Part shown: in pieces, positions 1 to 64,000 of the stretch
How the letters are laid out: every line of letters begins with the position of its first letter
Position numbering within the stretch: position 1 is the first letter of the stretch
Origin: Pseudarthrobacter phenanthrenivorans Sphe3
GTDB taxonomy: Bacteria > Actinomycetota > Actinomycetes > Actinomycetales > Micrococcaceae
Reading direction: 5' to 3'
DNA length: 64,000 nucleotides
NCBI RefSeq assembly: GCF_000189535.1
Contig: NC_015145.1
Location: 2,976,001-3,040,000 of the forward strand
Translations under genes and position numbers: made by a program
The notes under the pieces: generated by a model
The model's input: only the letters and a program-made list of their open reading frames with translations
Told to the model about the DNA's origin: nothing
Database searches by the model: none

Positions 1-565
1 AGTCGGTGCGCTGCTCAACACGGGTTGCTTCCACGCGGAAAGTAACCTTCAGCACCGGCGAGTAGATGGAGTCGACTGGGATACGGCCGATCTCTGCATC
101 GCCGGACTTGTTCTGAGCTGCCGAAACGTAGCCGCGGCCGCGCTCGATGGTCAGTTCGAGTTCGAACTTGCCCTTCGAGTTCAGCGTGGCAATGTGCAGA
201 TCCGGGTTGTGGAATTCGACGCCGGCCGGCGGAGCGATGTCCGCGGCGGTGACGACTCCGGGGCCCTGCTTGCGCAGGTAGGCAACAACCGGCTCATCGT
301 GCTCAGAGGAAACCGAGAGGCTCTTGATGTTCAGGATGATCTCAGTGACATCTTCCTTGACACCCGGAACCGTGGTGAACTCGTGCAGCACGCCATCGAT
401 CCGGATGCTGGTTACGGCAGCACCGGGGATGGAGGAGAGCAGGGTACGGCGGAGGGAGTTTCCGAGGGTGTAGCCGAAGCCCGGTTCCAGCGGTTCAATG
501 ATGAAACGCGAACGGTTTTCGGAGACTACCTCTTCGGAGAGGGTGGGGCGCTGTGCAATGAGCAC
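1..565 (-). CDS. rpoA: DNA-directed RNA polymerase subunit alpha, partial (3' end outside window)
   Basis: The minus strand starts with GTG at 565, preceded by an AGGAAA ribosome-binding site, and reads [12 protein letters not shown], the usual actinobacterial alpha-subunit start. The reading frame runs off the left window edge, so about 188 of some 335 residues are present: the N-terminal dimerisation domain that nucleates assembly of beta and beta-prime. It is the last visible gene of the infA-rpmJ-rpsM-rpsK-rpoA block. The 131 bp before it carry a TATATGA motif that is also found upstream of rpoB. rpsD, which lies between rpsK and rpoA in many actinobacteria, is absent here. Confidence 0.96.
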
Positions 566-587
566 TTAGGTTTCCTTTCGGCGAGCA

Positions 588-600
588 TCCGCTATATGAC
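588..600 (-). promoter_or_regulatory. Motif shared by the rpoA and rpoB upstream regions
   Basis: Plus-strand TCCGCTATATGAC lies 23 bp upstream of the rpoA start. The identical 13-mer occurs at 38839-38851 and an 11-bp version at 38933-38943, both upstream of rpoB. No function is known to me. It could be part of a promoter or an RNA-level signal shared by RNA polymerase genes. Confidence 0.35.
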
Positions 601-696
601 GCAACACAGGTGGTGGAAATTCGGTCTGAAGACTTAACGCGCTGGGCTTGCCCGCACCATCAATGGTCCGGGCAAGCTCATGCGGCGTCGAAAGCC

Positions 697-1098
697 TTAG
701 ACGCGGCGGCGCTTCGGCGGGCGGCAGCCGTTGTGGGCGGCGGGGGTGACGTCCTGGATGGAGCCAACCTCGAGGCCTGCGGCCTGCAGCGAACGGATCG
801 CGGTCTCGCGTCCTGAACCCGGTCCCTTGACGAAAACGTCAACCTTGCGCATGCCGTGCTCCTGGGCACGCTTGGCAGCAGCTTCGGCAGCCATCTGGGC
901 TGCGAACGGGGTGGACTTACGCGAGCCCTTGAAGCCAACCTCACCTGAGGAAGCCCAAGAGATAACAGCGCCGGTCGGATCCGTGATGGAAACGATGGTG
1001 TTGTTAAAAGTGCTCTTGATGTGCGCCTGGCCAAGCGCGATATTCTTCTTGTCCTTCTTACGCGGCTTGCGAACCGCGCCACGAGTCTTCGGGGGCAT
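697..1098 (-). CDS. rpsK: 30S ribosomal protein S11
   Basis: S11 lies on the 30S platform beside the mRNA exit path. The 133-residue product starts [18 protein letters not shown], has the conserved [12 protein letters not shown] stretch and ends in the basic tail CRPPKRRRV that contacts 16S rRNA. It follows rpsM by 54 bp and precedes rpoA, the standard alpha-operon order. Length and sequence are full and normal. Confidence 0.99.
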
Positions 1099-1152
1099 TA
1101 TTTCTCCTACAGAAAGTTATCGGGGGAAAGTCCGTTAATCCCGGCGGGGATT

Positions 1153-1527
1153 TTAACGGGCCTTCTTCTTGCCGGCGACGGTGCGCTTCGGGCCCTTGCG
1201 GGTACGGGCGTTGGTCTTCGTACGCTGTCCGCGTACGGGCAGGCCCTTGCGGTGGCGCAGGCCTTCGTAGCTGCCGATTTCAACCTTGCGGCGGATATCT
1301 GCTGCTACTTCGCGGCGAAGGTCACCCTCAACCTTGTAGTTGCCTTCAATGTAGTCACGCAGCTCAACCAGCTGGGCATCGGTCAGGTCCTTGACGCGAA
1401 CGTCAGCGCTGATGCCAGTGGCGGCCAGGGTTTCGTGTGCACGGGTCTTGCCCACGCCGTAGATGTAAGTAAGCGCAATTTCCAGCCGCTTTTCGCGGGG
1501 AATGTCTACGCCAGCGAGACGAGCCAT
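1153..1527 (-). CDS. rpsM: 30S ribosomal protein S13
   Basis: S13 sits in the 30S head, forms intersubunit bridges with L5 and contacts P-site tRNA. The 124-residue product starts [16 protein letters not shown] and contains the GVGKTRAHE helix-hairpin segment and the [16 protein letters not shown]-terminal tail that reaches the decoding region. Its start has an AGGAG site just upstream. It lies between rpmJ and rpsK in the expected order. Confidence 0.99.
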
Positions 1528-1701
1528 AGTGGCAGTACTCCTTGATAAACCGGAGGTCGTAGGCAGTACACCCGCACGTTCCGTGCGGCCCCAGCCTCCG
1601 ACCGGGGGTTAGCTGCCCGGGCTCCATACGTCCCAGATCAGCTTGTGCTGCCTTTATTTACTTGCGTGGGTTAACAACCCAGGATTTCCCAGTGAAGGGA
1701 A

Positions 1702-1815
1702 TTAGCCCTGGCGCTGCTTGTGGCGCGGGTTCTCGCAGATCACCATGACCCGGCCATTACGGCGGATCACTTTGCACTTTTCGCAGATCTGCTTGACGCT
1801 CGGCTTGACCTTCAT
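1702..1815 (-). CDS. rpmJ: 50S ribosomal protein L36
   Basis: A 37-residue gene reading [16 protein letters not shown] and ending RHKQRQG. The two cysteines of CEKC, a third cysteine and a histidine make the zinc-ribbon form of L36, which packs near 23S rRNA domains II and V. It lies between infA and rpsM, its usual place. An AAAGGAAT site lies just before the ATG. Confidence 0.97.
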
Positions 1816-1884
1816 GGCATTCCTTTGCGTGTAACAGTTGGTCAACTGGAGCGGCGCCAGCTCACACCGGGGCCGCCCAGCAAT

Positions 1885-2106
1885 TTACTTGTAGCGGTAG
1901 ACGATACGACCACGGGTGAGGTCGTACGGGCTCAGCTCCACCACTACGCGGTCCTCAGGGAGAATCCTGATGTAGTGCTGACGCATCTTTCCAGAGATAT
2001 GTGCCAGTACGATGTGCTTGTTGGTGAGCTCAACGCGAAACATCGCGTTAGGCAGCGCCTCGGTCACAACGCCTTCGATCTCAATGACCCCGTCCTTCTT
2101 GGCCAT
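1885..2106 (-). CDS. infA: Translation initiation factor IF-1
   Basis: IF-1 binds the 30S A site and supports IF-2 and IF-3 during initiation. The product is a 73-residue S1/OB-fold protein, [14 protein letters not shown] to GRIVYRYK. The ATG at 2106 is chosen because it gives the exact family length and has GGAGGGT upstream; the frame stays open further upstream but that extension resembles nothing. It heads the rpmJ-rpsM-rpsK-rpoA group. The 169 bp upstream are AT-richer than average and probably hold its promoter. Confidence 0.98.
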
Positions 2107-2275
2107 ACCCTCCGCTAACTGTTTGTTGCCGCAGTCCTGCCCGATTGCACCGGTCATGACCACGAACGTTTTTGTTGGATCGATTGTCCACTCCGGGACC
2201 CAAAAGGGCGTGGCAGTCCAGACAACCAACAAACAACACTACTCTGATTCCCGGTAAAAGTTAAATCCAGCAATG

Positions 2276-3220
2276 CTAGCGCATCTCTGCCCCGTACGCA
2301 CCATAGTGGCCTGCCGGGGTCGTCACGGCTGCAGCGCTGGCCACGCCGTCAAGGATGGCCAAACGTACGACGTCGGCTGCCGCGCTCTGCAGCGTAATAA
2401 GGCTGAGCTGCCGGGCAGGTTCGTCCGAGCGGTCCAGTGCCACGGCTTGGGTTGCAAGGCAAAAGACGGTGTCGCCGTCAGCAAGGGTGTGGCTGGGACT
2501 CAGCGCCCGGGCGATGCCCGCATGCGAAGCGGAAGCGGTCCGCTTGCACTCGGCGACGTCAAGGATGGCATTCGTGGCAACAACAACAAGCGTTGTGTTG
2601 AGCGGCGGTCCAGCCACCGACTCCTGGAGAACCGTGTGCCCGACCAGCGGCAGGCCCAGCGCGTTCACCACGGCCAGTGCCCCCACAAGCACCCCACCTT
2701 CCAGCGAGACCGAAGCTGTCCCCACCCCGCCCTTGTAGGTCCTGCCAAGCAGCGCACCGGTGCCGGCACCCACGTTGCCGCGTCCGACGTCGTGCCCTTC
2801 CTCCTGCCCCCCAGCGGCGGCGGCTGCAGCGTAGCCCATGTCCGCCGTCGGACGTGCCGAAAAGTCCCCGCCCCTGCCAAGGTCGAAGATCGCGGCGGCC
2901 GGAACGATGGGAACCACTCCCCCGGGCACGGCGAAGCCGCGGCCGTTCTCCTCGCACCAGCGCTGGGCGCCGGAGGCTGAGGCCAGGCCGTAGGCACTGC
3001 CGCCGGTCAGCACCACGGCGTCCACTGCGCTGACCAGCGTGGTGGGATCCAGGGCGTCGGTCTCATGGGTGGCCGGCCCGCCGCCCTGGACGTCCACCGA
3101 TCCCAACGTGCCTGCCGGGGGCAGCACCACTGTCACGCCACTCAGCCAGCCGTCGTCGGACTTTTGCTGATGCCCCACCCGGACTCCCGGCACGTCAGTG
3201 ATTGCTCCCATGGCACCCAT
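2276..3220 (-). CDS. P1 (DmpA/NylC-type) N-terminal nucleophile peptidase
   Basis: A 314-residue member of the P1/S58 peptidase family, which includes DmpA aminopeptidase and the 6-aminohexanoate oligomer hydrolase NylC. These are made as a precursor and split themselves to expose a nucleophile. The start MGAITDVPGVRVGH and the LTGGSAYGL block are typical. The probable autocleavage site is N208-T209 in GPPLNTT, matching the NylC Asn/Thr pair rather than the Gly/Ser pair of DmpA. A GGAGGG site precedes the ATG at 3220. It sits between infA and map, in an otherwise conserved translation cluster, and is followed upstream by a 66-bp palindromic repeat. The natural substrate is unknown. Confidence 0.88.
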   Translation of the reverse strand: MGAMGAITDVPGVRVGHQQKSDDGWLSGVTVVLPPAGTLGSVDVQGGGPATHETDALDPTTLVSAVDAVVLTGGSAYGLASASGAQRWCEENGRGFAVPGGVVPIVPAAAIFDLGRGGDFSARPTADMGYAAAAAAGGQEEGHDVGRGNVGAGTGALLGRTYKGGVGTASVSLEGGVLVGALAVVNALGLPLVGHTVLQESVAGPPLNTTLVVVATNAILDVAECKRTASASHAGIARALSPSHTLADGDTVFCLATQAVALDRSDEPARQLSLITLQSAAADVVRLAILDGVASAAAVTTPAGHYGAYGAEMR

Positions 3221-3235
3221 TGTTCCCCCTCCCCC

Positions 3236-3301
3236 CCCAACTAGGTAGCGCTAAGTGTCGTTTTGAGGGCCCAAAACGACACTTAGCGCTACCTAGTTGG
3301 G
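3236..3301. repeat. 66-bp palindromic repeat, copy 1
   Basis: Perfect 29-bp inverted repeat around an 8-nt loop (3265-3272). The arms contain GGTAGCGCTAAGTGTCGTTT. The same 66-bp unit recurs at 31108-31173 and 40881-40946, always between genes. It lies between map and the P1 peptidase gene, both on the minus strand. It behaves like a REP or small palindromic mobile element; no encoded protein. Confidence 0.93.
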
Positions 3302-3316
3302 AAGAAGGGAGGGGAC

Positions 3317-4144
3317 CTAAGGGATCGGGACCGGGGTGACGCCCAGCGGCACCAAGTGCTCCGCGCCGCCGTCGGGCGCTGACAGCACCCAGATGCCTTT
3401 CTCGTGGACCGCAACGGAATGCTCCCACTGGCAGGACCGCTTCCCGTCGGTGGTGACCACGGTCCAGTCATCTTCCAGGACCGCGGTTTCGATGCCGCCG
3501 CGGACCAGCATGGGCTCGATCGCCAGGCACAGTCCCGGCTTGATCTTGGGGCCGCGGTGGCTGGTGCGGTAGTTCAGCACGTCGGGGGCCATGTGCATTT
3601 CGGAACCGATGCCGTGGCCCACATAGTCCTCGAGGATCCCGAGCGGTTTGCCGGGAACGGACGAGACGTAGTCATCGATTGCAGCCCCAATGTCGCCCAC
3701 GTGCTTTCCGGTGGCCAGCGCGGCAATGCCGTGCCACATCGCTGCGCGCGTCACGTCCGAGAGGCGCTGGTCCTCCGGATCGGCCGTGCCTACAACGACG
3801 GTCCTTGCGGAATCGGAGTGCCAGCCGTTGACGATCGCGCCGCCGTCGATTGAGATGATGTCCCCGTCATTGAGGACCCGGCTGCCCGGGATGCCGTGGA
3901 CCACTTCCTCGTTGACCGATGTGCAGATGGTGGCCGGAAAGCCGTGGTAACCAAGAAAGTTGGACTTTGCGCCCGCTTCGTTCAGGACCGCGGCGAAAAC
4001 GTCGTCGAGGTGCTTGGTGGTGACACCGGGAACGGCGGCCGCCACGGCAGCGTCAAGGGCACGACTCAGGACCAAGCCTGCCTCGTGCATGGTGCGCATC
4101 TGGGCGTTGGTCTTGTATTCGATACGGGGCTGGCCAAAGGCCAT
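3317..4144 (-). CDS. map: Methionine aminopeptidase, type I
   Basis: Removes the initiator methionine from new proteins using two metal ions. The 275-residue product has all five metal ligands: D100 (ISIDGG), D111 (HSDSART), H177 (GHGIG), E210 (AIEPM) and E241 (WEHSVAV), plus H83 in VVHGIP. The ATG at 4144 is preferred to an in-frame ATG 15 bp earlier because it has GAAAGGAAACACC in front. It follows adk in the usual secY-adk-map order, but a strong hairpin separates it from adk. The protein is longer than the basic 250-260 residues, as in many actinobacteria. Confidence 0.97.
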   Translation of the reverse strand: MAFGQPRIEYKTNAQMRTMHEAGLVLSRALDAAVAAAVPGVTTKHLDDVFAAVLNEAGAKSNFLGYHGFPATICTSVNEEVVHGIPGSRVLNDGDIISIDGGAIVNGWHSDSARTVVVGTADPEDQRLSDVTRAAMWHGIAALATGKHVGDIGAAIDDYVSSVPGKPLGILEDYVGHGIGSEMHMAPDVLNYRTSHRGPKIKPGLCLAIEPMLVRGGIETAVLEDDWTVVTTDGKRSCQWEHSVAVHEKGIWVLSAPDGGAEHLVPLGVTPVPIP

Positions 4145-4165
4145 GGTGTTTCCTTTCAAATGGCT

Positions 4166-4196
4166 GAGGCTCCTCCCGTCTACCGGGAGGAGCCTC
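4166..4196 (-). terminator. Perfect 13-bp hairpin between adk and map
   Basis: Arms 4166-4178 and 4184-4196 (GAGGCTCCTCCCG and its complement) around a 5-nt loop. It follows adk and ends 22 bp before the map start, without a clear U-run. It may be an intrinsic terminator or an attenuator that lowers map expression relative to secY-adk. Confidence 0.7.
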
Positions 4197-4215
4197 GGAA
4201 AAGCTGTGCGCTGGG

Positions 4216-4794
4216 TCAGGCTGCCTGGGCAGCCTTGATGGCTTCCATGACGCGGTCGGTGACCTCGTCGATGGGGCCGATGCCATCCACCTGGGTGAGG
4301 ATGCCGCGTTCGGCGTACTTGGCCACTACGGCTTCCGTCTGCTCGTGGTAGAGGTCAAGGCGGTGGCGGATGACGGCTTCATTGTCGTCGCTCCGGCCCG
4401 TTTCCTTGGCCCGGCCCAGCAGGCGGTGGACGAGTTCCTCATCGTCGGCAGTCAGCTGCAGGACGACGTCGAGCTTTTCCTCGCCCTTGGCGAGAATCTC
4501 ATCCAGGTAGTCCACCTGCGCCGTGGTGCGGGGGTAACCGTCCAGCAGGAAGCCGTTTTCGACGTCGGCCTCGCTGAGCCGGTCCCGCACCATCTTGTTG
4601 GTCACGCTGTCCGGAACGAAGTCGCCGTTGTCCATGTACTTCTTGGCCTCGATGCCAAGGGGCGTTTCGCCCTTCACGTTCGCACGGAAGATGTCACCGG
4701 TGGAGATGGCCACAACGCCAAGGCGCTCTGAAATCCGCTCCGCCTGCGTACCTTTTCCTGAACCGGGAGGTCCAATAATCAACATTCTCGTCAT
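4216..4794 (-). CDS. adk: Adenylate kinase
   Basis: Interconverts ATP + AMP and 2 ADP. The 192-residue protein has the P-loop GPPGSGKGT (residues 8-16), the AMP-binding STGDIFR and LLDGYPRT segments, and a short LID (GRAKETGRSDD) without the zinc-binding insertion, as in other actinobacteria. The ATG overlaps the secY stop by 4 bp (4791-4794), indicating translational coupling. Complete and ordinary. Confidence 0.99.
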   Translation of the reverse strand: MTRMLIIGPPGSGKGTQAERISERLGVVAISTGDIFRANVKGETPLGIEAKKYMDNGDFVPDSVTNKMVRDRLSEADVENGFLLDGYPRTTAQVDYLDEILAKGEEKLDVVLQLTADDEELVHRLLGRAKETGRSDDNEAVIRHRLDLYHEQTEAVVAKYAERGILTQVDGIGPIDEVTDRVMEAIKAAQAA

Positions 4795-6101
4795 CGCAAA
4801 AGCCCTTCGTAGTGACGTTGTTGTAGCTGCGCATCAATCTGCTTGACGGTCTCCAGGCCAACGCCCACCATGATCAGGATCGAGGTGCCACCGAACGGGA
4901 AGTTCTGGTTTGCGTTGATCAGCACCAGTGCAACCAGCGGGATCAGCGCCACGAAGCCGAGGTACAGGGCTCCGGGCAGGGTGATCCGGGAGAGCACGTA
5001 CTGCAGATAGTCAGCGGTCGGCTTACCCGCGCGGATACCCGGGATAAAGCCGCCGTACTTCTTCATGTTGTCTGAGACTTCTTCAGGGTTGAAGGTGATC
5101 GCGACGTAGAAGTAGGTAAAGAAAACGATCATGGCGAAGTAGAGCACCATGTAGATGGGCTGGTCACCGCGGACCAGGTTGTTGTTGATCCATTCAACCC
5201 ACGGCTGGATCGGTTCGCCGGCTCGGGGCTGGTTGAACTGGGAGATCAGGCCCGGCAGGTAAAGCATGGAGGAAGCGAAGATCACGGGGATCACGCCGGC
5301 CATGTTCACCTTGATGGGGATGTAGGTGCTGGTACCGCCCACGGTGCGGCGGCCAATCATCCGCTTGGCGTACTGCACCGGAACGCGGCGCTGCGACTGC
5401 TCGACGAAGACCACCAGCGCCACCGTCAGCAGGCCGACGGCGAGGACGGTGAAGAACGTTGCGGGGCCCTGCGAGGTCCAGATGGCGCCCAGGGAGGTGG
5501 GGAACGTGGCTGCGATGGACGTGAAGATGAGCAGGGACATGCCGTTGCCCACGCCCTTCTCCGTCACGAGCTCGCCCATCCACATGATCAGGCCGGTGCC
5601 GGCAGTCAGCGTGATGATGATCAGGATGGTGGTGATCACGCTGTCGTCAGGAATGATCTCCAGTGCACAGCCGGGCAGCAGCTGGCCGGAGCGGGCCAGG
5701 GACACCAGGGTGGTGGCGTTGAGCAGGCCCAGCGCAATGGTGAGGTACCGGGTGTACTGGGTCAGCTTTGACTGACCCGAGGCGCCCTCTTCGTAGAGCT
5801 GCTGGAACCGGGGAATGACCACCCGCAGCAGCTGGACGATGATGCTGGCCGTAATGTACGGCATGATGCCCAGGGCGAAGATGGACACCTGGAGCAACGC
5901 GCCGCCGCTGAACAGGTTAACGAGCTGGTACAGCCCGCCTGCGGTCTGACCGTTCTGCAAGCATTGCTGGACATTCTGGTAGTTCACACCTGGCGAGGGA
6001 ATGAAAGCACCCAAGCGGAAAATGGTGATGATTCCCAGCGTGAACAACAACTTGCGTCGCAGATCAGGCGTGCGAAAGGCCCGGCCAAATGCGCTAAGCA
6101 A
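4791..6101 (-). CDS. secY: Protein translocase subunit SecY
   Basis: Central channel of the Sec translocon in the cytoplasmic membrane; partners are SecE (47095-47379 here) and SecG. The protein has ten hydrophobic segments, the SecY plug-region sequence GGALLQVSIFALGIMPYITAS and the C-terminal RHYEGLLR. I place the start at TTG 6101 (LLSAFGRAFRTPDLRRK), which has AGGAGG upstream and gives 436 residues; an in-frame start 57 bp earlier would add an unconserved tail. secY has its own candidate promoter and is separated from rplO by a terminator. Confidence 0.97.
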   Translation of the reverse strand: MLSAFGRAFRTPDLRRKLLFTLGIITIFRLGAFIPSPGVNYQNVQQCLQNGQTAGGLYQLVNLFSGGALLQVSIFALGIMPYITASIIVQLLRVVIPRFQQLYEEGASGQSKLTQYTRYLTIALGLLNATTLVSLARSGQLLPGCALEIIPDDSVITTILIIITLTAGTGLIMWMGELVTEKGVGNGMSLLIFTSIAATFPTSLGAIWTSQGPATFFTVLAVGLLTVALVVFVEQSQRRVPVQYAKRMIGRRTVGGTSTYIPIKVNMAGVIPVIFASSMLYLPGLISQFNQPRAGEPIQPWVEWINNNLVRGDQPIYMVLYFAMIVFFTYFYVAITFNPEEVSDNMKKYGGFIPGIRAGKPTADYLQYVLSRITLPGALYLGFVALIPLVALVLINANQNFPFGGTSILIMVGVGLETVKQIDAQLQQRHYEGLLR

Positions 6102-6161
6102 GCGTCCTCCTGTGGTGTTTATAAGAGTGGTGTGATGGGGATCTATAAATCCCAACAACCG

Positions 6162-6189
6162 AGTCTAACGGTTGTATGCGCCATGCGAA
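6162..6189 (-). promoter_or_regulatory. Candidate secY promoter
   Basis: On the minus strand TTCGCA (6184-6189) and TAGACT (6162-6167) are 16 bp apart, about 60 bp before the secY start and just after the rplO terminator. TAGACT hexamers also occur upstream of rpsL and in the rplJ leader promoter, supporting it as a local -10 form. Confidence 0.5.
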
Positions 6190-6245
6190 CAATCCGCGCT
6201 GGCGCTCGTGCGCCGGATGGCGCGGAAAAAACGCCGGGCGGATGG

Positions 6246-6289
6246 AAAAAACTCCCGGCCCCGGGGCCATAGCCCCAAGACCGGGAGTT
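6246..6289 (-). terminator. Intrinsic terminator after rplO
   Basis: Minus-strand stem AACTCCCGG/CCGGGAGTT (6281-6289 with 6250-6258) encloses a smaller GGGGC/GCCCC hairpin and is followed by TTTTTT. It should end spc-operon transcripts before secY. Confidence 0.85.
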
Positions 6290-6316
6290 CAACAACGGGC
6301 TTGCAGCCCACCGGCA

Positions 6317-6802
6317 CTAGAGAGCGGTGGTGCTTCCGCCTGCTGCGGCAATCTTTTCAGCAGCGCTGGCCGAGAATGCGTGGGCGGTGACGTCAACCTT
6401 GACGGTGATGTCGCCGGTGCCCAGCACCTTGACGGGCTGGTTCTTGCGAACGGCACCCTTTTCGACCAGGTTCTCCACGGTGACAGCGCCACCTTCAGGG
6501 AACAGCTCGTTGAGCTTGTCCAGGTTTACAACCTGGAACTCAACGCGGAACGGGTTCTTGAAGCCGCGCAGCTTGGGCAGGCGCATGTGCAGCGGCAGCT
6601 GGCCGCCGGCAAAGCCAGCCTTTACCTGGTAGCGGGCTGCAGTACCCTTGGTACCGCGACCAGCGGTCTTACCCTTGGATGCTTCACCACGACCAACACG
6701 GGTCTTGGCGGTCTTGGCACCCGGGGCGGGACGCAGGTGGTGAACCTTCAGGGCGTTCTGCTTCTCAGCAGCCTGTGCCTTATCAGCAGTGTTCTCTGCC
6801 AT
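6317..6802 (-). CDS. rplO: 50S ribosomal protein L15
   Basis: Late-assembly 50S protein binding 23S rRNA. It has 161 residues with the Gly/Lys-rich [19 protein letters not shown] segment after an extra N-terminal tail ([17 protein letters not shown]) common in this group, and the conserved [16 protein letters not shown]. It starts immediately after the rpmD stop (6803) and ends before a strong intrinsic terminator. Confidence 0.99.
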
Positions 6803-7009
6803 TTACTTCGCCTCCTCTACCTTTACCAGGTGCGGAACCGTGTTGAGCATTCCCACGGTGACGGCGTCGGCAGTGCGGACAACGGTGTGTCCGATCCGCT
6901 TCAGGCCGAGGGACCGCAGGGTGTCGCGCTGGTTCTGCTTGCCGCCAATGGCGGACTTGATCTGAGTGATCTCCAACTGTGAGTCGGAGGGAATCAGGTT
7001 CTTAGCCAT
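6803..7009 (-). CDS. rpmD: 50S ribosomal protein L30
   Basis: A 68-residue protein with the L30 signature [21 protein letters not shown] and IGHTVVR. L30 binds 5S/23S rRNA in the central protuberance. It is 2 bp downstream of rpsE and abuts rplO, so the three genes are probably co-translated. Confidence 0.98.
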
Positions 7010-7011
7010 GA

Positions 7012-7740
7012 CTAGGCACCTGCCTTCGGGCTCAAGAGGGCCTTCACCAGTGCAGCCGGAGCGATCTCGTCGAGGGGCAGGCCGCGGCGTGCTGCCACTG
7101 CTGCCGGCTCTTCGAGGCGCTTCAGGGCATCAACAGTCGCGTGAACGATGTTGATGGCGTTGGAGGAACCGAGCGACTTGGAGAGGATGTCGTGGATGCC
7201 CACGCACTCCAGTACTGCACGGACCGGACCACCGGCGATAACACCGGTACCGGCGGAAGCCGGACGCAGCATTACGACGCCGGCAGCAGCCTCACCCTGA
7301 ACGCGGTGCGGGATGGTGTTGCCCACGCGGGGAACGCGGAAGAAGGACTTCTTGGCCTCTTCTACGCCCTTCGCGATTGCTGCGGGAACTTCCTTGGCCT
7401 TGCCGTAGCCGACGCCGACCATGCCGTTACCGTCACCGACGACGACCAGGGCGGTGAAGCTGAAGCGACGACCACCCTTGACCACCTTGGAGACGCGGTT
7501 GATGGTGACAACGCGCTCTACGAACTGGCTCTTCTCGGCTTCACGGCCGCCGTCACGGCCGCCACGGCCGCCACGCTCGCCGCGGCCCTGGCCACGGTCG
7601 CCACGCTCGCCGCGACGAGCGCCACCACGGCGGTCGTCGGCAGCTGCGGGTGCAGTGGTCTCAGTGGCCGGAGCAGCTACGGCGTCAGTCGCCTTCTGAT
7701 CTGCAGACACAGTGTCCTTTTCCTTGTTTGCTTCCGTCAC
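7012..7740 (-). CDS. rpsE: 30S ribosomal protein S5 with RG-rich N-terminal extension
   Basis: S5 helps form the mRNA entry tunnel and affects decoding fidelity. The core (from about residue 70, [18 protein letters not shown]) is normal, including [12 protein letters not shown]. The first 70 residues are an added low-complexity region: an acidic/alanine part and then a segment rich in RG, RGG and GRD pairs. Total length is 242 against about 165 in E. coli. The start overlaps the rplR stop by 4 bp. A similar RG-rich tail is on S3 (19910-20743), which is a neighbour of S5 in the ribosome. Confidence 0.98.
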
Positions 7741-8120
7741 AGCGACAGCCCACCTTCACGTGCACCGTCAGCGACGGCGGCGATCCGGCCGTGGTACTTG
7801 TTACCACCGCGGTCGAAGACAACAGCCTCGATACCGGCAGCCTTGGCACGCTCGGCAACGAGCTCGCCAACGCGCTTGGCCTTGGCAGTCTTGTCGCCGT
7901 CGAATGCACGAAGGTCGGCTTCCAGGGTGGAGGCGCTTGCTACGGTCTGGCCAATGGTGTCATCGACAACCTGGACAAACACGTGGCGTGCGGAGCGGTT
8001 GACGACCAGACGAGGACGTACAGCCGTACCGGAGATGCGCTTACGGATACGAAGCTGGCGGCGGCTGCGCGAAGCAGACTTGCTCTTGTTCGTACGCTTC
8101 TTGTTAATTGAGATGGCCAT
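7737..8120 (-). CDS. rplR: 50S ribosomal protein L18
   Basis: L18 binds 5S rRNA with L5. The 127-residue product has [18 protein letters not shown] and the C-terminal [21 protein letters not shown], both typical. It is 2 bp from rplF and overlaps rpsE by 4 bp. Confidence 0.99.
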
Positions 8121-8122
8121 GG

Positions 8123-8659
8123 TTACTTACCAGCCTTTCCGACCTTGCGGCGGATGACTTCGCCGGCGTAACGGATGCCCTTGCCCTTGTAGGGGTCCGG
8201 CTTCCGCAGCTTGCGAATGTTGGCAGCAACCTCGCCGACCTGCTGCTTGTTGATACCTGAAACAGAGAGCTTGGTCGGGGTCTCAACTGCAAAGGTGATG
8301 CCCTCCGGTGCGGAGACATTGACCGGGTGGCTGAAACCGAGAGCGAACTCAAGGTCAGATCCCTTGGCCTGAACGCGGTAACCGGTACCAACGATTTCAA
8401 GCTTCTTCTCGTAGCCCTTGGTAACGCCCTCGATCATGTTGGAGATCAGGGTGCGGGTCAGGCCGTGGAGTGAACGGGAGGCGCGCTCGTCGTTCGGGCG
8501 GGCGACAGTCAGGGTGTCTGCTTCCAGGGTGACCTCGATCGGGCTGGCCACAGTGTGGTTCAGCTCGCCCTTGGATCCCTTGACGCTGACGACAGAGCCG
8601 TCAACCTTGACCTCAACGCCGGCAGGAACGGTGATGGGGAGACGTCCAATACGTGACAT
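8123..8659 (-). CDS. rplF: 50S ribosomal protein L6
   Basis: 178-residue L6, which lies near the factor-binding site. It has the two related L6 domains and the C-terminal signature [14 protein letters not shown]. Start [17 protein letters not shown] with GAAAGGAAGAG upstream. Normal spc-operon position. Confidence 0.99.
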
Positions 8660-8677
8660 TATTCTCTTCCTTTCCCG

Positions 8678-9076
8678 TTACCAGACGTACGCGAGGACTT
8701 CGCCGCCCACGCCCTTCTTGCCGGCCTGCTTGTCAGTCAGGAGGCCGGAAGAGGTGGACAGGATTGCGACACCCAGGCCACCGAGCACGTGCGGCAGGTT
8801 GGTGGACTTTGCGTAAACACGCAGGCCCGGCTTGGAGATACGGCGAACGCCAGCGATTGAACGCTCGCGGTTCGGTCCGAACTTGAGCTCGATGGTCAGC
8901 TTCTTGCCAACCTCAGCGTCCTCTTCCTTCCAGCCGGCAATGAAGCCTTCAGCCTTGAGGATGTCGGCAACGCGTGCCTTGAGCTTGCTGTACGGCATGG
9001 TCACGGTGTCGTGGTATGCCGAGTTTGCATTGCGCAGACGCGTAAGCATGTCTGCGACAGGATCTGTCATTGTCAT
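8678..9076 (-). CDS. rpsH: 30S ribosomal protein S8
   Basis: S8 binds the central domain of 16S rRNA and, in E. coli, represses the spc operon. The 132-residue protein starts [17 protein letters not shown] and ends with the family motif [21 protein letters not shown] second in-frame ATG lies 6 bp downstream; either may be used. rpsN, which precedes rpsH in many spc operons, is missing: only 89 bp separate rpsH from rplE. Confidence 0.98.
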
Positions 9077-9165
9077 TGTGGGCTCTTGCCCTTCCTCGTA
9101 ACGGTTTCCGCGGTTCCGCTGTCCCCAGGAGGGTGCGGTACCGCCGGACCTTTTACGTAGTTAGA

Positions 9166-9747
9166 TTAGTCTTCGGCCTTGAACGGGAAGCCAAGCGCCT
9201 TCAGCAGCGCGCGGCCTTCGTCATCGGTCTTAGCAGTGGTAACAACCGTGATGTCCATACCGCGGACGCGGTCGATCTTGTCCTGGTCGATTTCGTGGAA
9301 CATAACCTGCTCGGTCAGACCGAAGGTGTAGTTGCCGTTGCCATCGAACTGCTTGCCGGAGAGACCGCGGAAGTCCCTGATTCGGGGCAGCGCCAGGGTG
9401 ACAAGACGATCCAGGAATTCCCACATGCGGTCGCCACGCAGGGTAGCGTGTGCACCGATGGGCATGCCTTCGCGCAGCTTGAACTGTGCGATCGACTTGC
9501 GGGCCTTGGTTACCTGCGGCTTCTGGCCGGTGATCTGGGTGAGGTCGCGGACAGCGCCGTCGATCAGCTTGGAGTCCTTGGCGGCATCTCCAACACCCAT
9601 GTTCACAACGACCTTCACGAGGCGGGGAACCTGGTTGACGTTCTGGTACTTGAATTCCTCCATGAGCGAGCTCTTGATGGAATCGGCGTACTTGGTCTTC
9701 AGACGAGGAACGATCTTCGTTGCCGGAGTCTCGAGAGTCTCAGTCAT
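9166..9747 (-). CDS. rplE: 50S ribosomal protein L5
   Basis: L5 anchors 5S rRNA in the central protuberance and contacts S13. 193 residues, with [34 protein letters not shown] and the C-terminal [17 protein letters not shown] block. It overlaps the rplX stop by one base. Confidence 0.99.
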
Positions 9748-10109
9748 TAGATGTCCTTCCCTGAGCTCTTGGCCACGCGGATGCGGACTTCGCGCTGCTT
9801 GCCGTTACGCTCAACGGTCTCGGTGCGGAAGCCGACGCGGGTGGGCTTCTTGGTGGACGGGTCTACCAGAGCCACGTTGGAGATGTGGATCGGAGCCTCA
9901 ACGACCTCGATGCCACCGGTCTTGGTGCCGCGCTGCGACTGGCCGACCTTGGTGTGCTTGGTGACGCGGTTGATGCCCTCAACCAACACGCGGTTGGTGT
10001 CGGTGAACACGCGCAGGACCTTGCCCTGCTTGCCGCGGTCGCCGCCGCGCTCAGCCTTGGCGCCAGTGATGACCTGAACCAGGTCACCCTTCTTGATCTT
10101 TGCAGCCAT
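9747..10109 (-). CDS. rplX: 50S ribosomal protein L24
   Basis: Assembly-initiator protein of the 50S subunit with an N-terminal KOW motif ([26 protein letters not shown]). 120 residues. It follows rplN by 3 bp and overlaps rplE by one base. Confidence 0.99.
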
Positions 10110-10112
10110 GGA

Positions 10113-10481
10113 CTAGAGCACCTCCGGAGCCAGAGAAACGATCTTCATGAACTTCTTGTCACGCAGTTCACGACCAACCGGTCCGAAGATACGGGTACCG
10201 CGGGGGTCACCGTCGCCCTTCAGGATCACAGCTGCGTTCTCGTCAAACTTGATGTAGGAACCATCCGCACGGCGGCGTTCCTTCTTGGTACGGACGATGA
10301 CTGCCTTGACAACATCGCCCTTCTTTACGTTGCCGCCCGGGATTGCATCCTTGACGGTGGCGACAATGACGTCACCGATGCCTGCGTAGCGACGGCCGGA
10401 TCCACCGAGAACGCGAATGGTAAGGATTTCCTTAGCACCCGTGTTGTCGGCGACCTTGAGTCGCGACTCCTGCTGAATCAC
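10113..10481 (-). CDS. rplN: 50S ribosomal protein L14
   Basis: Most conserved protein at the 50S subunit interface. 122 residues: [18 protein letters not shown] to [10 protein letters not shown]. In most bacteria it directly follows rpsQ; here rpsQ lies 8.4 kb upstream beyond the IS cluster. A GGAG-type site (AAGGAGTAAATAGTG) precedes the ATG. Expression must now depend on its own leader/promoter. Confidence 0.99.
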
Positions 10482-10890
10482 TATTTACTCCTTGCGTCGC
10501 GCCGGTTCTCAGACCGAAAATCTTCCTACGGAATGAGCCTTGCGGAACGGTTGATCGGGGTGTCTCTTGACCTGCCTGGATTTTGCCAGACCAGGCCTAA
10601 ACTCCCGTGCCAGAAGCAGTTGCTCCCATCCGGTCCAGGACTGGTCCTGGGCGCAAGGGGGCACTATGCCGTGGCACGCTTGTTTACGAGGTTGATGACG
10701 GCGCACGAAAGGCGCCATACAAACTCAATATCCTAGCACAGATACGGCAAGTCCCCATATCACAGAGCAGCAGTCCCTGCCCACTCCCCCGAGCAACGCA
10801 CGACGGCGTCACGCACGGCAGCCTTTCGGCCCACCTGGGGTCTTGGCCCGCCCAGGTGCCGCGATCGGAAGACCTGCCCCGCCGCCGTCG
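10482..10890 (-). promoter_or_regulatory. rplN leader and probable promoter region, no gene
   Basis: 409 bp without a convincing reading frame. On the minus strand TAGGAT (10730-10735) is a candidate -10, giving a leader of about 245 nt, but I see no good -35. The leader has a perfect palindrome (CCAGGAC-TG-GTCCTGG, 10635-10650) and other short inverted repeats. The region lies between rplN and the IS cluster, so the insertions entered upstream of this promoter and left it whole. Confidence 0.45.
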
Positions 10891-10909
10891 GACGCTCTCT
10901 CACTTAACG
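10891..10909. repeat. Composite ACGCTCT repeat, left outer arm (split by IS elements)
   Basis: GACGCTCTCTCACTTAACG. Its exact 19-bp complement is at 18701-18719. The pair was roughly 110-130 bp apart before IS30 and IS3 entered. The same arm pair flanks the intact relative at 49031-49163. Confidence 0.85.
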
Positions 10910-10970
10910 GGCGTTTCTCACCGGCGGGTTCAAGGGGTCGTTGCAACACCTGAGTGATTGGGGTGTTGTT

Positions 10971-11689
10971 GTGGGTTTTGGTCGGCCTGAGCTGTTGCAG
11001 TCGGTGGTGCGGGTTTTCTGGGAGGCGCGGTCTTCTGGGGCATCTGATGAGGTGGCGGCGGCGGTGGCCGGTATGTCCCTGTCTGCGGCCAGGTTGATCG
11101 TCCGTCAGCATGGTGGGGTGGATCCTGCGAAGAAGCCCCCGTACGGGCGGTTCCTGTCCTTCGATGAGCGCGAGTTGATCGCTGTGTGGCGGGCGGCCGG
11201 GTGCGGCGTGCGGGAGATCGGCCGGCGTTTGGGCCGGAACCCGTCCACTGTCAGCAGGGAGCTGGGCAGGAACATCCGGAACGGGGGCAACCGTCCGTAC
11301 CTGGCGTCCTCGGCGCAGAACCGTGCGCAGAAGCTGGCGCGCAGGCCTAAGGCACGGAAGCTGGCTTTCAACGAGGCCCTGGCGCTTTACGTCGCCGGAA
11401 TGCTGACGGCGCGGGAACGGTTGTCCCCGGAGCAGATCAGCGCCCGGCTGCGGATTGATTTCCCCGATGATGAAAGCATGCGCATCAGCCCGGAGACTAT
11501 CTATCAGTGCATCTACATCCAGGGCCGCGGCGGGCTGAGAGCCGAGCTCGCTGCTGCTCTGCGCACCGGCCGGGCCGTGCGGCAGCCAAACCGGCGCGCG
11601 GGCATGCGAAGGCCCCGGGTCCCGCAAGAGTTGCTGATCAGTGAACGCCCCGCGGAAGCCGATGACCGGGCAGTGCCCGGGCACTGGGA
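10971..11689 (+). pseudogene. IS30 transposase, N-terminal part
   Basis: About 240 residues with helix-turn-helix segments (GASDEVAAAVAGMSLSAARL; VREIGRRLGRNPSTVSREL) that bind the IS ends, followed by the start of the DDE catalytic domain up to AVPGHWE. The frame then runs into IS110 DNA and stops at 11717. The remaining catalytic domain continues at 15294. GTG 10971 is the likely start; a TTG inside the inverted repeat (10941) is the alternative. Confidence 0.88.
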
Positions 11690-11704
11690 ATCTCAATGTT
11701 TCTG

Positions 11705-12907
11705 TCAAGCCGCCTGAGCGGTGATGCGTGGCATTGGTTCCTGGTAGATGGTGTGGTCACGGAGCATCGCCCAGAGGACGTTGATGCGACGTCTGGCGAG
11801 GGCGATGAGGGCCTGTTTATGCGACTTTCCTTCTCCGCGCTTCCGGTCGTAATAGGTTCTTGAGGCCGCGCTGTTCTTCAAGCTGGAGAGGGCGGCGAGG
11901 TAACAGGTCCGCAGGAGCCTGCGGTTAAAGCGACGTGGTCGGTGCAGGTTCCCGCTGATTCGTCCGGAATCGCGCGGGACGGGAGCCAGCCCCGCGACGC
12001 TGGCGAGCCGGTCGACTGAGTCAAACGCGTCCAGGTTGCCGCCGATGTTCGCGAGAAAAGTAGCTGCGAGTACGGGGCCGAAGCCCGGCATGGTGAGCAA
12101 AACATCGGCGCTGTCGTGCTTCCCGAACAGGTCCGTGATCTGGGCATCGATGCCGGCGATCTCCGCATCGAGAGTGCTGATTTGCCCGGCCAGCCGGACG
12201 ACCAGGGCAGAGCCTGTGGTCTGAGTTGGCAGTACGGTGTGCTGGGAGTTTGCGGCTATCAGTGCCTTCTCTGCCATCTTGGCACTATTGCGGCAGCCGC
12301 GTTTCCTCAGCCAACCGGTGAGCCGAGCTAGTCCGATCCGCCGGATGCCCTCGGGTGTCTGGTAGCCGCCCAGGAGGACCAGGGGCGCCTGTTTGGAGTA
12401 GTCGAACGCACGCTCGAGAGCCGGGAAATATTCCAGCAAGGTGGCGCGGAGCCTGTTGATCGCCCGGACACGGTCGCAGATCAGATCCGTACGGCGGGCG
12501 GTGAGGAGCCGCAGGTCAACGCTGATCTGGTCCGTGCGGCGGACTGGTTGGAGGTCCGTGCGCATCCGTGCCTGGTCAGCGATGATCCTGGCATCTTTCG
12601 CGTCGGTCTTGCCATCTCCGCGGTAGGTCTCCGCAGCGTGATGCACGATCCGTCCAGGTATATAGAGCAGTTGCTGGGCGTGCGCGGCCAACAACTCGAT
12701 CAACAGGGCCGCTCCGCCGGAATTCAGATCCGTGGCCCAGCAGACTTCGCCCCCGGCCGCGATCTCCGCGATCGTGGCTATGAGTTCGAGCACTGCGTTT
12801 TCGTCGTTCTCGACCCGTTTCGAGAGCAGCACGGTCCCCGTCTGATCGATCACGACGCAATGATGTGCTCTTTTGCCTGAGTCGATTCCTACCCAGAATG
12901 CCGGCAT
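11705..12907 (-). CDS. IS110-family DEDD transposase/recombinase (element A)
   Basis: About 400 residues. The N-terminal RuvC-like DEDD domain begins FWVGIDSGKRAHHCVV (D9) and includes TDAKDARIIADQAR. The C-terminal Tnp20 domain has TMPGFGPVLAATFLANIGG and the serine-bearing DSGRISG segment. IS110 recombinases work with a bridge RNA that pairs with target and donor DNA. ATG 12907 is preferred over an earlier in-frame start because it has GAAGGAGACTGAAC upstream and the extension reads into IS21 DNA. The gene is intact, but IS21 now lies 45 bp upstream and cuts it off from the RNA-coding end. Confidence 0.93.
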   Translation of the reverse strand: MPAFWVGIDSGKRAHHCVVIDQTGTVLLSKRVENDENAVLELIATIAEIAAGGEVCWATDLNSGGAALLIELLAAHAQQLLYIPGRIVHHAAETYRGDGKTDAKDARIIADQARMRTDLQPVRRTDQISVDLRLLTARRTDLICDRVRAINRLRATLLEYFPALERAFDYSKQAPLVLLGGYQTPEGIRRIGLARLTGWLRKRGCRNSAKMAEKALIAANSQHTVLPTQTTGSALVVRLAGQISTLDAEIAGIDAQITDLFGKHDSADVLLTMPGFGPVLAATFLANIGGNLDAFDSVDRLASVAGLAPVPRDSGRISGNLHRPRRFNRRLLRTCYLAALSSLKNSAASRTYYDRKRGEGKSHKQALIALARRRINVLWAMLRDHTIYQEPMPRITAQAA

Positions 12908-13014
12908 GTTCAGTCTCCTTCGATCAGCTCCAATTTCGGTTGGCCCTGTCGTGTCAGCGACGGTCGAAAACTGAGCCATTTCGTGGGTTGAAAAGTGAGC
13001 CACGTTGACGTTGG

Positions 13015-15020
<2,006 letters not shown>

Positions 15021-15097
15021 CCACCCAATCGTTTGGAACGGGTGGCTCAGTTTTCAACCGTCACTATGGCTCAGTTTTCGACCGTCACCGACATGTC

Positions 15098-15236
15098 GAT
15101 AACTACGCCGGCACGTCCTTACCCAACGATCAATGTCGTAATTCTCAATCAGCGGTCGAGTCATCGGCGGGCAGCGGGCGGCCATTCCCAGTGAGCCATC
15201 CAAGCGGCAGGGCGACCTAGGCCATACCCGCCACCC
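15098..15236 (-). ncRNA. Candidate IS110 bridge RNA (element A)
   Basis: Read on the minus strand, this is the non-coding end upstream of the transposase. First stem-loop: arms 15227-15236 / 15169-15178 (GGGUGGCGGG with CCCGCUGCCC, including G-U pairs), extended by GGCC/GGCC (15220-15223 / 15180-15183). Its loop holds TCGCCCT (complement of 15209-15215), identical to the left half of the IS30 target, and CACTGGGA (15186-15193), complementary to the right half. Second stem-loop: GATGACT/AGTTATC (15159-15165 / 15098-15104). It holds ATTGAGA (15143-15149), identical to the element's right end (11691-11697), and GTAAGGA (15116-15122), complementary to its left end (15287-15293). This is the target-loop/donor-loop layout known for IS110 bridge RNAs. 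Exact ends are unknown. Confidence 0.72.
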
Positions 15237-15293
15237 GAGGGTGATCGAAACACTACGACAGCTCCGAAATCACCCACAACAAAATCGTAAGGA

Positions 15294-15753
15294 GGGCGAT
15301 CTGATCATCGGTACCCCTGGCGCCGGGGCGATCGGAACCCTCGTGGAACGCAGTAGCCGTTTCGTGATGCTCCTGCACCTGCCTAACGGACATACCGGCG
15401 AGCAGGTGCTGGCCGCCATCGAGGCAACCCTTCCGACCCTGCCGGCCCAGCTGCGCCGGTCCCTGACCTGGGACCAAGGCGCTGAGATGGTCGGCATTCA
15501 CGAACGCGTCAGGATCGCCACCGGCGCCGAGGTCTACTTCTGCGATCCTCACTCACCCTGGCAACGCGGCACGAACGAGAACACCAACGGACTCCTGCGA
15601 CAGTACTTCCCCAAAGGCATGGACCTCACCACCGTCACCCGCGCAGACCTCGACTACGCTGCCGCAGGACTCAACGGACGCCTACGCAAAACCCTCGGCT
15701 GGAAAACACCCGCACAAGCCCTCCAGCAAATACTGGAAGAATCAGCAGCATAG
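15294..15753 (+). pseudogene. IS30 transposase, C-terminal part
   Basis: Continues the split IS30 gene from the final base of the Glu codon: GDLIIGTPGAGAIGTLVERSS, then SLTWDQGAEM and NENTNGLLRQYFPKG, which carry the catalytic D, D and E of the IS30 DDE domain. It ends at TAG 15753, just before the right inverted repeat. There is no independent start; it is non-functional unless IS110 excises precisely. Confidence 0.9.
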
Positions 15754-15786
15754 GACGTGTTGCAACGACCACTTGAATCCACCACC

Positions 15787-15801
15787 GACGCTCTATCACT
15801 T
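15787..15801. repeat. Composite ACGCTCT repeat, middle fragment
   Basis: GACGCTCTATCACTT lies in the 36-bp stretch left between the IS30 right end and the IS3 left end. It matches the inner arm of the intact relative at 49031-49163 and shows that both elements entered the same repeat. Confidence 0.75.
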
Positions 15802-15815
15802 TCCTGAGGACAGTG

Positions 15816-15874
15816 AACTGCTCCCCGGAAGTTGGACTGAGTAATTCAGTTTCGACTTCCGGGGAGCAGTTTTT
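15816..15874 (+). terminator. Terminator-like hairpin at the IS3 left end
   Basis: Perfect 17-bp stem (15816-15832 with 15855-15871) around a 22-nt loop, followed by a T-run that ends at the orfA ATG. It lies just inside the left inverted repeat and would stop outside transcription from entering the transposase gene. Confidence 0.65.
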
Positions 15875-16364
15875 ATGGGTGCACGTAGTTCTTTGTCTGA
15901 GGTCCAGCGTGAGGCGGCGGTAGCGTGGTTTGAGAAGGGGTGTTGGGTATCGGGCTGCGGCTCGTTTGCTTGATGCGCCGTGGGTGCCGGTCAGGGCACT
16001 GTATGGGCGGTGGAGGATTCAGGGGCAAGGAGTGCTGGTGAGCAAACCGGCGAAGTCGTACTCGTTTGAGTTCAAGCTGGCGTTGGTGGAGCGGTTCCTC
16101 GCGGGTGAGACCGGCCCGGACCTGGCTGTGGAGGCCGGTTTGTCCTCGCGTCAGTTGCTGCAAAAGTGGGTCCGGGCGTATCGCCGTGATGGTGCGGAGG
16201 GATTGCGTCCCAAGGCCAAGGGCAGGCCTGCGAAGTCCGCGGCTCCACCTGAACGGGTCGAGTTATCCGAACTGGAACGGTTGCGGCGGGAGAACGAGCG
16301 GCTCCGCGCGGAGGTGGCGTATCTGGGAAAACTGCGGGCCTTGAGGGATCAGGAACGACGGTGA
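15875..16364 (+). pseudogene. IS3-family orfA, frameshifted
   Basis: From ATG 15875 the frame reads MGARSSLSEVQREAAVAWFEKG and then breaks. The continuation VGYRAAARLLDAPWV is one frame away, so one extra base lies near 15937-15942 (AGAAGGGGTGTTGG). The rest has a second helix-turn-helix region (SRQLLQKWVRAYRRDG) and a leucine-zipper segment (ELERLRRENERLRAEVAYL), typical of OrfA. Functional OrfA is therefore doubtful unless a later GTG is used (VSKPAKSYSFEFKLAL). Confidence 0.82.
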
Positions 16365-16933
16365 AGGTCCAGTCCGTCGTTTCCCTCAAGGCTGACTACC
16401 CTCTCCCGGTCCTGCTGGAGATCGCGGGCCTGGCCCGCTCGACGTTCTTCTATCACCAGGCCCGTCTTCAGGTCCCGGACCCGAAAGAGAAACTCAAAGC
16501 GGCCGTCACGGAGATCTTTGAGACGAACCATGGCCGGTACGGGCACCGGCGGATCCATGCGGAGCTACTCAAGCAAGGGTGGACGGTTGCGAAGAAGACC
16601 GTGCTGAAACTGATGCGCTCACTGCAGCTGCTCTGCAGGATCCGGCGCCGGAAGCGCTACAACTCTTACCAAGGCGAACAGGGCAGGATTGCCCCGAACC
16701 TGCTGAACCGGCAGTTCCAGGCCGATGCCCCGAACCAGAAGTGGGTGACCGACGTGACCGAATTCAGCGTCGGGGACCGCAAGCTCTACCTTTCCCCGGT
16801 GATGGACCTCTTCGACCGGCAGATCATTTCCCATGCCATCAGCACGTCCCCGAACCTGGCTCTGACGAACGCTTCGCTGAAGGAGGCTCTGGCCTGCCTC
16901 GAGCCCGGCCAGCAGCCACTGGTGCATTCGGAC
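16361..16933 (+). pseudogene. IS3-family orfB (transposase catalytic subunit), N-terminal part
   Basis: The GTG start overlaps the orfA stop by 4 bp. It has the HTH_21 region (HGRYGHRRIHAELLKQG) and the first catalytic aspartate in QKWVTDVTEF. It is cut in the second motif, LVHSD, where IS110 element B begins. The open frame beyond 16933 to 16963 is IS110 sequence. The C-terminal part is at 18352-18633. Confidence 0.92.
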
Positions 16934-17225
16934 AGTGAGACTGTCGGAACCGGTATTCCCTGAGGATCCTTGACTCGCAGGGTGATGGATGCGACAGGAT
17001 GCTGGTGCCGGGTGCGCCCAGGGTTCTTGACCCTCACTCCGATCGACAGCTGTGTCTTTCCCCGGATCTGTCAGTCCCCAGGCGTACCCAGTGAGGCGCT
17101 AGGCCTCGCCGCCGGAGTGACCTAAGGAGAGCCTGCGCCAAGTGTGCTCATCACTGTCTTGTCCGCCGGTGGTCGATGCCCGGGGCCGTGCCCCTTGCAC
17201 ATCGGATGGACCGGAGGAAAACGAC
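16934..17225 (+). ncRNA. Non-coding end of IS110 element B, possible bridge RNA locus
   Basis: 292 bp upstream of the transposase with several short inverted repeats. CTAAGGAGAGCCT (17122-17134) matches the element's right end at 18338-18350 in 11 of 13 positions, as expected for a left donor guide. TCACTG (17151-17156) is complementary to CAGTGA at the left junction, as expected for a right donor guide. I could not find a convincing target loop for the IS3 site. Type and location rest mainly on the IS110 family rule. Confidence 0.4.
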
Positions 17226-18335
17226 ATGACCAGAACGCCCGAAACCAGCGAGCCGGACCAGGCACCGACGCCCGTCTTCGCCGGCGTCGACACGCACAAA
17301 GAACTCCACGTCGCCGCCGTCATCGATGCCGGCGAGACAGTGCTGGGCACTAAGAGCTTCCCGACAACACGCACCGGCTACCGGGCAATGCTCGCCTGGA
17401 TCGGCGATTTCGGTGACTTGGCCCGGATCGGTGTCGAGGGCACCGGATCCTATGGTGCCGGCCTGACCCGACACCTTGCCAAAGCCGGTGTCATGATCCT
17501 TGAGGTCGACCGGCCCGACCGGTCTGACCGCCGCCGTAAAGGCAAGGACGACGATCTGGACGCAATCAATGCAGCCCGCGCCGCACTGCATGGCCGACGC
17601 ACCAGCATCCCAAAAAGCAAGGACGGCGCCGTCGAAGCTCTGCGCGTGCTGCGCATCACCCGCGCGCACGCGGTCCGGGAGCGCCGCAGCGCCCTGCAAC
17701 TCCTTCGGATGTCGATCGTCTCCGCGCCGGAGGTGCTTCGCGACCAAGTCCGCCACCTGACCCGGATGCAGCTCATCCGCACCCTCGCTGCATGGCGGCC
17801 GGACGTATCAAACGCGACCGACCCCATCACCGCCTACCGGGTCTCGATGAAGTCCCTGGCCCGCCGCTACCTGGAACTCACCGACGAGATAACCGACCTG
17901 GACGAGCTCATCAACCCCATCGTCCAAGCCCTCGCACCCCAACTCCTCGAACGCGTCGGAATCGGCATCGAAGTCGCTGGACAGTTCCTCGTAACGGCCG
18001 GTGACAACCCCGAGCGGATGAAATCCGAAGCCGCATTCGCGATGCTCTGCGGCGCTTCACCCCTACCCGCGTCCTCCGGAATGACACAACGGCACCGACT
18101 CAACCGCGGCGGCGACCGCCAAGCCAACCGCGCCCTGCACCTCGCCGTCATCAGCCGGATCAGGCTCGACCCGAGAACGCAGACGTACGTCGCGAAAAAG
18201 ACCGCCGAGGGGCACTCCAAGATGGAGATCATCCGCTGCCTGAAGCGATACCTCGCCCGAGAGGTCTACTTCATCCTCAACCCCGGCCACCAGCACATCG
18301 TCCCGAACACCAGGCAACACCGAAACGCCGCTTGA
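17226..18335 (+). CDS. IS110-family DEDD transposase/recombinase (element B)
   Basis: 369 residues. DEDD domain: VFAGVDTHKELHVAAV, VEGTGSYGAGLTRHL and KDDDLDAINAARAAL. Tnp20 domain: MKSEAAFAMLCGASPLPASSG with the conserved serine region, and LNRGGDRQANRALHLA. ATG 17226 has GGAGGAAAACGAC upstream and is preferred over in-frame starts to 17142. It is clearly diverged from element A's transposase, so the two copies are independent arrivals. The gene looks intact. Confidence 0.94.
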   Translation: MTRTPETSEPDQAPTPVFAGVDTHKELHVAAVIDAGETVLGTKSFPTTRTGYRAMLAWIGDFGDLARIGVEGTGSYGAGLTRHLAKAGVMILEVDRPDRSDRRRKGKDDDLDAINAARAALHGRRTSIPKSKDGAVEALRVLRITRAHAVRERRSALQLLRMSIVSAPEVLRDQVRHLTRMQLIRTLAAWRPDVSNATDPITAYRVSMKSLARRYLELTDEITDLDELINPIVQALAPQLLERVGIGIEVAGQFLVTAGDNPERMKSEAAFAMLCGASPLPASSGMTQRHRLNRGGDRQANRALHLAVISRIRLDPRTQTYVAKKTAEGHSKMEIIRCLKRYLAREVYFILNPGHQHIVPNTRQHRNAA

Positions 18336-18351
18336 CACTTAGGAGAGCATC

Positions 18352-18633
18352 CAAGGCATCCAATACCAGCACCTCACTTGGCGGACGCTTCTCAAGGCCG
18401 CCGGCGCTGTCCAGTCGATGTCCCGCAAGGGCAACTGCCACGACAACGCAGTGATGGAGAACTTCTTTGGCCACCTCAAGGAAGAACTCTTCCACCGCGT
18501 CCGGTTCATCAGCACCGACGCACTGGCAACGGCACTGAACGAGTACATCCACTGGTACAACAACGAAAGAATCTCCACAAAGCTCAAGGGTCTGAGCCCG
18601 GTCCAATACCGGGCCCAGACCCTCGCAGCCTAG
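18352..18633 (+). pseudogene. IS3-family orfB, C-terminal part
   Basis: Continues the split transposase with QGIQYQHLTWRTLLKAAGAV, then NAVMENFFGHLKEELFHR (catalytic E) and the typical end YNNERISTKLKGLSPVQYR. It has no start of its own. It ends 14 bp before the right inverted repeat. Confidence 0.92.
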
Positions 18634-18672
18634 AATCCCATTTAACCAGTCCAACTAACGGGGACCAGTTCA

Positions 18673-18720
18673 CAGTGAGAGAGCGTCCCGGAATTTCCCG
18701 CGTTAAGTGAGAGAGCGTCC
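18673..18720. repeat. Composite ACGCTCT repeat, right fragment
   Basis: Two AGTGAGAGAGCGTC units (18674-18687 and 18706-18719). The second, CGTTAAGTGAGAGAGCGTC (18701-18719), is the exact complement of 10891-10909. It begins with the CAG duplication of IS3. Confidence 0.85.
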
Positions 18721-18729
18721 GGGGGAAGA

Positions 18730-18758
18730 GGCACGACGTCGGGACGCGCCGTCGTGCC
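18730..18758. terminator. GC-rich hairpin downstream of rpsQ
   Basis: 9-bp stem GGCACGACG/CGTCGTGCC around an 11-nt loop. It may be a second terminator after the main rpsQ hairpin. It was left between the insertions and rpsQ. Confidence 0.4.
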
Positions 18759-18803
18759 TTCGCCAAGGCCTGCCCCGCGTGGCGGGGTTGCATGGTTAAG
18801 CGC

Positions 18804-18838
18804 GGAAGCCCCCGCTCCCAGAGGGAGCAGGGGCTTCC
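18804..18838 (-). terminator. S10-operon terminator after rpsQ
   Basis: 16-bp stem with one mismatch (18804-18819 / 18823-18838), loop of 3, 21 bp after the rpsQ stop. There is no U-run, common for actinobacterial terminators. It suggests the S10 transcript normally ends here, making the rplN side a separate unit and the IS insertions tolerable. Confidence 0.7.
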
Positions 18839-18858
18839 GGATACCGAAGCAGCAGGTG

Positions 18859-19164
18859 CTACTTGGCCTTCTCAAGGATTTCCACGAGCCGCCAGTTCTT
18901 GGTGGCGGACAGCGGACGGGTCTCGGCGATGACAACCAGGTCGCCGATGCCGGCGGTGTTGTTCTCATCGTGTGCCTTGACCTTGGAGGTACGGCGGATG
19001 ACCTTGCCGTACAGGGCGTGCTTCACGCGGTCCTCAACCTGGACAACGATGGTCTTTTCCATCTTGTCAGAGACCACGTAGCCGCGACGCGTCTTGCGGT
19101 AACCGCGCTGCTCAGCCGTGGCTGCGGTAGCAGTTTCCGTCACGTTCTCGTCCTTTTCACTCAC
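18859..19164 (-). CDS. rpsQ: 30S ribosomal protein S17
   Basis: 101 residues: a 20-residue N-terminal tail, then [20 protein letters not shown] and [20 protein letters not shown], the S17 signature. An early 16S rRNA-binding protein. It overlaps rpmC by 4 bp and is the last gene of the S10 block. Confidence 0.99.
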
Positions 19165-19490
19165 TTGGCATCCTCCTCGGTCTCAACCGTTTCAGCCGGC
19201 TCGGCCTTCTTGGTTGCTGCCTTCTTGGACTTCTTCTCTTCCTTGGCTTCCACAACCGGTGCGGCAACCTCGGCACGAATGCCCAGCTCGCGCTCACGGA
19301 GAACGGTGTAGATGCGGGCGATGTCCTTCTTTACCGCGCGCAGACGACCGTGGTTCTCCAGCTGTCCGGTGGCGGACTGGAAACGCAGGTTGAACAGCTC
19401 TTCCTTGGCCTTGCGGAGTTCTTCAACGAGACGCTCGTTGTCGAAACCGTCCAGCTGTGCGGGAGCCAGATCCTTGGATCCTACTGCCAT
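19161..19490 (-). CDS. rpmC: 50S ribosomal protein L29 with charged C-terminal extension
   Basis: L29 lies at the polypeptide exit tunnel beside L23, where chaperones and SRP dock. The core is normal ([37 protein letters not shown]). It is 109 residues long instead of about 65-75 because of a Lys/Glu/Ala-rich tail (about residues 75-109). The tail is likely disordered at the exit port. Confidence 0.98.
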
Positions 19491-19492
19491 TT

Positions 19493-19909
19493 CTATTCAC
19501 CACCTTCGCGACGCAGAATGCGTGCCTTCAACGGGAGCTTGTGGATTGCCAGGCGCAGTGCCTCGCGGGCTACCGATTCCTCGACACCGGAGATCTCAAA
19601 GAGAACCCGGCCCGGCTTGACGTTTGCGACCCACCATTCCGGCGAACCCTTACCGGAACCCATGCGGGTTTCGGCAGGCTTCTTGGTCAGGGGACGGTCC
19701 GGATAGATGTTGATCCAGACCTTGCCGCCACGCTTGATGTGGCGGGTCATCGCGATACGGGCAGACTCGATCTGACGGTTGGTGACGTATGCCGGGCTCA
19801 GGGCCTGGATGCCGTACTCACCGAAGGAGACCTTGGTGCCGCCCGTAGCAGCGCCGGAACGACCCGGGTGGTGCTGCTTACGGTGCTTGACTCGACGTGG
19901 GATAAGCAT
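19493..19909 (-). CDS. rplP: 50S ribosomal protein L16
   Basis: 138 residues; binds near the A-site tRNA and helps 50S maturation. Start [19 protein letters not shown] and the motif [14 protein letters not shown] are typical. It follows rpsC with no gap. Confidence 0.99.
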
Positions 19910-20743
19910 TTAAGCCTGTCCTCCTTCTACAGCTGCAGCAGGTGCAGCCTCAGCTGCCGGAGCCTCGGCAGCAGGAGCTGCGTCAGCGGCCGGGCGGTCG
20001 TTGCGACGGCGGCGGTCACCACGGTCAGCGCCACCCGGGCGGCCCGGACGGTCGCCGGAGCGTCCGCGGGACGGGGCGGAAGCGGCCTGCTGGGCCAGTT
20101 CCTTGGCGGTGACGTCACCCTTGTAGATCCAGACCTTCACACCGATGCGGCCGAAGGTGGTCTTGGCTTCGTAGAAGCCGTAGTCGATGTTCGCACGGAG
20201 GGTGTGCAGGGGCACACGGCCTTCGCGGTAGAACTCCGAGCGGGACATTTCAGCGCCACCCAGTCGACCGGAGCAGGCGATACGGATGCCCTTGGCACCT
20301 GCACGCTGCGCGGACTGCATGGCCTTCTTCATCGCACGGCGGAATGCCACACGGGAAGTCAGCTGCTCAGCAACGCCCTGGGCAACAAGCTGGGCTTCCA
20401 TCTCGGGGTTCTTGACCTCGAGGATGTTCAGCTGGACCTGCTTGCCGGTGAGCTTTTCGAGCTCGCCGCGGATGCGGTCTGCTTCTGCTCCACGGCGGCC
20501 GATGACGATGCCGGGACGGGCCGTGTGGATGTCCACGCGGACGCGGTCACGGGTGCGCTCGATCTCAACCTTGGCGATACCGGCGCGCTCCATGCCCGTG
20601 GACATGAGCTGGCGGATGCGGATGTCTTCGCGAACGAAGTCCTTGTACCGCTGGCCGGCCTTGGTGCTGTCAGCGAACCAGTGCGATACGTGATCGGTGG
20701 TGATGCCGAGTCGGAACCCGTGCGGGTTTACTTTCTGTCCCAC
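19910..20743 (-). CDS. rpsC: 30S ribosomal protein S3 with RG-rich C-terminal tail
   Basis: S3 with S4 and S5 forms the mRNA entry gate with helicase activity. The KH domain ([20 protein letters not shown]) and the C-terminal domain are complete. After about residue 215 there is an extra low-complexity tail with [13 protein letters not shown] and [10 protein letters not shown], then an Ala/Glu-rich end; total 277 residues against 233 in E. coli. Its counterpart S5 has a similar RG-rich region. Confidence 0.98.
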
Positions 20744-21109
20744 TTAGCGAGCCTCCTCTTTCTCCGGGGTAGCGACTACCACGGTGATGTGGCTGGTGCG
20801 CTTCTTGATCTGAAATGCACGACCCTGGGCACGCGGCTGGAACCGCTTCATGGTCGGGCCTTCATCAACAAACGCTTCGCTGATGATGAGGTCACCTTCG
20901 TCAAACGCCACGCCGTCGCGGTCCGCGAGGACCCGGGCGTTGGAGATTGCCGACTGTACTACCTTGAATACCGGCTCCGAAGCTGCCTGGGGGGCAAACT
21001 TCAGAATTGCCAGAGCCTCATTCGCTTGCAATCCACGAACAAGGTTGACGACGCGCCGGGCCTTCATAGGCGTTACGCGGATGTGGCGCGCAATTGCCTT
21101 GGCTTCCAT
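20744..21109 (-). CDS. rplV: 50S ribosomal protein L22
   Basis: 121 residues; its beta-hairpin lines the narrow part of the exit tunnel. [20 protein letters not shown] and the tunnel-loop region [15 protein letters not shown] are present. It abuts rpsC. Confidence 0.99.
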
Positions 21110-21147
21110 TGCTTTCCTTCTCTCGTCTTTGACGTAAGTGCAGGCGC

Positions 21148-21429
21148 CTAGCGGCGCTTGCCCTTACGGTCGTCCTTGACATGGCCGCGGAATGTCCGCG
21201 TGGGAGCGAATTCGCCGAGCTTGTGCCCGACCATCGACTCAGTGACAAACACCGGGATGTGCTTGCGTCCGTCGTGTACGGCGATCGTGTGTCCGAGCAT
21301 GTCGGGGATGATCATCGAACGGCGGGACCAGGTCTTGATGACGTTCTTGGTGCCCTTTTCGTTTTCCCTGGCTACCTTCACAAAGAGGTGCTGGTCAACG
21401 AAAGGACCTTTTTTCAGGCTGCGTGGCAT
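21148..21429 (-). CDS. rpsS: 30S ribosomal protein S19
   Basis: 93 residues, [16 protein letters not shown] to the signature [26 protein letters not shown]. It lies in the 30S head with S13. Placed between rplB and rplV as expected. Confidence 0.99.
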
Positions 21430-21441
21430 GTGTCCAGGCTC

Positions 21442-22281
21442 CTATCGCTTGTTCTTGCCAGTACGACGGCGACGCACAATAAGCTTGTCGCTCTCTTTGT
21501 TGGGGCGGCGGGTGCGGCCTTCCCGCTGACCGTTGGGGTTGACGGGGTTACGTCCACCGGACGTCTTACCCTCACCACCACCGTGCGGGTGGTCAACCGG
21601 GTTCATGGCGACACCACGGACGGTCGGGCGGACGCCCTTCCAGCGCATGCGGCCGGCCTTGCCCCAGTTGATGTTCGACTGCTCGGCGTTGCCGACCTCG
21701 CCGACGGTTGCGCGGCAGCGCACGTCAACGTTGCGGATTTCGCCGGAAGGCAGACGCAGCTGGGCGAAGCGGCCTTCCTTTGCAACGAGCTGGATGGATG
21801 CGCCGGCGGAGCGGCCCATCTTGGCGCCGCCGCCCGGACGCAGTTCAACTGCGTGGACAACGGTACCCACGGGGATGTTGCGCAGGGGCAGGTTGTTGCC
21901 AGGCTTGATGTCAGCGTTGGCGCCGGCCTCTACGAAGTCACCCTGGGACAGCTTGTTCGGGGCGATGATGTAACGCTTGGTGCCATCAACGTAGTGCAGG
22001 AGGGCAATGCGGGCCGTACGGTTCGGATCGTACTCAATTTCAGCAACGCGGGCGTCCACGCCGTCCTTGTCGTGACGACGGAAGTCGATCAGACGGTACT
22101 GGCGTTTGTGTCCGCCACCCTTGTGACGGGTGGTGATCTTACCGGTGTTGTTACGGCCGCCCTTTTTGGGCAGCGGACGTACCAACGACTTTTCCGGCGT
22201 CGACCGCGTGATTTCGGTGAAGTCCGCTACGCTCGAGCCACGACGGCCCGGGGTAGTCGGCTTGTATTTACGGATTCCCAT
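21442..22281 (-). CDS. rplB: 50S ribosomal protein L2
   Basis: 279 residues; needed for subunit joining and the peptidyl-transferase centre. [15 protein letters not shown] at the start and the essential [16 protein letters not shown] motif with the conserved histidine. It lies 12 bp upstream of rpsS. Confidence 0.99.
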
Positions 22282-22310
22282 AATTTATTTCCTCGTTAAA
22301 GTGGTCTCCG

Positions 22311-22616
22311 CTACGAGAGCGGACCGCCGAAGATGTCGATGGTGCCTTCTTTGAGGGTGACAATCGCACGCTTGGTGTTCTTGCGGGTACCCCATCCGAA
22401 TTTGGTGCGCTTGCGCTTACCGGCACGGTTGATGGTGTTGATCGATTCGACCTTGACGGAGAAGATTTTCTCCACGGCCAGCTTGATCTCGGTCTTGTTC
22501 GAGCGGGGGTCCACCAGGAAGGTGTACTTGCCCTCGTCGATCAAGCCGTAGCTCTTTTCCGACACGACGGGTGCAAGCACGACGTCGCGGGGATCCTTGA
22601 TGGTGGCTGCACTCAC
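22311..22616 (-). CDS. rplW: 50S ribosomal protein L23
   Basis: 101 residues; docking site for trigger factor and SRP at the tunnel exit. [21 protein letters not shown] and the C-terminal part are typical. It overlaps rplD by 4 bp. Confidence 0.99.
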
Positions 22617-23236
22617 TTGGCATCCTCCTCGTTCTTTGCCACTGCCTTGCCGGCAACGAATGCGTCGTAGGCAGCCTTGGTGAAGACAACGTCATCAGAC
22701 ACGAGAACGTCGTAGGTGTTCAGCTGGTCTGCGTACAGAACGTGAACACCGTCGAGGTTGCGCACGGACAGTGCAGCAACATCGTTGGCGCGCTCGATGA
22801 CAACCAGCAGGTTCTTGCGCTCGGAGACACCACGCAGCGTTGCCAGTGCAGCCTTGGAGGAAGGCTTGGAGCCTTCAACCAGTTCTGCGACAACGTGAAT
22901 GCGTCCGTTGCGTGCCCGGTCAGACAGTGCGCCGCGCAGTGCAGCAGCAATCATCTTCTTGGGGGTGCGCTGGCTGTAGTCACGCGGGGTGGGACCGTGG
23001 ACAATGCCACCGCCGGTCATGTGAGGAGCACGGATTGAACCCTGGCGGGCGCGGCCGGTGCCCTTCTGCTTGAACGGCTTGCGTCCTGCACCGGAAACTT
23101 CAGCGCGGGTCTTGGTCTTGTGGGTACCCTGGCGAGCAGCAGCGAGCTGGGCAACGACAACCTGGTGCAGCAGCGGCACGTTGGTCTGAACGTCGAAGAT
23201 CTCTGCAGGCAGGTCAACCTGGACAGTGTTAGCCAT
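22613..23236 (-). CDS. rplD: 50S ribosomal protein L4
   Basis: 207 residues; its loop ([17 protein letters not shown]) lines the exit tunnel opposite L22. In E. coli L4 also represses the S10 operon; no equivalent site is recognised here. It lies between rplC and rplW. Confidence 0.99.
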
Positions 23237-23240
23237 TGGA

Positions 23241-23891
23241 CTAGGCTCCCTTCACGGCGGTGCGTACGAGTACGACCTGGCCGCGGGCGCCGGGGACGGC
23301 ACCCTTGATAAGGAGCAGCGACTTCTCGACGTCAACCGCGTGGACCGTGAGGTTCAGCGTGGTGTGACGGACGGCGCCCATGCGACCGGCCATTTTCATG
23401 CCCTTGAAGACGCGGCTCGGGGTGGATGCGCCACCGATTGAACCGGGCTTACGGTGGTTCTTGTGGGCACCGTGGGAGGCGCCAACGCCGTGGAAGCCGT
23501 GACGCTTCATAACACCGGCGAAGCCCTTACCCTTGGTGGTGCCGATGACGTCGATCTTCTGGCCGGCTTCGAAGACCTCTACGGAGAGCTCCTGGCCCAG
23601 CTCGTACTCAGCAGCATCTGCGGTACGGAGTTCGACGACGTGGCGGCGAGGCGTGACGCCTGCCTTCTCAAAGTGACCAGCCAGCGGCTTGGTGACCTTG
23701 CGGGGATCGATCTGGCCGTAGCCGATCTGTACGGCTACGTAGCCATCAGCTTCTGCGTTGCGCAGCTGGGTGATGACGTTCGAATCTGCCTGGACCACAG
23801 TGACGGGGATGAGCTTGTTGTTCTCGTCCCAGACCTGGGTCATGCCGAGCTTCGTGCCCAGCAGGCCCTTTACGTTACGGGTTGCGGTCAT
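23241..23891 (-). CDS. rplC: 50S ribosomal protein L3
   Basis: 216 residues; early 50S assembly protein whose loop approaches the peptidyl-transferase centre. Signature [20 protein letters not shown] present. A GGAGGTG site precedes the start. Confidence 0.99.
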
Positions 23892-23908
23892 AGTCTCTCA
23901 GCACCTCC

Positions 23909-24217
23909 CTACAGCTTGATTTCGATGTTCACGTCAGCCGGCAGGTCGAGGCGCATGAGCGAGTCGACGGCCTTCGGCGTGGGATCGATGATGTCGATAA
24001 GACGCTTGTGCGTGCGCATTTCGAAGTGCTCGCGGCTGTCCTTGTACTTGTGCGGAGAGCGGATAACGCAGTACACGTTCTTCTCCGTCGGCAGCGGTAC
24101 GGGGCCCACTACCGTTGCGCCTGCGCGCGTGACCGTCTCAACGATCTTCCGTGCTGAAACGTCAATGACCTCGTGGTCGTATGACTTCAGCCGGATGCGG
24201 ATTTTTTGTCCCGCCAT
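23909..24217 (-). CDS. rpsJ: 30S ribosomal protein S10
   Basis: 102 residues; 30S head protein and NusE partner of NusB in antitermination. [19 protein letters not shown] and [20 protein letters not shown] are characteristic. First gene of the S10 block, with a 384-bp upstream region. Confidence 0.99.
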
Positions 24218-24601
24218 GTCGCCTGACTCTCTTTCAGTAAATGCTGCTCTGTTTACTTACGTGTTGTATGGCTGCCGAAGCATTTAAAGTCGTAACCACC
24301 ACCCGCCGCACAAACTGAATCCGGATGAATCCGGGTTCCTCACCTTGCCGGCGCAACCGACCCCCGCGGTCGGGCGTGTCGCGCTTGGCACGCATACAAA
24401 TCCGCTATTCCATGGGGAGTGGGTTATGTTTGGTCTTCCACTTGGACCCTGGCACCCGGCATTATCCGGATCGGGACGCGAAGAAGCGCTTGAACAACTC
24501 ATCTAGTATGCCGGAATTTGGCGGCAGAAGCGAATCGGCCGCCTCCGGCACTGCCGGCAACTGCCATTGCCCCCGGTCCCTCCCGAATGGATGATAGGGG
24601 C
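24218..24601. promoter_or_regulatory. Divergent region between rpsJ and the beta-glucosidase gene
   Basis: 384 bp without a gene. A weak minus-strand promoter for rpsJ could use CATACT (24505-24510) with a -35 TTCGCT about 18 bp away, which would give a leader of nearly 290 nt. The plus-strand beta-glucosidase gene must be transcribed from the same region. No S10-type L4-binding leader could be recognised by eye. Confidence 0.35.
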
Positions 24602-26038
24602 ATGACCCTGGAAAGCACAGAATCGGCGACGGAACTGGCCAGCCGCATGCCGCCGTCGTTCACCCTGGGGGTGGCCGCCGCCGCCTTCCAGATTGAAGGA
24701 GCAGTGACCGACGGCGGACGCGGCCCGTCCGGCTGGGACGCCTTCGCGGAGAAGCCTGGAGCCATCCTGGGCGGCCACTCCCCCGCCGTGGCCTGCGACC
24801 ACTACAACAGGCTGCCCGAAGACGTGGCGCTCCTGCAGGAACTGGGCGTGGACTCGTACCGGTTCTCGCTGTCCTGGCCGCGTATCCAGCCGGAGGGGCG
24901 CGGCAGCTTCAACAAGGAAGGCCTGGATTTCTACGACCGGCTGCTCGACCAGCTGCTTGCTGCCGGGATTGCCCCGATGGCAACGCTCTACCACTGGGAC
25001 ACCCCGCTGCCGCTGGAACACCGGGGCGGCTGGCTGAACCGGGAAACAGCCGAACGGTTCAGTGAGTACGCCCAAGCGGCCGGCGAGCGATACGGGGACC
25101 GGGTGGCCCAGTGGGTAACCCTGAACGAACCGGTTTCCGTTACCCTCAACGGCTACGCCCTGGGAGTACACGCACCCGGCCATGCCCTGCTGTTCGACGC
25201 CCTTCCCTCCATCCACCACCAGCTCCTGGCACACGGACTCGGTGTCCAGGCGTTGCGGGCAGCGGGCGTTGCCGGGGGAATCGGAGTCACCAACCTGCAT
25301 GCCCCGGTCCGCCCTGCCTCCCGTAAGATCGGGGACCGGCTGGTTGCCCACCTTTATGATCTGCTGATGAACAGGATCTATGCCGATCCCGTCCTGCTGG
25401 GCCGCTATCCGGCCCTCCCCCTCTACGCCAGGCCCTGGCTGCGTTCCATCGGAAAGATCTCCGACGCCGACCTGCGCACCATCCACCAGCCGCTCGATTT
25501 CTACGGCTTGAACTACTACTTCCCGGTGAAGGTGGCCATGGGGCGGGGGTCAGCCTCCATCCCGGCGGACCTGCACAAAGCCGTGGCCAGGCTGCCGTTC
25601 CATGAGGTGGGTTACCCGGAGTATGGAAGCACAGGCTTCGGCTGGCCTGTGGCACCGGACCATCTGGCGGTCCTGCTGAAGGAACTGCACGACCGGTACG
25701 GCGACGTCCTGCCGCCCGTCTACATCACCGAAGGCGGGGCCAGTTTCCCGGAACCGGACAGCGTGACCGAAACGCTGCAGGACCAGGACCGCGTCCGGTA
25801 CCTGGCCACCCACCTGGACGCAGCCCTCACTGCTACCGCTCCTGGCGGCATCGCGTCCGGAATAGACCTGCGTGGGTACTACGTGTGGACCCTGATGGAC
25901 AACTTCGAGTGGGCGGCTGGTTACTCCCAGCGGTTCGGACTGGTCCACGTGGACTTCCAAACGCTCGCACGGACTCCCAAACAGTCTTTCTACTGGTACC
26001 AGGCCCTCAGCCGGGCACGCGCAGCAGGAGGAAAGTAA
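24602..26038 (+). CDS. Glycoside hydrolase family 1 beta-glucosidase
   Basis: 478-residue retaining beta-glycosidase, probably a cytoplasmic beta-glucosidase (no signal peptide). Acid/base E176 in WVTLNEPVSV and nucleophile E377 in YITEGGASF (ITEGG instead of the commoner ITENG), with substrate-pocket motifs AAAAFQIEGA, DHYNR, YHWDTPLPLE and the tail MDNFEWAAGYSQRFGLVHVDF. Start ATG 24602 was chosen because it gives a normal family length; an in-frame ATG at 24518 would add 28 unconserved residues. It stands alone on the plus strand between the S10 and str operons, a carbohydrate gene amid translation genes. Exact sugar specificity is unknown. Confidence 0.93.
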   Translation: MTLESTESATELASRMPPSFTLGVAAAAFQIEGAVTDGGRGPSGWDAFAEKPGAILGGHSPAVACDHYNRLPEDVALLQELGVDSYRFSLSWPRIQPEGRGSFNKEGLDFYDRLLDQLLAAGIAPMATLYHWDTPLPLEHRGGWLNRETAERFSEYAQAAGERYGDRVAQWVTLNEPVSVTLNGYALGVHAPGHALLFDALPSIHHQLLAHGLGVQALRAAGVAGGIGVTNLHAPVRPASRKIGDRLVAHLYDLLMNRIYADPVLLGRYPALPLYARPWLRSIGKISDADLRTIHQPLDFYGLNYYFPVKVAMGRGSASIPADLHKAVARLPFHEVGYPEYGSTGFGWPVAPDHLAVLLKELHDRYGDVLPPVYITEGGASFPEPDSVTETLQDQDRVRYLATHLDAALTATAPGGIASGIDLRGYYVWTLMDNFEWAAGYSQRFGLVHVDFQTLARTPKQSFYWYQALSRARAAGGK

Positions 26039-26072
26039 CCCGGCATGCACAGCGGCATCATCCAGTCATAGG

Positions 26073-26198
26073 CTACTGGTTCTTGTTGGCCCGGTTGATG
26101 CGCTTGGCGCGGTCAATCTCATGGCGGAAATACTTCTTGGCCCAGAACACCCCGGCCACAACGGCGACGGCCGCGATCAGGAAAATTAGCCACTCCAT
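26073..26198 (-). CDS. Small membrane protein, 41 residues, unknown function
   Basis: ATG 26198 with AAAGGAGTTCACC upstream. The product begins MEWLIFLIAAVAVVAGVFWA, one transmembrane helix, followed by a strongly basic tail (KKYFRHEIDRAKRINRANK). The good ribosome-binding site and helix-plus-basic-tail design make it a likely real gene. It lies between the convergent beta-glucosidase gene and tuf's terminator. Function not recognised. Confidence 0.72.
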   Translation of the reverse strand: MEWLIFLIAAVAVVAGVFWAKKYFRHEIDRAKRINRANKNQ

Positions 26199-26247
26199 GG
26201 TGAACTCCTTTCGGTCCAGCAACAGTATCAGGGACGGCTTAAACGAA

Positions 26248-26285
26248 AAGAACAGCCCCGCTGCAGTAGCAGCGGGGCTGTTCTT
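26248..26285. terminator. Bidirectional terminator after tuf
   Basis: Perfect 17-bp stem (26248-26264 / 26269-26285) with a 4-nt AGTA loop, followed on the minus strand by TTTT. It lies 15 bp after the tuf stop. Confidence 0.9.
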
Positions 26286-26299
26286 CAGTTCAACAAGAA

Positions 26300-27490
26300 T
26301 TACTTGATGATCTTGGTAACACGTCCTGAACCAACGGTGCGGCCGCCTTCGCGGATTGCGAAGCCGAGGCCCTCTTCCATAGCGATGGGCTGGATGAGCG
26401 CAACGGTCATCTCAGTGTTGTCGCCAGGCATAACCATTTCCGTGCCCTCGGGCAGGGTGATAACGCCGGTTACGTCCGTGGTACGGAAGTAGAACTGCGG
26501 GCGGTAGTTGGAGTAGAACGGGTTGTGACGTCCGCCTTCGTCCTTGGAGAGGATGTAGACGTTAGCCTCGAAGTCGGTGTGCGGGGTGATGGAACCCGGC
26601 TTGACGACAACCTGGCCACGCTCGACATCGTCGCGCTTCAGACCGCGGAGCAGCAGGCCACAGTTCTCGCCGGCCCATGCTTCGTCGAGCTGCTTGTGGA
26701 ACATCTCGATACCGGTAACCGTGGTCTTCTGGACCGGGCGGATGCCGACGATCTCGACCTCGGAGTTGATGGCGAGGGTGCCACGCTCGGCGCGGCCCGT
26801 AACAACGGTGCCACGACCGGTGATGGTGAAGACGTCCTCGATCGGCATCAGGAACGGCTTGTCGCGGTCACGTACGGGGTCCGGAACAGACTCGTCCACA
26901 GCAGCCATCAGGTCCTCAACGGACTTGACCCACTCCGGGTCGCCTTCCAGTGCCTTGAGGCCGGAAACGCGAACGACGGGAGCGTTGTCGCCGTCGAAGC
27001 CCTGCGAGCTCAGGAGCTCACGAACTTCCATTTCGACGAGGTCGAGGAGTTCCTCGTCCTCAACCATGTCAGCCTTGTTCAGCGCGACCAGCAGGTAGGG
27101 AACACCAACCTGGCGGGCGAGCAGAACGTGCTCACGGGTCTGTGCCATCGGGCCGTCAGTAGCGGCAACCACGAGGATTGCGCCGTCCATCTGGGCAGCA
27201 CCGGTGATCATGTTCTTGATGTAGTCAGCGTGACCCGGGGCGTCTACGTGTGCGTAGTGGCGCTTTTCGGTCTGGTACTCCACGTGGGAGATGTTGATGG
27301 TAATGCCACGCTGACGCTCTTCGGGAGCAGAGTCGATCGACGCGAAGTCGCGCTTCTCGTTGAGATCCGGGTACTTGTCGTACAGCACCTTGGAAATGGC
27401 GGCCGTCAACGTCGTCTTACCGTGGTCAACGTGACCAATGGTGCCGATGTTAACGTGCGGCTTAGTCCGCTCGAACTTTGCCTTTGCCAC
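26300..27490 (-). CDS. tuf: Elongation factor Tu
   Basis: 396-residue GTPase that brings aminoacyl-tRNA to the ribosome. G1 GHVDHGKT, G3 DAPGHADY, G4 NKADM and the C-terminal domain II/III are complete. It follows fusA after 261 bp with a large hairpin, so it probably also has its own promoter. Only one copy is seen in this window. Confidence 0.99.
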
Positions 27491-27630
27491 AGGTTCCTCC
27501 TAGAACGTTTTCAAATGACTTACCTTTCAGCCGCGCTTGTCGCGGCAGAAACTCAGGCAAGTCTACTTGGGGGCTTTGGATTGGTGAAATTGCAGATTCA
27601 GGAACTAATACTAGTGCCTTGAGCCTGTTC

Positions 27631-27688
27631 GTGCAGATGGCCGGATCCGGCCCGACCGGATGGTTCCGGCCGGTCCGGCCATCTGCAC
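27631..27688 (-). terminator. Large hairpin between fusA and tuf
   Basis: Perfect 15-bp outer stem GTGCAGATGGCCGGA (27631-27645) with 27674-27688, enclosing more self-complementary CCGG-rich sequence. It may terminate or attenuate the rpsL-rpsG-fusA transcript before tuf. Confidence 0.7.
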
Positions 27689-27751
27689 CGGCTGCGCTTT
27701 CCGATTACGGCAGGCGCACCCGAGGTTGTTCGCTTTGAAAATCCCGAGGGA

Positions 27752-29866
27752 TTATTCGCCGCGGCTCTTCTGGATGATCTCGTCGGCAACAGCCTTCGGG
27801 ACCTCGGCGTAGCTGTTGAACGTCATGGAGTAAACAGCACGGCCCTGGGTCTTCGAGCGCAGGTCACCGATGTAGCCGAACATGCCGGACAGCGGGACGT
27901 GTGCACGGATGACCTTGACGCCCTGTGCATCTTCCATGGACTGCATCTGGCCACGGCGGGAGTTGAGGTCACCAATAACTTCACCCATGTATTCCTCAGG
28001 GGTGCGGACCTCGACATCCATCAGGGGTTCGAGCAGGACAGGGTTCGCCTTGCGGGCGGCTTCCTTGAAAGCCATCCGGCCGGCGATCTTGAACGCCATT
28101 TCCGAGGAGTCAACATCGTGGTACGCGCCGTCAACCAGCGTGGCCTTGATGCCGACAACCGGGTAACCGGCCAGGACGCCGTCGTTCAGTGCATCCTGGA
28201 TACCGGCGTCGACAGACGGAATGTACTCGCGGGGAACGCGGCCACCAGTGACCTTGTTCTCGAACTCGTACAGCTCGCCCTCGGCGGTGTCCAGCGGCTC
28301 GATCGCGATCTGGATCTTTGCGAACTGGCCTGAACCACCGGTCTGCTTCTTGTGCGTGTAGTCGTGACGCTCCACAGCACGCTTGATGGTTTCACGGTAA
28401 GCAACCTGCGGCTTGCCAACGTTGGCCTCGACCTTGAACTCGCGGCGCATGCGGTCCACCAGGATGTCCAGGTGGAGCTCGCCCATGCCGGCGATGATGG
28501 TCTGGCCGGTGTCTTCGTTGAGGGACACCTGGAAGGTGGGGTCCTCAGCGGAGAGCTTCTGGATGGCCGTGGAGAGCTTCTCCTGGTCACCCTTGGTGTT
28601 GGGTTCGATGGCAACCGAGATCACGGGCTCCGGGAAGCTCATGGACTCGAGGACGATCTGGTTGTTGGCATCGCACAGGGTGTCGCCCGTGGTGGTGTCC
28701 TTCAGACCGATGGCTGCATAGATGTGGCCGGCGGTAGCGCCCTCGACGGGCATTTCCTTGTTGGCGTGCATCTGGAAGAGCTTGCCGATGCGCTCCTTCT
28801 TGCCCTTGGTGGAGTTGACCACCTGGGCGCCTGCTTCCACGTGACCGGAGTACACGCGGATGAAGGTGAGCTGTCCGAAGAACGGGTGGGCCGCAATCTT
28901 GAAAGCGAGAGCAGAGAACGGCTCGTCGGCGGAAGGCTTGCGGGTCAGTTCCTTCTCTTCGTCGCGAGGATCGTGGCCGATCATCGGGGGGACGTCGAGC
29001 GGGTTGGGCAGGTAGTCCACCACTGCGTCGAGCATGGGCTGGACGCCACGGTTCTTGAAGGCCGAGCCACAGAAGATCGGGTACAGCTCAGAGTTGATGG
29101 TCATCTTGCGGATGCCGGCCTTGAGCTCGTCGATCGAGATCTCTTCGCCCTCGAGGTACTTCTCCATGAGTTCTTCGGAGGACTCGGCGACGGTCTCAAC
29201 GAGGTTCGCGCGGTACTCCTCGGCCTTTTCCTGGAGGTCAGCCGGGATCTCGCGGATCTCGTACTTCGCACCCATGGTGACGTCACCCTTGGCATCGCCG
29301 GGCCACACCAGGGCACGCATGTAGAGCAGGTCGACGACGCCGATGAAGTCGTTCTCGGCACCGATCGGCAGCTGCATGACCAGCGGCTTGGCACCGAGTC
29401 GGCTGATGATGGTGTCTACGGTGAAGTAGAAGTCGGCACCGAGCTTGTCCATCTTGTTGACGAAGCAGATGCGGGGAACGTTGTACTTGTCAGCCTGGCG
29501 CCATACGGTCTCAGACTGCGGCTCAACGCCTTCCTTGCCATCGAATACGGCAACGGCACCGTCGAGGACGCGCAGGGAGCGCTCAACCTCAACGGTGAAG
29601 TCAACGTGGCCGGGGGTGTCGATGATGTTGATCTGGTTGTTTTCCCAGAAGCAGGTCACGGCGGCAGACGTGATGGTGATGCCGCGTTCCTTTTCCTGTT
29701 CCATCCAGTCGGTGGTCGAAGCGCCGTCGTGCGTTTCGCCGATCTTGTGGTTCACACCCGTGTAGAACAGGATGCGCTCGGTGGTGGTGGTCTTGCCGGC
29801 ATCAATGTGGGCCATGATGCCGATGTTGCGGACCTTACTAAGGTCGGTAAGCACGTCCTGTGCCAC
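27752..29866 (-). CDS. fusA: Elongation factor G
   Basis: 704-residue translocation GTPase: [22 protein letters not shown] (G1), DTPGHVDF (G3), NKMDKLGAD (G4), then domains II-V. GTG 29866 is taken as start ([15 protein letters not shown]) because it gives the family length and has GGGAG upstream; an in-frame ATG 27 bp earlier is less likely. It follows rpsG after a hairpin. Confidence 0.98.
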
Positions 29867-29897
29867 GGTGTCTCCCTTTCGGATGGACTGCACGTTC

Positions 29898-29923
29898 GCC
29901 GCCGGCCCGGTAGGGCCGGCGGC
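29898..29923 (-). terminator. Hairpin between rpsG and fusA
   Basis: Perfect 11-bp GC stem (29898-29908 / 29913-29923), GGTA loop, no U-run. It lies 13 bp after the rpsG stop; more likely an attenuator or RNA-stability element than a full stop. Confidence 0.55.
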
Positions 29924-29935
29924 GTCCGGGAAGTA

Positions 29936-30406
29936 TTACCAGCGGTAGTGTGCGAAGGCCTTGTTGGACTCGGCCATCTTGTGGGTGTCTTCGCGACGCT
30001 TCACAGCGGCACCGAGACCGTTTGACGCGTCCAGGATCTCGTTCTGGAGGCGCTCGGTCATCGTCTTTTCGCGGCGGGCCTTGGAGTAGCCAACCAGCCA
30101 ACGCAGGGCGAGTGCGGTGGAGCGGCCCGGCTTGACCTCAACCGGAACCTGGTAGGTGGCGCCGCCAACGCGGCGTGAGCGGACCTCGAGGGAAGGCTTG
30201 ACGTTGTCCATGGCCTTCTTGAGGGCTGCTACGGGGTCGCCGCCGGACTTGGCGCGTGCGCCTTCGAGGGCACCGTAGACGATGCGCTCTGCCGTGGACT
30301 TCTTGCCGTCAACAAGCACCTTGTTGATCAGCTGGGTGACCAGCGGGGAGCCGTAAACGGGATCTTGTACGAGCGGCCGCTTGGGGGCCGGACCCTTGCG
30401 AGGCAT
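29936..30406 (-). CDS. rpsG: 30S ribosomal protein S7
   Basis: 156 residues: [20 protein letters not shown] to NKAFAHYRW. Nucleates the 30S head. Start ATG 30406 lies one base after the rpsL stop; the longer open frame overlaps rpsL and is not used. Confidence 0.99.
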
Positions 30407-30407
30407 A

Positions 30408-30782
30408 TTACTTCTTCTCCATCTTTGCGCCGTAGCGGCTGCGTGCCTGCTTACGGTTCTTGACACCCTGGGTATCGAGGGCGCCACGGACGATCTTGTA
30501 GCGGACACCCGGGAGGTCCTTCACACGACCACCGCGGACGAGCACAATGGAGTGCTCCTGCAGGTTGTGGCCAACACCGGGGATGTAGGCGGTAACTTCC
30601 ACGCCGCCGTTGAGGCGCACACGTGCCACCTTACGCAGAGCCGAGTTCGGCTTCTTCGGGGTGGTGGTGTAGACGCGGGTGCAAACACCGCGGCGCATGG
30701 GGCTGCCCTTAAGCGCGGGAGCCTTGGTCTTTGAGACCTTAGGCGTGCGGCCCTTGCGGACCAGCTGGTTAATCGTAGGCAC
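30408..30782 (-). CDS. rpsL: 30S ribosomal protein S12
   Basis: 124-residue decoding-centre protein. The two positions whose change usually gives streptomycin resistance, K43 (TTPKKPNS) and K88 (RGGRVKDL), are wild type. First gene of the str operon. Confidence 0.99.
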
Positions 30783-31107
30783 TCTCGTGTTCTCCGTTGT
30801 ATCCGGAGTGGCCGCTTCCGGTCACTCTCTTGTTGCGATGCCCCGCCGCCCGGGCCTTGAAGAAGATCTCCACGGCGGCGAAGGCGAAGCCTTAATAGTC
30901 GGATCGCATACCAGGAACTGATTCGCATCTCAGTGGTCCCTAGGCATGCAAAAATGTGGCATACGTTGCACAAGAACCCTGCAAACCGGAAACGTCGCTC
31001 TGGCTCAGCCTTTCAGCTGGAACCGGCGCACTCATCCACTGCCACAATAACAATTGGTAACAAGTCTAGCACGGACGGCCCATACCCCTTAATCAGGGCC
31101 CTAGTCC
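30783..31107 (-). promoter_or_regulatory. rpsL upstream region
   Basis: 325 bp without a gene between rpsL and a palindromic repeat. TAGACT on the minus strand (31063-31068) is a candidate -10, giving a leader of about 275 nt; no strong -35 is seen. Confidence 0.4.
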
Positions 31108-31173
31108 CCCAACTAGGTAGCGCCAAGTGTCGTTTTGAACCCCTAAAACGACACTTAGCGCTACCTGGTTGGG
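31108..31173. repeat. 66-bp palindromic repeat, copy 2
   Basis: 29-bp arms with two mismatches around loop GAACCCCT. Same family as 3236-3301. It lies between the rpoC terminator and the rpsL promoter region. Confidence 0.92.
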
Positions 31174-31183
31174 TTAACGGGAA

Positions 31184-31226
31184 GGCCCCGCCTCCCCCTG
31201 CCGAAAGGCAGGTTGAGACGGGGCCC
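31184..31226 (-). terminator. rpoC terminator
   Basis: Stem GGCCCCGCCTC/GAGACGGGGCC with an inner CCTGCC-GAAA-GGCAGG hairpin, 15 bp after the rpoC stop. Confidence 0.75.
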
Positions 31227-31240
31227 ACGCGGACTGCCTT

Positions 31241-35140
<3,900 letters not shown>

Positions 35141-35204
35141 ATGGTCCCTGTTCTCTCTTGTTCTCTAAATTCTGAAGTCTTGGGTGCGGGATGAGGAAGG
35201 TGAG

Positions 35205-35236
35205 GTACGACGGCGGGCGGTCACCCGCCGTCGTAC
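35205..35236 (-). terminator. Hairpin between rpoB and rpoC
   Basis: Perfect 13-bp stem (35205-35217 / 35224-35236), 6-nt loop, 6 bp after the rpoB stop. rpoB and rpoC are normally co-transcribed, so this is probably a processing or partial attenuation site. Confidence 0.6.
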
Positions 35237-35242
35237 GCCTCC

Positions 35243-38752
<3,510 letters not shown>

Positions 38753-39157
38753 GAGGGATCCTTCCACAGACCTTCAGGCGTTTTCAGATCTCCCCCGCTG
38801 TGCACCCTGCGGAATGCTCCGCAGTGCTACCATCCGGTTCCGCTATATGACCCGGGGCCCGTGCTGACGATGCTGTGACGTTGTTGACGGCACGTTGATT
38901 GCCAGCTGCCAGGCAAAGCCCACCGCTATATGAAGGCTGAAGGTAAACAGGGAAGACGCAAATATCTACGATACGGCAAAACAACCTACATGTCTACCCC
39001 ACATCCGGCCTGATTGCAAGCACCGGTTTTCGCAAGTGCCGCCGCCGGAGCGGCCGCCGGAATGCACATAGCCGCTCATGCGTTTGAATAGTTGGGTGAC
39101 CAGGGTCACGATAGCCTTGGTGGCTTACACACCGAAAACGGATCGGAAGACAGAACC
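38753..39157. promoter_or_regulatory. Divergent region between rpoB and the thiolase gene
   Basis: 405 bp without a gene. It has two copies of the TATATGA motif (38839-38851 and 38933-38943) shared with the rpoA upstream region. rpoB promoters must lie here; TAGATA on the minus strand near 38965 is a possible -10 but is weakly supported. Confidence 0.4.
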
Positions 39158-40357
39158 ATGGGCAACTCTCCTGACAACACCGACGTTGTCATACTTGCAG
39201 CAGCACGAACCCCGCAAGGCCGGATCAACGGCCAGCTGGCCAGCTTCACGGCAGTGGAGCTCGGCGCCCACGCCATCAGAGCCGCGCTGGAGGCCAGCGG
39301 CGTGAACGTAGGCGATGTCGAGGCCGTCATCATGGGACAGGTGCTCCAGGCAGGGGCGGGGCAGAACCCTGCGCGGCAAAGCTCGATCGGCGCCGGCATC
39401 GGGTGGAATGTTCCGGCGGTGACCGTCAATAAGGTGTGCCTTTCGGGACTTACCGCGGTCATTGACGCCGCCAGGATGATCCGTGGCGGGGAAGCGTCGG
39501 TGGTGGTGGCCGGCGGCCAGGAGTCCATGACCCGCGCTCCGCACCTGCTGCCCGGTTCACGCCAGGGCTGGACTTACGGCTCCATCCAGGCTTTGGACGC
39601 CGCCGCCCATGACGGCCTGACCGATGCCTTCGACGGTCAGTCGATGGGCCTGTCCACCGAAACGAGGAACCTGACGCTGGGCATTGACCGGACGTCCCAG
39701 GACAATGTGGCCGCCCAGTCGCACCAGCGCGCTGCGCTTGCAGCCAAGAACGGAACCTTCGACGACGAGATCGCACCTATCAGTGTCAAGCAGCGCAAGG
39801 GTGATCCGCTGGTGGTTTCTGAGGACGAGGGCGTTCGTCCCAACGCCTCCGTCGAGTCCCTCGCCGGTCTCCGCGCAGCCTTCGTCACCGATGGCACCAT
39901 CACCGCCGGCAACTCCTCTCCCCTGTCTGACGGCGCCGCAGCGCTGGTGCTGGCATCGCGGGCGTACGCGGAAGAGCACGGCCTGGAGTACCTGGCCGTC
40001 GTTGGGAAGCCGGGGCAGGTGGCCGGGCCGGACAACTCCCTGCACTCACAGCCGTCCAGCGCCATCCGAAATGCCCTTGACCGGGCCGGCTGGACCACCG
40101 CAGACCTGGACTTCATCGAGATCAACGAGGCCTTCGGGTCCGTGGCGGTGCAGTCACTGAAAGACCTGGACTATCCCCTTGAGAAGTGCAACATCCATGG
40201 CGGGGCCATTGCACTGGGCCATCCCATCGGCGCTTCGGGCGCCCGCCTTGCAGCTCACGCGGCCCACGAACTCAAGCGCCGCGGAACGGGCAAGGCGGCG
40301 GTGTCCCTGTGCGGCGGCGGCGGGCAGGGCGAAGCGCTCCTGCTGTACCGCGACTGA
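39158..40357 (+). CDS. Acetyl-CoA C-acyltransferase (thiolase)
   Basis: 399 residues. Condenses or cleaves acyl-CoA (fatty acid or acetoacetyl-CoA metabolism). The catalytic triad is visible: nucleophile C94 (NKVCLSGL), H355 (GHPIGASGAR) and C385 (SLCGGGGQG). ATG 39158 has GGAAGACAGAACC upstream; earlier in-frame starts add an unconserved 22 residues. It overlaps the next gene (TGATG) and is probably co-translated with it. Substrate chain length cannot be told from sequence. Confidence 0.95.
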   Translation: MGNSPDNTDVVILAAARTPQGRINGQLASFTAVELGAHAIRAALEASGVNVGDVEAVIMGQVLQAGAGQNPARQSSIGAGIGWNVPAVTVNKVCLSGLTAVIDAARMIRGGEASVVVAGGQESMTRAPHLLPGSRQGWTYGSIQALDAAAHDGLTDAFDGQSMGLSTETRNLTLGIDRTSQDNVAAQSHQRAALAAKNGTFDDEIAPISVKQRKGDPLVVSEDEGVRPNASVESLAGLRAAFVTDGTITAGNSSPLSDGAAALVLASRAYAEEHGLEYLAVVGKPGQVAGPDNSLHSQPSSAIRNALDRAGWTTADLDFIEINEAFGSVAVQSLKDLDYPLEKCNIHGGAIALGHPIGASGARLAAHAAHELKRRGTGKAAVSLCGGGGQGEALLLYRD

Positions 40358-40869
40358 TGGCGGAAGCACCTGCGGGCAGCAACGGCTCCCAGGACGGAGC
40401 CGCCGTCGGCCGGGAACGTTTCCTGGCCGACGCCGCCGCACGCGGCCTGCACGTTGACGTGGTGGAACGGCCGGCGGCCAAAAGCCTTGAGGAGGCAGCG
40501 GGCATCCTGGGGATCATGCCCGGGGACATCGTCAAGTCGCTGGTGGTCAAGCACAGGGACGGCTCCTTCCTGTTTGCGCTGATTCCGGGCGACCGGCAGA
40601 TATCGTGGCCCAAGCTCCGGAACCTCGTGGGCGTCAACAAACTCTCGCTGCCGCCCGCGGATGTGGCCCTGGATGCCACGGGCTATGAGCGCGGGACCAT
40701 TACTCCGCTGGGCAGCACCACCAGCTGGCCGGTTTACGCGGACGCCACCATCACGGGGCGCCGGATTTCGATGGGCGCCGGAGCACATGGTTACAGCGCA
40801 TTCGTTGACGCGGACGCACTCACGTCCGCCCTGGATGCGGTGGTTGCGGACATCAGCGACCCCGCCTGA
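40357..40869 (+). CDS. YbaK/ProX-type aminoacyl-tRNA deacylase
   Basis: 170 residues with a YbaK/EbsC fold: GDIVKSLVVKHRDGSFLFALIPGDRQISW (lysine for tRNA/substrate binding) and the C-terminal GRRISMGAGAHGYSAF. Members hydrolyse mischarged tRNAs such as Cys-tRNA-Pro. The ATG overlaps the thiolase stop. Which tRNA it edits is unknown. Confidence 0.9.
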   Translation: MAEAPAGSNGSQDGAAVGRERFLADAAARGLHVDVVERPAAKSLEEAAGILGIMPGDIVKSLVVKHRDGSFLFALIPGDRQISWPKLRNLVGVNKLSLPPADVALDATGYERGTITPLGSTTSWPVYADATITGRRISMGAGAHGYSAFVDADALTSALDAVVADISDPA

Positions 40870-40880
40870 CCTCCCCGAAC

Positions 40881-40946
40881 CCCAACTGGGTAGCGCTAAA
40901 TGTCGTTTTGAGGGCTCATAACGACACTTAGCGCTACCTACTTGGG
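40881..40946. repeat. 66-bp palindromic repeat, copy 3
   Basis: Same length and layout as 3236-3301: 29-bp arms with several mismatches around loop GAGGGCTC. It lies between the convergent deacylase and rplL genes, next to their terminator. Confidence 0.9.
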
Positions 40947-40957
40947 CTGGGAACGCA

Positions 40958-40989
40958 AAAGCCCCGCCCACAAACGTGGACGGGGCTTT
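40958..40989. terminator. Bidirectional terminator, rplL and deacylase genes
   Basis: Stem AAAGCCCCG-CCAC / GTGG-CGGGGCTTT with an AAAC loop, one mismatch, and U-runs in both directions. Confidence 0.88.
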
Positions 40990-41006
40990 CCGAAGGAAAA
41001 GCGCTG

Positions 41007-41384
41007 TTACTTGAGGGTAACGGTGGCGCCTGCAGCCTCGAGCTGCTCCTTGGCCTTCTCGGCAGCTTCCTTGGTAGCACCTTCGAGGACAGCCTTGGGA
41101 GCGCTGTCAACCAGGTCCTTTGCTTCCTTCAGGCCCAGGGAAGTGATGGCGCGGACTTCCTTGATCACTGCGATCTTCTTGTCGCCGGCTGCTTCGAGGA
41201 CAACGTCGAAGTCGGTCTTCTCTTCAACCTCTTCAGCAGCTGCGCCACCGGCAGGGCCGGCAACTGCAACAGCAGCAGCGGTAACTTCGAAGGTCTCTTC
41301 GAAGAGCTTGACGAACTCGGAGAGCTCGATGATGGTCAGTTCCTTGAAAGCTTCAATGAGCTCTTCGTTGCTGAGCTTCGCCAT
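41007..41384 (-). CDS. rplL: 50S ribosomal protein L7/L12
   Basis: 125-residue stalk protein that recruits GTPase factors. N-terminal dimer domain [17 protein letters not shown], alanine-rich hinge, and C-terminal factor-binding domain [24 protein letters not shown] 41384 with AGGAAGGACG upstream; an earlier in-frame start is rejected. It follows rplJ by 77 bp. Confidence 0.99.
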
Positions 41385-41461
41385 GGTAGGCGTCCTTCCT
41401 GTTGTGGTGTTCAGCGGCGCGGGGCCTGGCATCACACCGGAGTCTGGTGGGGTGAAGAGTC

Positions 41462-42043
41462 TTAGTTCTCTTCAGCTGCGGGAGCTTCAGCCGGGGCTTC
41501 AGCTTCTGCGGCAGGTGCTTCTTCAGCGGCGGGCGCCTCGGCAGCTGCCGGTGCACCGTTCTCTTCTTCAAGCTTGAGGCGCAGTGCGTCGATGATGCGT
41601 GCAGCGGCGGCGGCAGGGGCCTTGAGGACGCCTGCAACCTTGGCGAGCTGCAGCTCACGGGACTCGAGTGCTGCCAGTGCGGCAACCTCGCTGGCGTTCA
41701 GTGCCTTGCCCTCGAAGTAGCCGGTCTTGATGACGAGCTGCTTGTTGGTCTTGGCGAAATCCGTCAGGCTCTTGGCAGCAGCAACTGCGTCACCCTTGAT
41801 GAACGCGATTGCAGTGGGGCCGGAGAGCTGGTCGTTGAATGCTTCAACGCCGGCTTCCTTGGCTGCAATGGCGGTCAGGGTGTTCTTGACGACCGCGAAC
41901 TTGGTGTCCTGGCCGAGAGAAACACGCAGCTGCTTGAGCTGTGCAACGGTGAGCCCGCGGTATTCGGTCAGGACAGCGGCGTTCGATTCCTTGAAATCGT
42001 TAGTGATCTCAGCTACTGCTGAAACCTTGATAGGCGTTGCCAT
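41462..42043 (-). CDS. rplJ: 50S ribosomal protein L10 with Ala/Glu/Pro-rich tail
   Basis: Stalk base that binds L7/L12 dimers. 193 residues from ATG 42043 ([28 protein letters not shown] upstream). The last 35 or so residues after the L12-binding helix are an added acidic Ala/Glu/Pro run. The gene has a long leader with an attenuator. Confidence 0.98.
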
Positions 42044-42332
42044 AACCCTCCTTCCGGGGATAGTGCCGGTATTCGACGGTCCCCGCTCAAGGTGAGCTAA
42101 AACTAAAAACGCCCCGCGCAGATGCACGGGGCTTGGCTCAACACAGATAGTCCATGGAGCTTTGCTTCGTTCACCTGCGCCGGCCGCCCTGCGTTGAGGG
42201 TCCTTCGTCCGGAAACCCACTGTGGTCCCCCGCGCACAACTGCAGAGTTGAGCCATGTTCAGGAGAGTGGATTTCCAACAACCGACGGTCTTTGGTCATC
42301 CCAGTCTACGGGAGGCGCCTCCGGTCCGCCAA
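42044..42332 (-). promoter_or_regulatory. rplJ leader with promoter and attenuator
   Basis: On the minus strand TTGGCG (42327-42332) and TAGACT (42303-42308) form a promoter with an 18-bp spacer. The leader, about 255 nt, ends with a terminator-type hairpin GCCCCG/CGGGGC (42111-42132) followed by TTTTT (42105-42109), 61 bp before rplJ. This fits L10(L12) autoregulation by attenuation, though the L10-binding fold itself was not resolved by eye. Confidence 0.6.
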
Positions 42333-42340
42333 ATCGCGCC

Positions 42341-43459
42341 TCAGCTGTTGCTGGTGCGCAGGCGCGGGAGCTCCTTTTGCCAGATCCCGGTCACACCCGC
42401 GGTCTGGAAGCCCAACTGCTTGTTCACGGTCAGGAGGTACCTGTTCTCCGGAGCATTCCAGGTGTAAATGACGCGGGCATCAGGGAACTGCTCGGTGAGC
42501 CGCTCCATGTTGGCCACCTTGATCAGCAGCCCCAGCTTGTTCCCGCGGTGTTCCTGCAGGACCAGGGTGTCGTCCTGGAAGACAACGTCCGTGCGGTGCG
42601 CCAGCACGGTGATCGTGGTCAGGCCCACGAGCGCCCCGGTGGCGAGGTGTTCGACGGCGGTGACCACCGTCCGCCTCCCCTGCGCTATGGCGACGTCTTC
42701 CGCTTCCCGCAGGATGCCGCCGTCGAACACCATGTCCTGTTCCACGGGCGCTTCCAGGGAGGGATCGACGTCGGCCCCCGCCTGGTTCTCAAGGGCCGCC
42801 ACGGCCTCCAGCCACTGCTCCGGGCAGCGGTCCGTCCAGTGGTGCAGCCGGTAGCGGCCGTTGTTCGCCTCCTCGGCCTCCGCCTGCAGGTCTGCCACGA
42901 GCTTGGAATCCAGGGGCAATGAGCAGGAGCTGAACTGCTCGATGTGCTGCAGCGTGTAGCCGGTCTTCTGCGCAAACTCCACTTCGCGGCTCTCCAGCGG
43001 CACGAAGCCCTGGCCGGAGCCCGGGACCAGCTGGGCCCGTTCAAACTCGTGCAGCGACGCCCCCGGGTGGTTGGTGTCCACCAGGATCATGGTGCGGCCT
43101 TCGGCCCGGGCCAGCTGTTCGGCGGCCTGGAGCAGGCGCCTGCCCACCCCCTGGCGCTGGAACTCCGGCAGGATGTCCAAGGTGAATTCGGCAAGGTCCA
43201 GGTTGTCAGTGAGGGGAAGGGCGATGTCCACCGTGCCCACAATGTCCCCGTCCACCTTGGCCACAAGGATCAGCTGGCGCTCGTACGGGTCCTGGAACTC
43301 AAGCAGTTTTTCCAGCGGACCATACGCGAGGTCGTCGCTGCCCCAGGTCTGCATGCGAACCTTGCGCCCCACCTCGACGGCGGCCAGGAAGTCCGCAGCG
43401 TCCGGCGCATCGAGCCTGTCCGGAATCCAGAGCTGCTCGATCTTCACGTCTTTTGCCAT
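42341..43459 (-). CDS. Two-domain GNAT-family acetyltransferase
   Basis: 372 residues with two GNAT-like halves. The first has the acetyl-CoA site EFQRQGVGRRLL (about residues 115-130). The second has EHRGNKLGLLIKVANME and ends TAGVTGIWQKEL. ATG 43459 is chosen since it starts just after the upstream paralogue's stop (43467). The substrate is unknown. It is paired with a paralogue and lies between rplA and rplJ. Confidence 0.85.
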   Translation of the reverse strand: MAKDVKIEQLWIPDRLDAPDAADFLAAVEVGRKVRMQTWGSDDLAYGPLEKLLEFQDPYERQLILVAKVDGDIVGTVDIALPLTDNLDLAEFTLDILPEFQRQGVGRRLLQAAEQLARAEGRTMILVDTNHPGASLHEFERAQLVPGSGQGFVPLESREVEFAQKTGYTLQHIEQFSSCSLPLDSKLVADLQAEAEEANNGRYRLHHWTDRCPEQWLEAVAALENQAGADVDPSLEAPVEQDMVFDGGILREAEDVAIAQGRRTVVTAVEHLATGALVGLTTITVLAHRTDVVFQDDTLVLQEHRGNKLGLLIKVANMERLTEQFPDARVIYTWNAPENRYLLTVNKQLGFQTAGVTGIWQKELPRLRTSNS

Positions 43460-43466
43460 AGGCGCA

Positions 43467-44567
43467 TCATCCCAGCCGTTTCTGCCACTCACCTTCATAA
43501 CCAGCAGGCCTGAATCCAAGGGCAATATTTATGGCCAGCATATGTTGGTTTTCCGTGGCATTCCATGTCAACACCGAGCGTGCCGAGGGCCACCTCTCCT
43601 GGGCCATGCGAAGGTTCATCAGCTTGACCAGCATTCCCAGGCGATGTCCCCGGTGCCCGGAGGACACCAGCGTGTCCTGCTGGAGCACGGTGGCGGGAAC
43701 TTCCGCCCGCCAGTTCAGGACCGTGTAGGCCACCAGCTCGCCAGTGGGCCTGTGCTTGGCAGCCGCCGTCAGCGCCTGCATACCGCTGCGGGCCAGCATT
43801 TCCTCGTTCCGCCTGACCCTGTCCGCGTCCCAGGCTTCACCTTCCCAGTCCAGGCCAGCCGTGGGCACATCGGTGCTCATCCGGGCATTAAGGATGGCGT
43901 AGCTGTCCACCAGTTCTTCGGGGCAGGCGTCGGCCCACCCCACCAGGTCGTAGTCCCCTGCGTGGCCCCTTGCCGAAGCTTCCAGTGCGGCCAGCCGCTG
44001 CGGCGGCACAGGGAGGCTGAGCCGGCTGGACTTCTCCACCTGTTCAAGCCCGTAACCAGCGGCCGCGGCAAAGGCTGTTGAGGGCTCATCCGCCGGCAGG
44101 CCTCCTGCACCGGACTTCGCCGGCAGCAGCGCGCCGGCTGCACGGTCCACCTGCTCGGCGGGCAGTTCGAAGTAACCATCCAGGGATGTACGGTGGTTCT
44201 CCTGCGCAACAGCCTCAGCAAAGTGCAACAACTGCCGGCCCAGTCCGCGGTGCCGGAACTGCCGTGCCACCAGGACATTGATGCCCGCCGTCCACAGGTT
44301 TTCCCGCAGTGGGAGCGTCACTGAGCACATGCCCACCGGTTCCCCGCTGATCCGGCCCAGGAAGAGGTGCCGCGCTTCATAGGGGGTCCCCCGCCAATGC
44401 TCCAGTTCCTCGGCTGCGGTATAGCCTCGGTCAAGGTTGCCCCACGTCTCCAGTTCGTGCGCCCTCCGCAGGGCCAGGCAGTCAAGGAAGTCCGGGTAGT
44501 CTTCCGCCTGCTCCAGGGACGGGGGCATGGCGACGGCGGAAACCCCCAGGGCGTTCGGCTGCGTCAT
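43467..44567 (-). CDS. Two-domain GNAT-family acetyltransferase (paralogue)
   Basis: 366 residues, the same design as its downstream neighbour: RQFRHRGLGRQLLHFAE in the first half and SSGHRGHRLGMLVKLMNLRM with FRPAGYEGEWQKRL at the end. The C-terminal halves are clearly alike, so the pair arose by tandem duplication. Function unknown; antibiotic or small-molecule acetylation is possible but not shown. Confidence 0.85.
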   Translation of the reverse strand: MTQPNALGVSAVAMPPSLEQAEDYPDFLDCLALRRAHELETWGNLDRGYTAAEELEHWRGTPYEARHLFLGRISGEPVGMCSVTLPLRENLWTAGINVLVARQFRHRGLGRQLLHFAEAVAQENHRTSLDGYFELPAEQVDRAAGALLPAKSGAGGLPADEPSTAFAAAAGYGLEQVEKSSRLSLPVPPQRLAALEASARGHAGDYDLVGWADACPEELVDSYAILNARMSTDVPTAGLDWEGEAWDADRVRRNEEMLARSGMQALTAAAKHRPTGELVAYTVLNWRAEVPATVLQQDTLVSSGHRGHRLGMLVKLMNLRMAQERWPSARSVLTWNATENQHMLAINIALGFRPAGYEGEWQKRLG

Positions 44568-44636
44568 GGCTTCAGCCTAGTCAGCCGCGGCGGGGTGTCG
44601 AGGGCCGCGGAGACAAAACGGTGGCTTAACGGACAA

Positions 44637-44666
44637 GGGACCGCCCGGCTGCTGCCGGGCGGTCCC
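44637..44666 (-). terminator. rplA terminator
   Basis: Perfect 13-bp stem GGGACCGCCCGGC (44637-44649) with 44654-44666, TGCT loop, 34 bp after the rplA stop. Confidence 0.85.
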
Positions 44667-44700
44667 TTCAATGCCGGAAGGCAAGGGATGCTGCTGAAGC

Positions 44701-45408
44701 CTAGGCTTCGGTCAGAACCTTGGTGACGTTCGGGTCCACGGAGATGCCGGGGCCGAACGTGGTGGCCACGGTGGCCTTCTGGATGTAGCGGCCCTTGGAA
44801 GCGGACGGCTTCAGGCGAAGCACCTCTTCCAGTGCGGCTGCGTAGTTCTCAGCCAGCTTGACGGCGTCGAAGGACACCTTGCCGATGATGAAGTGAAGGT
44901 TGGAGTGCTTGTCGACGCGGAAGTCGATCTTTCCACCCTTGATGTCGTTGACGGCCTTGGTGACATCGGGGGTCACGGTGCCCGTCTTCGGGTTCGGCAT
45001 CAGGTTACGCGGGCCCAGGACCTTACCGAGGCGGCCAACCTTGCCCATGAGGTCAGGGGTGGCGACGGCGGCGTCGAAGTCGGTCCAGCCGGCGGCGATC
45101 TTCTCGATCAGGTCATCGGAACCAACGAAGTCGGCGCCGGCAGCGATTGCTGCCTCAGCCTTGTCACCCGTGGCGAAAACCAGGACGCGGGCAGTCTTAC
45201 CGGTGCCGTGGGGCAGGTTGACGGTGCCGCGGACCATCTGGTCAGCCTTGCGGGGATCGACGCCGAGGCGGAATGCAACCTCAACGGTGGCGTCGAACTT
45301 GGACGGGTTGGTGTCCTTGGCCAGCGTTATTGCCTCAAACGGCGCGTAGAACTTGCCCGCGTCGATCTTGGCGGCTGCTGCCTCATATGCTTTGCTGCGC
45401 TTTGCCAT
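44701..45408 (-). CDS. rplA: 50S ribosomal protein L1
   Basis: 235 residues; L1-stalk protein that guides tRNA exit and can repress its own mRNA. Signature [15 protein letters not shown] and [19 protein letters not shown]. rplK lies 187 bp upstream, an unusually wide gap with no gene. Confidence 0.99.
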
Positions 45409-45594
45409 GCTGCTTATTTCTCCTTGTGCAGTTGTGGTCTGCGGACCGCGCTGGGCCCTGCCACAGTTGGTGCTCCGGCCCGTTATCCGTGCCGGATGTC
45501 CAACATCTCAATAGTGATGGTGCCGGTGGTCCCGGCGGTGCCGCCCGTCGTCGTGCCCGGTTTCCCGGACCCGGCAGCTGGGCAGCGAGGGATA

Positions 45595-46026
45595 TTAACC
45601 CTCGACGGTGATGCCCATGGAGCGGGCGGTGCCGGCGATGATCTTCGCTGCGCCTTCGAGGCTGGTGGCGTTGAGGTCTTCCATCTTGGTGGAGGCGATC
45701 TCGTTAACCTGTGCCTGGGTCAGCTTGGCAACCTTGACGGTGTGCGGGGTAGCTGAACCCTTGGCGACGCCTGCAGCCTTCTTGATGAGCTCTGCAGCCG
45801 GCGGGGTCTTGGTGATGAACGTGAAGGAACGGTCCTCGTAGACCGTGATTTCCACGGGGATGACGTTTCCGCGCTGGGCTTCCGTCGCAGCGTTGTACGC
45901 CTTGCAGAATTCCATGATGTTGACACCGTGCTGGCCAAGCGCAGGACCAATCGGCGGGGCCGGGTTAGCGGCACCTGCCTGGATCTGCAGCTTGATGAGG
46001 CCGGTGACCTTCTTCTTGGGAGCCAA
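45595..46026 (-). CDS. rplK: 50S ribosomal protein L11
   Basis: 143 residues; binds the GTPase-associated 23S rRNA. Proline-rich N-terminus [18 protein letters not shown] and C-terminal rRNA-binding domain are complete. It follows nusG by 129 bp. Confidence 0.99.
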
Positions 46027-46155
46027 TGTAGGGTCCTTCTCTCAATAACGTCCTGGGACACAGGAGCGTGCCTCAGGTTTTTGGCCGCCATGGCAAGGCG
46101 GCCGGCCGTTCCCGTGCCGCTAAGCGGGCAGCGCCGGAACGAATTCTTTGGGTTG

Positions 46156-46980
46156 TCAGATCTTGGTGACCTGGTTGAACGCCAGGGTGACCGGCGTTTC
46201 GCGCTCGAAGATGGAGACCAGGACCACGAGGGTCTGGGACTCGGGCTTGATCTCGGAAATCGTGGCGGGAAGGGTCTCGAACGGGCCTTCCTTGACGATG
46301 ACGGATTCGCCAACCTCGAAGTCCACAGCCACGGGGGTCTGGTGCTGCTTGTTGACCGGCTTGCCCTTCTCGGCCTGCTCTTCCTCGAAGACCGGCGCGA
46401 GCATGGAGAATACCTCGTCGAGGCGCAGCGGTACCGGGTTGTGCGCGTTGCCCACGAAGCCGGTCACACCGGGAGTGTGGCGGACGGCACCCCAGGAGGC
46501 GTCGGTCAGGTCCATGCGGACCAGAACGTAGCCGGGGATGCGGACGCGGTTGATGACCTTGCGCTGAGCGTTCTTGATCTCAACGACTTCTTCCATGGGC
46601 ACCTGGATCTCGAAGATGTAATCTTCCATGTCCAGGGTCTGGATACGGGTCTCCAGGTTGGCCTTTACGCGGTTTTCGTAACCGGCGTAGGAGTGGATGA
46701 CGTACCAGTCACCTTCCTGGCGGCGCAGCTTGGCCTTGAATTCCTCAGCGGGGTCCACGTCGGCCTTGGCTGCGGCAGCGGCGAGGGCATCAGCGGACTC
46801 TTCGTCGGAGCCGGCCTCGTCAGCCTCGGCGTCGTCGTCGGTCTCGGCGTCAAAGTCGGAATCGGCGTCATCGGATTCGGGCGCGGAGGACTCAACCTCA
46901 GACTCGTCACCGGCTTCTGCCGTGATGTCCGCGGACTCTTCCAGCTCAGTCTCGGTTACCTCGAGCTCCTGCTCAGACAC
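46156..46980 (-). CDS. nusG: Transcription antitermination factor NusG with acidic N-terminal extension
   Basis: 274 residues. The NGN domain starts about residue 100 ([20 protein letters not shown]) and binds the RNA polymerase clamp. The C-terminal KOW domain ([20 protein letters not shown]) contacts S10 or Rho. The first 90 residues are a strongly acidic Asp/Glu/Ala stretch, common in actinobacterial NusG. GTG 46980 is chosen because AGGAG lies 5 bp before it; an ATG 30 bp upstream is the alternative. Confidence 0.97.
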
Positions 46981-47094
46981 TTGGTCTCCTGCTTCCTCAT
47001 TGCCTAACATGCCTATTTAAATGGCTCAATTCCGCACACCGGTGTATCCCTCCGGTTTCCCGGACGGAACACGCAGCCTGCGGACCGTTCAGCC

Positions 47095-47379
47095 TTAGCT
47101 GTCCGTGGGGCCGGTACCGCCGAAGATCCAGCCGACGGCGGTTCCGAAACCAATGTCCAGCAGGCTGACGATAATCATCATGATGCCTACGAACACCAGC
47201 ACCACGAGCGTGTAATTAATCAGTTCCTTGCGGGTTGGTGCAACAACTTTCTTCAGTTCGCCGATGATCTGGCGGATGAAGAGTGCAATGCGGGCGAAGA
47301 AGTTTGCCTTGGCGTCCTTCTTAGCTGGGCGGCCCTTGGAGCTGCTGGCAGCTGTTTCGGTCACCTGGTCCTCGCTCAT
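47095..47379 (-). CDS. secE: Protein translocase subunit SecE
   Basis: 94 residues with an acidic/basic N-terminal part, the conserved amphipathic [19 protein letters not shown], and one C-terminal transmembrane helix ([17 protein letters not shown]). Clamps SecY. It lies between tRNA-Trp and nusG as in other actinobacteria. Confidence 0.97.
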
Positions 47380-47461
47380 CTTTGCAATGTTGGATTACCC
47401 GGCCCTGATCAGAACCATGGTTGCTGCGCTTGCCCCGGATTTTCGCCCGGGGCAGCTTGCG

Positions 47462-47534
47462 CAGGGCAGACAGGACTCGAACCTGCAACCTGCGGTTTTG
47501 GAGACCGCTGCGCTACCAATTGCGCCACTACCCT
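47462..47534 (-). tRNA. tRNA-Trp (anticodon CCA)
   Basis: 73 nt. Acceptor AGGGTAG/CTGCCCT with one G-T pair, D-loop GGCGCAATTGGTAGCGC, anticodon loop TCTCCAAAA, T-arm GCAGGTTCGAGTCCTGT, discriminator G. CCA is not encoded. It stands upstream of secE. Confidence 0.97.
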
Positions 47535-47811
47535 ATGGAGTGAATTCCACCCTCTGACAACGAACAACCAGCTTGCACTGGGGCGCACGTCATCATCCGT
47601 GTTTTCAACACCGGTGAACCAGTCTACGCAACAACTTCGCGTACGTCGAACCGGCCCGATTTCCGGCCCACCCTGCTTCCCGCCTTTCAGTGGCTGGCAT
47701 ACAGTCACAAATCAAAAGCGGCAACCCGGAGGGTCCGGTGAACAGCATAGAGTAGAACTCGTCGAATCCCACATTCCAGCCGCCAGGCTGCAAGCGAAGA
47801 ACGGACCTGCC

Positions 47812-49029
47812 ATGTCTGCCGCCCGCGTTTCCCAGCGCATTTCCGCAATAGCCGAATCCGCAACCCTTGCCGTTGATGCCAAGGCGAAGGCGCTGAAGGC
47901 AGCAGGCAGGCCGGTCATTGGGTTTGGCGCGGGCGAGCCGGACTTTCCCACCCCGGACTACATCGTCCAGGCTGCAATCGAAGCGGCAAGCCAGCCCAAG
48001 TACCACCGCTACTCCCCCGCGGGCGGGCTTCCCGAGCTGAAAAAGGCCATCGCCGAGAAAACCCTGCGGGACTCCGGCTACGCCGTCGAGCCTTCCCAGG
48101 TCCTGGTGACCAACGGCGGCAAGCAGGCCGTCTACAACACCTTCGCCACGCTGGTGGACCCGGGCGACGAGGTCATCGTTCCCACCCCGTTCTGGACCAC
48201 CTACCCGGAGGCCATCCGGCTCGCGGGCGGGGTGCCCGTGGAGGTCTTCGCCGGCCCGGAGCAGGACTACCTTGTCACGGTTGAACAGCTAGAGGCAGCT
48301 GTCACGGACAAGACGAAGATCCTGCTGTTCGTCTCGCCGTCGAACCCCACCGGCTCTGTCTACTCCCCGGAGCAGGTGGCGGAGATCGGCAAGTGGGCCG
48401 CGGCGAAGGGCCTGTGGGTTGTCACCGACGAGATCTACGAGCACCTGACCTATGACGGCGTTCCTTTCACCTCCATCGCAACCGCCGCCCCGGAACTCGG
48501 CGACAAGGTGGTCATCCTCAACGGCGTCGCCAAGACCTACGCCATGACCGGCTGGCGCGTGGGCTGGATGATCGGCCCGGCCGACGTCATCAAGGCCGCC
48601 ACCAACCTCCAGTCCCACGCCACGTCCAACGTCTCGAACATCATGCAGATCGCTGCCCTGGCCGCGGTTTCCGGCCCGCTGACGGCCGTGGACGAGATGA
48701 AGGTGGCGTTTGACCGCCGCCGCAAGGCCATCGTCGCCGGCCTCAATGCCATCCCTGGTGTTGAATGCCCGACGCCGAAGGGCGCCTTCTACGTGTACGC
48801 GGACGTCCGTGCGCTGCTGGGTAAGGAATTCCCGACGGCGTCCGGCACCGCCACGCCGCAGACCTCCGCCGAACTGGCGGCCCTGATCCTGGATGAAGTT
48901 GAGGTCGCCGTGGTTCCCGGCGAGGCTTTCGGCCCTTCCGGCTACCTGCGCCTGTCCTACGCCTTGGGCGACGAAGACCTGGCTACCGGCGTGCAGCGCC
49001 TGCAGGACTTCCTGGGCAAGGCCCAGTAG
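47812..49029 (+). CDS. Class I PLP-dependent aminotransferase (aspartate type)
   Basis: 405 residues. Fold-type I motifs: [15 protein letters not shown] near residue 40, [11 protein letters not shown], and the PLP-binding lysine in [18 protein letters not shown]. Most like bacterial aspartate/aromatic aminotransferases of the 1-beta/1-gamma type. ATG 47812 starts [16 protein letters not shown], normal for the family. Monocistronic; followed by a composite palindromic repeat. Confidence 0.93.
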
Positions 49030-49030
49030 G

Positions 49031-49163
49031 ACGCTCTCTCACTTAACGCAACAAAAACCGGAACGCTCTATCACTCCAATTAGGAGGGTGATAGAGCGTT
49101 CCGGTTTAAGGCGCATCCAGTGATAGAGCGTTGGGGAAAAACGGGCGTTAAGTGAGAGAGCGT
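49031..49163. repeat. Composite ACGCTCT palindromic repeat, intact copy
   Basis: Outer arms ACGCTCTCTCACTTAACGC (49031-49049) and its perfect complement (49145-49163). Inside is a hairpin 49056-49106 whose arms contain AACCGGAACGCTCTATCAC, plus a further TGATAGAGCGTT unit (49121-49132). It fills the gap between the convergent aminotransferase and response-regulator genes and may double as their terminator. The same arm pair surrounds the IS cluster at 10891-18719. Confidence 0.9.
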
Positions 49164-49166
49164 TGG

Positions 49167-49856
49167 TTATAGGAGGCGGCGCTCGGCCGCCCACTTGGTG
49201 AGCTCGTGCCGGCTGGAGAGCTGGAGTTTGCGCAGCACCGCCGAGACATGAGTTTCCACGGTCTTGATGCTGATGAACAATTCCTTGGCCACCTCCTTAT
49301 AGCTGTAGCCGCGGGCGATGAGCCGCATGACCTCAAGTTCACGGGCGGAGAGCTTGTCCAGTTCGTCGTCGGCGATGTCAGCCGGGGCCGTACCGAAGGC
49401 GTCCAGGACAAAACCTGCCAGCCGGGGCGAGAAGACGGCGTCTCCCCCGGCCACCCGATAAACGGCGTCGGTGATTTCGGCTCCGGAAATGGTCTTGGTG
49501 ACGTAGCCGCGCGCTCCTGCCCGGATGACCGCCACAACGTCCTCCGCCGCGTCGGAAACACTGAGGGCAAGGAACCTGGTGGTGGGCAGCAGCGCGGCGG
49601 ACCCGGCGATGACTTCGCGGCCGCCCCCGCCGAGCCCGCCCGGCAGGTGGACATCCAACAGCACCACCTCAGGGCGTTCCTGCGCAATCACGGCAACAGC
49701 CTGCTCCACTGTGGCGGCCTCACCCACCACCTGGATGCTGGGGTCAAGGTCCGCTTTCAGGCCCGAGCGGAAAATGGCATGGTCGTCGACAATGACCACC
49801 CGGACCGGCTGCCTGCCCTGTCCGGGCCCATTGCCGGTTCCCTGTGTGGGGTTCAT
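49167..49856 (-). CDS. LuxR/NarL-family response regulator (LiaR/DesR-like)
   Basis: 229 residues. Receiver domain with VVIVDDHAIFRSGLKADL and phosphoacceptor D68 (VVLLDVHLPGG). LuxR helix-turn-helix LSARELEVMRLIARGYSYKEVAKELFIS at the C-terminus. It overlaps the histidine kinase gene by 4 bp, so it forms a two-component pair. It likely controls the divergent PspC/LiaF genes at 51399-53572, by analogy with LiaFSR. Confidence 0.94.
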   Translation of the reverse strand: MNPTQGTGNGPGQGRQPVRVVIVDDHAIFRSGLKADLDPSIQVVGEAATVEQAVAVIAQERPEVVLLDVHLPGGLGGGGREVIAGSAALLPTTRFLALSVSDAAEDVVAVIRAGARGYVTKTISGAEITDAVYRVAGGDAVFSPRLAGFVLDAFGTAPADIADDELDKLSARELEVMRLIARGYSYKEVAKELFISIKTVETHVSAVLRKLQLSSRHELTKWAAERRLL

Positions 49857-51274
49857 GGTGTGCCTTCCGTTGTGTCCGGTTCCGCAGCCGGGAAAGCCAG
49901 CCGCACCTCTGTGCCCTCGCCGGTGCTGGTGATGGTTGCCGTGCCCCCGTGCCTGCTCATGCGGCCGATGATGGATTCCCGCACGCCCATCCGGTCCTCG
50001 GGGACGGCCTGGAGTTCAAATCCCGGCCCGCGGTCCTTGATGAACACCTCAGCGCGTCCGCCGGACACCTCCAGGTATACCGAGACCGTCCCGCCGCCGT
50101 GCCTGGAAGCATTGAGCATGGCCTCCCGGCTGGCCTGGACCAGCGCCTCGTGTCCTTCGGTAACGGCGGTGTCTCCCACGGTAACCACCTCCACGGCGTT
50201 ACCCAGCAGATCCTCAACTTCGGCCGCAACCGCCTTGATCCGGTCCGAGAGCTGCCCGGCGTCCTTGCCGGGATCTTCAAAGAGCCAGCCCCGGAGCTCC
50301 CGCTCCTGCGCGCGGGCCAGCCGGACGACGTCGTGCTCGTTGGCGGCGCGTCGCTGGATAAGTGCCAGCGTCTGCAGCACCGAGTCATGCAGGTGGGCGG
50401 CAATCTCCGCCCGTTCGGTTTCCCGGATCCGGCCCGCCCGCTCAGCCTCAAGGTCGCGCCAGAACCTCAGGCCCCACGGGAGCAGGACCAGCACCACTCC
50501 CCCAAGAACGGCCACGGACGCCAGCAGCGCCAGCCAGGTCTGCTCCCAGGAACCGGAACCGGACACCATCACCAGGACACCGGCCACCACCAGCGCCAGG
50601 CCGGCCGCCAGCCGGGCCCATCCCCCGGCCTGGTCCGCTTTGGTCTTGTCCACAAGGCCCGCGCGCCGGGTCTCGTCCAGCTGCATCCAGGCGATCGAGG
50701 CGCCGCCGAGGACGGCCGCCGCCGGAATGAGGGTTCCCAATGGAATATCCACCCCCAGCAGCTGGGCGATGAGGATGCCCGCCACCAGGAGCAGTCCCAC
50801 GCCCAGCAGGATCTCCTTGCCGTAACGCATCTCCCGGAACCGGAACCAGGGCGGCGGCCTGCCTGCCTCCGCCGCCTCCCCGGCGAAAGCACCCGCGCCA
50901 GGGCCGGCGCCCGCTGCTGAGGCGCCTGCCCCGCCGTCGGCCCCTCCCTCCGAAAGCGCGCCTCCGGCGGCAGGACCACCCGCGGCTGTGGCCGCCGCAG
51001 CAGTGGCCGGCATGGGCTCCAGGCTGACGGCAGGAGCAATAGGCGACGCCGGGCGGCGCCCCTGCCGCCGTGCACTTTCGTAAGCGGTGGGGACCATGAT
51101 CCAAAGCCAGGCGTAAAAGACGACGCCGGCCCCGCCGGCGAAGGACGCCAGGACCATGCCCAGGCGTACGGCGTTCACCGGCAGCCCCAGATGCGCGGCC
51201 AGGCCGGAGCAGACGCCCGCGATGAAGCGGTCGCTGCGGCGGACCAGCGGGGGCCGGCCAAAGGCGGTTGTCAT
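49853..51274 (-). CDS. PspC-domain sensor histidine kinase
   Basis: 473 residues. N-terminal PspC domain (RSDRFIAGVCSGLAAHLGLPVNAVRLGMV) with a transmembrane helix, a Gly/Ala-rich linker and about four more membrane helices. A HisKA_3 dimerisation region follows with phosphoacceptor His in EIAAHLHDSVLQTLALIQRRA, then a HATPase (NASRHGGG; DRGPGFELQ). Fusion of PspC to a NarL-type kinase suggests sensing of envelope stress. It is divergent from the PspC/LiaF genes. Confidence 0.93.
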   Translation of the reverse strand: MTTAFGRPPLVRRSDRFIAGVCSGLAAHLGLPVNAVRLGMVLASFAGGAGVVFYAWLWIMVPTAYESARRQGRRPASPIAPAVSLEPMPATAAAATAAGGPAAGGALSEGGADGGAGASAAGAGPGAGAFAGEAAEAGRPPPWFRFREMRYGKEILLGVGLLLVAGILIAQLLGVDIPLGTLIPAAAVLGGASIAWMQLDETRRAGLVDKTKADQAGGWARLAAGLALVVAGVLVMVSGSGSWEQTWLALLASVAVLGGVVLVLLPWGLRFWRDLEAERAGRIRETERAEIAAHLHDSVLQTLALIQRRAANEHDVVRLARAQERELRGWLFEDPGKDAGQLSDRIKAVAAEVEDLLGNAVEVVTVGDTAVTEGHEALVQASREAMLNASRHGGGTVSVYLEVSGGRAEVFIKDRGPGFELQAVPEDRMGVRESIIGRMSRHGGTATITSTGEGTEVRLAFPAAEPDTTEGTP

Positions 51275-51398
51275 GGATCAATCCAAACATGGATCAGGGT
51301 TTCCGGGACGCGGTTTGCGGCGGAACCGGGGGTCGCTCAGGGACGGTTCAGGGTGTCCCCCAGTAGAGCGCGACTGCAGCGGACGGCAGGATCGAAGC

Positions 51399-53024
51399 AT
51401 GAACCCGCAAACCACACCCCCGAACGACAGCCAGCCAGCCGAACCCCCATCCGACAGGGAGAAGGAAAACCCCACGGAGCCCCTTTCCCGGCAGACAAAT
51501 CCCACGGAGCCCTTGGTGCCGCCGCCCTCCCAGCCAGTGGCATCACAGGAATCCGGCCATGACTTCCCCCAGGACCCCCCACCGCAGAACCAGCGTCCAC
51601 AAGAGCCCCCGACCGGCGGCAGCTACGCGCCCGGTGGAAGCCCCGACCCAGGCGCCCCCCATACCGGCGTCCCGCAGCCGGGAGTTCCTCACCAGGGCGT
51701 CCCGCAGCCAGGCATCCCGCACCAGCAGACCGACTTCTTTACGTGGGTCCGCAGCCAGGGCATCGTCCGCGGCCAGGACCGCTGGGTGGGCGGAGTCTCC
51801 AGCGGCATCGCCCAGCGCCTGGGAATCGACCCGCTGATTGTCCGCGGCGTCTTCATTATCCTGGCCCTCTTCGCCGGCATTGGTGTGCTTTTCTACGGCC
51901 TGGCCTGGGCGTTCCTGCCTGAGCCAGACGGCAGGATCCACGTCCAGGAAGCCGGTGCGGGCCGCTGGACCAGCGGGATGACCGGCTCGCTGATCGCCGT
52001 GGTTCTCGGCTTCAGCGGCCTGGGCAACGGCTTCTGGGTCTGGGGCAACCAGGGCGTTGGCCCGTTCCTTTGGACCGTACTGTGGGTGGGCGGCGCGATC
52101 TACCTGATCTACTACCTGGTGCAGCGGAACAAGACAGCCGCCGGAACCCCGTCCGGCGCAGCATCCGGCACCACCGCATATTCTGCCAGCAGCACCGCTT
52201 ACTCGTCCGGGACTACAGGCACAGCAACTCCCCCTTACTCGGACGTTGCGGGGAGCGGTCCGTTTGCCGGCAACCCCTACGGCGGAGCTACCGCCTCAGG
52301 CGGCAGTGGCGGATGGGGCACGAGCGGGTACGGCACCAGCGGGTACGGCGGCAGCCGTCCGTCGCCCGTTCCGCCCCCGGCCCCCCGCCCGCGTCCGGCT
52401 GGTCCCGGCACACCCGCCGTCGCAGTTGCTGCGGGCAGCGCCCTGCTGGTGGGCGCCGGGCTTAAGGCGCTGGATATCACCAACGTCATAGACCTCGGCG
52501 ACTCCGCAAACGCTGTGGCCTGGGCCAGTGCCGCAGCCGTCCTGGGCCTGGGCATCCTGATCCTGGGCCTCCGCGGCCGCACCTCCGGCATCCTTTCGTT
52601 CTTCGCCGTGGCCGCCCTCATCACGGGAGGCATCTTCAACGTGGTGGGCAACAACGGTGAACGCGTCCGCTTCCAGCAGGTGGACTGGACGCCCACCAGT
52701 ATCCAGCAGGCGAGCGACGGTTTTGACATCACCGCAGGCAGCGGCACCGTGGACCTGACTGAAATGAACCTGGAGGCGCCGCTCGAGTCAGAGGTACGTG
52801 TGCCGCTGGACATCACGGCCAGCAACGTCACCGTGGTCATCCCGGATGATGTGCCCGTGGACATCAGGGCCGACATGACCATGGGCAACCTGACCGAACA
52901 GGGAAACCAGCGCGGCGGCATCACCACCCGCGAAAGCAGCTACAACACCGACCAGCCCGGCAGCCACCTGGTAATCCAGATCCATGGCACCGTCAGCAAT
53001 GTCACCATCCAGGAAGGTAACTGA
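51399..53024 (+). CDS. PspC-domain membrane protein with LiaF-like C-terminus
   Basis: 541 residues. A Pro/Gln-rich cytoplasmic N-terminus with a small HTGVPQPGVPHQGVPQPGIP repeat, then a PspC domain (GQDRWVGGVSSGIAQRLGIDPLIVRGVF). Several transmembrane helices and a Gly/Ser/Tyr-rich linker follow, and the C-terminal beta domain (SGTVDLTEMNLEAPLESEVR; NVTVVIPDDVPVDIRADMTMGNL) resembles LiaF/YvqF. LiaF inhibits the LiaS kinase, so this is a likely regulator of the divergent two-component pair. First of three plus-strand genes, close-spaced. Confidence 0.86.
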   Translation: MNPQTTPPNDSQPAEPPSDREKENPTEPLSRQTNPTEPLVPPPSQPVASQESGHDFPQDPPPQNQRPQEPPTGGSYAPGGSPDPGAPHTGVPQPGVPHQGVPQPGIPHQQTDFFTWVRSQGIVRGQDRWVGGVSSGIAQRLGIDPLIVRGVFIILALFAGIGVLFYGLAWAFLPEPDGRIHVQEAGAGRWTSGMTGSLIAVVLGFSGLGNGFWVWGNQGVGPFLWTVLWVGGAIYLIYYLVQRNKTAAGTPSGAASGTTAYSASSTAYSSGTTGTATPPYSDVAGSGPFAGNPYGGATASGGSGGWGTSGYGTSGYGGSRPSPVPPPAPRPRPAGPGTPAVAVAAGSALLVGAGLKALDITNVIDLGDSANAVAWASAAAVLGLGILILGLRGRTSGILSFFAVAALITGGIFNVVGNNGERVRFQQVDWTPTSIQQASDGFDITAGSGTVDLTEMNLEAPLESEVRVPLDITASNVTVVIPDDVPVDIRADMTMGNLTEQGNQRGGITTRESSYNTDQPGSHLVIQIHGTVSNVTIQEGN

Positions 53025-53026
53025 CA

Positions 53027-53311
53027 ATGAGCAGCCAAACACCGGCCCCGGACCCGTACGCTGCGGGAAGCACGACGGCGGGAAGCACCTCGCCTGCCCC
53101 TCCTTCGGGGGCGAGGGTGGGAACCATCGTCTGGGGCCTGATCGTCCTCGCGCTGGCGGCATTGATCATCATCTCGCAACTGGGCATCGTCACCCTGAAC
53201 GGGACGTATGTCCTCATTGGGCTCATGATCGGAGCGGGTGCAGCCCTGGTGGTGGGCGGACTCCTCTCGGCCCGGAAACGTGACAACAGCACCACAACAC
53301 GGGAGTCTTGA
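53027..53311 (+). CDS. Small two-helix membrane protein
   Basis: 94 residues: a Pro/Ala/Ser-rich N-terminus, then two hydrophobic segments (TIVWGLIVLALAALIIIS and YVLIGLMIGAGAALVVGGLL) and a short polar end. It begins 2 bp after the previous stop, so it belongs to the LiaF-like operon. No assigned function. Confidence 0.85.
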   Translation: MSSQTPAPDPYAAGSTTAGSTSPAPPSGARVGTIVWGLIVLALAALIIISQLGIVTLNGTYVLIGLMIGAGAALVVGGLLSARKRDNSTTTRES

Positions 53312-53314
53312 ACC

Positions 53315-53572
53315 ATGGACAAGTTTTTCAGCATCGTCAGGGGCCTTGGCCTGCAACGCGGACCGGAGCGCTGGCTCGGCGGGGTGCTGGGCGGAATTGC
53401 AGCGAAACTCAACGTGGATGTTGCATTCGTCCGGATCGCCTTCCTGGTCTTCTGCCTGCTCCCCGGCCCGGCCGTCATCTTCTATCTCCTGGCCTGGATC
53501 ATCCTGCCCGACCAGCGGAACGTCATCCCGCTGCAGGTCTTCCTTGACAGGCGCTCACTGAACCGCCCGTAA
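53315..53572 (+). CDS. Small PspC-domain protein
   Basis: 85 residues that are almost entirely a PspC domain: GPERWLGGVLGGIAAKLNVDVAFVRIAFLVFCLLPGPAVIFYLL. Third PspC module in this cluster. It begins 3 bp after the previous gene and is followed by a terminator, so the operon is three genes. Confidence 0.92.
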   Translation: MDKFFSIVRGLGLQRGPERWLGGVLGGIAAKLNVDVAFVRIAFLVFCLLPGPAVIFYLLAWIILPDQRNVIPLQVFLDRRSLNRP

Positions 53573-53587
53573 GCACAAAGGCATACC

Positions 53588-53613
53588 AGCCCCGCTCCCC
53601 TTGGGGGCGGGGC
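53588..53613 (+). terminator. Terminator after the PspC operon
   Basis: Stem AGCCCCGC-CCCC / GGGG-GCGGGGCT with a short loop, then TTTC, 15 bp after the PspC gene. Confidence 0.8.
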
Positions 53614-53719
53614 TTTCATGTAACCAGTTTGTGTCGTACCCCACACACCGCACTAGACTCTACGTGAGCTCAGCGTGGCGCTCTGCCTGTAAACCCTCTC
53701 CCCAGGATTTGAGCGAGAC

Positions 53720-54745
53720 ATGAAAATTGGAATCCTTACCAGCGGTGGCGACTGCCCCGGATTGAACGCGGTGATCCGCGGAGCCGTCCTCAAAGGCATC
53801 GCGATCCACGGCCACGAATTCGTCGGTTTCCTCGACGGCTGGCGCGGCGTTGTTGAGGGCGACATCATCGATATTCCCCGGACCATGGTCCGTGGCATCG
53901 CGAAACAGGGCGGCACCATCCTTGGTACGTCCCGCACCAACCCCTTCGAAAACGGCGGCGGCCCCGAGGTCATCAAAGGCCACATGGAGCGCCTGGGCAT
54001 CGACGCGATCATCGCGATCGGTGGTGAAGGAACCCTGGCCGCAGCCAAGCGGCTCACGGATGCCGGGCTGAAGATCGTGGGTGTTCCCAAGACCGTGGAC
54101 AACGACCTTGACGCCACCGACTACACCTTCGGCTTCGACACCGCCGTCCAGATCGCCACCGAAGCCATCGACCGGCTCCGCACCACCGGCGAATCGCACC
54201 ACCGCTGCATGATTGCCGAAGTCATGGGCCGGCACGTGGGCTGGATCGCCCTGCACGCCGGCATGGCCGCGGGCGCCCACGCCATCCTCATCCCGGAGCA
54301 GAAGGTCAGCATCGAGCAGATCACGGAGTGGGTGAAGGAGGCCCACGCCCGTGGCCGCGCACCGCTGGTGGTGGTGGCTGAAGGCTTTGTTCCGGAGCAC
54401 ATGGAATCGCCGCACTCGGAACGCGGCCTTGACACCTTTGGCCGGCCCCGCCTGGGCGGCATCGCCGACCAGCTCGCCCCGGAACTCGAAGCCCGAACCG
54501 GCATCGAAACCCGCTCCACCATCCTGGGCCACATCCAACGCGGCGGCGTGCCCTCAGCCTTTGACCGCGTCCTAGCCACCCGCCTGGGCATGGCAGCCAT
54601 TGATTCCGTGGTGGAAGGCTACTGGGGCACGATGGTGGCGCTCAAGGGAACGGACATCGAGCATGTGGGCTTCCAGGAGGCCCTGGGCAAACTGAAGACC
54701 GTGCCGCAGAAGCGCTACGACGAAGCCGCCGTCCTCTTCGGCTGA
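53720..54745 (+). CDS. pfkA: 6-phosphofructokinase
   Basis: 341 residues; phosphorylates fructose 6-phosphate in glycolysis. SGGDCPGLNAVIRG, GGEGT, PKTVDNDLD (catalytic D127), EVMGRHVGW and GHIQRGG are present. By E. coli numbering residue 104 is Gly and 124 is Lys. ATP-PFKs normally have Gly/Gly and PPi-PFKs Asp/Lys, so this is the mixed Gly104/Lys124 clade-X type found in actinobacteria; the phosphoryl donor should be tested. Probably monocistronic. Confidence 0.95.
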   Translation: MKIGILTSGGDCPGLNAVIRGAVLKGIAIHGHEFVGFLDGWRGVVEGDIIDIPRTMVRGIAKQGGTILGTSRTNPFENGGGPEVIKGHMERLGIDAIIAIGGEGTLAAAKRLTDAGLKIVGVPKTVDNDLDATDYTFGFDTAVQIATEAIDRLRTTGESHHRCMIAEVMGRHVGWIALHAGMAAGAHAILIPEQKVSIEQITEWVKEAHARGRAPLVVVAEGFVPEHMESPHSERGLDTFGRPRLGGIADQLAPELEARTGIETRSTILGHIQRGGVPSAFDRVLATRLGMAAIDSVVEGYWGTMVALKGTDIEHVGFQEALGKLKTVPQKRYDEAAVLFG

Positions 54746-54843
54746 GTGGTGCACACGGGCCATGTCGTCGCCGCGGGGCCGGTTTGCCCCGTCCCCGCGG
54801 TGTCCCGTTCGGCTGCGCCGTCCTGCCGTCCTAGGCTGGAAGC

Positions 54844-55560
54844 ATGACACTTGACCCCGGTTCCGCCGCCATCATCCAGCTTGCGTGGGCCCGGCGCCTG
54901 GGGCTGGACGACGACGCTTTCAGTACCGCCCTTTCGTCTGGTGAACGCATCGTTCGGTCAGACGAATCCGTGCGGACCGTGGAGTTCGTTCGGCTCTTTG
55001 GAAGCTCGGCACTCGTGGGGCCGCAGTGGGTGATTGACGCCGCATCGGACATCCCGGACGAGGAGATGGCCCAGCACGTCACCCTCCTGACGCTGACCCG
55101 GTCCCATGGCGGCCATGGCCTGGGTGCTGCTGCCCTGTTCTTCGCCGACGACCTGCCCTTGAAGCAGCCCTCGGAGGAGCTGACCGTATCGCACGGCAAC
55201 CCCGAAGCGATCGAGCTTGAGGGCAGGTGCCCGCCGGACGACGTCAATGAAGTAGGCCTGTCCGATCTGGAGAACCGGTTCACCATCGTTCACGAAATCG
55301 AGGGTCGCCGGGTACCGCTGGCATGCGGGGCCTACACCGAGTGGGAGGGCCTGCTGGCCCACCTCGGCGTGCTGGTGGACCCGGAGTGGCGCCGCCGTGG
55401 ACTTGGCTCCCTTGCTGCCTCGATCGCCGCCCATGAAGCCCTCACGGCAGGGCTCACGCTTCAATGGCGCACCGACGTCAGCAACACCGGATCCCTGGCC
55501 CTGGCCCGGAAGCTCGGCCTGTCAGCCGGGGGAATCGAGACCAGCGTCCATCTTGGCTGA
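54844..55560 (+). CDS. GNAT-family acetyltransferase
   Basis: 238 residues. The acetyl-CoA-binding motif A is VLVDPEWRRRGLGSLAASIAAHEA near residue 180; the end SLALARKLGLSAGGIETSVHL is typical. The N-terminal half is a poorly conserved region. Substrate unknown. It is convergent with the ankyrin protein gene. Confidence 0.85.
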   Translation: MTLDPGSAAIIQLAWARRLGLDDDAFSTALSSGERIVRSDESVRTVEFVRLFGSSALVGPQWVIDAASDIPDEEMAQHVTLLTLTRSHGGHGLGAAALFFADDLPLKQPSEELTVSHGNPEAIELEGRCPPDDVNEVGLSDLENRFTIVHEIEGRRVPLACGAYTEWEGLLAHLGVLVDPEWRRRGLGSLAASIAAHEALTAGLTLQWRTDVSNTGSLALARKLGLSAGGIETSVHLG

Positions 55561-55602
55561 CCGCGGTTCATTCCCCGGCCCTGGAGCGGCCAGGTAATCC
55601 AC

Positions 55603-56007
55603 CTAGGCCAGAAGATCCAGGATCTCCGTACGGGCGAACATTTGGGCGGCCGCGCGGGCGGAGGGGGAACCTGCGTCCGGGTCCGCCCCCGCGTCCAGCA
55701 GGACACGCGCAACGTCCTGGTAGCCCTTGAACGCCGCCCCCGCCAGCGGGGTCTGGCCGCGGTCGTTGGCCGTGTTTGCGTCCGCGCCGTGCTGCAGGAG
55801 CAGCTGAACGGCGTCGGCATGGCCGTGGTAGGCGGCCAGCATCAGGAGGGAGTCGCCGGCGGAGTTGGTGAGGACCGCGGGGGCGCCGGCCTCGAGGTAG
55901 GCACGCAGCAGCGCCGCGTCACCGTCCCTGGCTGCCTGGAAGAGTGTGTGCGCCAAAGCCAGCGTCTCGTCGTCGGGCGCTGCATTGGTGTCGGCGTTCT
56001 CAGTCAC
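55603..56007 (-). CDS. Ankyrin-repeat protein
   Basis: 134 residues with about three ankyrin repeats (DSLLMLAAYHGHADAVQLLLQHGADAN is the clearest, followed by RGQTPLAGAAFKGYQDVARVL). A protein-interaction module without catalytic residues. It overlaps the ygfZ gene by 4 bp, so it is co-transcribed with it. Confidence 0.93.
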   Translation of the reverse strand: MTENADTNAAPDDETLALAHTLFQAARDGDAALLRAYLEAGAPAVLTNSAGDSLLMLAAYHGHADAVQLLLQHGADANTANDRGQTPLAGAAFKGYQDVARVLLDAGADPDAGSPSARAAAQMFARTEILDLLA

Positions 56008-57089
56008 TGTCGGGGCCCCTTGAGGAATCCGGTCTGGCGCCCCACGACCTGGCCGGCATCAGGGGCAACGATGATTTCCTGTGCGGCGGGGTACGGTTCC
56101 TCGCCATCCAGGACTGTCAGTATTTCATCCGGCGCCACGGAACGCTTTATGACTGCCAGGGCAACCGGGCCCATCTCGTAGTGCTGGGCGACGGACGTCA
56201 CCGTCCCTACCTTACGCTCGCCCAGCAGGACCGGGCTCCCCGCCTGCGGCAGCGTGTGCTGGGACCCGTCCAGCTGGAGGAAGACAAGCCGGCGGGGCGG
56301 GTGGCCGAGGTTGTGCACCCGCGAAATGGTTTCCTGCCCCTTGTAGCACCCCTTCGCCAGGTGGACGGCAGTGCGGAGGAGGTCCAGTTCGTGGGGAATC
56401 GTCTTGTCGTCCGTTTCGGCTCCGATCCGGGGACGCCAGGCTGCTACCCGAAGCGCTTCCGCCGCCAGCGTACCCGCGAGGGGGCGCTCCGCCACCCTCT
56501 GCACCAACTCAGCAGCAGGCACCAGGTACTCGAACCACGGGCGCTCAAGCCCGGGATGGCTTGCCTCCGGGACGGTCGCGTAGGAGTAGCCGCCAGCCCC
56601 CACATGGGGCCACGGGTCTTCCCAGACCAGCAGGTCGGACCATTCGGGAACGGCTTTAGTGGTGCCAACCACTGCCCAGTCCGCAGAGACGTCGGCGATC
56701 TCCACCCGCAGCATGAACTTCATCCTGTTGAGGAACTCGGCCAGCGGCGCGGCTTCGGCGGCCTCGACAATCAGCCAGGTGGTCCCGCCGTCGTCAATCA
56801 CGCGGGCGTCGAAGTCGATCCTGCCCTGCACGCTCAGGAGGAGCAGTTCGCTCGACTGGCCGGGCTGCAGGCCAGCCACCTGCTGTGAAGAGAGCGTGTT
56901 GAGCCAGCTCAGCCGGTCCGGTCCGGTCACCGTAACAACGCCTCGGGAGGAAAGGTCGACGACGGCAATTCCGGCCGCGAGGGCGCGCTGCTCGCGCAGG
57001 GGCTCGCCGTAGTGGGCGGCAACGCCTGCGTCCGCACCGGCAGCCTGGACGGCGCCGGGGCGGGACAGCAGGGGGCTGGGAGTAGTCAT
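56004..57089 (-). CDS. ygfZ: YgfZ/GcvT-type folate-binding protein
   Basis: 361 residues. Has the diagnostic KGCYKGQE motif with the conserved cysteine used in Fe-S cluster biogenesis or repair, and a GcvT-like fold that binds tetrahydrofolate. ATG 57089 (MTTPSPLLSRPGAVQ) is chosen because the longer in-frame start lacks conservation. Followed by the ankyrin gene. Confidence 0.93.
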   Translation of the reverse strand: MTTPSPLLSRPGAVQAAGADAGVAAHYGEPLREQRALAAGIAVVDLSSRGVVTVTGPDRLSWLNTLSSQQVAGLQPGQSSELLLLSVQGRIDFDARVIDDGGTTWLIVEAAEAAPLAEFLNRMKFMLRVEIADVSADWAVVGTTKAVPEWSDLLVWEDPWPHVGAGGYSYATVPEASHPGLERPWFEYLVPAAELVQRVAERPLAGTLAAEALRVAAWRPRIGAETDDKTIPHELDLLRTAVHLAKGCYKGQETISRVHNLGHPPRRLVFLQLDGSQHTLPQAGSPVLLGERKVGTVTSVAQHYEMGPVALAVIKRSVAPDEILTVLDGEEPYPAAQEIIVAPDAGQVVGRQTGFLKGPRQ

Positions 57090-57185
57090 ATTCAGTAGAA
57101 GTCCTTCAGGCTCGCCGGTATTCCGGATTTTTCCAATTGCAGCGGCGGCACTGCCGCTGCCGTTTCCGCCCAAAGACCGAAAGGA

Positions 57186-57794
57186 TCAGGAGACTTTCTT
57201 GAGGAACGCGGACGCGTGGGCTTCCAGTCCCTTGCCTTCCTTGCCGCCCACGGCGACGTCCCACCGCCACAGGAGGTTCCCGTCCACCAGGCCGAAGATC
57301 CTGGTGGCGGCGCTGTAATCCTTGGAGTGGCTGCCGCGCATCACCATATCCGTGGTGAGCTGGATCTGCGGACCCTTGATCTGCCCGTAGTACAACTCAG
57401 AAATGCCGCCCGGATGCGAGATTGACACCGAGATGTCGAAGCCGCCCTCCTTGTTGCGCAGCGCCTCGACTTCGTCGGCACTCTTCAACGCGGGAACGAT
57501 GTCGGCGGGAATCAGCCCGGGGCCGCCGTCGGCATCCAACTGTTTGCGCTCCAGCGCCCAGAAGCCGGTCTCCACCGTGAGCGGCCGCAGGCGCGTACCG
57601 TCGTCGTCAGTCAGCCAGCTTTCGGCACGGTACTGAAGGTAAGGCAGCCCGTTGTGCGTGAACGACACGTGCTGCAGGAAGTGCTCCGAGTCCTCATCCC
57701 CGCTGCCGAGCCGGCCGCGGCCCTCCCACTCACCAATGAGCCAGGACAGGGGAACAAGTTCCGGGGTCAGATCTGTAGGAATCTCAATGGGCAC
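57186..57794 (-). CDS. Nitrobindin-like heme-binding protein (FABP/DUF1794 family)
   Basis: 202 residues. The WLIGEWEGRGR motif near residue 18 marks the lipocalin-like beta-barrel, and EAHASAF at the C-terminus supplies the histidine expected to bind heme. Family members bind ferric heme and react with NO or peroxynitrite. It is 96 bp upstream of ygfZ on the same strand. Exact role inferred from family. Confidence 0.88.
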   Translation of the reverse strand: MPIEIPTDLTPELVPLSWLIGEWEGRGRLGSGDEDSEHFLQHVSFTHNGLPYLQYRAESWLTDDDGTRLRPLTVETGFWALERKQLDADGGPGLIPADIVPALKSADEVEALRNKEGGFDISVSISHPGGISELYYGQIKGPQIQLTTDMVMRGSHSKDYSAATRIFGLVDGNLLWRWDVAVGGKEGKGLEAHASAFLKKVS

Positions 57795-57836
57795 AGCAAT
57801 TACCTCTGGAAACGGCTAGCTCCGGGAAAAAGGCGT

Positions 57837-57950
57837 CTACTTCTGGCCCTTGAACAGCCGGTAGACCACGAAGCCGGCAAACCAGGCCATGGCGAGGCTG
57901 GCGATGCCGAGCAGGACAAGGAAGAAGATTTCAAAAGCAAGTACGGACAT
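57837..57950 (-). CDS. Small membrane protein, 37 residues, unknown function
   Basis: MSVLAFEIFFLVLLGIASLA, continuing to a single membrane helix and the short tail VVYRLFKGQK. Upstream ribosome-binding site is weak, but it is compact and fits exactly between the neighbouring minus-strand genes. No function recognised. Confidence 0.6.
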   Translation of the reverse strand: MSVLAFEIFFLVLLGIASLAMAWFAGFVVYRLFKGQK

Positions 57951-57967
57951 GATGCCATCCTAACGCG

Positions 57968-58735
57968 TTAGTAGATGAGTAGTTTGTCTATGAAGTAAGC
58001 AAGGGAACCCACTGCGGCCACAGGGGCAAGGCCCATGCCCAGGGCGGCCGCAATGTTCAGAGGGGCACCGCGGAGGGTGACCAGCCGCCGGAAGCTGGCC
58101 AGCACCGCACCCACCACGACGCCGAAAATGGCGGCCGGGACCACTTCGATGTCCGAAAGCACCAGGCCGGCCAGTGGCCCGGCCAGCCCTGCCATCACAA
58201 TTCCAAGGGGCGCCACGATGGTGTCCGGCCAGCGGATCAGTCCGGCGAGCAGGGCAACCGCGGCGCTGATGGCGGCCACCAGGAGCATTTCACGGACACC
58301 GTTGAACCGTGCTCCTGCTATCCATCCGGAGCCCAGGCAGGCGAGCAGCACACCTGCACAGCAGCCGAGCGTCGACTCCAGCCGCTGCGCCTGTCCGGTT
58401 CCGCGGATCAGCTGCACTACGAAAACCGCCATCATGCCCAGCGCGATGAATGCCGGGGTCCAGTCCAGGTAGCCCGGGGCGGGAGCAAACCCGGCGGCGA
58501 CCGCTGACGCGGCGCCCGGCACGGCGATCACCGCGGCAAGCGTCTTCTTCGCGGGGATCCGGAGGAAGTGCGGCCAGCCAAAGCCGATGGCAGCGGCAAT
58601 GGCAACAGCTACGCCCATGAGGACCTCGCGCGAGGTGTAAACCCCGGCGATGATGGCGGCCAGGCCGGCCACCCCCACGACGCCGATGGTCCACGAGCCC
58701 AAAGACTGTGCCGGCGCCTGCAACTCCGCCGTCAT
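57968..58735 (-). CDS. Multi-pass membrane protein, unknown function
   Basis: 255 residues, largely hydrophobic with about eight transmembrane helices; polar loops carry few charged residues. No family signature I recognise. It ends 17 bp before the small membrane protein gene and may form a unit with it and the nitrobindin gene. Confidence 0.85.
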   Translation of the reverse strand: MTAELQAPAQSLGSWTIGVVGVAGLAAIIAGVYTSREVLMGVAVAIAAAIGFGWPHFLRIPAKKTLAAVIAVPGAASAVAAGFAPAPGYLDWTPAFIALGMMAVFVVQLIRGTGQAQRLESTLGCCAGVLLACLGSGWIAGARFNGVREMLLVAAISAAVALLAGLIRWPDTIVAPLGIVMAGLAGPLAGLVLSDIEVVPAAIFGVVVGAVLASFRRLVTLRGAPLNIAAALGMGLAPVAAVGSLAYFIDKLLIY

Positions 58736-59075
58736 GCGGAACCCGGCCTGGACTTAGTTTCTGCACTCACTGCGCTGCAATCCCATCCTGGCGTCGACCT
58801 GGAAAGGCGGAGCCGCCCTTCGGGGAGGGCGTCGGGGCCCCCGGCTCAATCCTGCCCTATATGAACGGCATATGTCGCAAAATGTAACCCTGACAGGGCC
58901 GAATCCATGGCGATAAAGGACCCGCCGGGTATACTCAAAGCTCAGCTAAGCTCCCTGCCAAGGCTGGCCGGCCGGCTCTTCAGGAACGGCCCAACACCGG
59001 GGCGGGAAGCCAGTACCGGCCGGTTAAAACCCGGTTCAGTCGCCCAATGATGCGCGGACGGCCCTTGGAGGAACA
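58736..59075 (+). promoter_or_regulatory. Region upstream of glnR, no gene
   Basis: 340 bp without a gene. TATACT (58931-58936) is a good -10 for glnR, about 140 bp before its start. ATGTAACCC (58880-58888) resembles half of a GlnR operator but I see no clear second half. Confidence 0.4.
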
Positions 59076-59774
59076 ATGTCGCACATCCTGCTCTTGACGA
59101 ACAGCACTGGCTCTTCGGTGGACATCCTGCCTGCCTTGGAATTGCTGAACCACCGCGTCCACATCCTCCCTGCCGAACCCACCGCCCTCCTGGAAACGGA
59201 CCCGTGCGACATCGTGCTGCTGGATGCCCGCAAGGACCTGGTGGGTGCACGCTCCCTCACCCAGCTTCTGAAAGCCACGGGCCTGAGCGCACCGCTGGTC
59301 CTGATCCTGACCGAAGGCGGCATGGCCGCCGTTTCCTCGGCCTGGGCCGTAGATGACATCGTTCTGGACTCTGCCGGCCCCGCCGAGGTGGAAGCCCGGA
59401 TCAGGCTGTCCGTTGCCCGTGCCGTGCCGGAGCAGGAGGACGCACCCACTGAAATCCGCGCCGCCGGCGTCATCATCGACGAGGCAAGCTATACAGCCCG
59501 CGTCAATGGCGCTCCCCTTAACCTGACGTTCAAGGAATTCGAGCTGCTGAAGTACCTGGCGCAGCACCCGGGCCGCGTCTTCACCCGGCAGCAGCTGCTC
59601 ACCGAAGTCTGGGGCTACGACTACTACGGTGGAACCCGCACCGTGGATGTCCACGTCCGGCGTCTGCGTGCCAAGCTCGGCGCCGACCACGAAAACCTCA
59701 TCAGCACGGTCCGCAATGTGGGCTACCGCCTCACCCTGGTGCGTCAGCAGGAGGACGAACTCACCGAGGCCTGA
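59076..59774 (+). CDS. glnR: GlnR-type orphan OmpR-family transcriptional regulator
   Basis: 232 residues. The receiver-like half ([41 protein letters not shown]) has the GlnR character, and no partner kinase lies nearby. The C-terminal winged helix ([20 protein letters not shown] then [17 protein letters not shown]) binds DNA. GlnR controls nitrogen uptake and assimilation genes such as glnA and amtB in actinobacteria. A GGAGGAACA site precedes ATG 59076. Confidence 0.86.
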
Positions 59775-59807
59775 GCGTCCGCGCAGCTTCCCGTATAGCC
59801 TTGCCTC

Positions 59808-60779
59808 ATGACTCCAGCGCACCCCGAGAAGTGGCCCGTCCATGTTGAACGAGGCGCCGTTGACCAGCAGCTCCTGAGGGATTGCAGGGACCTCCTGGCC
59901 GCGGCCGAGGAATCCGACGGCAATCCGTCCATCTCGGAGCAGACCCTTGTGACCATGCGGGCGGGGGACTCCGCGGAGCACTCCCTGCTGACCCTGGCGC
60001 TGTATGCCCCTGACGAGGACTCCGACCCCGCCTCCGGCCAGGATCTCGCCGGTTTCGCGGTGGTGGTGGAAGCGCCGGACGGCACCGGAGTGCTGGAGAT
60101 CGCGGTCCACCCCAGCTACCGAAACCAGGGCGTTGCGGACCGGCTGGCGGGCGCCCTGAAGGAACGCCGCGGGCTGGACGGGCTGAAGGCGTGGTCCCAT
60201 GGCAACCATGAGGCCGCTGCTGACCTGGCCGCCCGCTACGGCTTCGGTCCCATCCGCGAGCTTTGGAAGATGAGGATGACGACGGCGGGAGCGGACCTTC
60301 CCGAGCCTTACCTTCCGGAGGGCGTCTCCCTCCGCACTTTCGTGCCGGGGAAGGACGAGGAGCCATGGCTCGCCCTGAACCGGGCCGCCTTCGCCCACCA
60401 CCCCGAACAAGGGAGTCTCACCCGGGCCGACCTCGACGCGCGGATGGCGGAGGAGTGGTTCGATCCTGCAGGGTTCTTCCTGGCTGAAGACGGCCGGGGC
60501 AACCTGCTCGGCTACCACTGGACCAAGGTGCACCCGCGGCACGGCGGCCACCCGGCCATCGGGGAGGTCTACGCGGTGGGTGTGGCGCCGGAGGCGCAGG
60601 GCACGGGCCTCGGCAAGGCGTTGACGATTGCCGGTATCCGGTACCTCCAGGGCCTGGGGCTGCACGCCGTCATGCTGTACACCGACGCCGATAATGCCCC
60701 GGCCGTTGCGCTGTACCGCAAGCTGGGCTTCACCCGCTGGGACATGGACGTGATGTACGGGCCGGTGGCAGCCGGGTAG
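59808..60779 (+). CDS. mshD: Mycothiol synthase
   Basis: 323-residue protein with two GNAT domains (VHPSYRNQGVADRLAGAL and VAPEAQGTGLGKALTIAG). MshD acetylates the Cys-GlcN-Ins precursor in the last step of mycothiol synthesis. It ends MYGPVAAG after RKLGFTRWDMDV, typical of MshD. It lies between glnR and ppk. It supports an actinobacterial host. Confidence 0.95.
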   Translation: MTPAHPEKWPVHVERGAVDQQLLRDCRDLLAAAEESDGNPSISEQTLVTMRAGDSAEHSLLTLALYAPDEDSDPASGQDLAGFAVVVEAPDGTGVLEIAVHPSYRNQGVADRLAGALKERRGLDGLKAWSHGNHEAAADLAARYGFGPIRELWKMRMTTAGADLPEPYLPEGVSLRTFVPGKDEEPWLALNRAAFAHHPEQGSLTRADLDARMAEEWFDPAGFFLAEDGRGNLLGYHWTKVHPRHGGHPAIGEVYAVGVAPEAQGTGLGKALTIAGIRYLQGLGLHAVMLYTDADNAPAVALYRKLGFTRWDMDVMYGPVAAG

Positions 60780-60905
60780 TCCGGCGCGCCGGCAGGGGCG
60801 CGGCCCGGAATTCCACCGCCTTGGCCGTGCTGAATGCTTGTAAGGTTGAAGCAGAACCGCGCAGGCCGGCAGCGCCAGCATCAACCGCCAGGTAAAGGAG
60901 ATGCC

Positions 60906-63155
60906 ATGAACCCGGAACCTTCCGGAACAGCCACGTCCCAGGATGTTGCAGTGCCGGTGCGTGCCCGCTTCGGCTCCTCGGAGGTACCGGCGTCACGGGC
61001 CACCCAGGACCGCATAGACATCCCGGAGTTTGCGCCGAACCTGCAGCCTGAAGGCGATATCCGCCCGGACCGCTTCCTGGACCGTGAACTGAGCTGGCTC
61101 AGCTTCAACTCCCGGGTGCTGGAACTGGCCGAGGACCCCACCCTGCACCTGCTGGAACGGGTCAGCTTCCTCTCGATTTTCGCCTCCAACCTGGACGAGT
61201 TCTTCATGGTCCGGGTGGCCGGGCTGAAGCGGCGCATCGCCACCGGCCTTGCAGTGCCCTCCCCCGCCGGGCTGAGCCCGGTTGAGGTGCTCGAACGGAT
61301 CAGCGCGGAAGCCCACCGGCTCCAGCAGCGGCACGCGCAGGTGTACGCAGACCAGATCCGGCCTGCCCTGGCCTATGAACACATCCACCTCATGCACTGG
61401 GACGAACTGGATGACGCAGCCAAGCAGCAGCTGAGCGTCATGTTCGCCGAAAAAGTGTTCCCCATCCTTACGCCGCTGGCGGTGGACCCGGCCCACCCCT
61501 TCCCGTACATTTCCGGCTTGTCGCTCAACCTGGCAGTGGTGGTGCGCAACCCGATCAGCGACAAGGAGCTCTTCGCCCGTGTCAAGGTGCCGGACCAGCT
61601 CCCTCGCCTGATCTCCATCGACGGTCCCCGTGCCGGCGCGGTGGCGGGCCGGGTGGCCCGCTTCATCGCCCTTGAGGAAGTCATCTCCGTCCACCTGGAC
61701 AAACTCTTCCCCGGGATGGAGGTCCTGGAGCACCACACCTTCCGCGTCACCAGGAACGAGGACGTGGAGGTGGAAGAGGACGACGCCGAGAACCTCCTGC
61801 AGGCCCTCGAAAAGGAACTGCTGCGGCGCCGCTTCGGCCCGCCTGTCCGGCTCGAGGTCACCAATGACATCAACCCGAACATCCGCGCGCTGCTGATCCG
61901 CGAGCTGGGCGTCGAGGAATCCGAGGTGTATTCCGTTCCGGCTCCCCTGGACCTGCGTGGGCTGTCCGTGATCGCCGCCATCGACCGTGCCGACCTCCAC
62001 TACCCCAAGCACGTCCCGCACACGTCCCGATACCTCAACGAGTCGGAGACGTCCAAGGCCGCCAACGTGTTTGCGGCCATGCGCCGGCGGGACATCCTGC
62101 TGCACCACCCCTACGACTCGTTCTCCACCTCCGTCCAGGCCTTCCTGGAGCAGGCCGCCGCGGATCCCAAGGTCCAGGCCATCAAGCAGACCCTGTACCG
62201 CACGTCCGGCGACTCGCCCATCGTCGACGCGCTGATCGATGCGGCCGAGGCCGGCAAGCAGGTCCTTGCCCTGGTGGAGATCAAGGCGCGGTTTGACGAG
62301 CAGGCAAACATTTCCTGGGCCCGCAAGCTGGAACAGGCCGGCGTGCACGTGGTCTACGGCATCGTGGGCCTCAAGACGCACTGCAAGCTCTCGCTGGTGG
62401 TCCGGCAGGAGGTGGACGGGCTCCGCCGGTACTGCCACATCGGCACCGGCAACTACCACCCCCGGACCGCCCGCTACTACGAGGACCTGGGCCTGCTGAC
62501 CGCCAACGAGCAGGTGGGCGAGGACCTGTCCAAGCTGTTCAACCAGCTTTCCGGCTACGCCCCCAAGTCCACGTTCAAGAGGCTGCTGGTGGCACCGCGT
62601 TCTGTCCGTTCGGGCCTGATCGACCGGATTGAAACCGAGATCCGCAACGCCCGGGCCGGGGTTCCCGGGCGGGTGCAGATCAAGGTGAACTCCATGGTGG
62701 ATGAGGCCATCATCGATTCCCTGTACCGTGCCTCGCAGGCCGGTGTGAAGGTGGACGTGGTGGTCCGCGGAATCTGCTCCCTGCGGCCCGGCGTGCCCGG
62801 CCTCAGCGAAAACATCACGGTCCGCTCCATCCTGGGCAGGTTCCTGGAACACTCCCGTGTGTTCGCCTTCGCCAACGGCGGGGACCCGGTGGTGTACATC
62901 GGCTCGGCAGACATGATGCACCGCAACCTGGACCGCCGCGTGGAAGCACTGGTGCAGCTCGCGAGCGCCGACGACATCAACTACGTCCTGGACCTGCTCA
63001 AGCGCTACATGGCACCCGGAACCGCCAGCTGGCACCTGGACAACGAGGGCAACTGGACACGGCACCACCTGGCTGAGGACGGCAGGCCGCTCGAGGACGT
63101 CCAGTCCTGGCTGCTGGCCTCCCGCCCCCGGCAGCGCAGCCTGAGCCGGCGGTAA
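60906..63155 (+). CDS. ppk: Polyphosphate kinase (PPK1)
   Basis: 749 residues. Transfers ATP gamma-phosphate to long-chain polyphosphate. The phosphorylated histidine corresponds to H511 in [21 protein letters not shown]; other motifs include [12 protein letters not shown] and [18 protein letters not shown] 60906 with AAAGGAGATGCC upstream is preferred to an in-frame start 72 bp earlier. The next gene starts 11 bp after the stop; they are probably co-transcribed. Confidence 0.95.
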
Positions 63156-63166
63156 GGGCCACTGCT

Positions 63167-64000
63167 TTGTCGAGCGACGTTAAAGCGACTGTTTTGTCGA
63201 GCGATGCACTTGTAGCGGACCAGACAGACCACCCCGGGGAACCAGTAGCCGTCACGGCTGCCGGTGCCCTGCCCTGGCGGGTGGTCAAGGACAAACTGGA
63301 AGTCCTGCTGATCCACCGCCCCCGCTATGACGACTGGTCCTGGCCCAAGGGCAAGATCGACGACGGCGAAACCATCCCCGAGTGCGCTGTCCGGGAAATC
63401 CAGGAGGAGATCGGCCTGACCGCCCAGTTGGGCATCCCGCTGCCGCCCATCCACTACCACGTGGCTTCCGGGCTGAAGGTGGTCCATTACTGGGCAGTGA
63501 AAGTGAACGGTGCCCGCCTGCTTCCCGACGGCAAGGAGGTGGACAGCGTCATGTGGTGCACGCCAGACAAGGCGGCGTCCCTGCTGTCCAATCCATCCGA
63601 CGTCGTGCCCCTTGAATACCTGCAGGAAGCCCACAGGCGCGGGGAGCTGGACACGTGGCCGCTCCTGGTCCTCCGCCACGCGAAGGCGAAGCCTCGCTCC
63701 TCGTGGAGCAAAGCGGAAGGCGAGCGGCCGCTGGCTGCCACCGGGACGCGGCAGGCGCAGGCAGTAAGCCGGCTCCTGCATGCCTGGAAGCCGCCGCGCG
63801 TGGTGACAAGTCCCTGGCTGCGGTGTGTCGCCACCGTGGCACCCTACGCCAAGGCTGCCGGCGCCAAGGTGAAACTCGTTGAAGCCCTCACCGAACACCG
63901 GCATGAGCGCAGCCCCAAGAAGACCGCCGCCGTCATTGAAGCCCTCTTCGACAAGCAGCGGCCGGTGGCGGTCTGCACGCACCGGCCGGCCCTGCCCACG
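63167..64000 (+). CDS. Nudix hydrolase fused to histidine phosphatase (MutT1-like), partial
   Basis: 278 residues are visible before the window edge. The Nudix box reads GKIDDGETIPECAVREIQEE plus IGL, matching GX5EX7REUXEEXGU. A SixA-like histidine phosphatase follows with LLVLRHAKAKPRSSW (catalytic His). This fusion is the MutT1 8-oxo-(d)GTP/diadenosine-polyphosphate hydrolase design known from mycobacteria. No ATG is available: TTG 63167 (AAGGG upstream) or TTG 63194 must be used, since upstream frames are closed or lie inside ppk. The first 40 residues contain a direct repeat of TTTGTCGAGCGA. Confidence 0.88.
   Translation, partial: MSSDVKATVLSSDALVADQTDHPGEPVAVTAAGALPWRVVKDKLEVLLIHRPRYDDWSWPKGKIDDGETIPECAVREIQEEIGLTAQLGIPLPPIHYHVASGLKVVHYWAVKVNGARLLPDGKEVDSVMWCTPDKAASLLSNPSDVVPLEYLQEAHRRGELDTWPLLVLRHAKAKPRSSWSKAEGERPLAATGTRQAQAVSRLLHAWKPPRVVTSPWLRCVATVAPYAKAAGAKVKLVEALTEHRHERSPKKTAAVIEALFDKQRPVAVCTHRPALPT

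Follow-up and report, generated by a model that had tools for sequence, protein, structure and literature searches.

How does an insertion sequence come to lie, exactly and in frame, within the transposase gene of another transposon, and is the address of that insertion written in a noncoding RNA of its own? The question is raised by a locus of Pseudarthrobacter phenanthrenivorans Sphe3 (contig NC_015145.1, positions 2,976,001 to 3,040,000). This stretch of 64,000 nucleotides is called the window below, and coordinates are counted from its first letter. Here an IS110-group element interrupts an IS30-family transposase gene. The best explanation, which we hold with high confidence, is that this IS110-group insertion sequence makes a bridge RNA whose target guides are programmed to the codons of the HWEGD motif of IS30 transposases. 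An earlier note on this DNA had read a bridge RNA, with a target loop followed by a donor loop, in the left end of the element, and our analysis supports that reading. The recognition that the target site is the HWEGD motif of IS30 transposases throughout a whole clade of elements goes beyond it. Sequence comparison shows the guides, the fold, the covariation, the target and the precision of insertion.

Anatomy of the element

11690 to 15293, minus strand: IS110-group element, identical to 10 intact copies in the genome apart from a nested IS21-type element
11705 to 12907, minus strand: IS110 recombinase gene, 400 amino acids plus stop (DEDD_Tnp_IS110, Transposase_20, NF033542)
12952 to 15093, minus strand: IS21-type element (istA, istB), 2142 bp, nested between the RNA and the recombinase gene
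15094 to 15293, minus strand: left-end noncoding region, read as bridge RNA with support from a covariance model and from structure
10941 to 11689, plus strand: N-terminal half of an IS30-family transposase gene, ending at codons H-W-E (HTH_38; NF033563 positions 1-139, locus L163)
15294 to 15753, plus strand: C-terminal half of the same IS30 transposase gene, from codons G-D (rve; NF033563 positions 137-267, locus L149)

At the level of domain matches, the recombinase consists of a RuvC-like DEDD domain (PF01548, E 3.2e-48) and a Transposase_20 domain (PF02371, E 2.1e-18), and it scores well above the NCBIfam cut-off for IS110 RNA-guided transposases (NF033542, 240 bits against 140). The noncoding ends of the element are unequal, with about 238 nt ahead of the start codon on the left and about 15 nt past the stop on the right. 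A long left end combined with a short right end is the pattern of the IS110 group, and the reverse is that of IS1111. An assignment to the IS1111 group, which is marked by an RNA in the right end and by long sub-terminal inverted repeats, was considered and rejected, as the RNA sits in the left end. The recombinase (11708 to 12907) also gives a sub-threshold match to a TIGR-Tas endonuclease model (42 bits, cut-off 100), a family whose relation to IS110 has reportedly been published.

The IS21-type insertion is flanked by a 5-bp duplication, TGTCG, at 12947 to 12951 and 15094 to 15098. Because it adjoins the RNA directly behind, the RNA is whole, yet its distance to the recombinase gene has grown by 2.1 kb. 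Since the RNA and the recombinase gene are separated in this way, the window copy probably needs one of the 10 identical intact copies in order to move. The element length of 1458 bp used below refers to the slice without the nested IS21 and takes in one base of the right core. Extra DNA of about 1.1-1.4 kb between the RNA and the right end is also seen in same-clade loci (L032/L176, L175 and L109).

Four guides and their partners

15209 to 15218, minus strand: left target guide AGGUCGCCCU, 9 Watson-Crick pairs and 1 G-U pair with the left target
15186 to 15193, minus strand: right target guide CACUGGGA, 8 of 8 Watson-Crick pairs with TCCCAGTG
15143 to 15149, minus strand: left donor guide AUUGAGA, identical to the right end at 11697-11691
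15116 to 15122, minus strand: right donor guide GUAAGGA, complementary to the left end at 15293-15287
15291 to 15293, minus strand: left copy of the shared TCC (core region)
11687 to 11689, minus strand: right copy of the shared TCC (core region)

The guides described in the earlier note are all present on the minus strand. In the first loop, the left guide TCGCCCT (15215-15209) can be extended to AGGTCGCCCT (15218-15209), and the right guide CACTGGGA (15193-15186) pairs with the right flank; in the second loop, ATTGAGA (15149-15143) and GTAAGGA (15122-15116) match the ends of the element itself. Their partners are the left flank CAGATCGCCC (15303-15294) and the right flank TCCCAGTG (11689-11682) on the side of the target, and the right end CATTGAGAT (11698-11690) and the left end TCCTTAC (15293-15287) on the side of the donor. 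The match of 11 in 13 positions previously counted around the left guide holds against the re-joined target, and the triplet common to both junctions is indeed TCC, present as GGA in the right guides. Loop order and strand polarity are as published, the first loop pairing with the target and the second with the element's own ends.

Shuffled sequences, which had been named as a possible source of equally good four-guide matches, failed to reproduce them. With positions left free outside the first 12 nt of the RNA, the four queries at their best together match 31 of 34 letters, a value reached by none of 20,000 dinucleotide shuffles of the RNA (maximum 29), with query lengths (10, 8, 8 and 8 nt) that were picked after the match was seen. 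Single guides are less striking, as 141, 42, 955 and 751 of 20,000 shuffles match as well.

Fold and occurrence of the RNA

In 22 close relatives, the RNA region folds into two stem-loops with large internal loops, comprising 33 pairs with 98.9% of the cells paired and changes on both sides at 6 pairs; for pairing as for covariation, 0 of 500 shuffles did as well. In an alignment of 62 model-aligned matches, 93.8% of the cells pair and 15 pairs have changed on both sides (again 0 of 500 shuffles), although this alignment leans towards the model because it was fitted to it. The check by covariance model suggested in the earlier note was carried out with a model built here, and it matches 58 of the 59 relatives given, 3 of them weakly (42-51 bits). 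Its match in the window extends from 15293 to 15093, with 245.7 bits and an E-value of 3.6e-71. The sole miss of the 59 is L014, a relative in the same genome with 36% identity, which gave no match to this model. In an Rfam scan of the window, no bridge-RNA family reached its gathering score and tRNA alone passed the threshold. The fold energy of the single sequence is likewise unremarkable (z -1.34).

The HWEGD codons of IS30 transposases as target

When the two flanks in the window are joined, HWEGD is restored in frame. The Asp of this motif may be read as the first catalytic Asp of the IS30 transposase, because the 57 residues counted on the sequence between it and the Asp of TWDQG fit the published spacing of IS30 transposases, D-(54-61)-D-(33)-E (PMC2516522).

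Beyond the window, 46 distinct flank pairs were gathered by the RNA motif, leaving out pairs with an unplaced end. Four of them belong to other lineages (L061, L065/L123, L073 and L120), and the remaining 42 constitute the clade, which is bounded at about 67% recombinase identity or more. HWEGD is restored in frame in 33 of the 42 clade pairs, where the IS30 gene was recognised outside the own genome by the motif and its surrounding residues and a profile search was applied within it. The same protein context with a small lesion is found in 3 of 42 (L023, L031 and L111), and another 3 (L035, L039 and L080, the last in an Acidimicrobiaceae bin) have IS30 context on the left flank only, which suggests later rearrangement or one-ended events. 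In the last 3 of the 42 (L001, L005 and L106), the insertion lies elsewhere. The hosts with the full motif include Arthrobacter, Rhodococcus, Kocuria, Mycolicibacterium, Haloechinothrix, Microbacterium, Tessaracoccus, Cryobacterium and Subtercola, and one target is kept over about 30% recombinase divergence in this IS110 clade. As these 33 pairs restore the reading frame exactly, insertion appears to be conservative, with no target duplication beyond the core, L005 being the exception.

With the own genome counted in each sample, 39 of the 198 genomes sampled from the genus have a recombinase matching with an E-value of 1e-100 or better; at a limit of 1e-170, the count is 6 of 395 for the family and 3 of 394 for the class. 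A plasmid search returned 184 records with similar DNA.

Copies in the Pseudarthrobacter genome

The genome holds 12 copies of the element: 10 are identical over 1458 bp, one has a single inserted base and the window copy carries the IS21. The earlier note had stated that the same loops at unrelated targets would speak against its reading; among these 12 insertions, ten lie in IS30 transposases, at matching targets, whereas L001 and L005 lie at poorer ones and count against perfect specificity. The IS30 flanks fall into five types, of which four are clearly diverged. The left guide forms 9 Watson-Crick pairs and 1 G-U pair with types 1, 1b and 2, and 7 Watson-Crick pairs, 2 G-U pairs and 1 mismatch with types 3 and 4. 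These G-U pairs fall at third codon positions of IS30, and the right guide pairs at 7 or 8 of its 8 positions.

A search of this genome with the IS30 profile recovered N-terminal and C-terminal halves, 10 of each. Every N-terminal half stops at model position 139. Among the C-terminal halves, nine begin at 137, and for the remaining one (L154) the match sets in at 172, with HWEGD at its junction. Two more IS30 fragments do not cover the motif (L156, positions 185-260; L167, positions 157-239). Each of the 10 IS30 transposases found here with the motif is therefore occupied and split at it, and no uninterrupted one was found by this profile search. Empty target sites were also sought by sequence: there is no exact match to AGRTCNCCYTCCCARTG in the own genome, and its matches with 1-2 mismatches are at chance level, since they number 16 against 23 for the reversed control.

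Of the two off-target copies, L001 is found in a CoA-transferase family III gene and L005 in a glycosyltransferase-like gene. At these sites the right guide pairs at 6 and 7 of 8 positions, respectively, and the left guide is poor in register; at L001, AGGTCGCC is present one base nearer the core. The insertion at L001 was conservative, because four empty-site orthologues align with it without a gap, and the same gapless alignment rules out a 1-nt deletion that had been considered there. L005 (C1:778571-779770) shows a 7-nt duplication, CCCAATG; the single empty orthologue recovered, at 84% identity, does not have it, and such a duplication is not expected of a conservative IS110 mechanism.

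Covariation of guides and insertion sites

If the loops determine the site, relatives inserted elsewhere should carry other loops, as the earlier note had anticipated, and in such relatives the target loops do match their sites. For relatives below 67% recombinase identity (n=19), agreement between the left guide and its own target averages 7.05 of 10 positions, against 5.27 with the targets of others; for the right guide the averages are 7.11 of 9 and 4.44, and in either case 0 of 50,000 permutations reached the observed value. This test takes one row per distinct target loop and drops L053 and L120 (misassigned right end) as well as L080 (66.98%). A less filtered run of 27 rows, which took in these three loci (L080 being otherwise counted with the clade), gave 7.19 against 5.33 for the left guide and 6.70 against 4.51 for the right one, with 0 of 20,000 permutations each. 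Thirteen loci, L012 and many loci without one or both ends were left out before the permutation tests; the 27-row run also dropped rows with an anchor score >6, a left end outside the expected distance or a cut flank. For the 27-row and within-clade tests 67 rows were kept, 59 of them distinct, and some supportive-looking rows were among those dropped (L089, L096 and L100). The permutation keeps the relatedness among rows, so that kinship would have to shift both loops and both flanks together.

A corresponding test on 32 rows from inside the IS30-aimed clade detected no covariation of guide and site, as 2,630 and 9,916 of 20,000 permutations reach the observed values. This silence is as expected, because the target is constant.

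Two groups of diverged relatives have recurrent sites of their own. L043-L047, L050, L051 and L073 lie between a Shine-Dalgarno-like sequence and a start codon, and their guides match these sites. IS900-like elements target the Shine-Dalgarno sequence and the start codon, and these distant relatives look alike, for instance with AGGGGGA..CATG read in the other direction; compared with the window element, they stand at about 62-63% recombinase identity and follow another target programme. In an Arthrobacter lineage (62-65% identity), the insertions follow a recurring sequence of the TTGCTGCTG type that the left guide matches (e.g., L112, L114-L122, L124, L125, L127 and L129); some of these loci share a similar GC-rich upstream sequence, perhaps a repeat.

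Alternative explanations

The matches in the RNA might be read as chance, a kind of pareidolia in GC-rich sequence, and single donor-guide matches are indeed reached by 4-5% of the shuffles. However, the joint match is reached by none of the 20,000, and the guides covary with their targets in relatives, so that we consider the probability of this explanation to be almost nil. It is also highly improbable that recognition of the IS30 site is due to the recombinase protein by itself, with the matches in the left end arising secondarily, through common ancestry or because the recombinase binds a sequence there. Within the IS30-aimed clade such recognition would look much the same, as guides and target are both nearly constant there and covariation is silent. 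In diverged relatives, in contrast, both loops change with the insertion site while the fold is kept by compensatory changes. Furthermore, the RNA region is indispensable to ISEc21, which also belongs to the IS110 family (PMC11187229), and the IS621 recombinase binds its RNA (PMC11208160).

The number of independent events behind the ten IS30-borne copies is a separate matter. They could descend from a few IS110 insertions that were then spread by IS30 transposition, and it is in line with this idea that five copies, that of the window included, share the same IS30 type and junction and that IS30 ends flank those five at different sites. This explanation nevertheless seems unlikely to us, given that the element is carried by the five flank types described above, four of them clearly diverged, and that no uninterrupted IS30 transposase was found in this genome to mobilise the copies. 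Moreover, over about 1250 nt the type-1 IS30 copies show 0-4 differences to the reference copy L187, whereas the IS110 inside is without substitution (ten copies identical over 1458 nt, the others set apart by one base or by the IS21). Since several diverged IS30 types are occupied, repeated insertion directed by the guides is more likely than passenger spread of some copies or gene conversion among the IS110 copies.

Proposed mechanism and promoter-like junction site

11703 to 11708, minus strand: TTGACA, -35-like half of a promoter-like site that forms only when the right and left ends abut
15284 to 15289, minus strand: TACGAT, -10-like half of the same junction site

Under the bridge-RNA reading, the first loop would pair with the target DNA, using the left guide AGGUCGCCCU on the bottom strand and the right guide CACUGGGA on the top strand, and the second loop would pair with the abutted ends of the element itself. 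At the TCC region that both share, the recombinase would then join donor to target in a conservative reaction. As the target guides are programmed to the HWEGD codons, insertion would take place there in one orientation, splitting the IS30 gene just ahead of the presumed first catalytic Asp. If the element were excised as a circle, its two ends would be brought together and thereby create a promoter-like site, TTGACA-N17-TACGAT, for the RNA and the recombinase. For the expression and binding of the RNA, the formation of circles and the chemistry of strand exchange, this scheme draws by analogy on published relatives.

The abutted ends do give TTGACA-N17-TACGAT in the window element, and TTGACA with a 17-nt spacer and a TAnnnT hexamer occurs in 31 of 35 distinct end pairs (4 of the 35 from other lineages). 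Integrated flanks served as the comparison, and the best promoter-like score of the integrated flank plus left end is lower in every computable pair. The junction site is thus a consensus match and a predicted promoter-like site, which agrees with the reported circle-junction promoter of ISEc21 (PMC11187229).

Comparison with known systems

The bridge RNAs of IS621 and the IS110 group (Durrant 2024, PMC11208160; Hiraizumi 2024, PMC11208158) have the same layout as the one described here, a left-end RNA with a 5' stem-loop followed by the target loop and then the donor loop. In IS621 as in our element, the 5' side of the loop pairs with the bottom strand and the 3' side with the top strand (PMC11208160). 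In contrast, the IS621 core is CT and the core region here is TCC, and, unlike in IS621, the target here, as read from the sequence, is an IS30 protein-coding motif (PMC11208160). ISEc21 (Siddiquee 2024, PMC11187229) is likewise an IS110-family element with an upstream noncoding RNA and a target in the catalytic-Asp codons of the DDE transposase of another family; its insertion without duplication and its promoter at the abutted ends have counterparts here that are both read from the DNA. The two differ in where they insert, as ISEc21 goes to the second-Asp region of certain IS3-family members and the element studied here to the HWEGD of IS30, presumably the first Asp.

The window contains a second element of this family, which has an ISEc21-like target:

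16936 to 18350, plus strand: second IS110-family element, boundaries approximate, with its recombinase at 17142-18335
16361 to 16963, plus strand: open frame with the N-terminal part of an IS3-type transposase, broken at V-H-S-D (HTH_21, rve)

At all 8 loci fetched, three in the own genome (window copy included) and five in four relatives, this second element lies in the H-S-D motif of an IS3-type transposase, with H-S-D running up to the left end and (R/Q)G-x-Q-(F/Y) following past the right end. Because the reported sites of ISEc21 are codons for the second Asp in certain IS3 transposases (PMC11187229), the second element repeats a published kind of target in another host group.

The mechanism, the type of RNA and one case aimed at a catalytic motif (ISEc21) are therefore already known (Durrant 2024; Siddiquee 2024). 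ISAar29 and ISKrh6 are named elements in the IS110 literature, and ISAar29 is drawn there as a bridge-RNA element, one of six in Extended Data Fig. 10c (Durrant 2024, PMC11208160). If ISAar29 belongs to the IS30-aimed clade, its bridge RNA and target may already have been drawn. The name presumably hints at an Arthrobacter host. In the accessible parts of the open-licence literature, IS30 was not found described as the target of any IS110 element or clade.

As the guide-matched site codes for what is presumably the IS30 active site, the element mostly lands in its rivals and breaks them. We tentatively suggest, giving the idea somewhat less than an even chance, that IS110 elements follow a recurrent and stable strategy of directing their bridge RNAs at catalytic codons of other transposases, and that separate lineages have adopted it for the first Asp of IS30 (in several actinobacterial genera) and the second Asp of IS3 (the second element and ISEc21). 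If so, the target would be hard to mutate away without loss of the rival's own activity, and an invader could fill and silence all the rival copies of a genome and so serve, guided by its RNA, to suppress other transposons. The constant protein-motif target, together with the occupation of 10 of 10 IS30 transposases, makes this locus a testable case of RNA-guided parasitism of one transposon on another. These insertions also offer natural data on guide mismatches, with G-U pairs at third codon positions and, in the off-target copies L001 and L005, a right guide that is better kept than the left.
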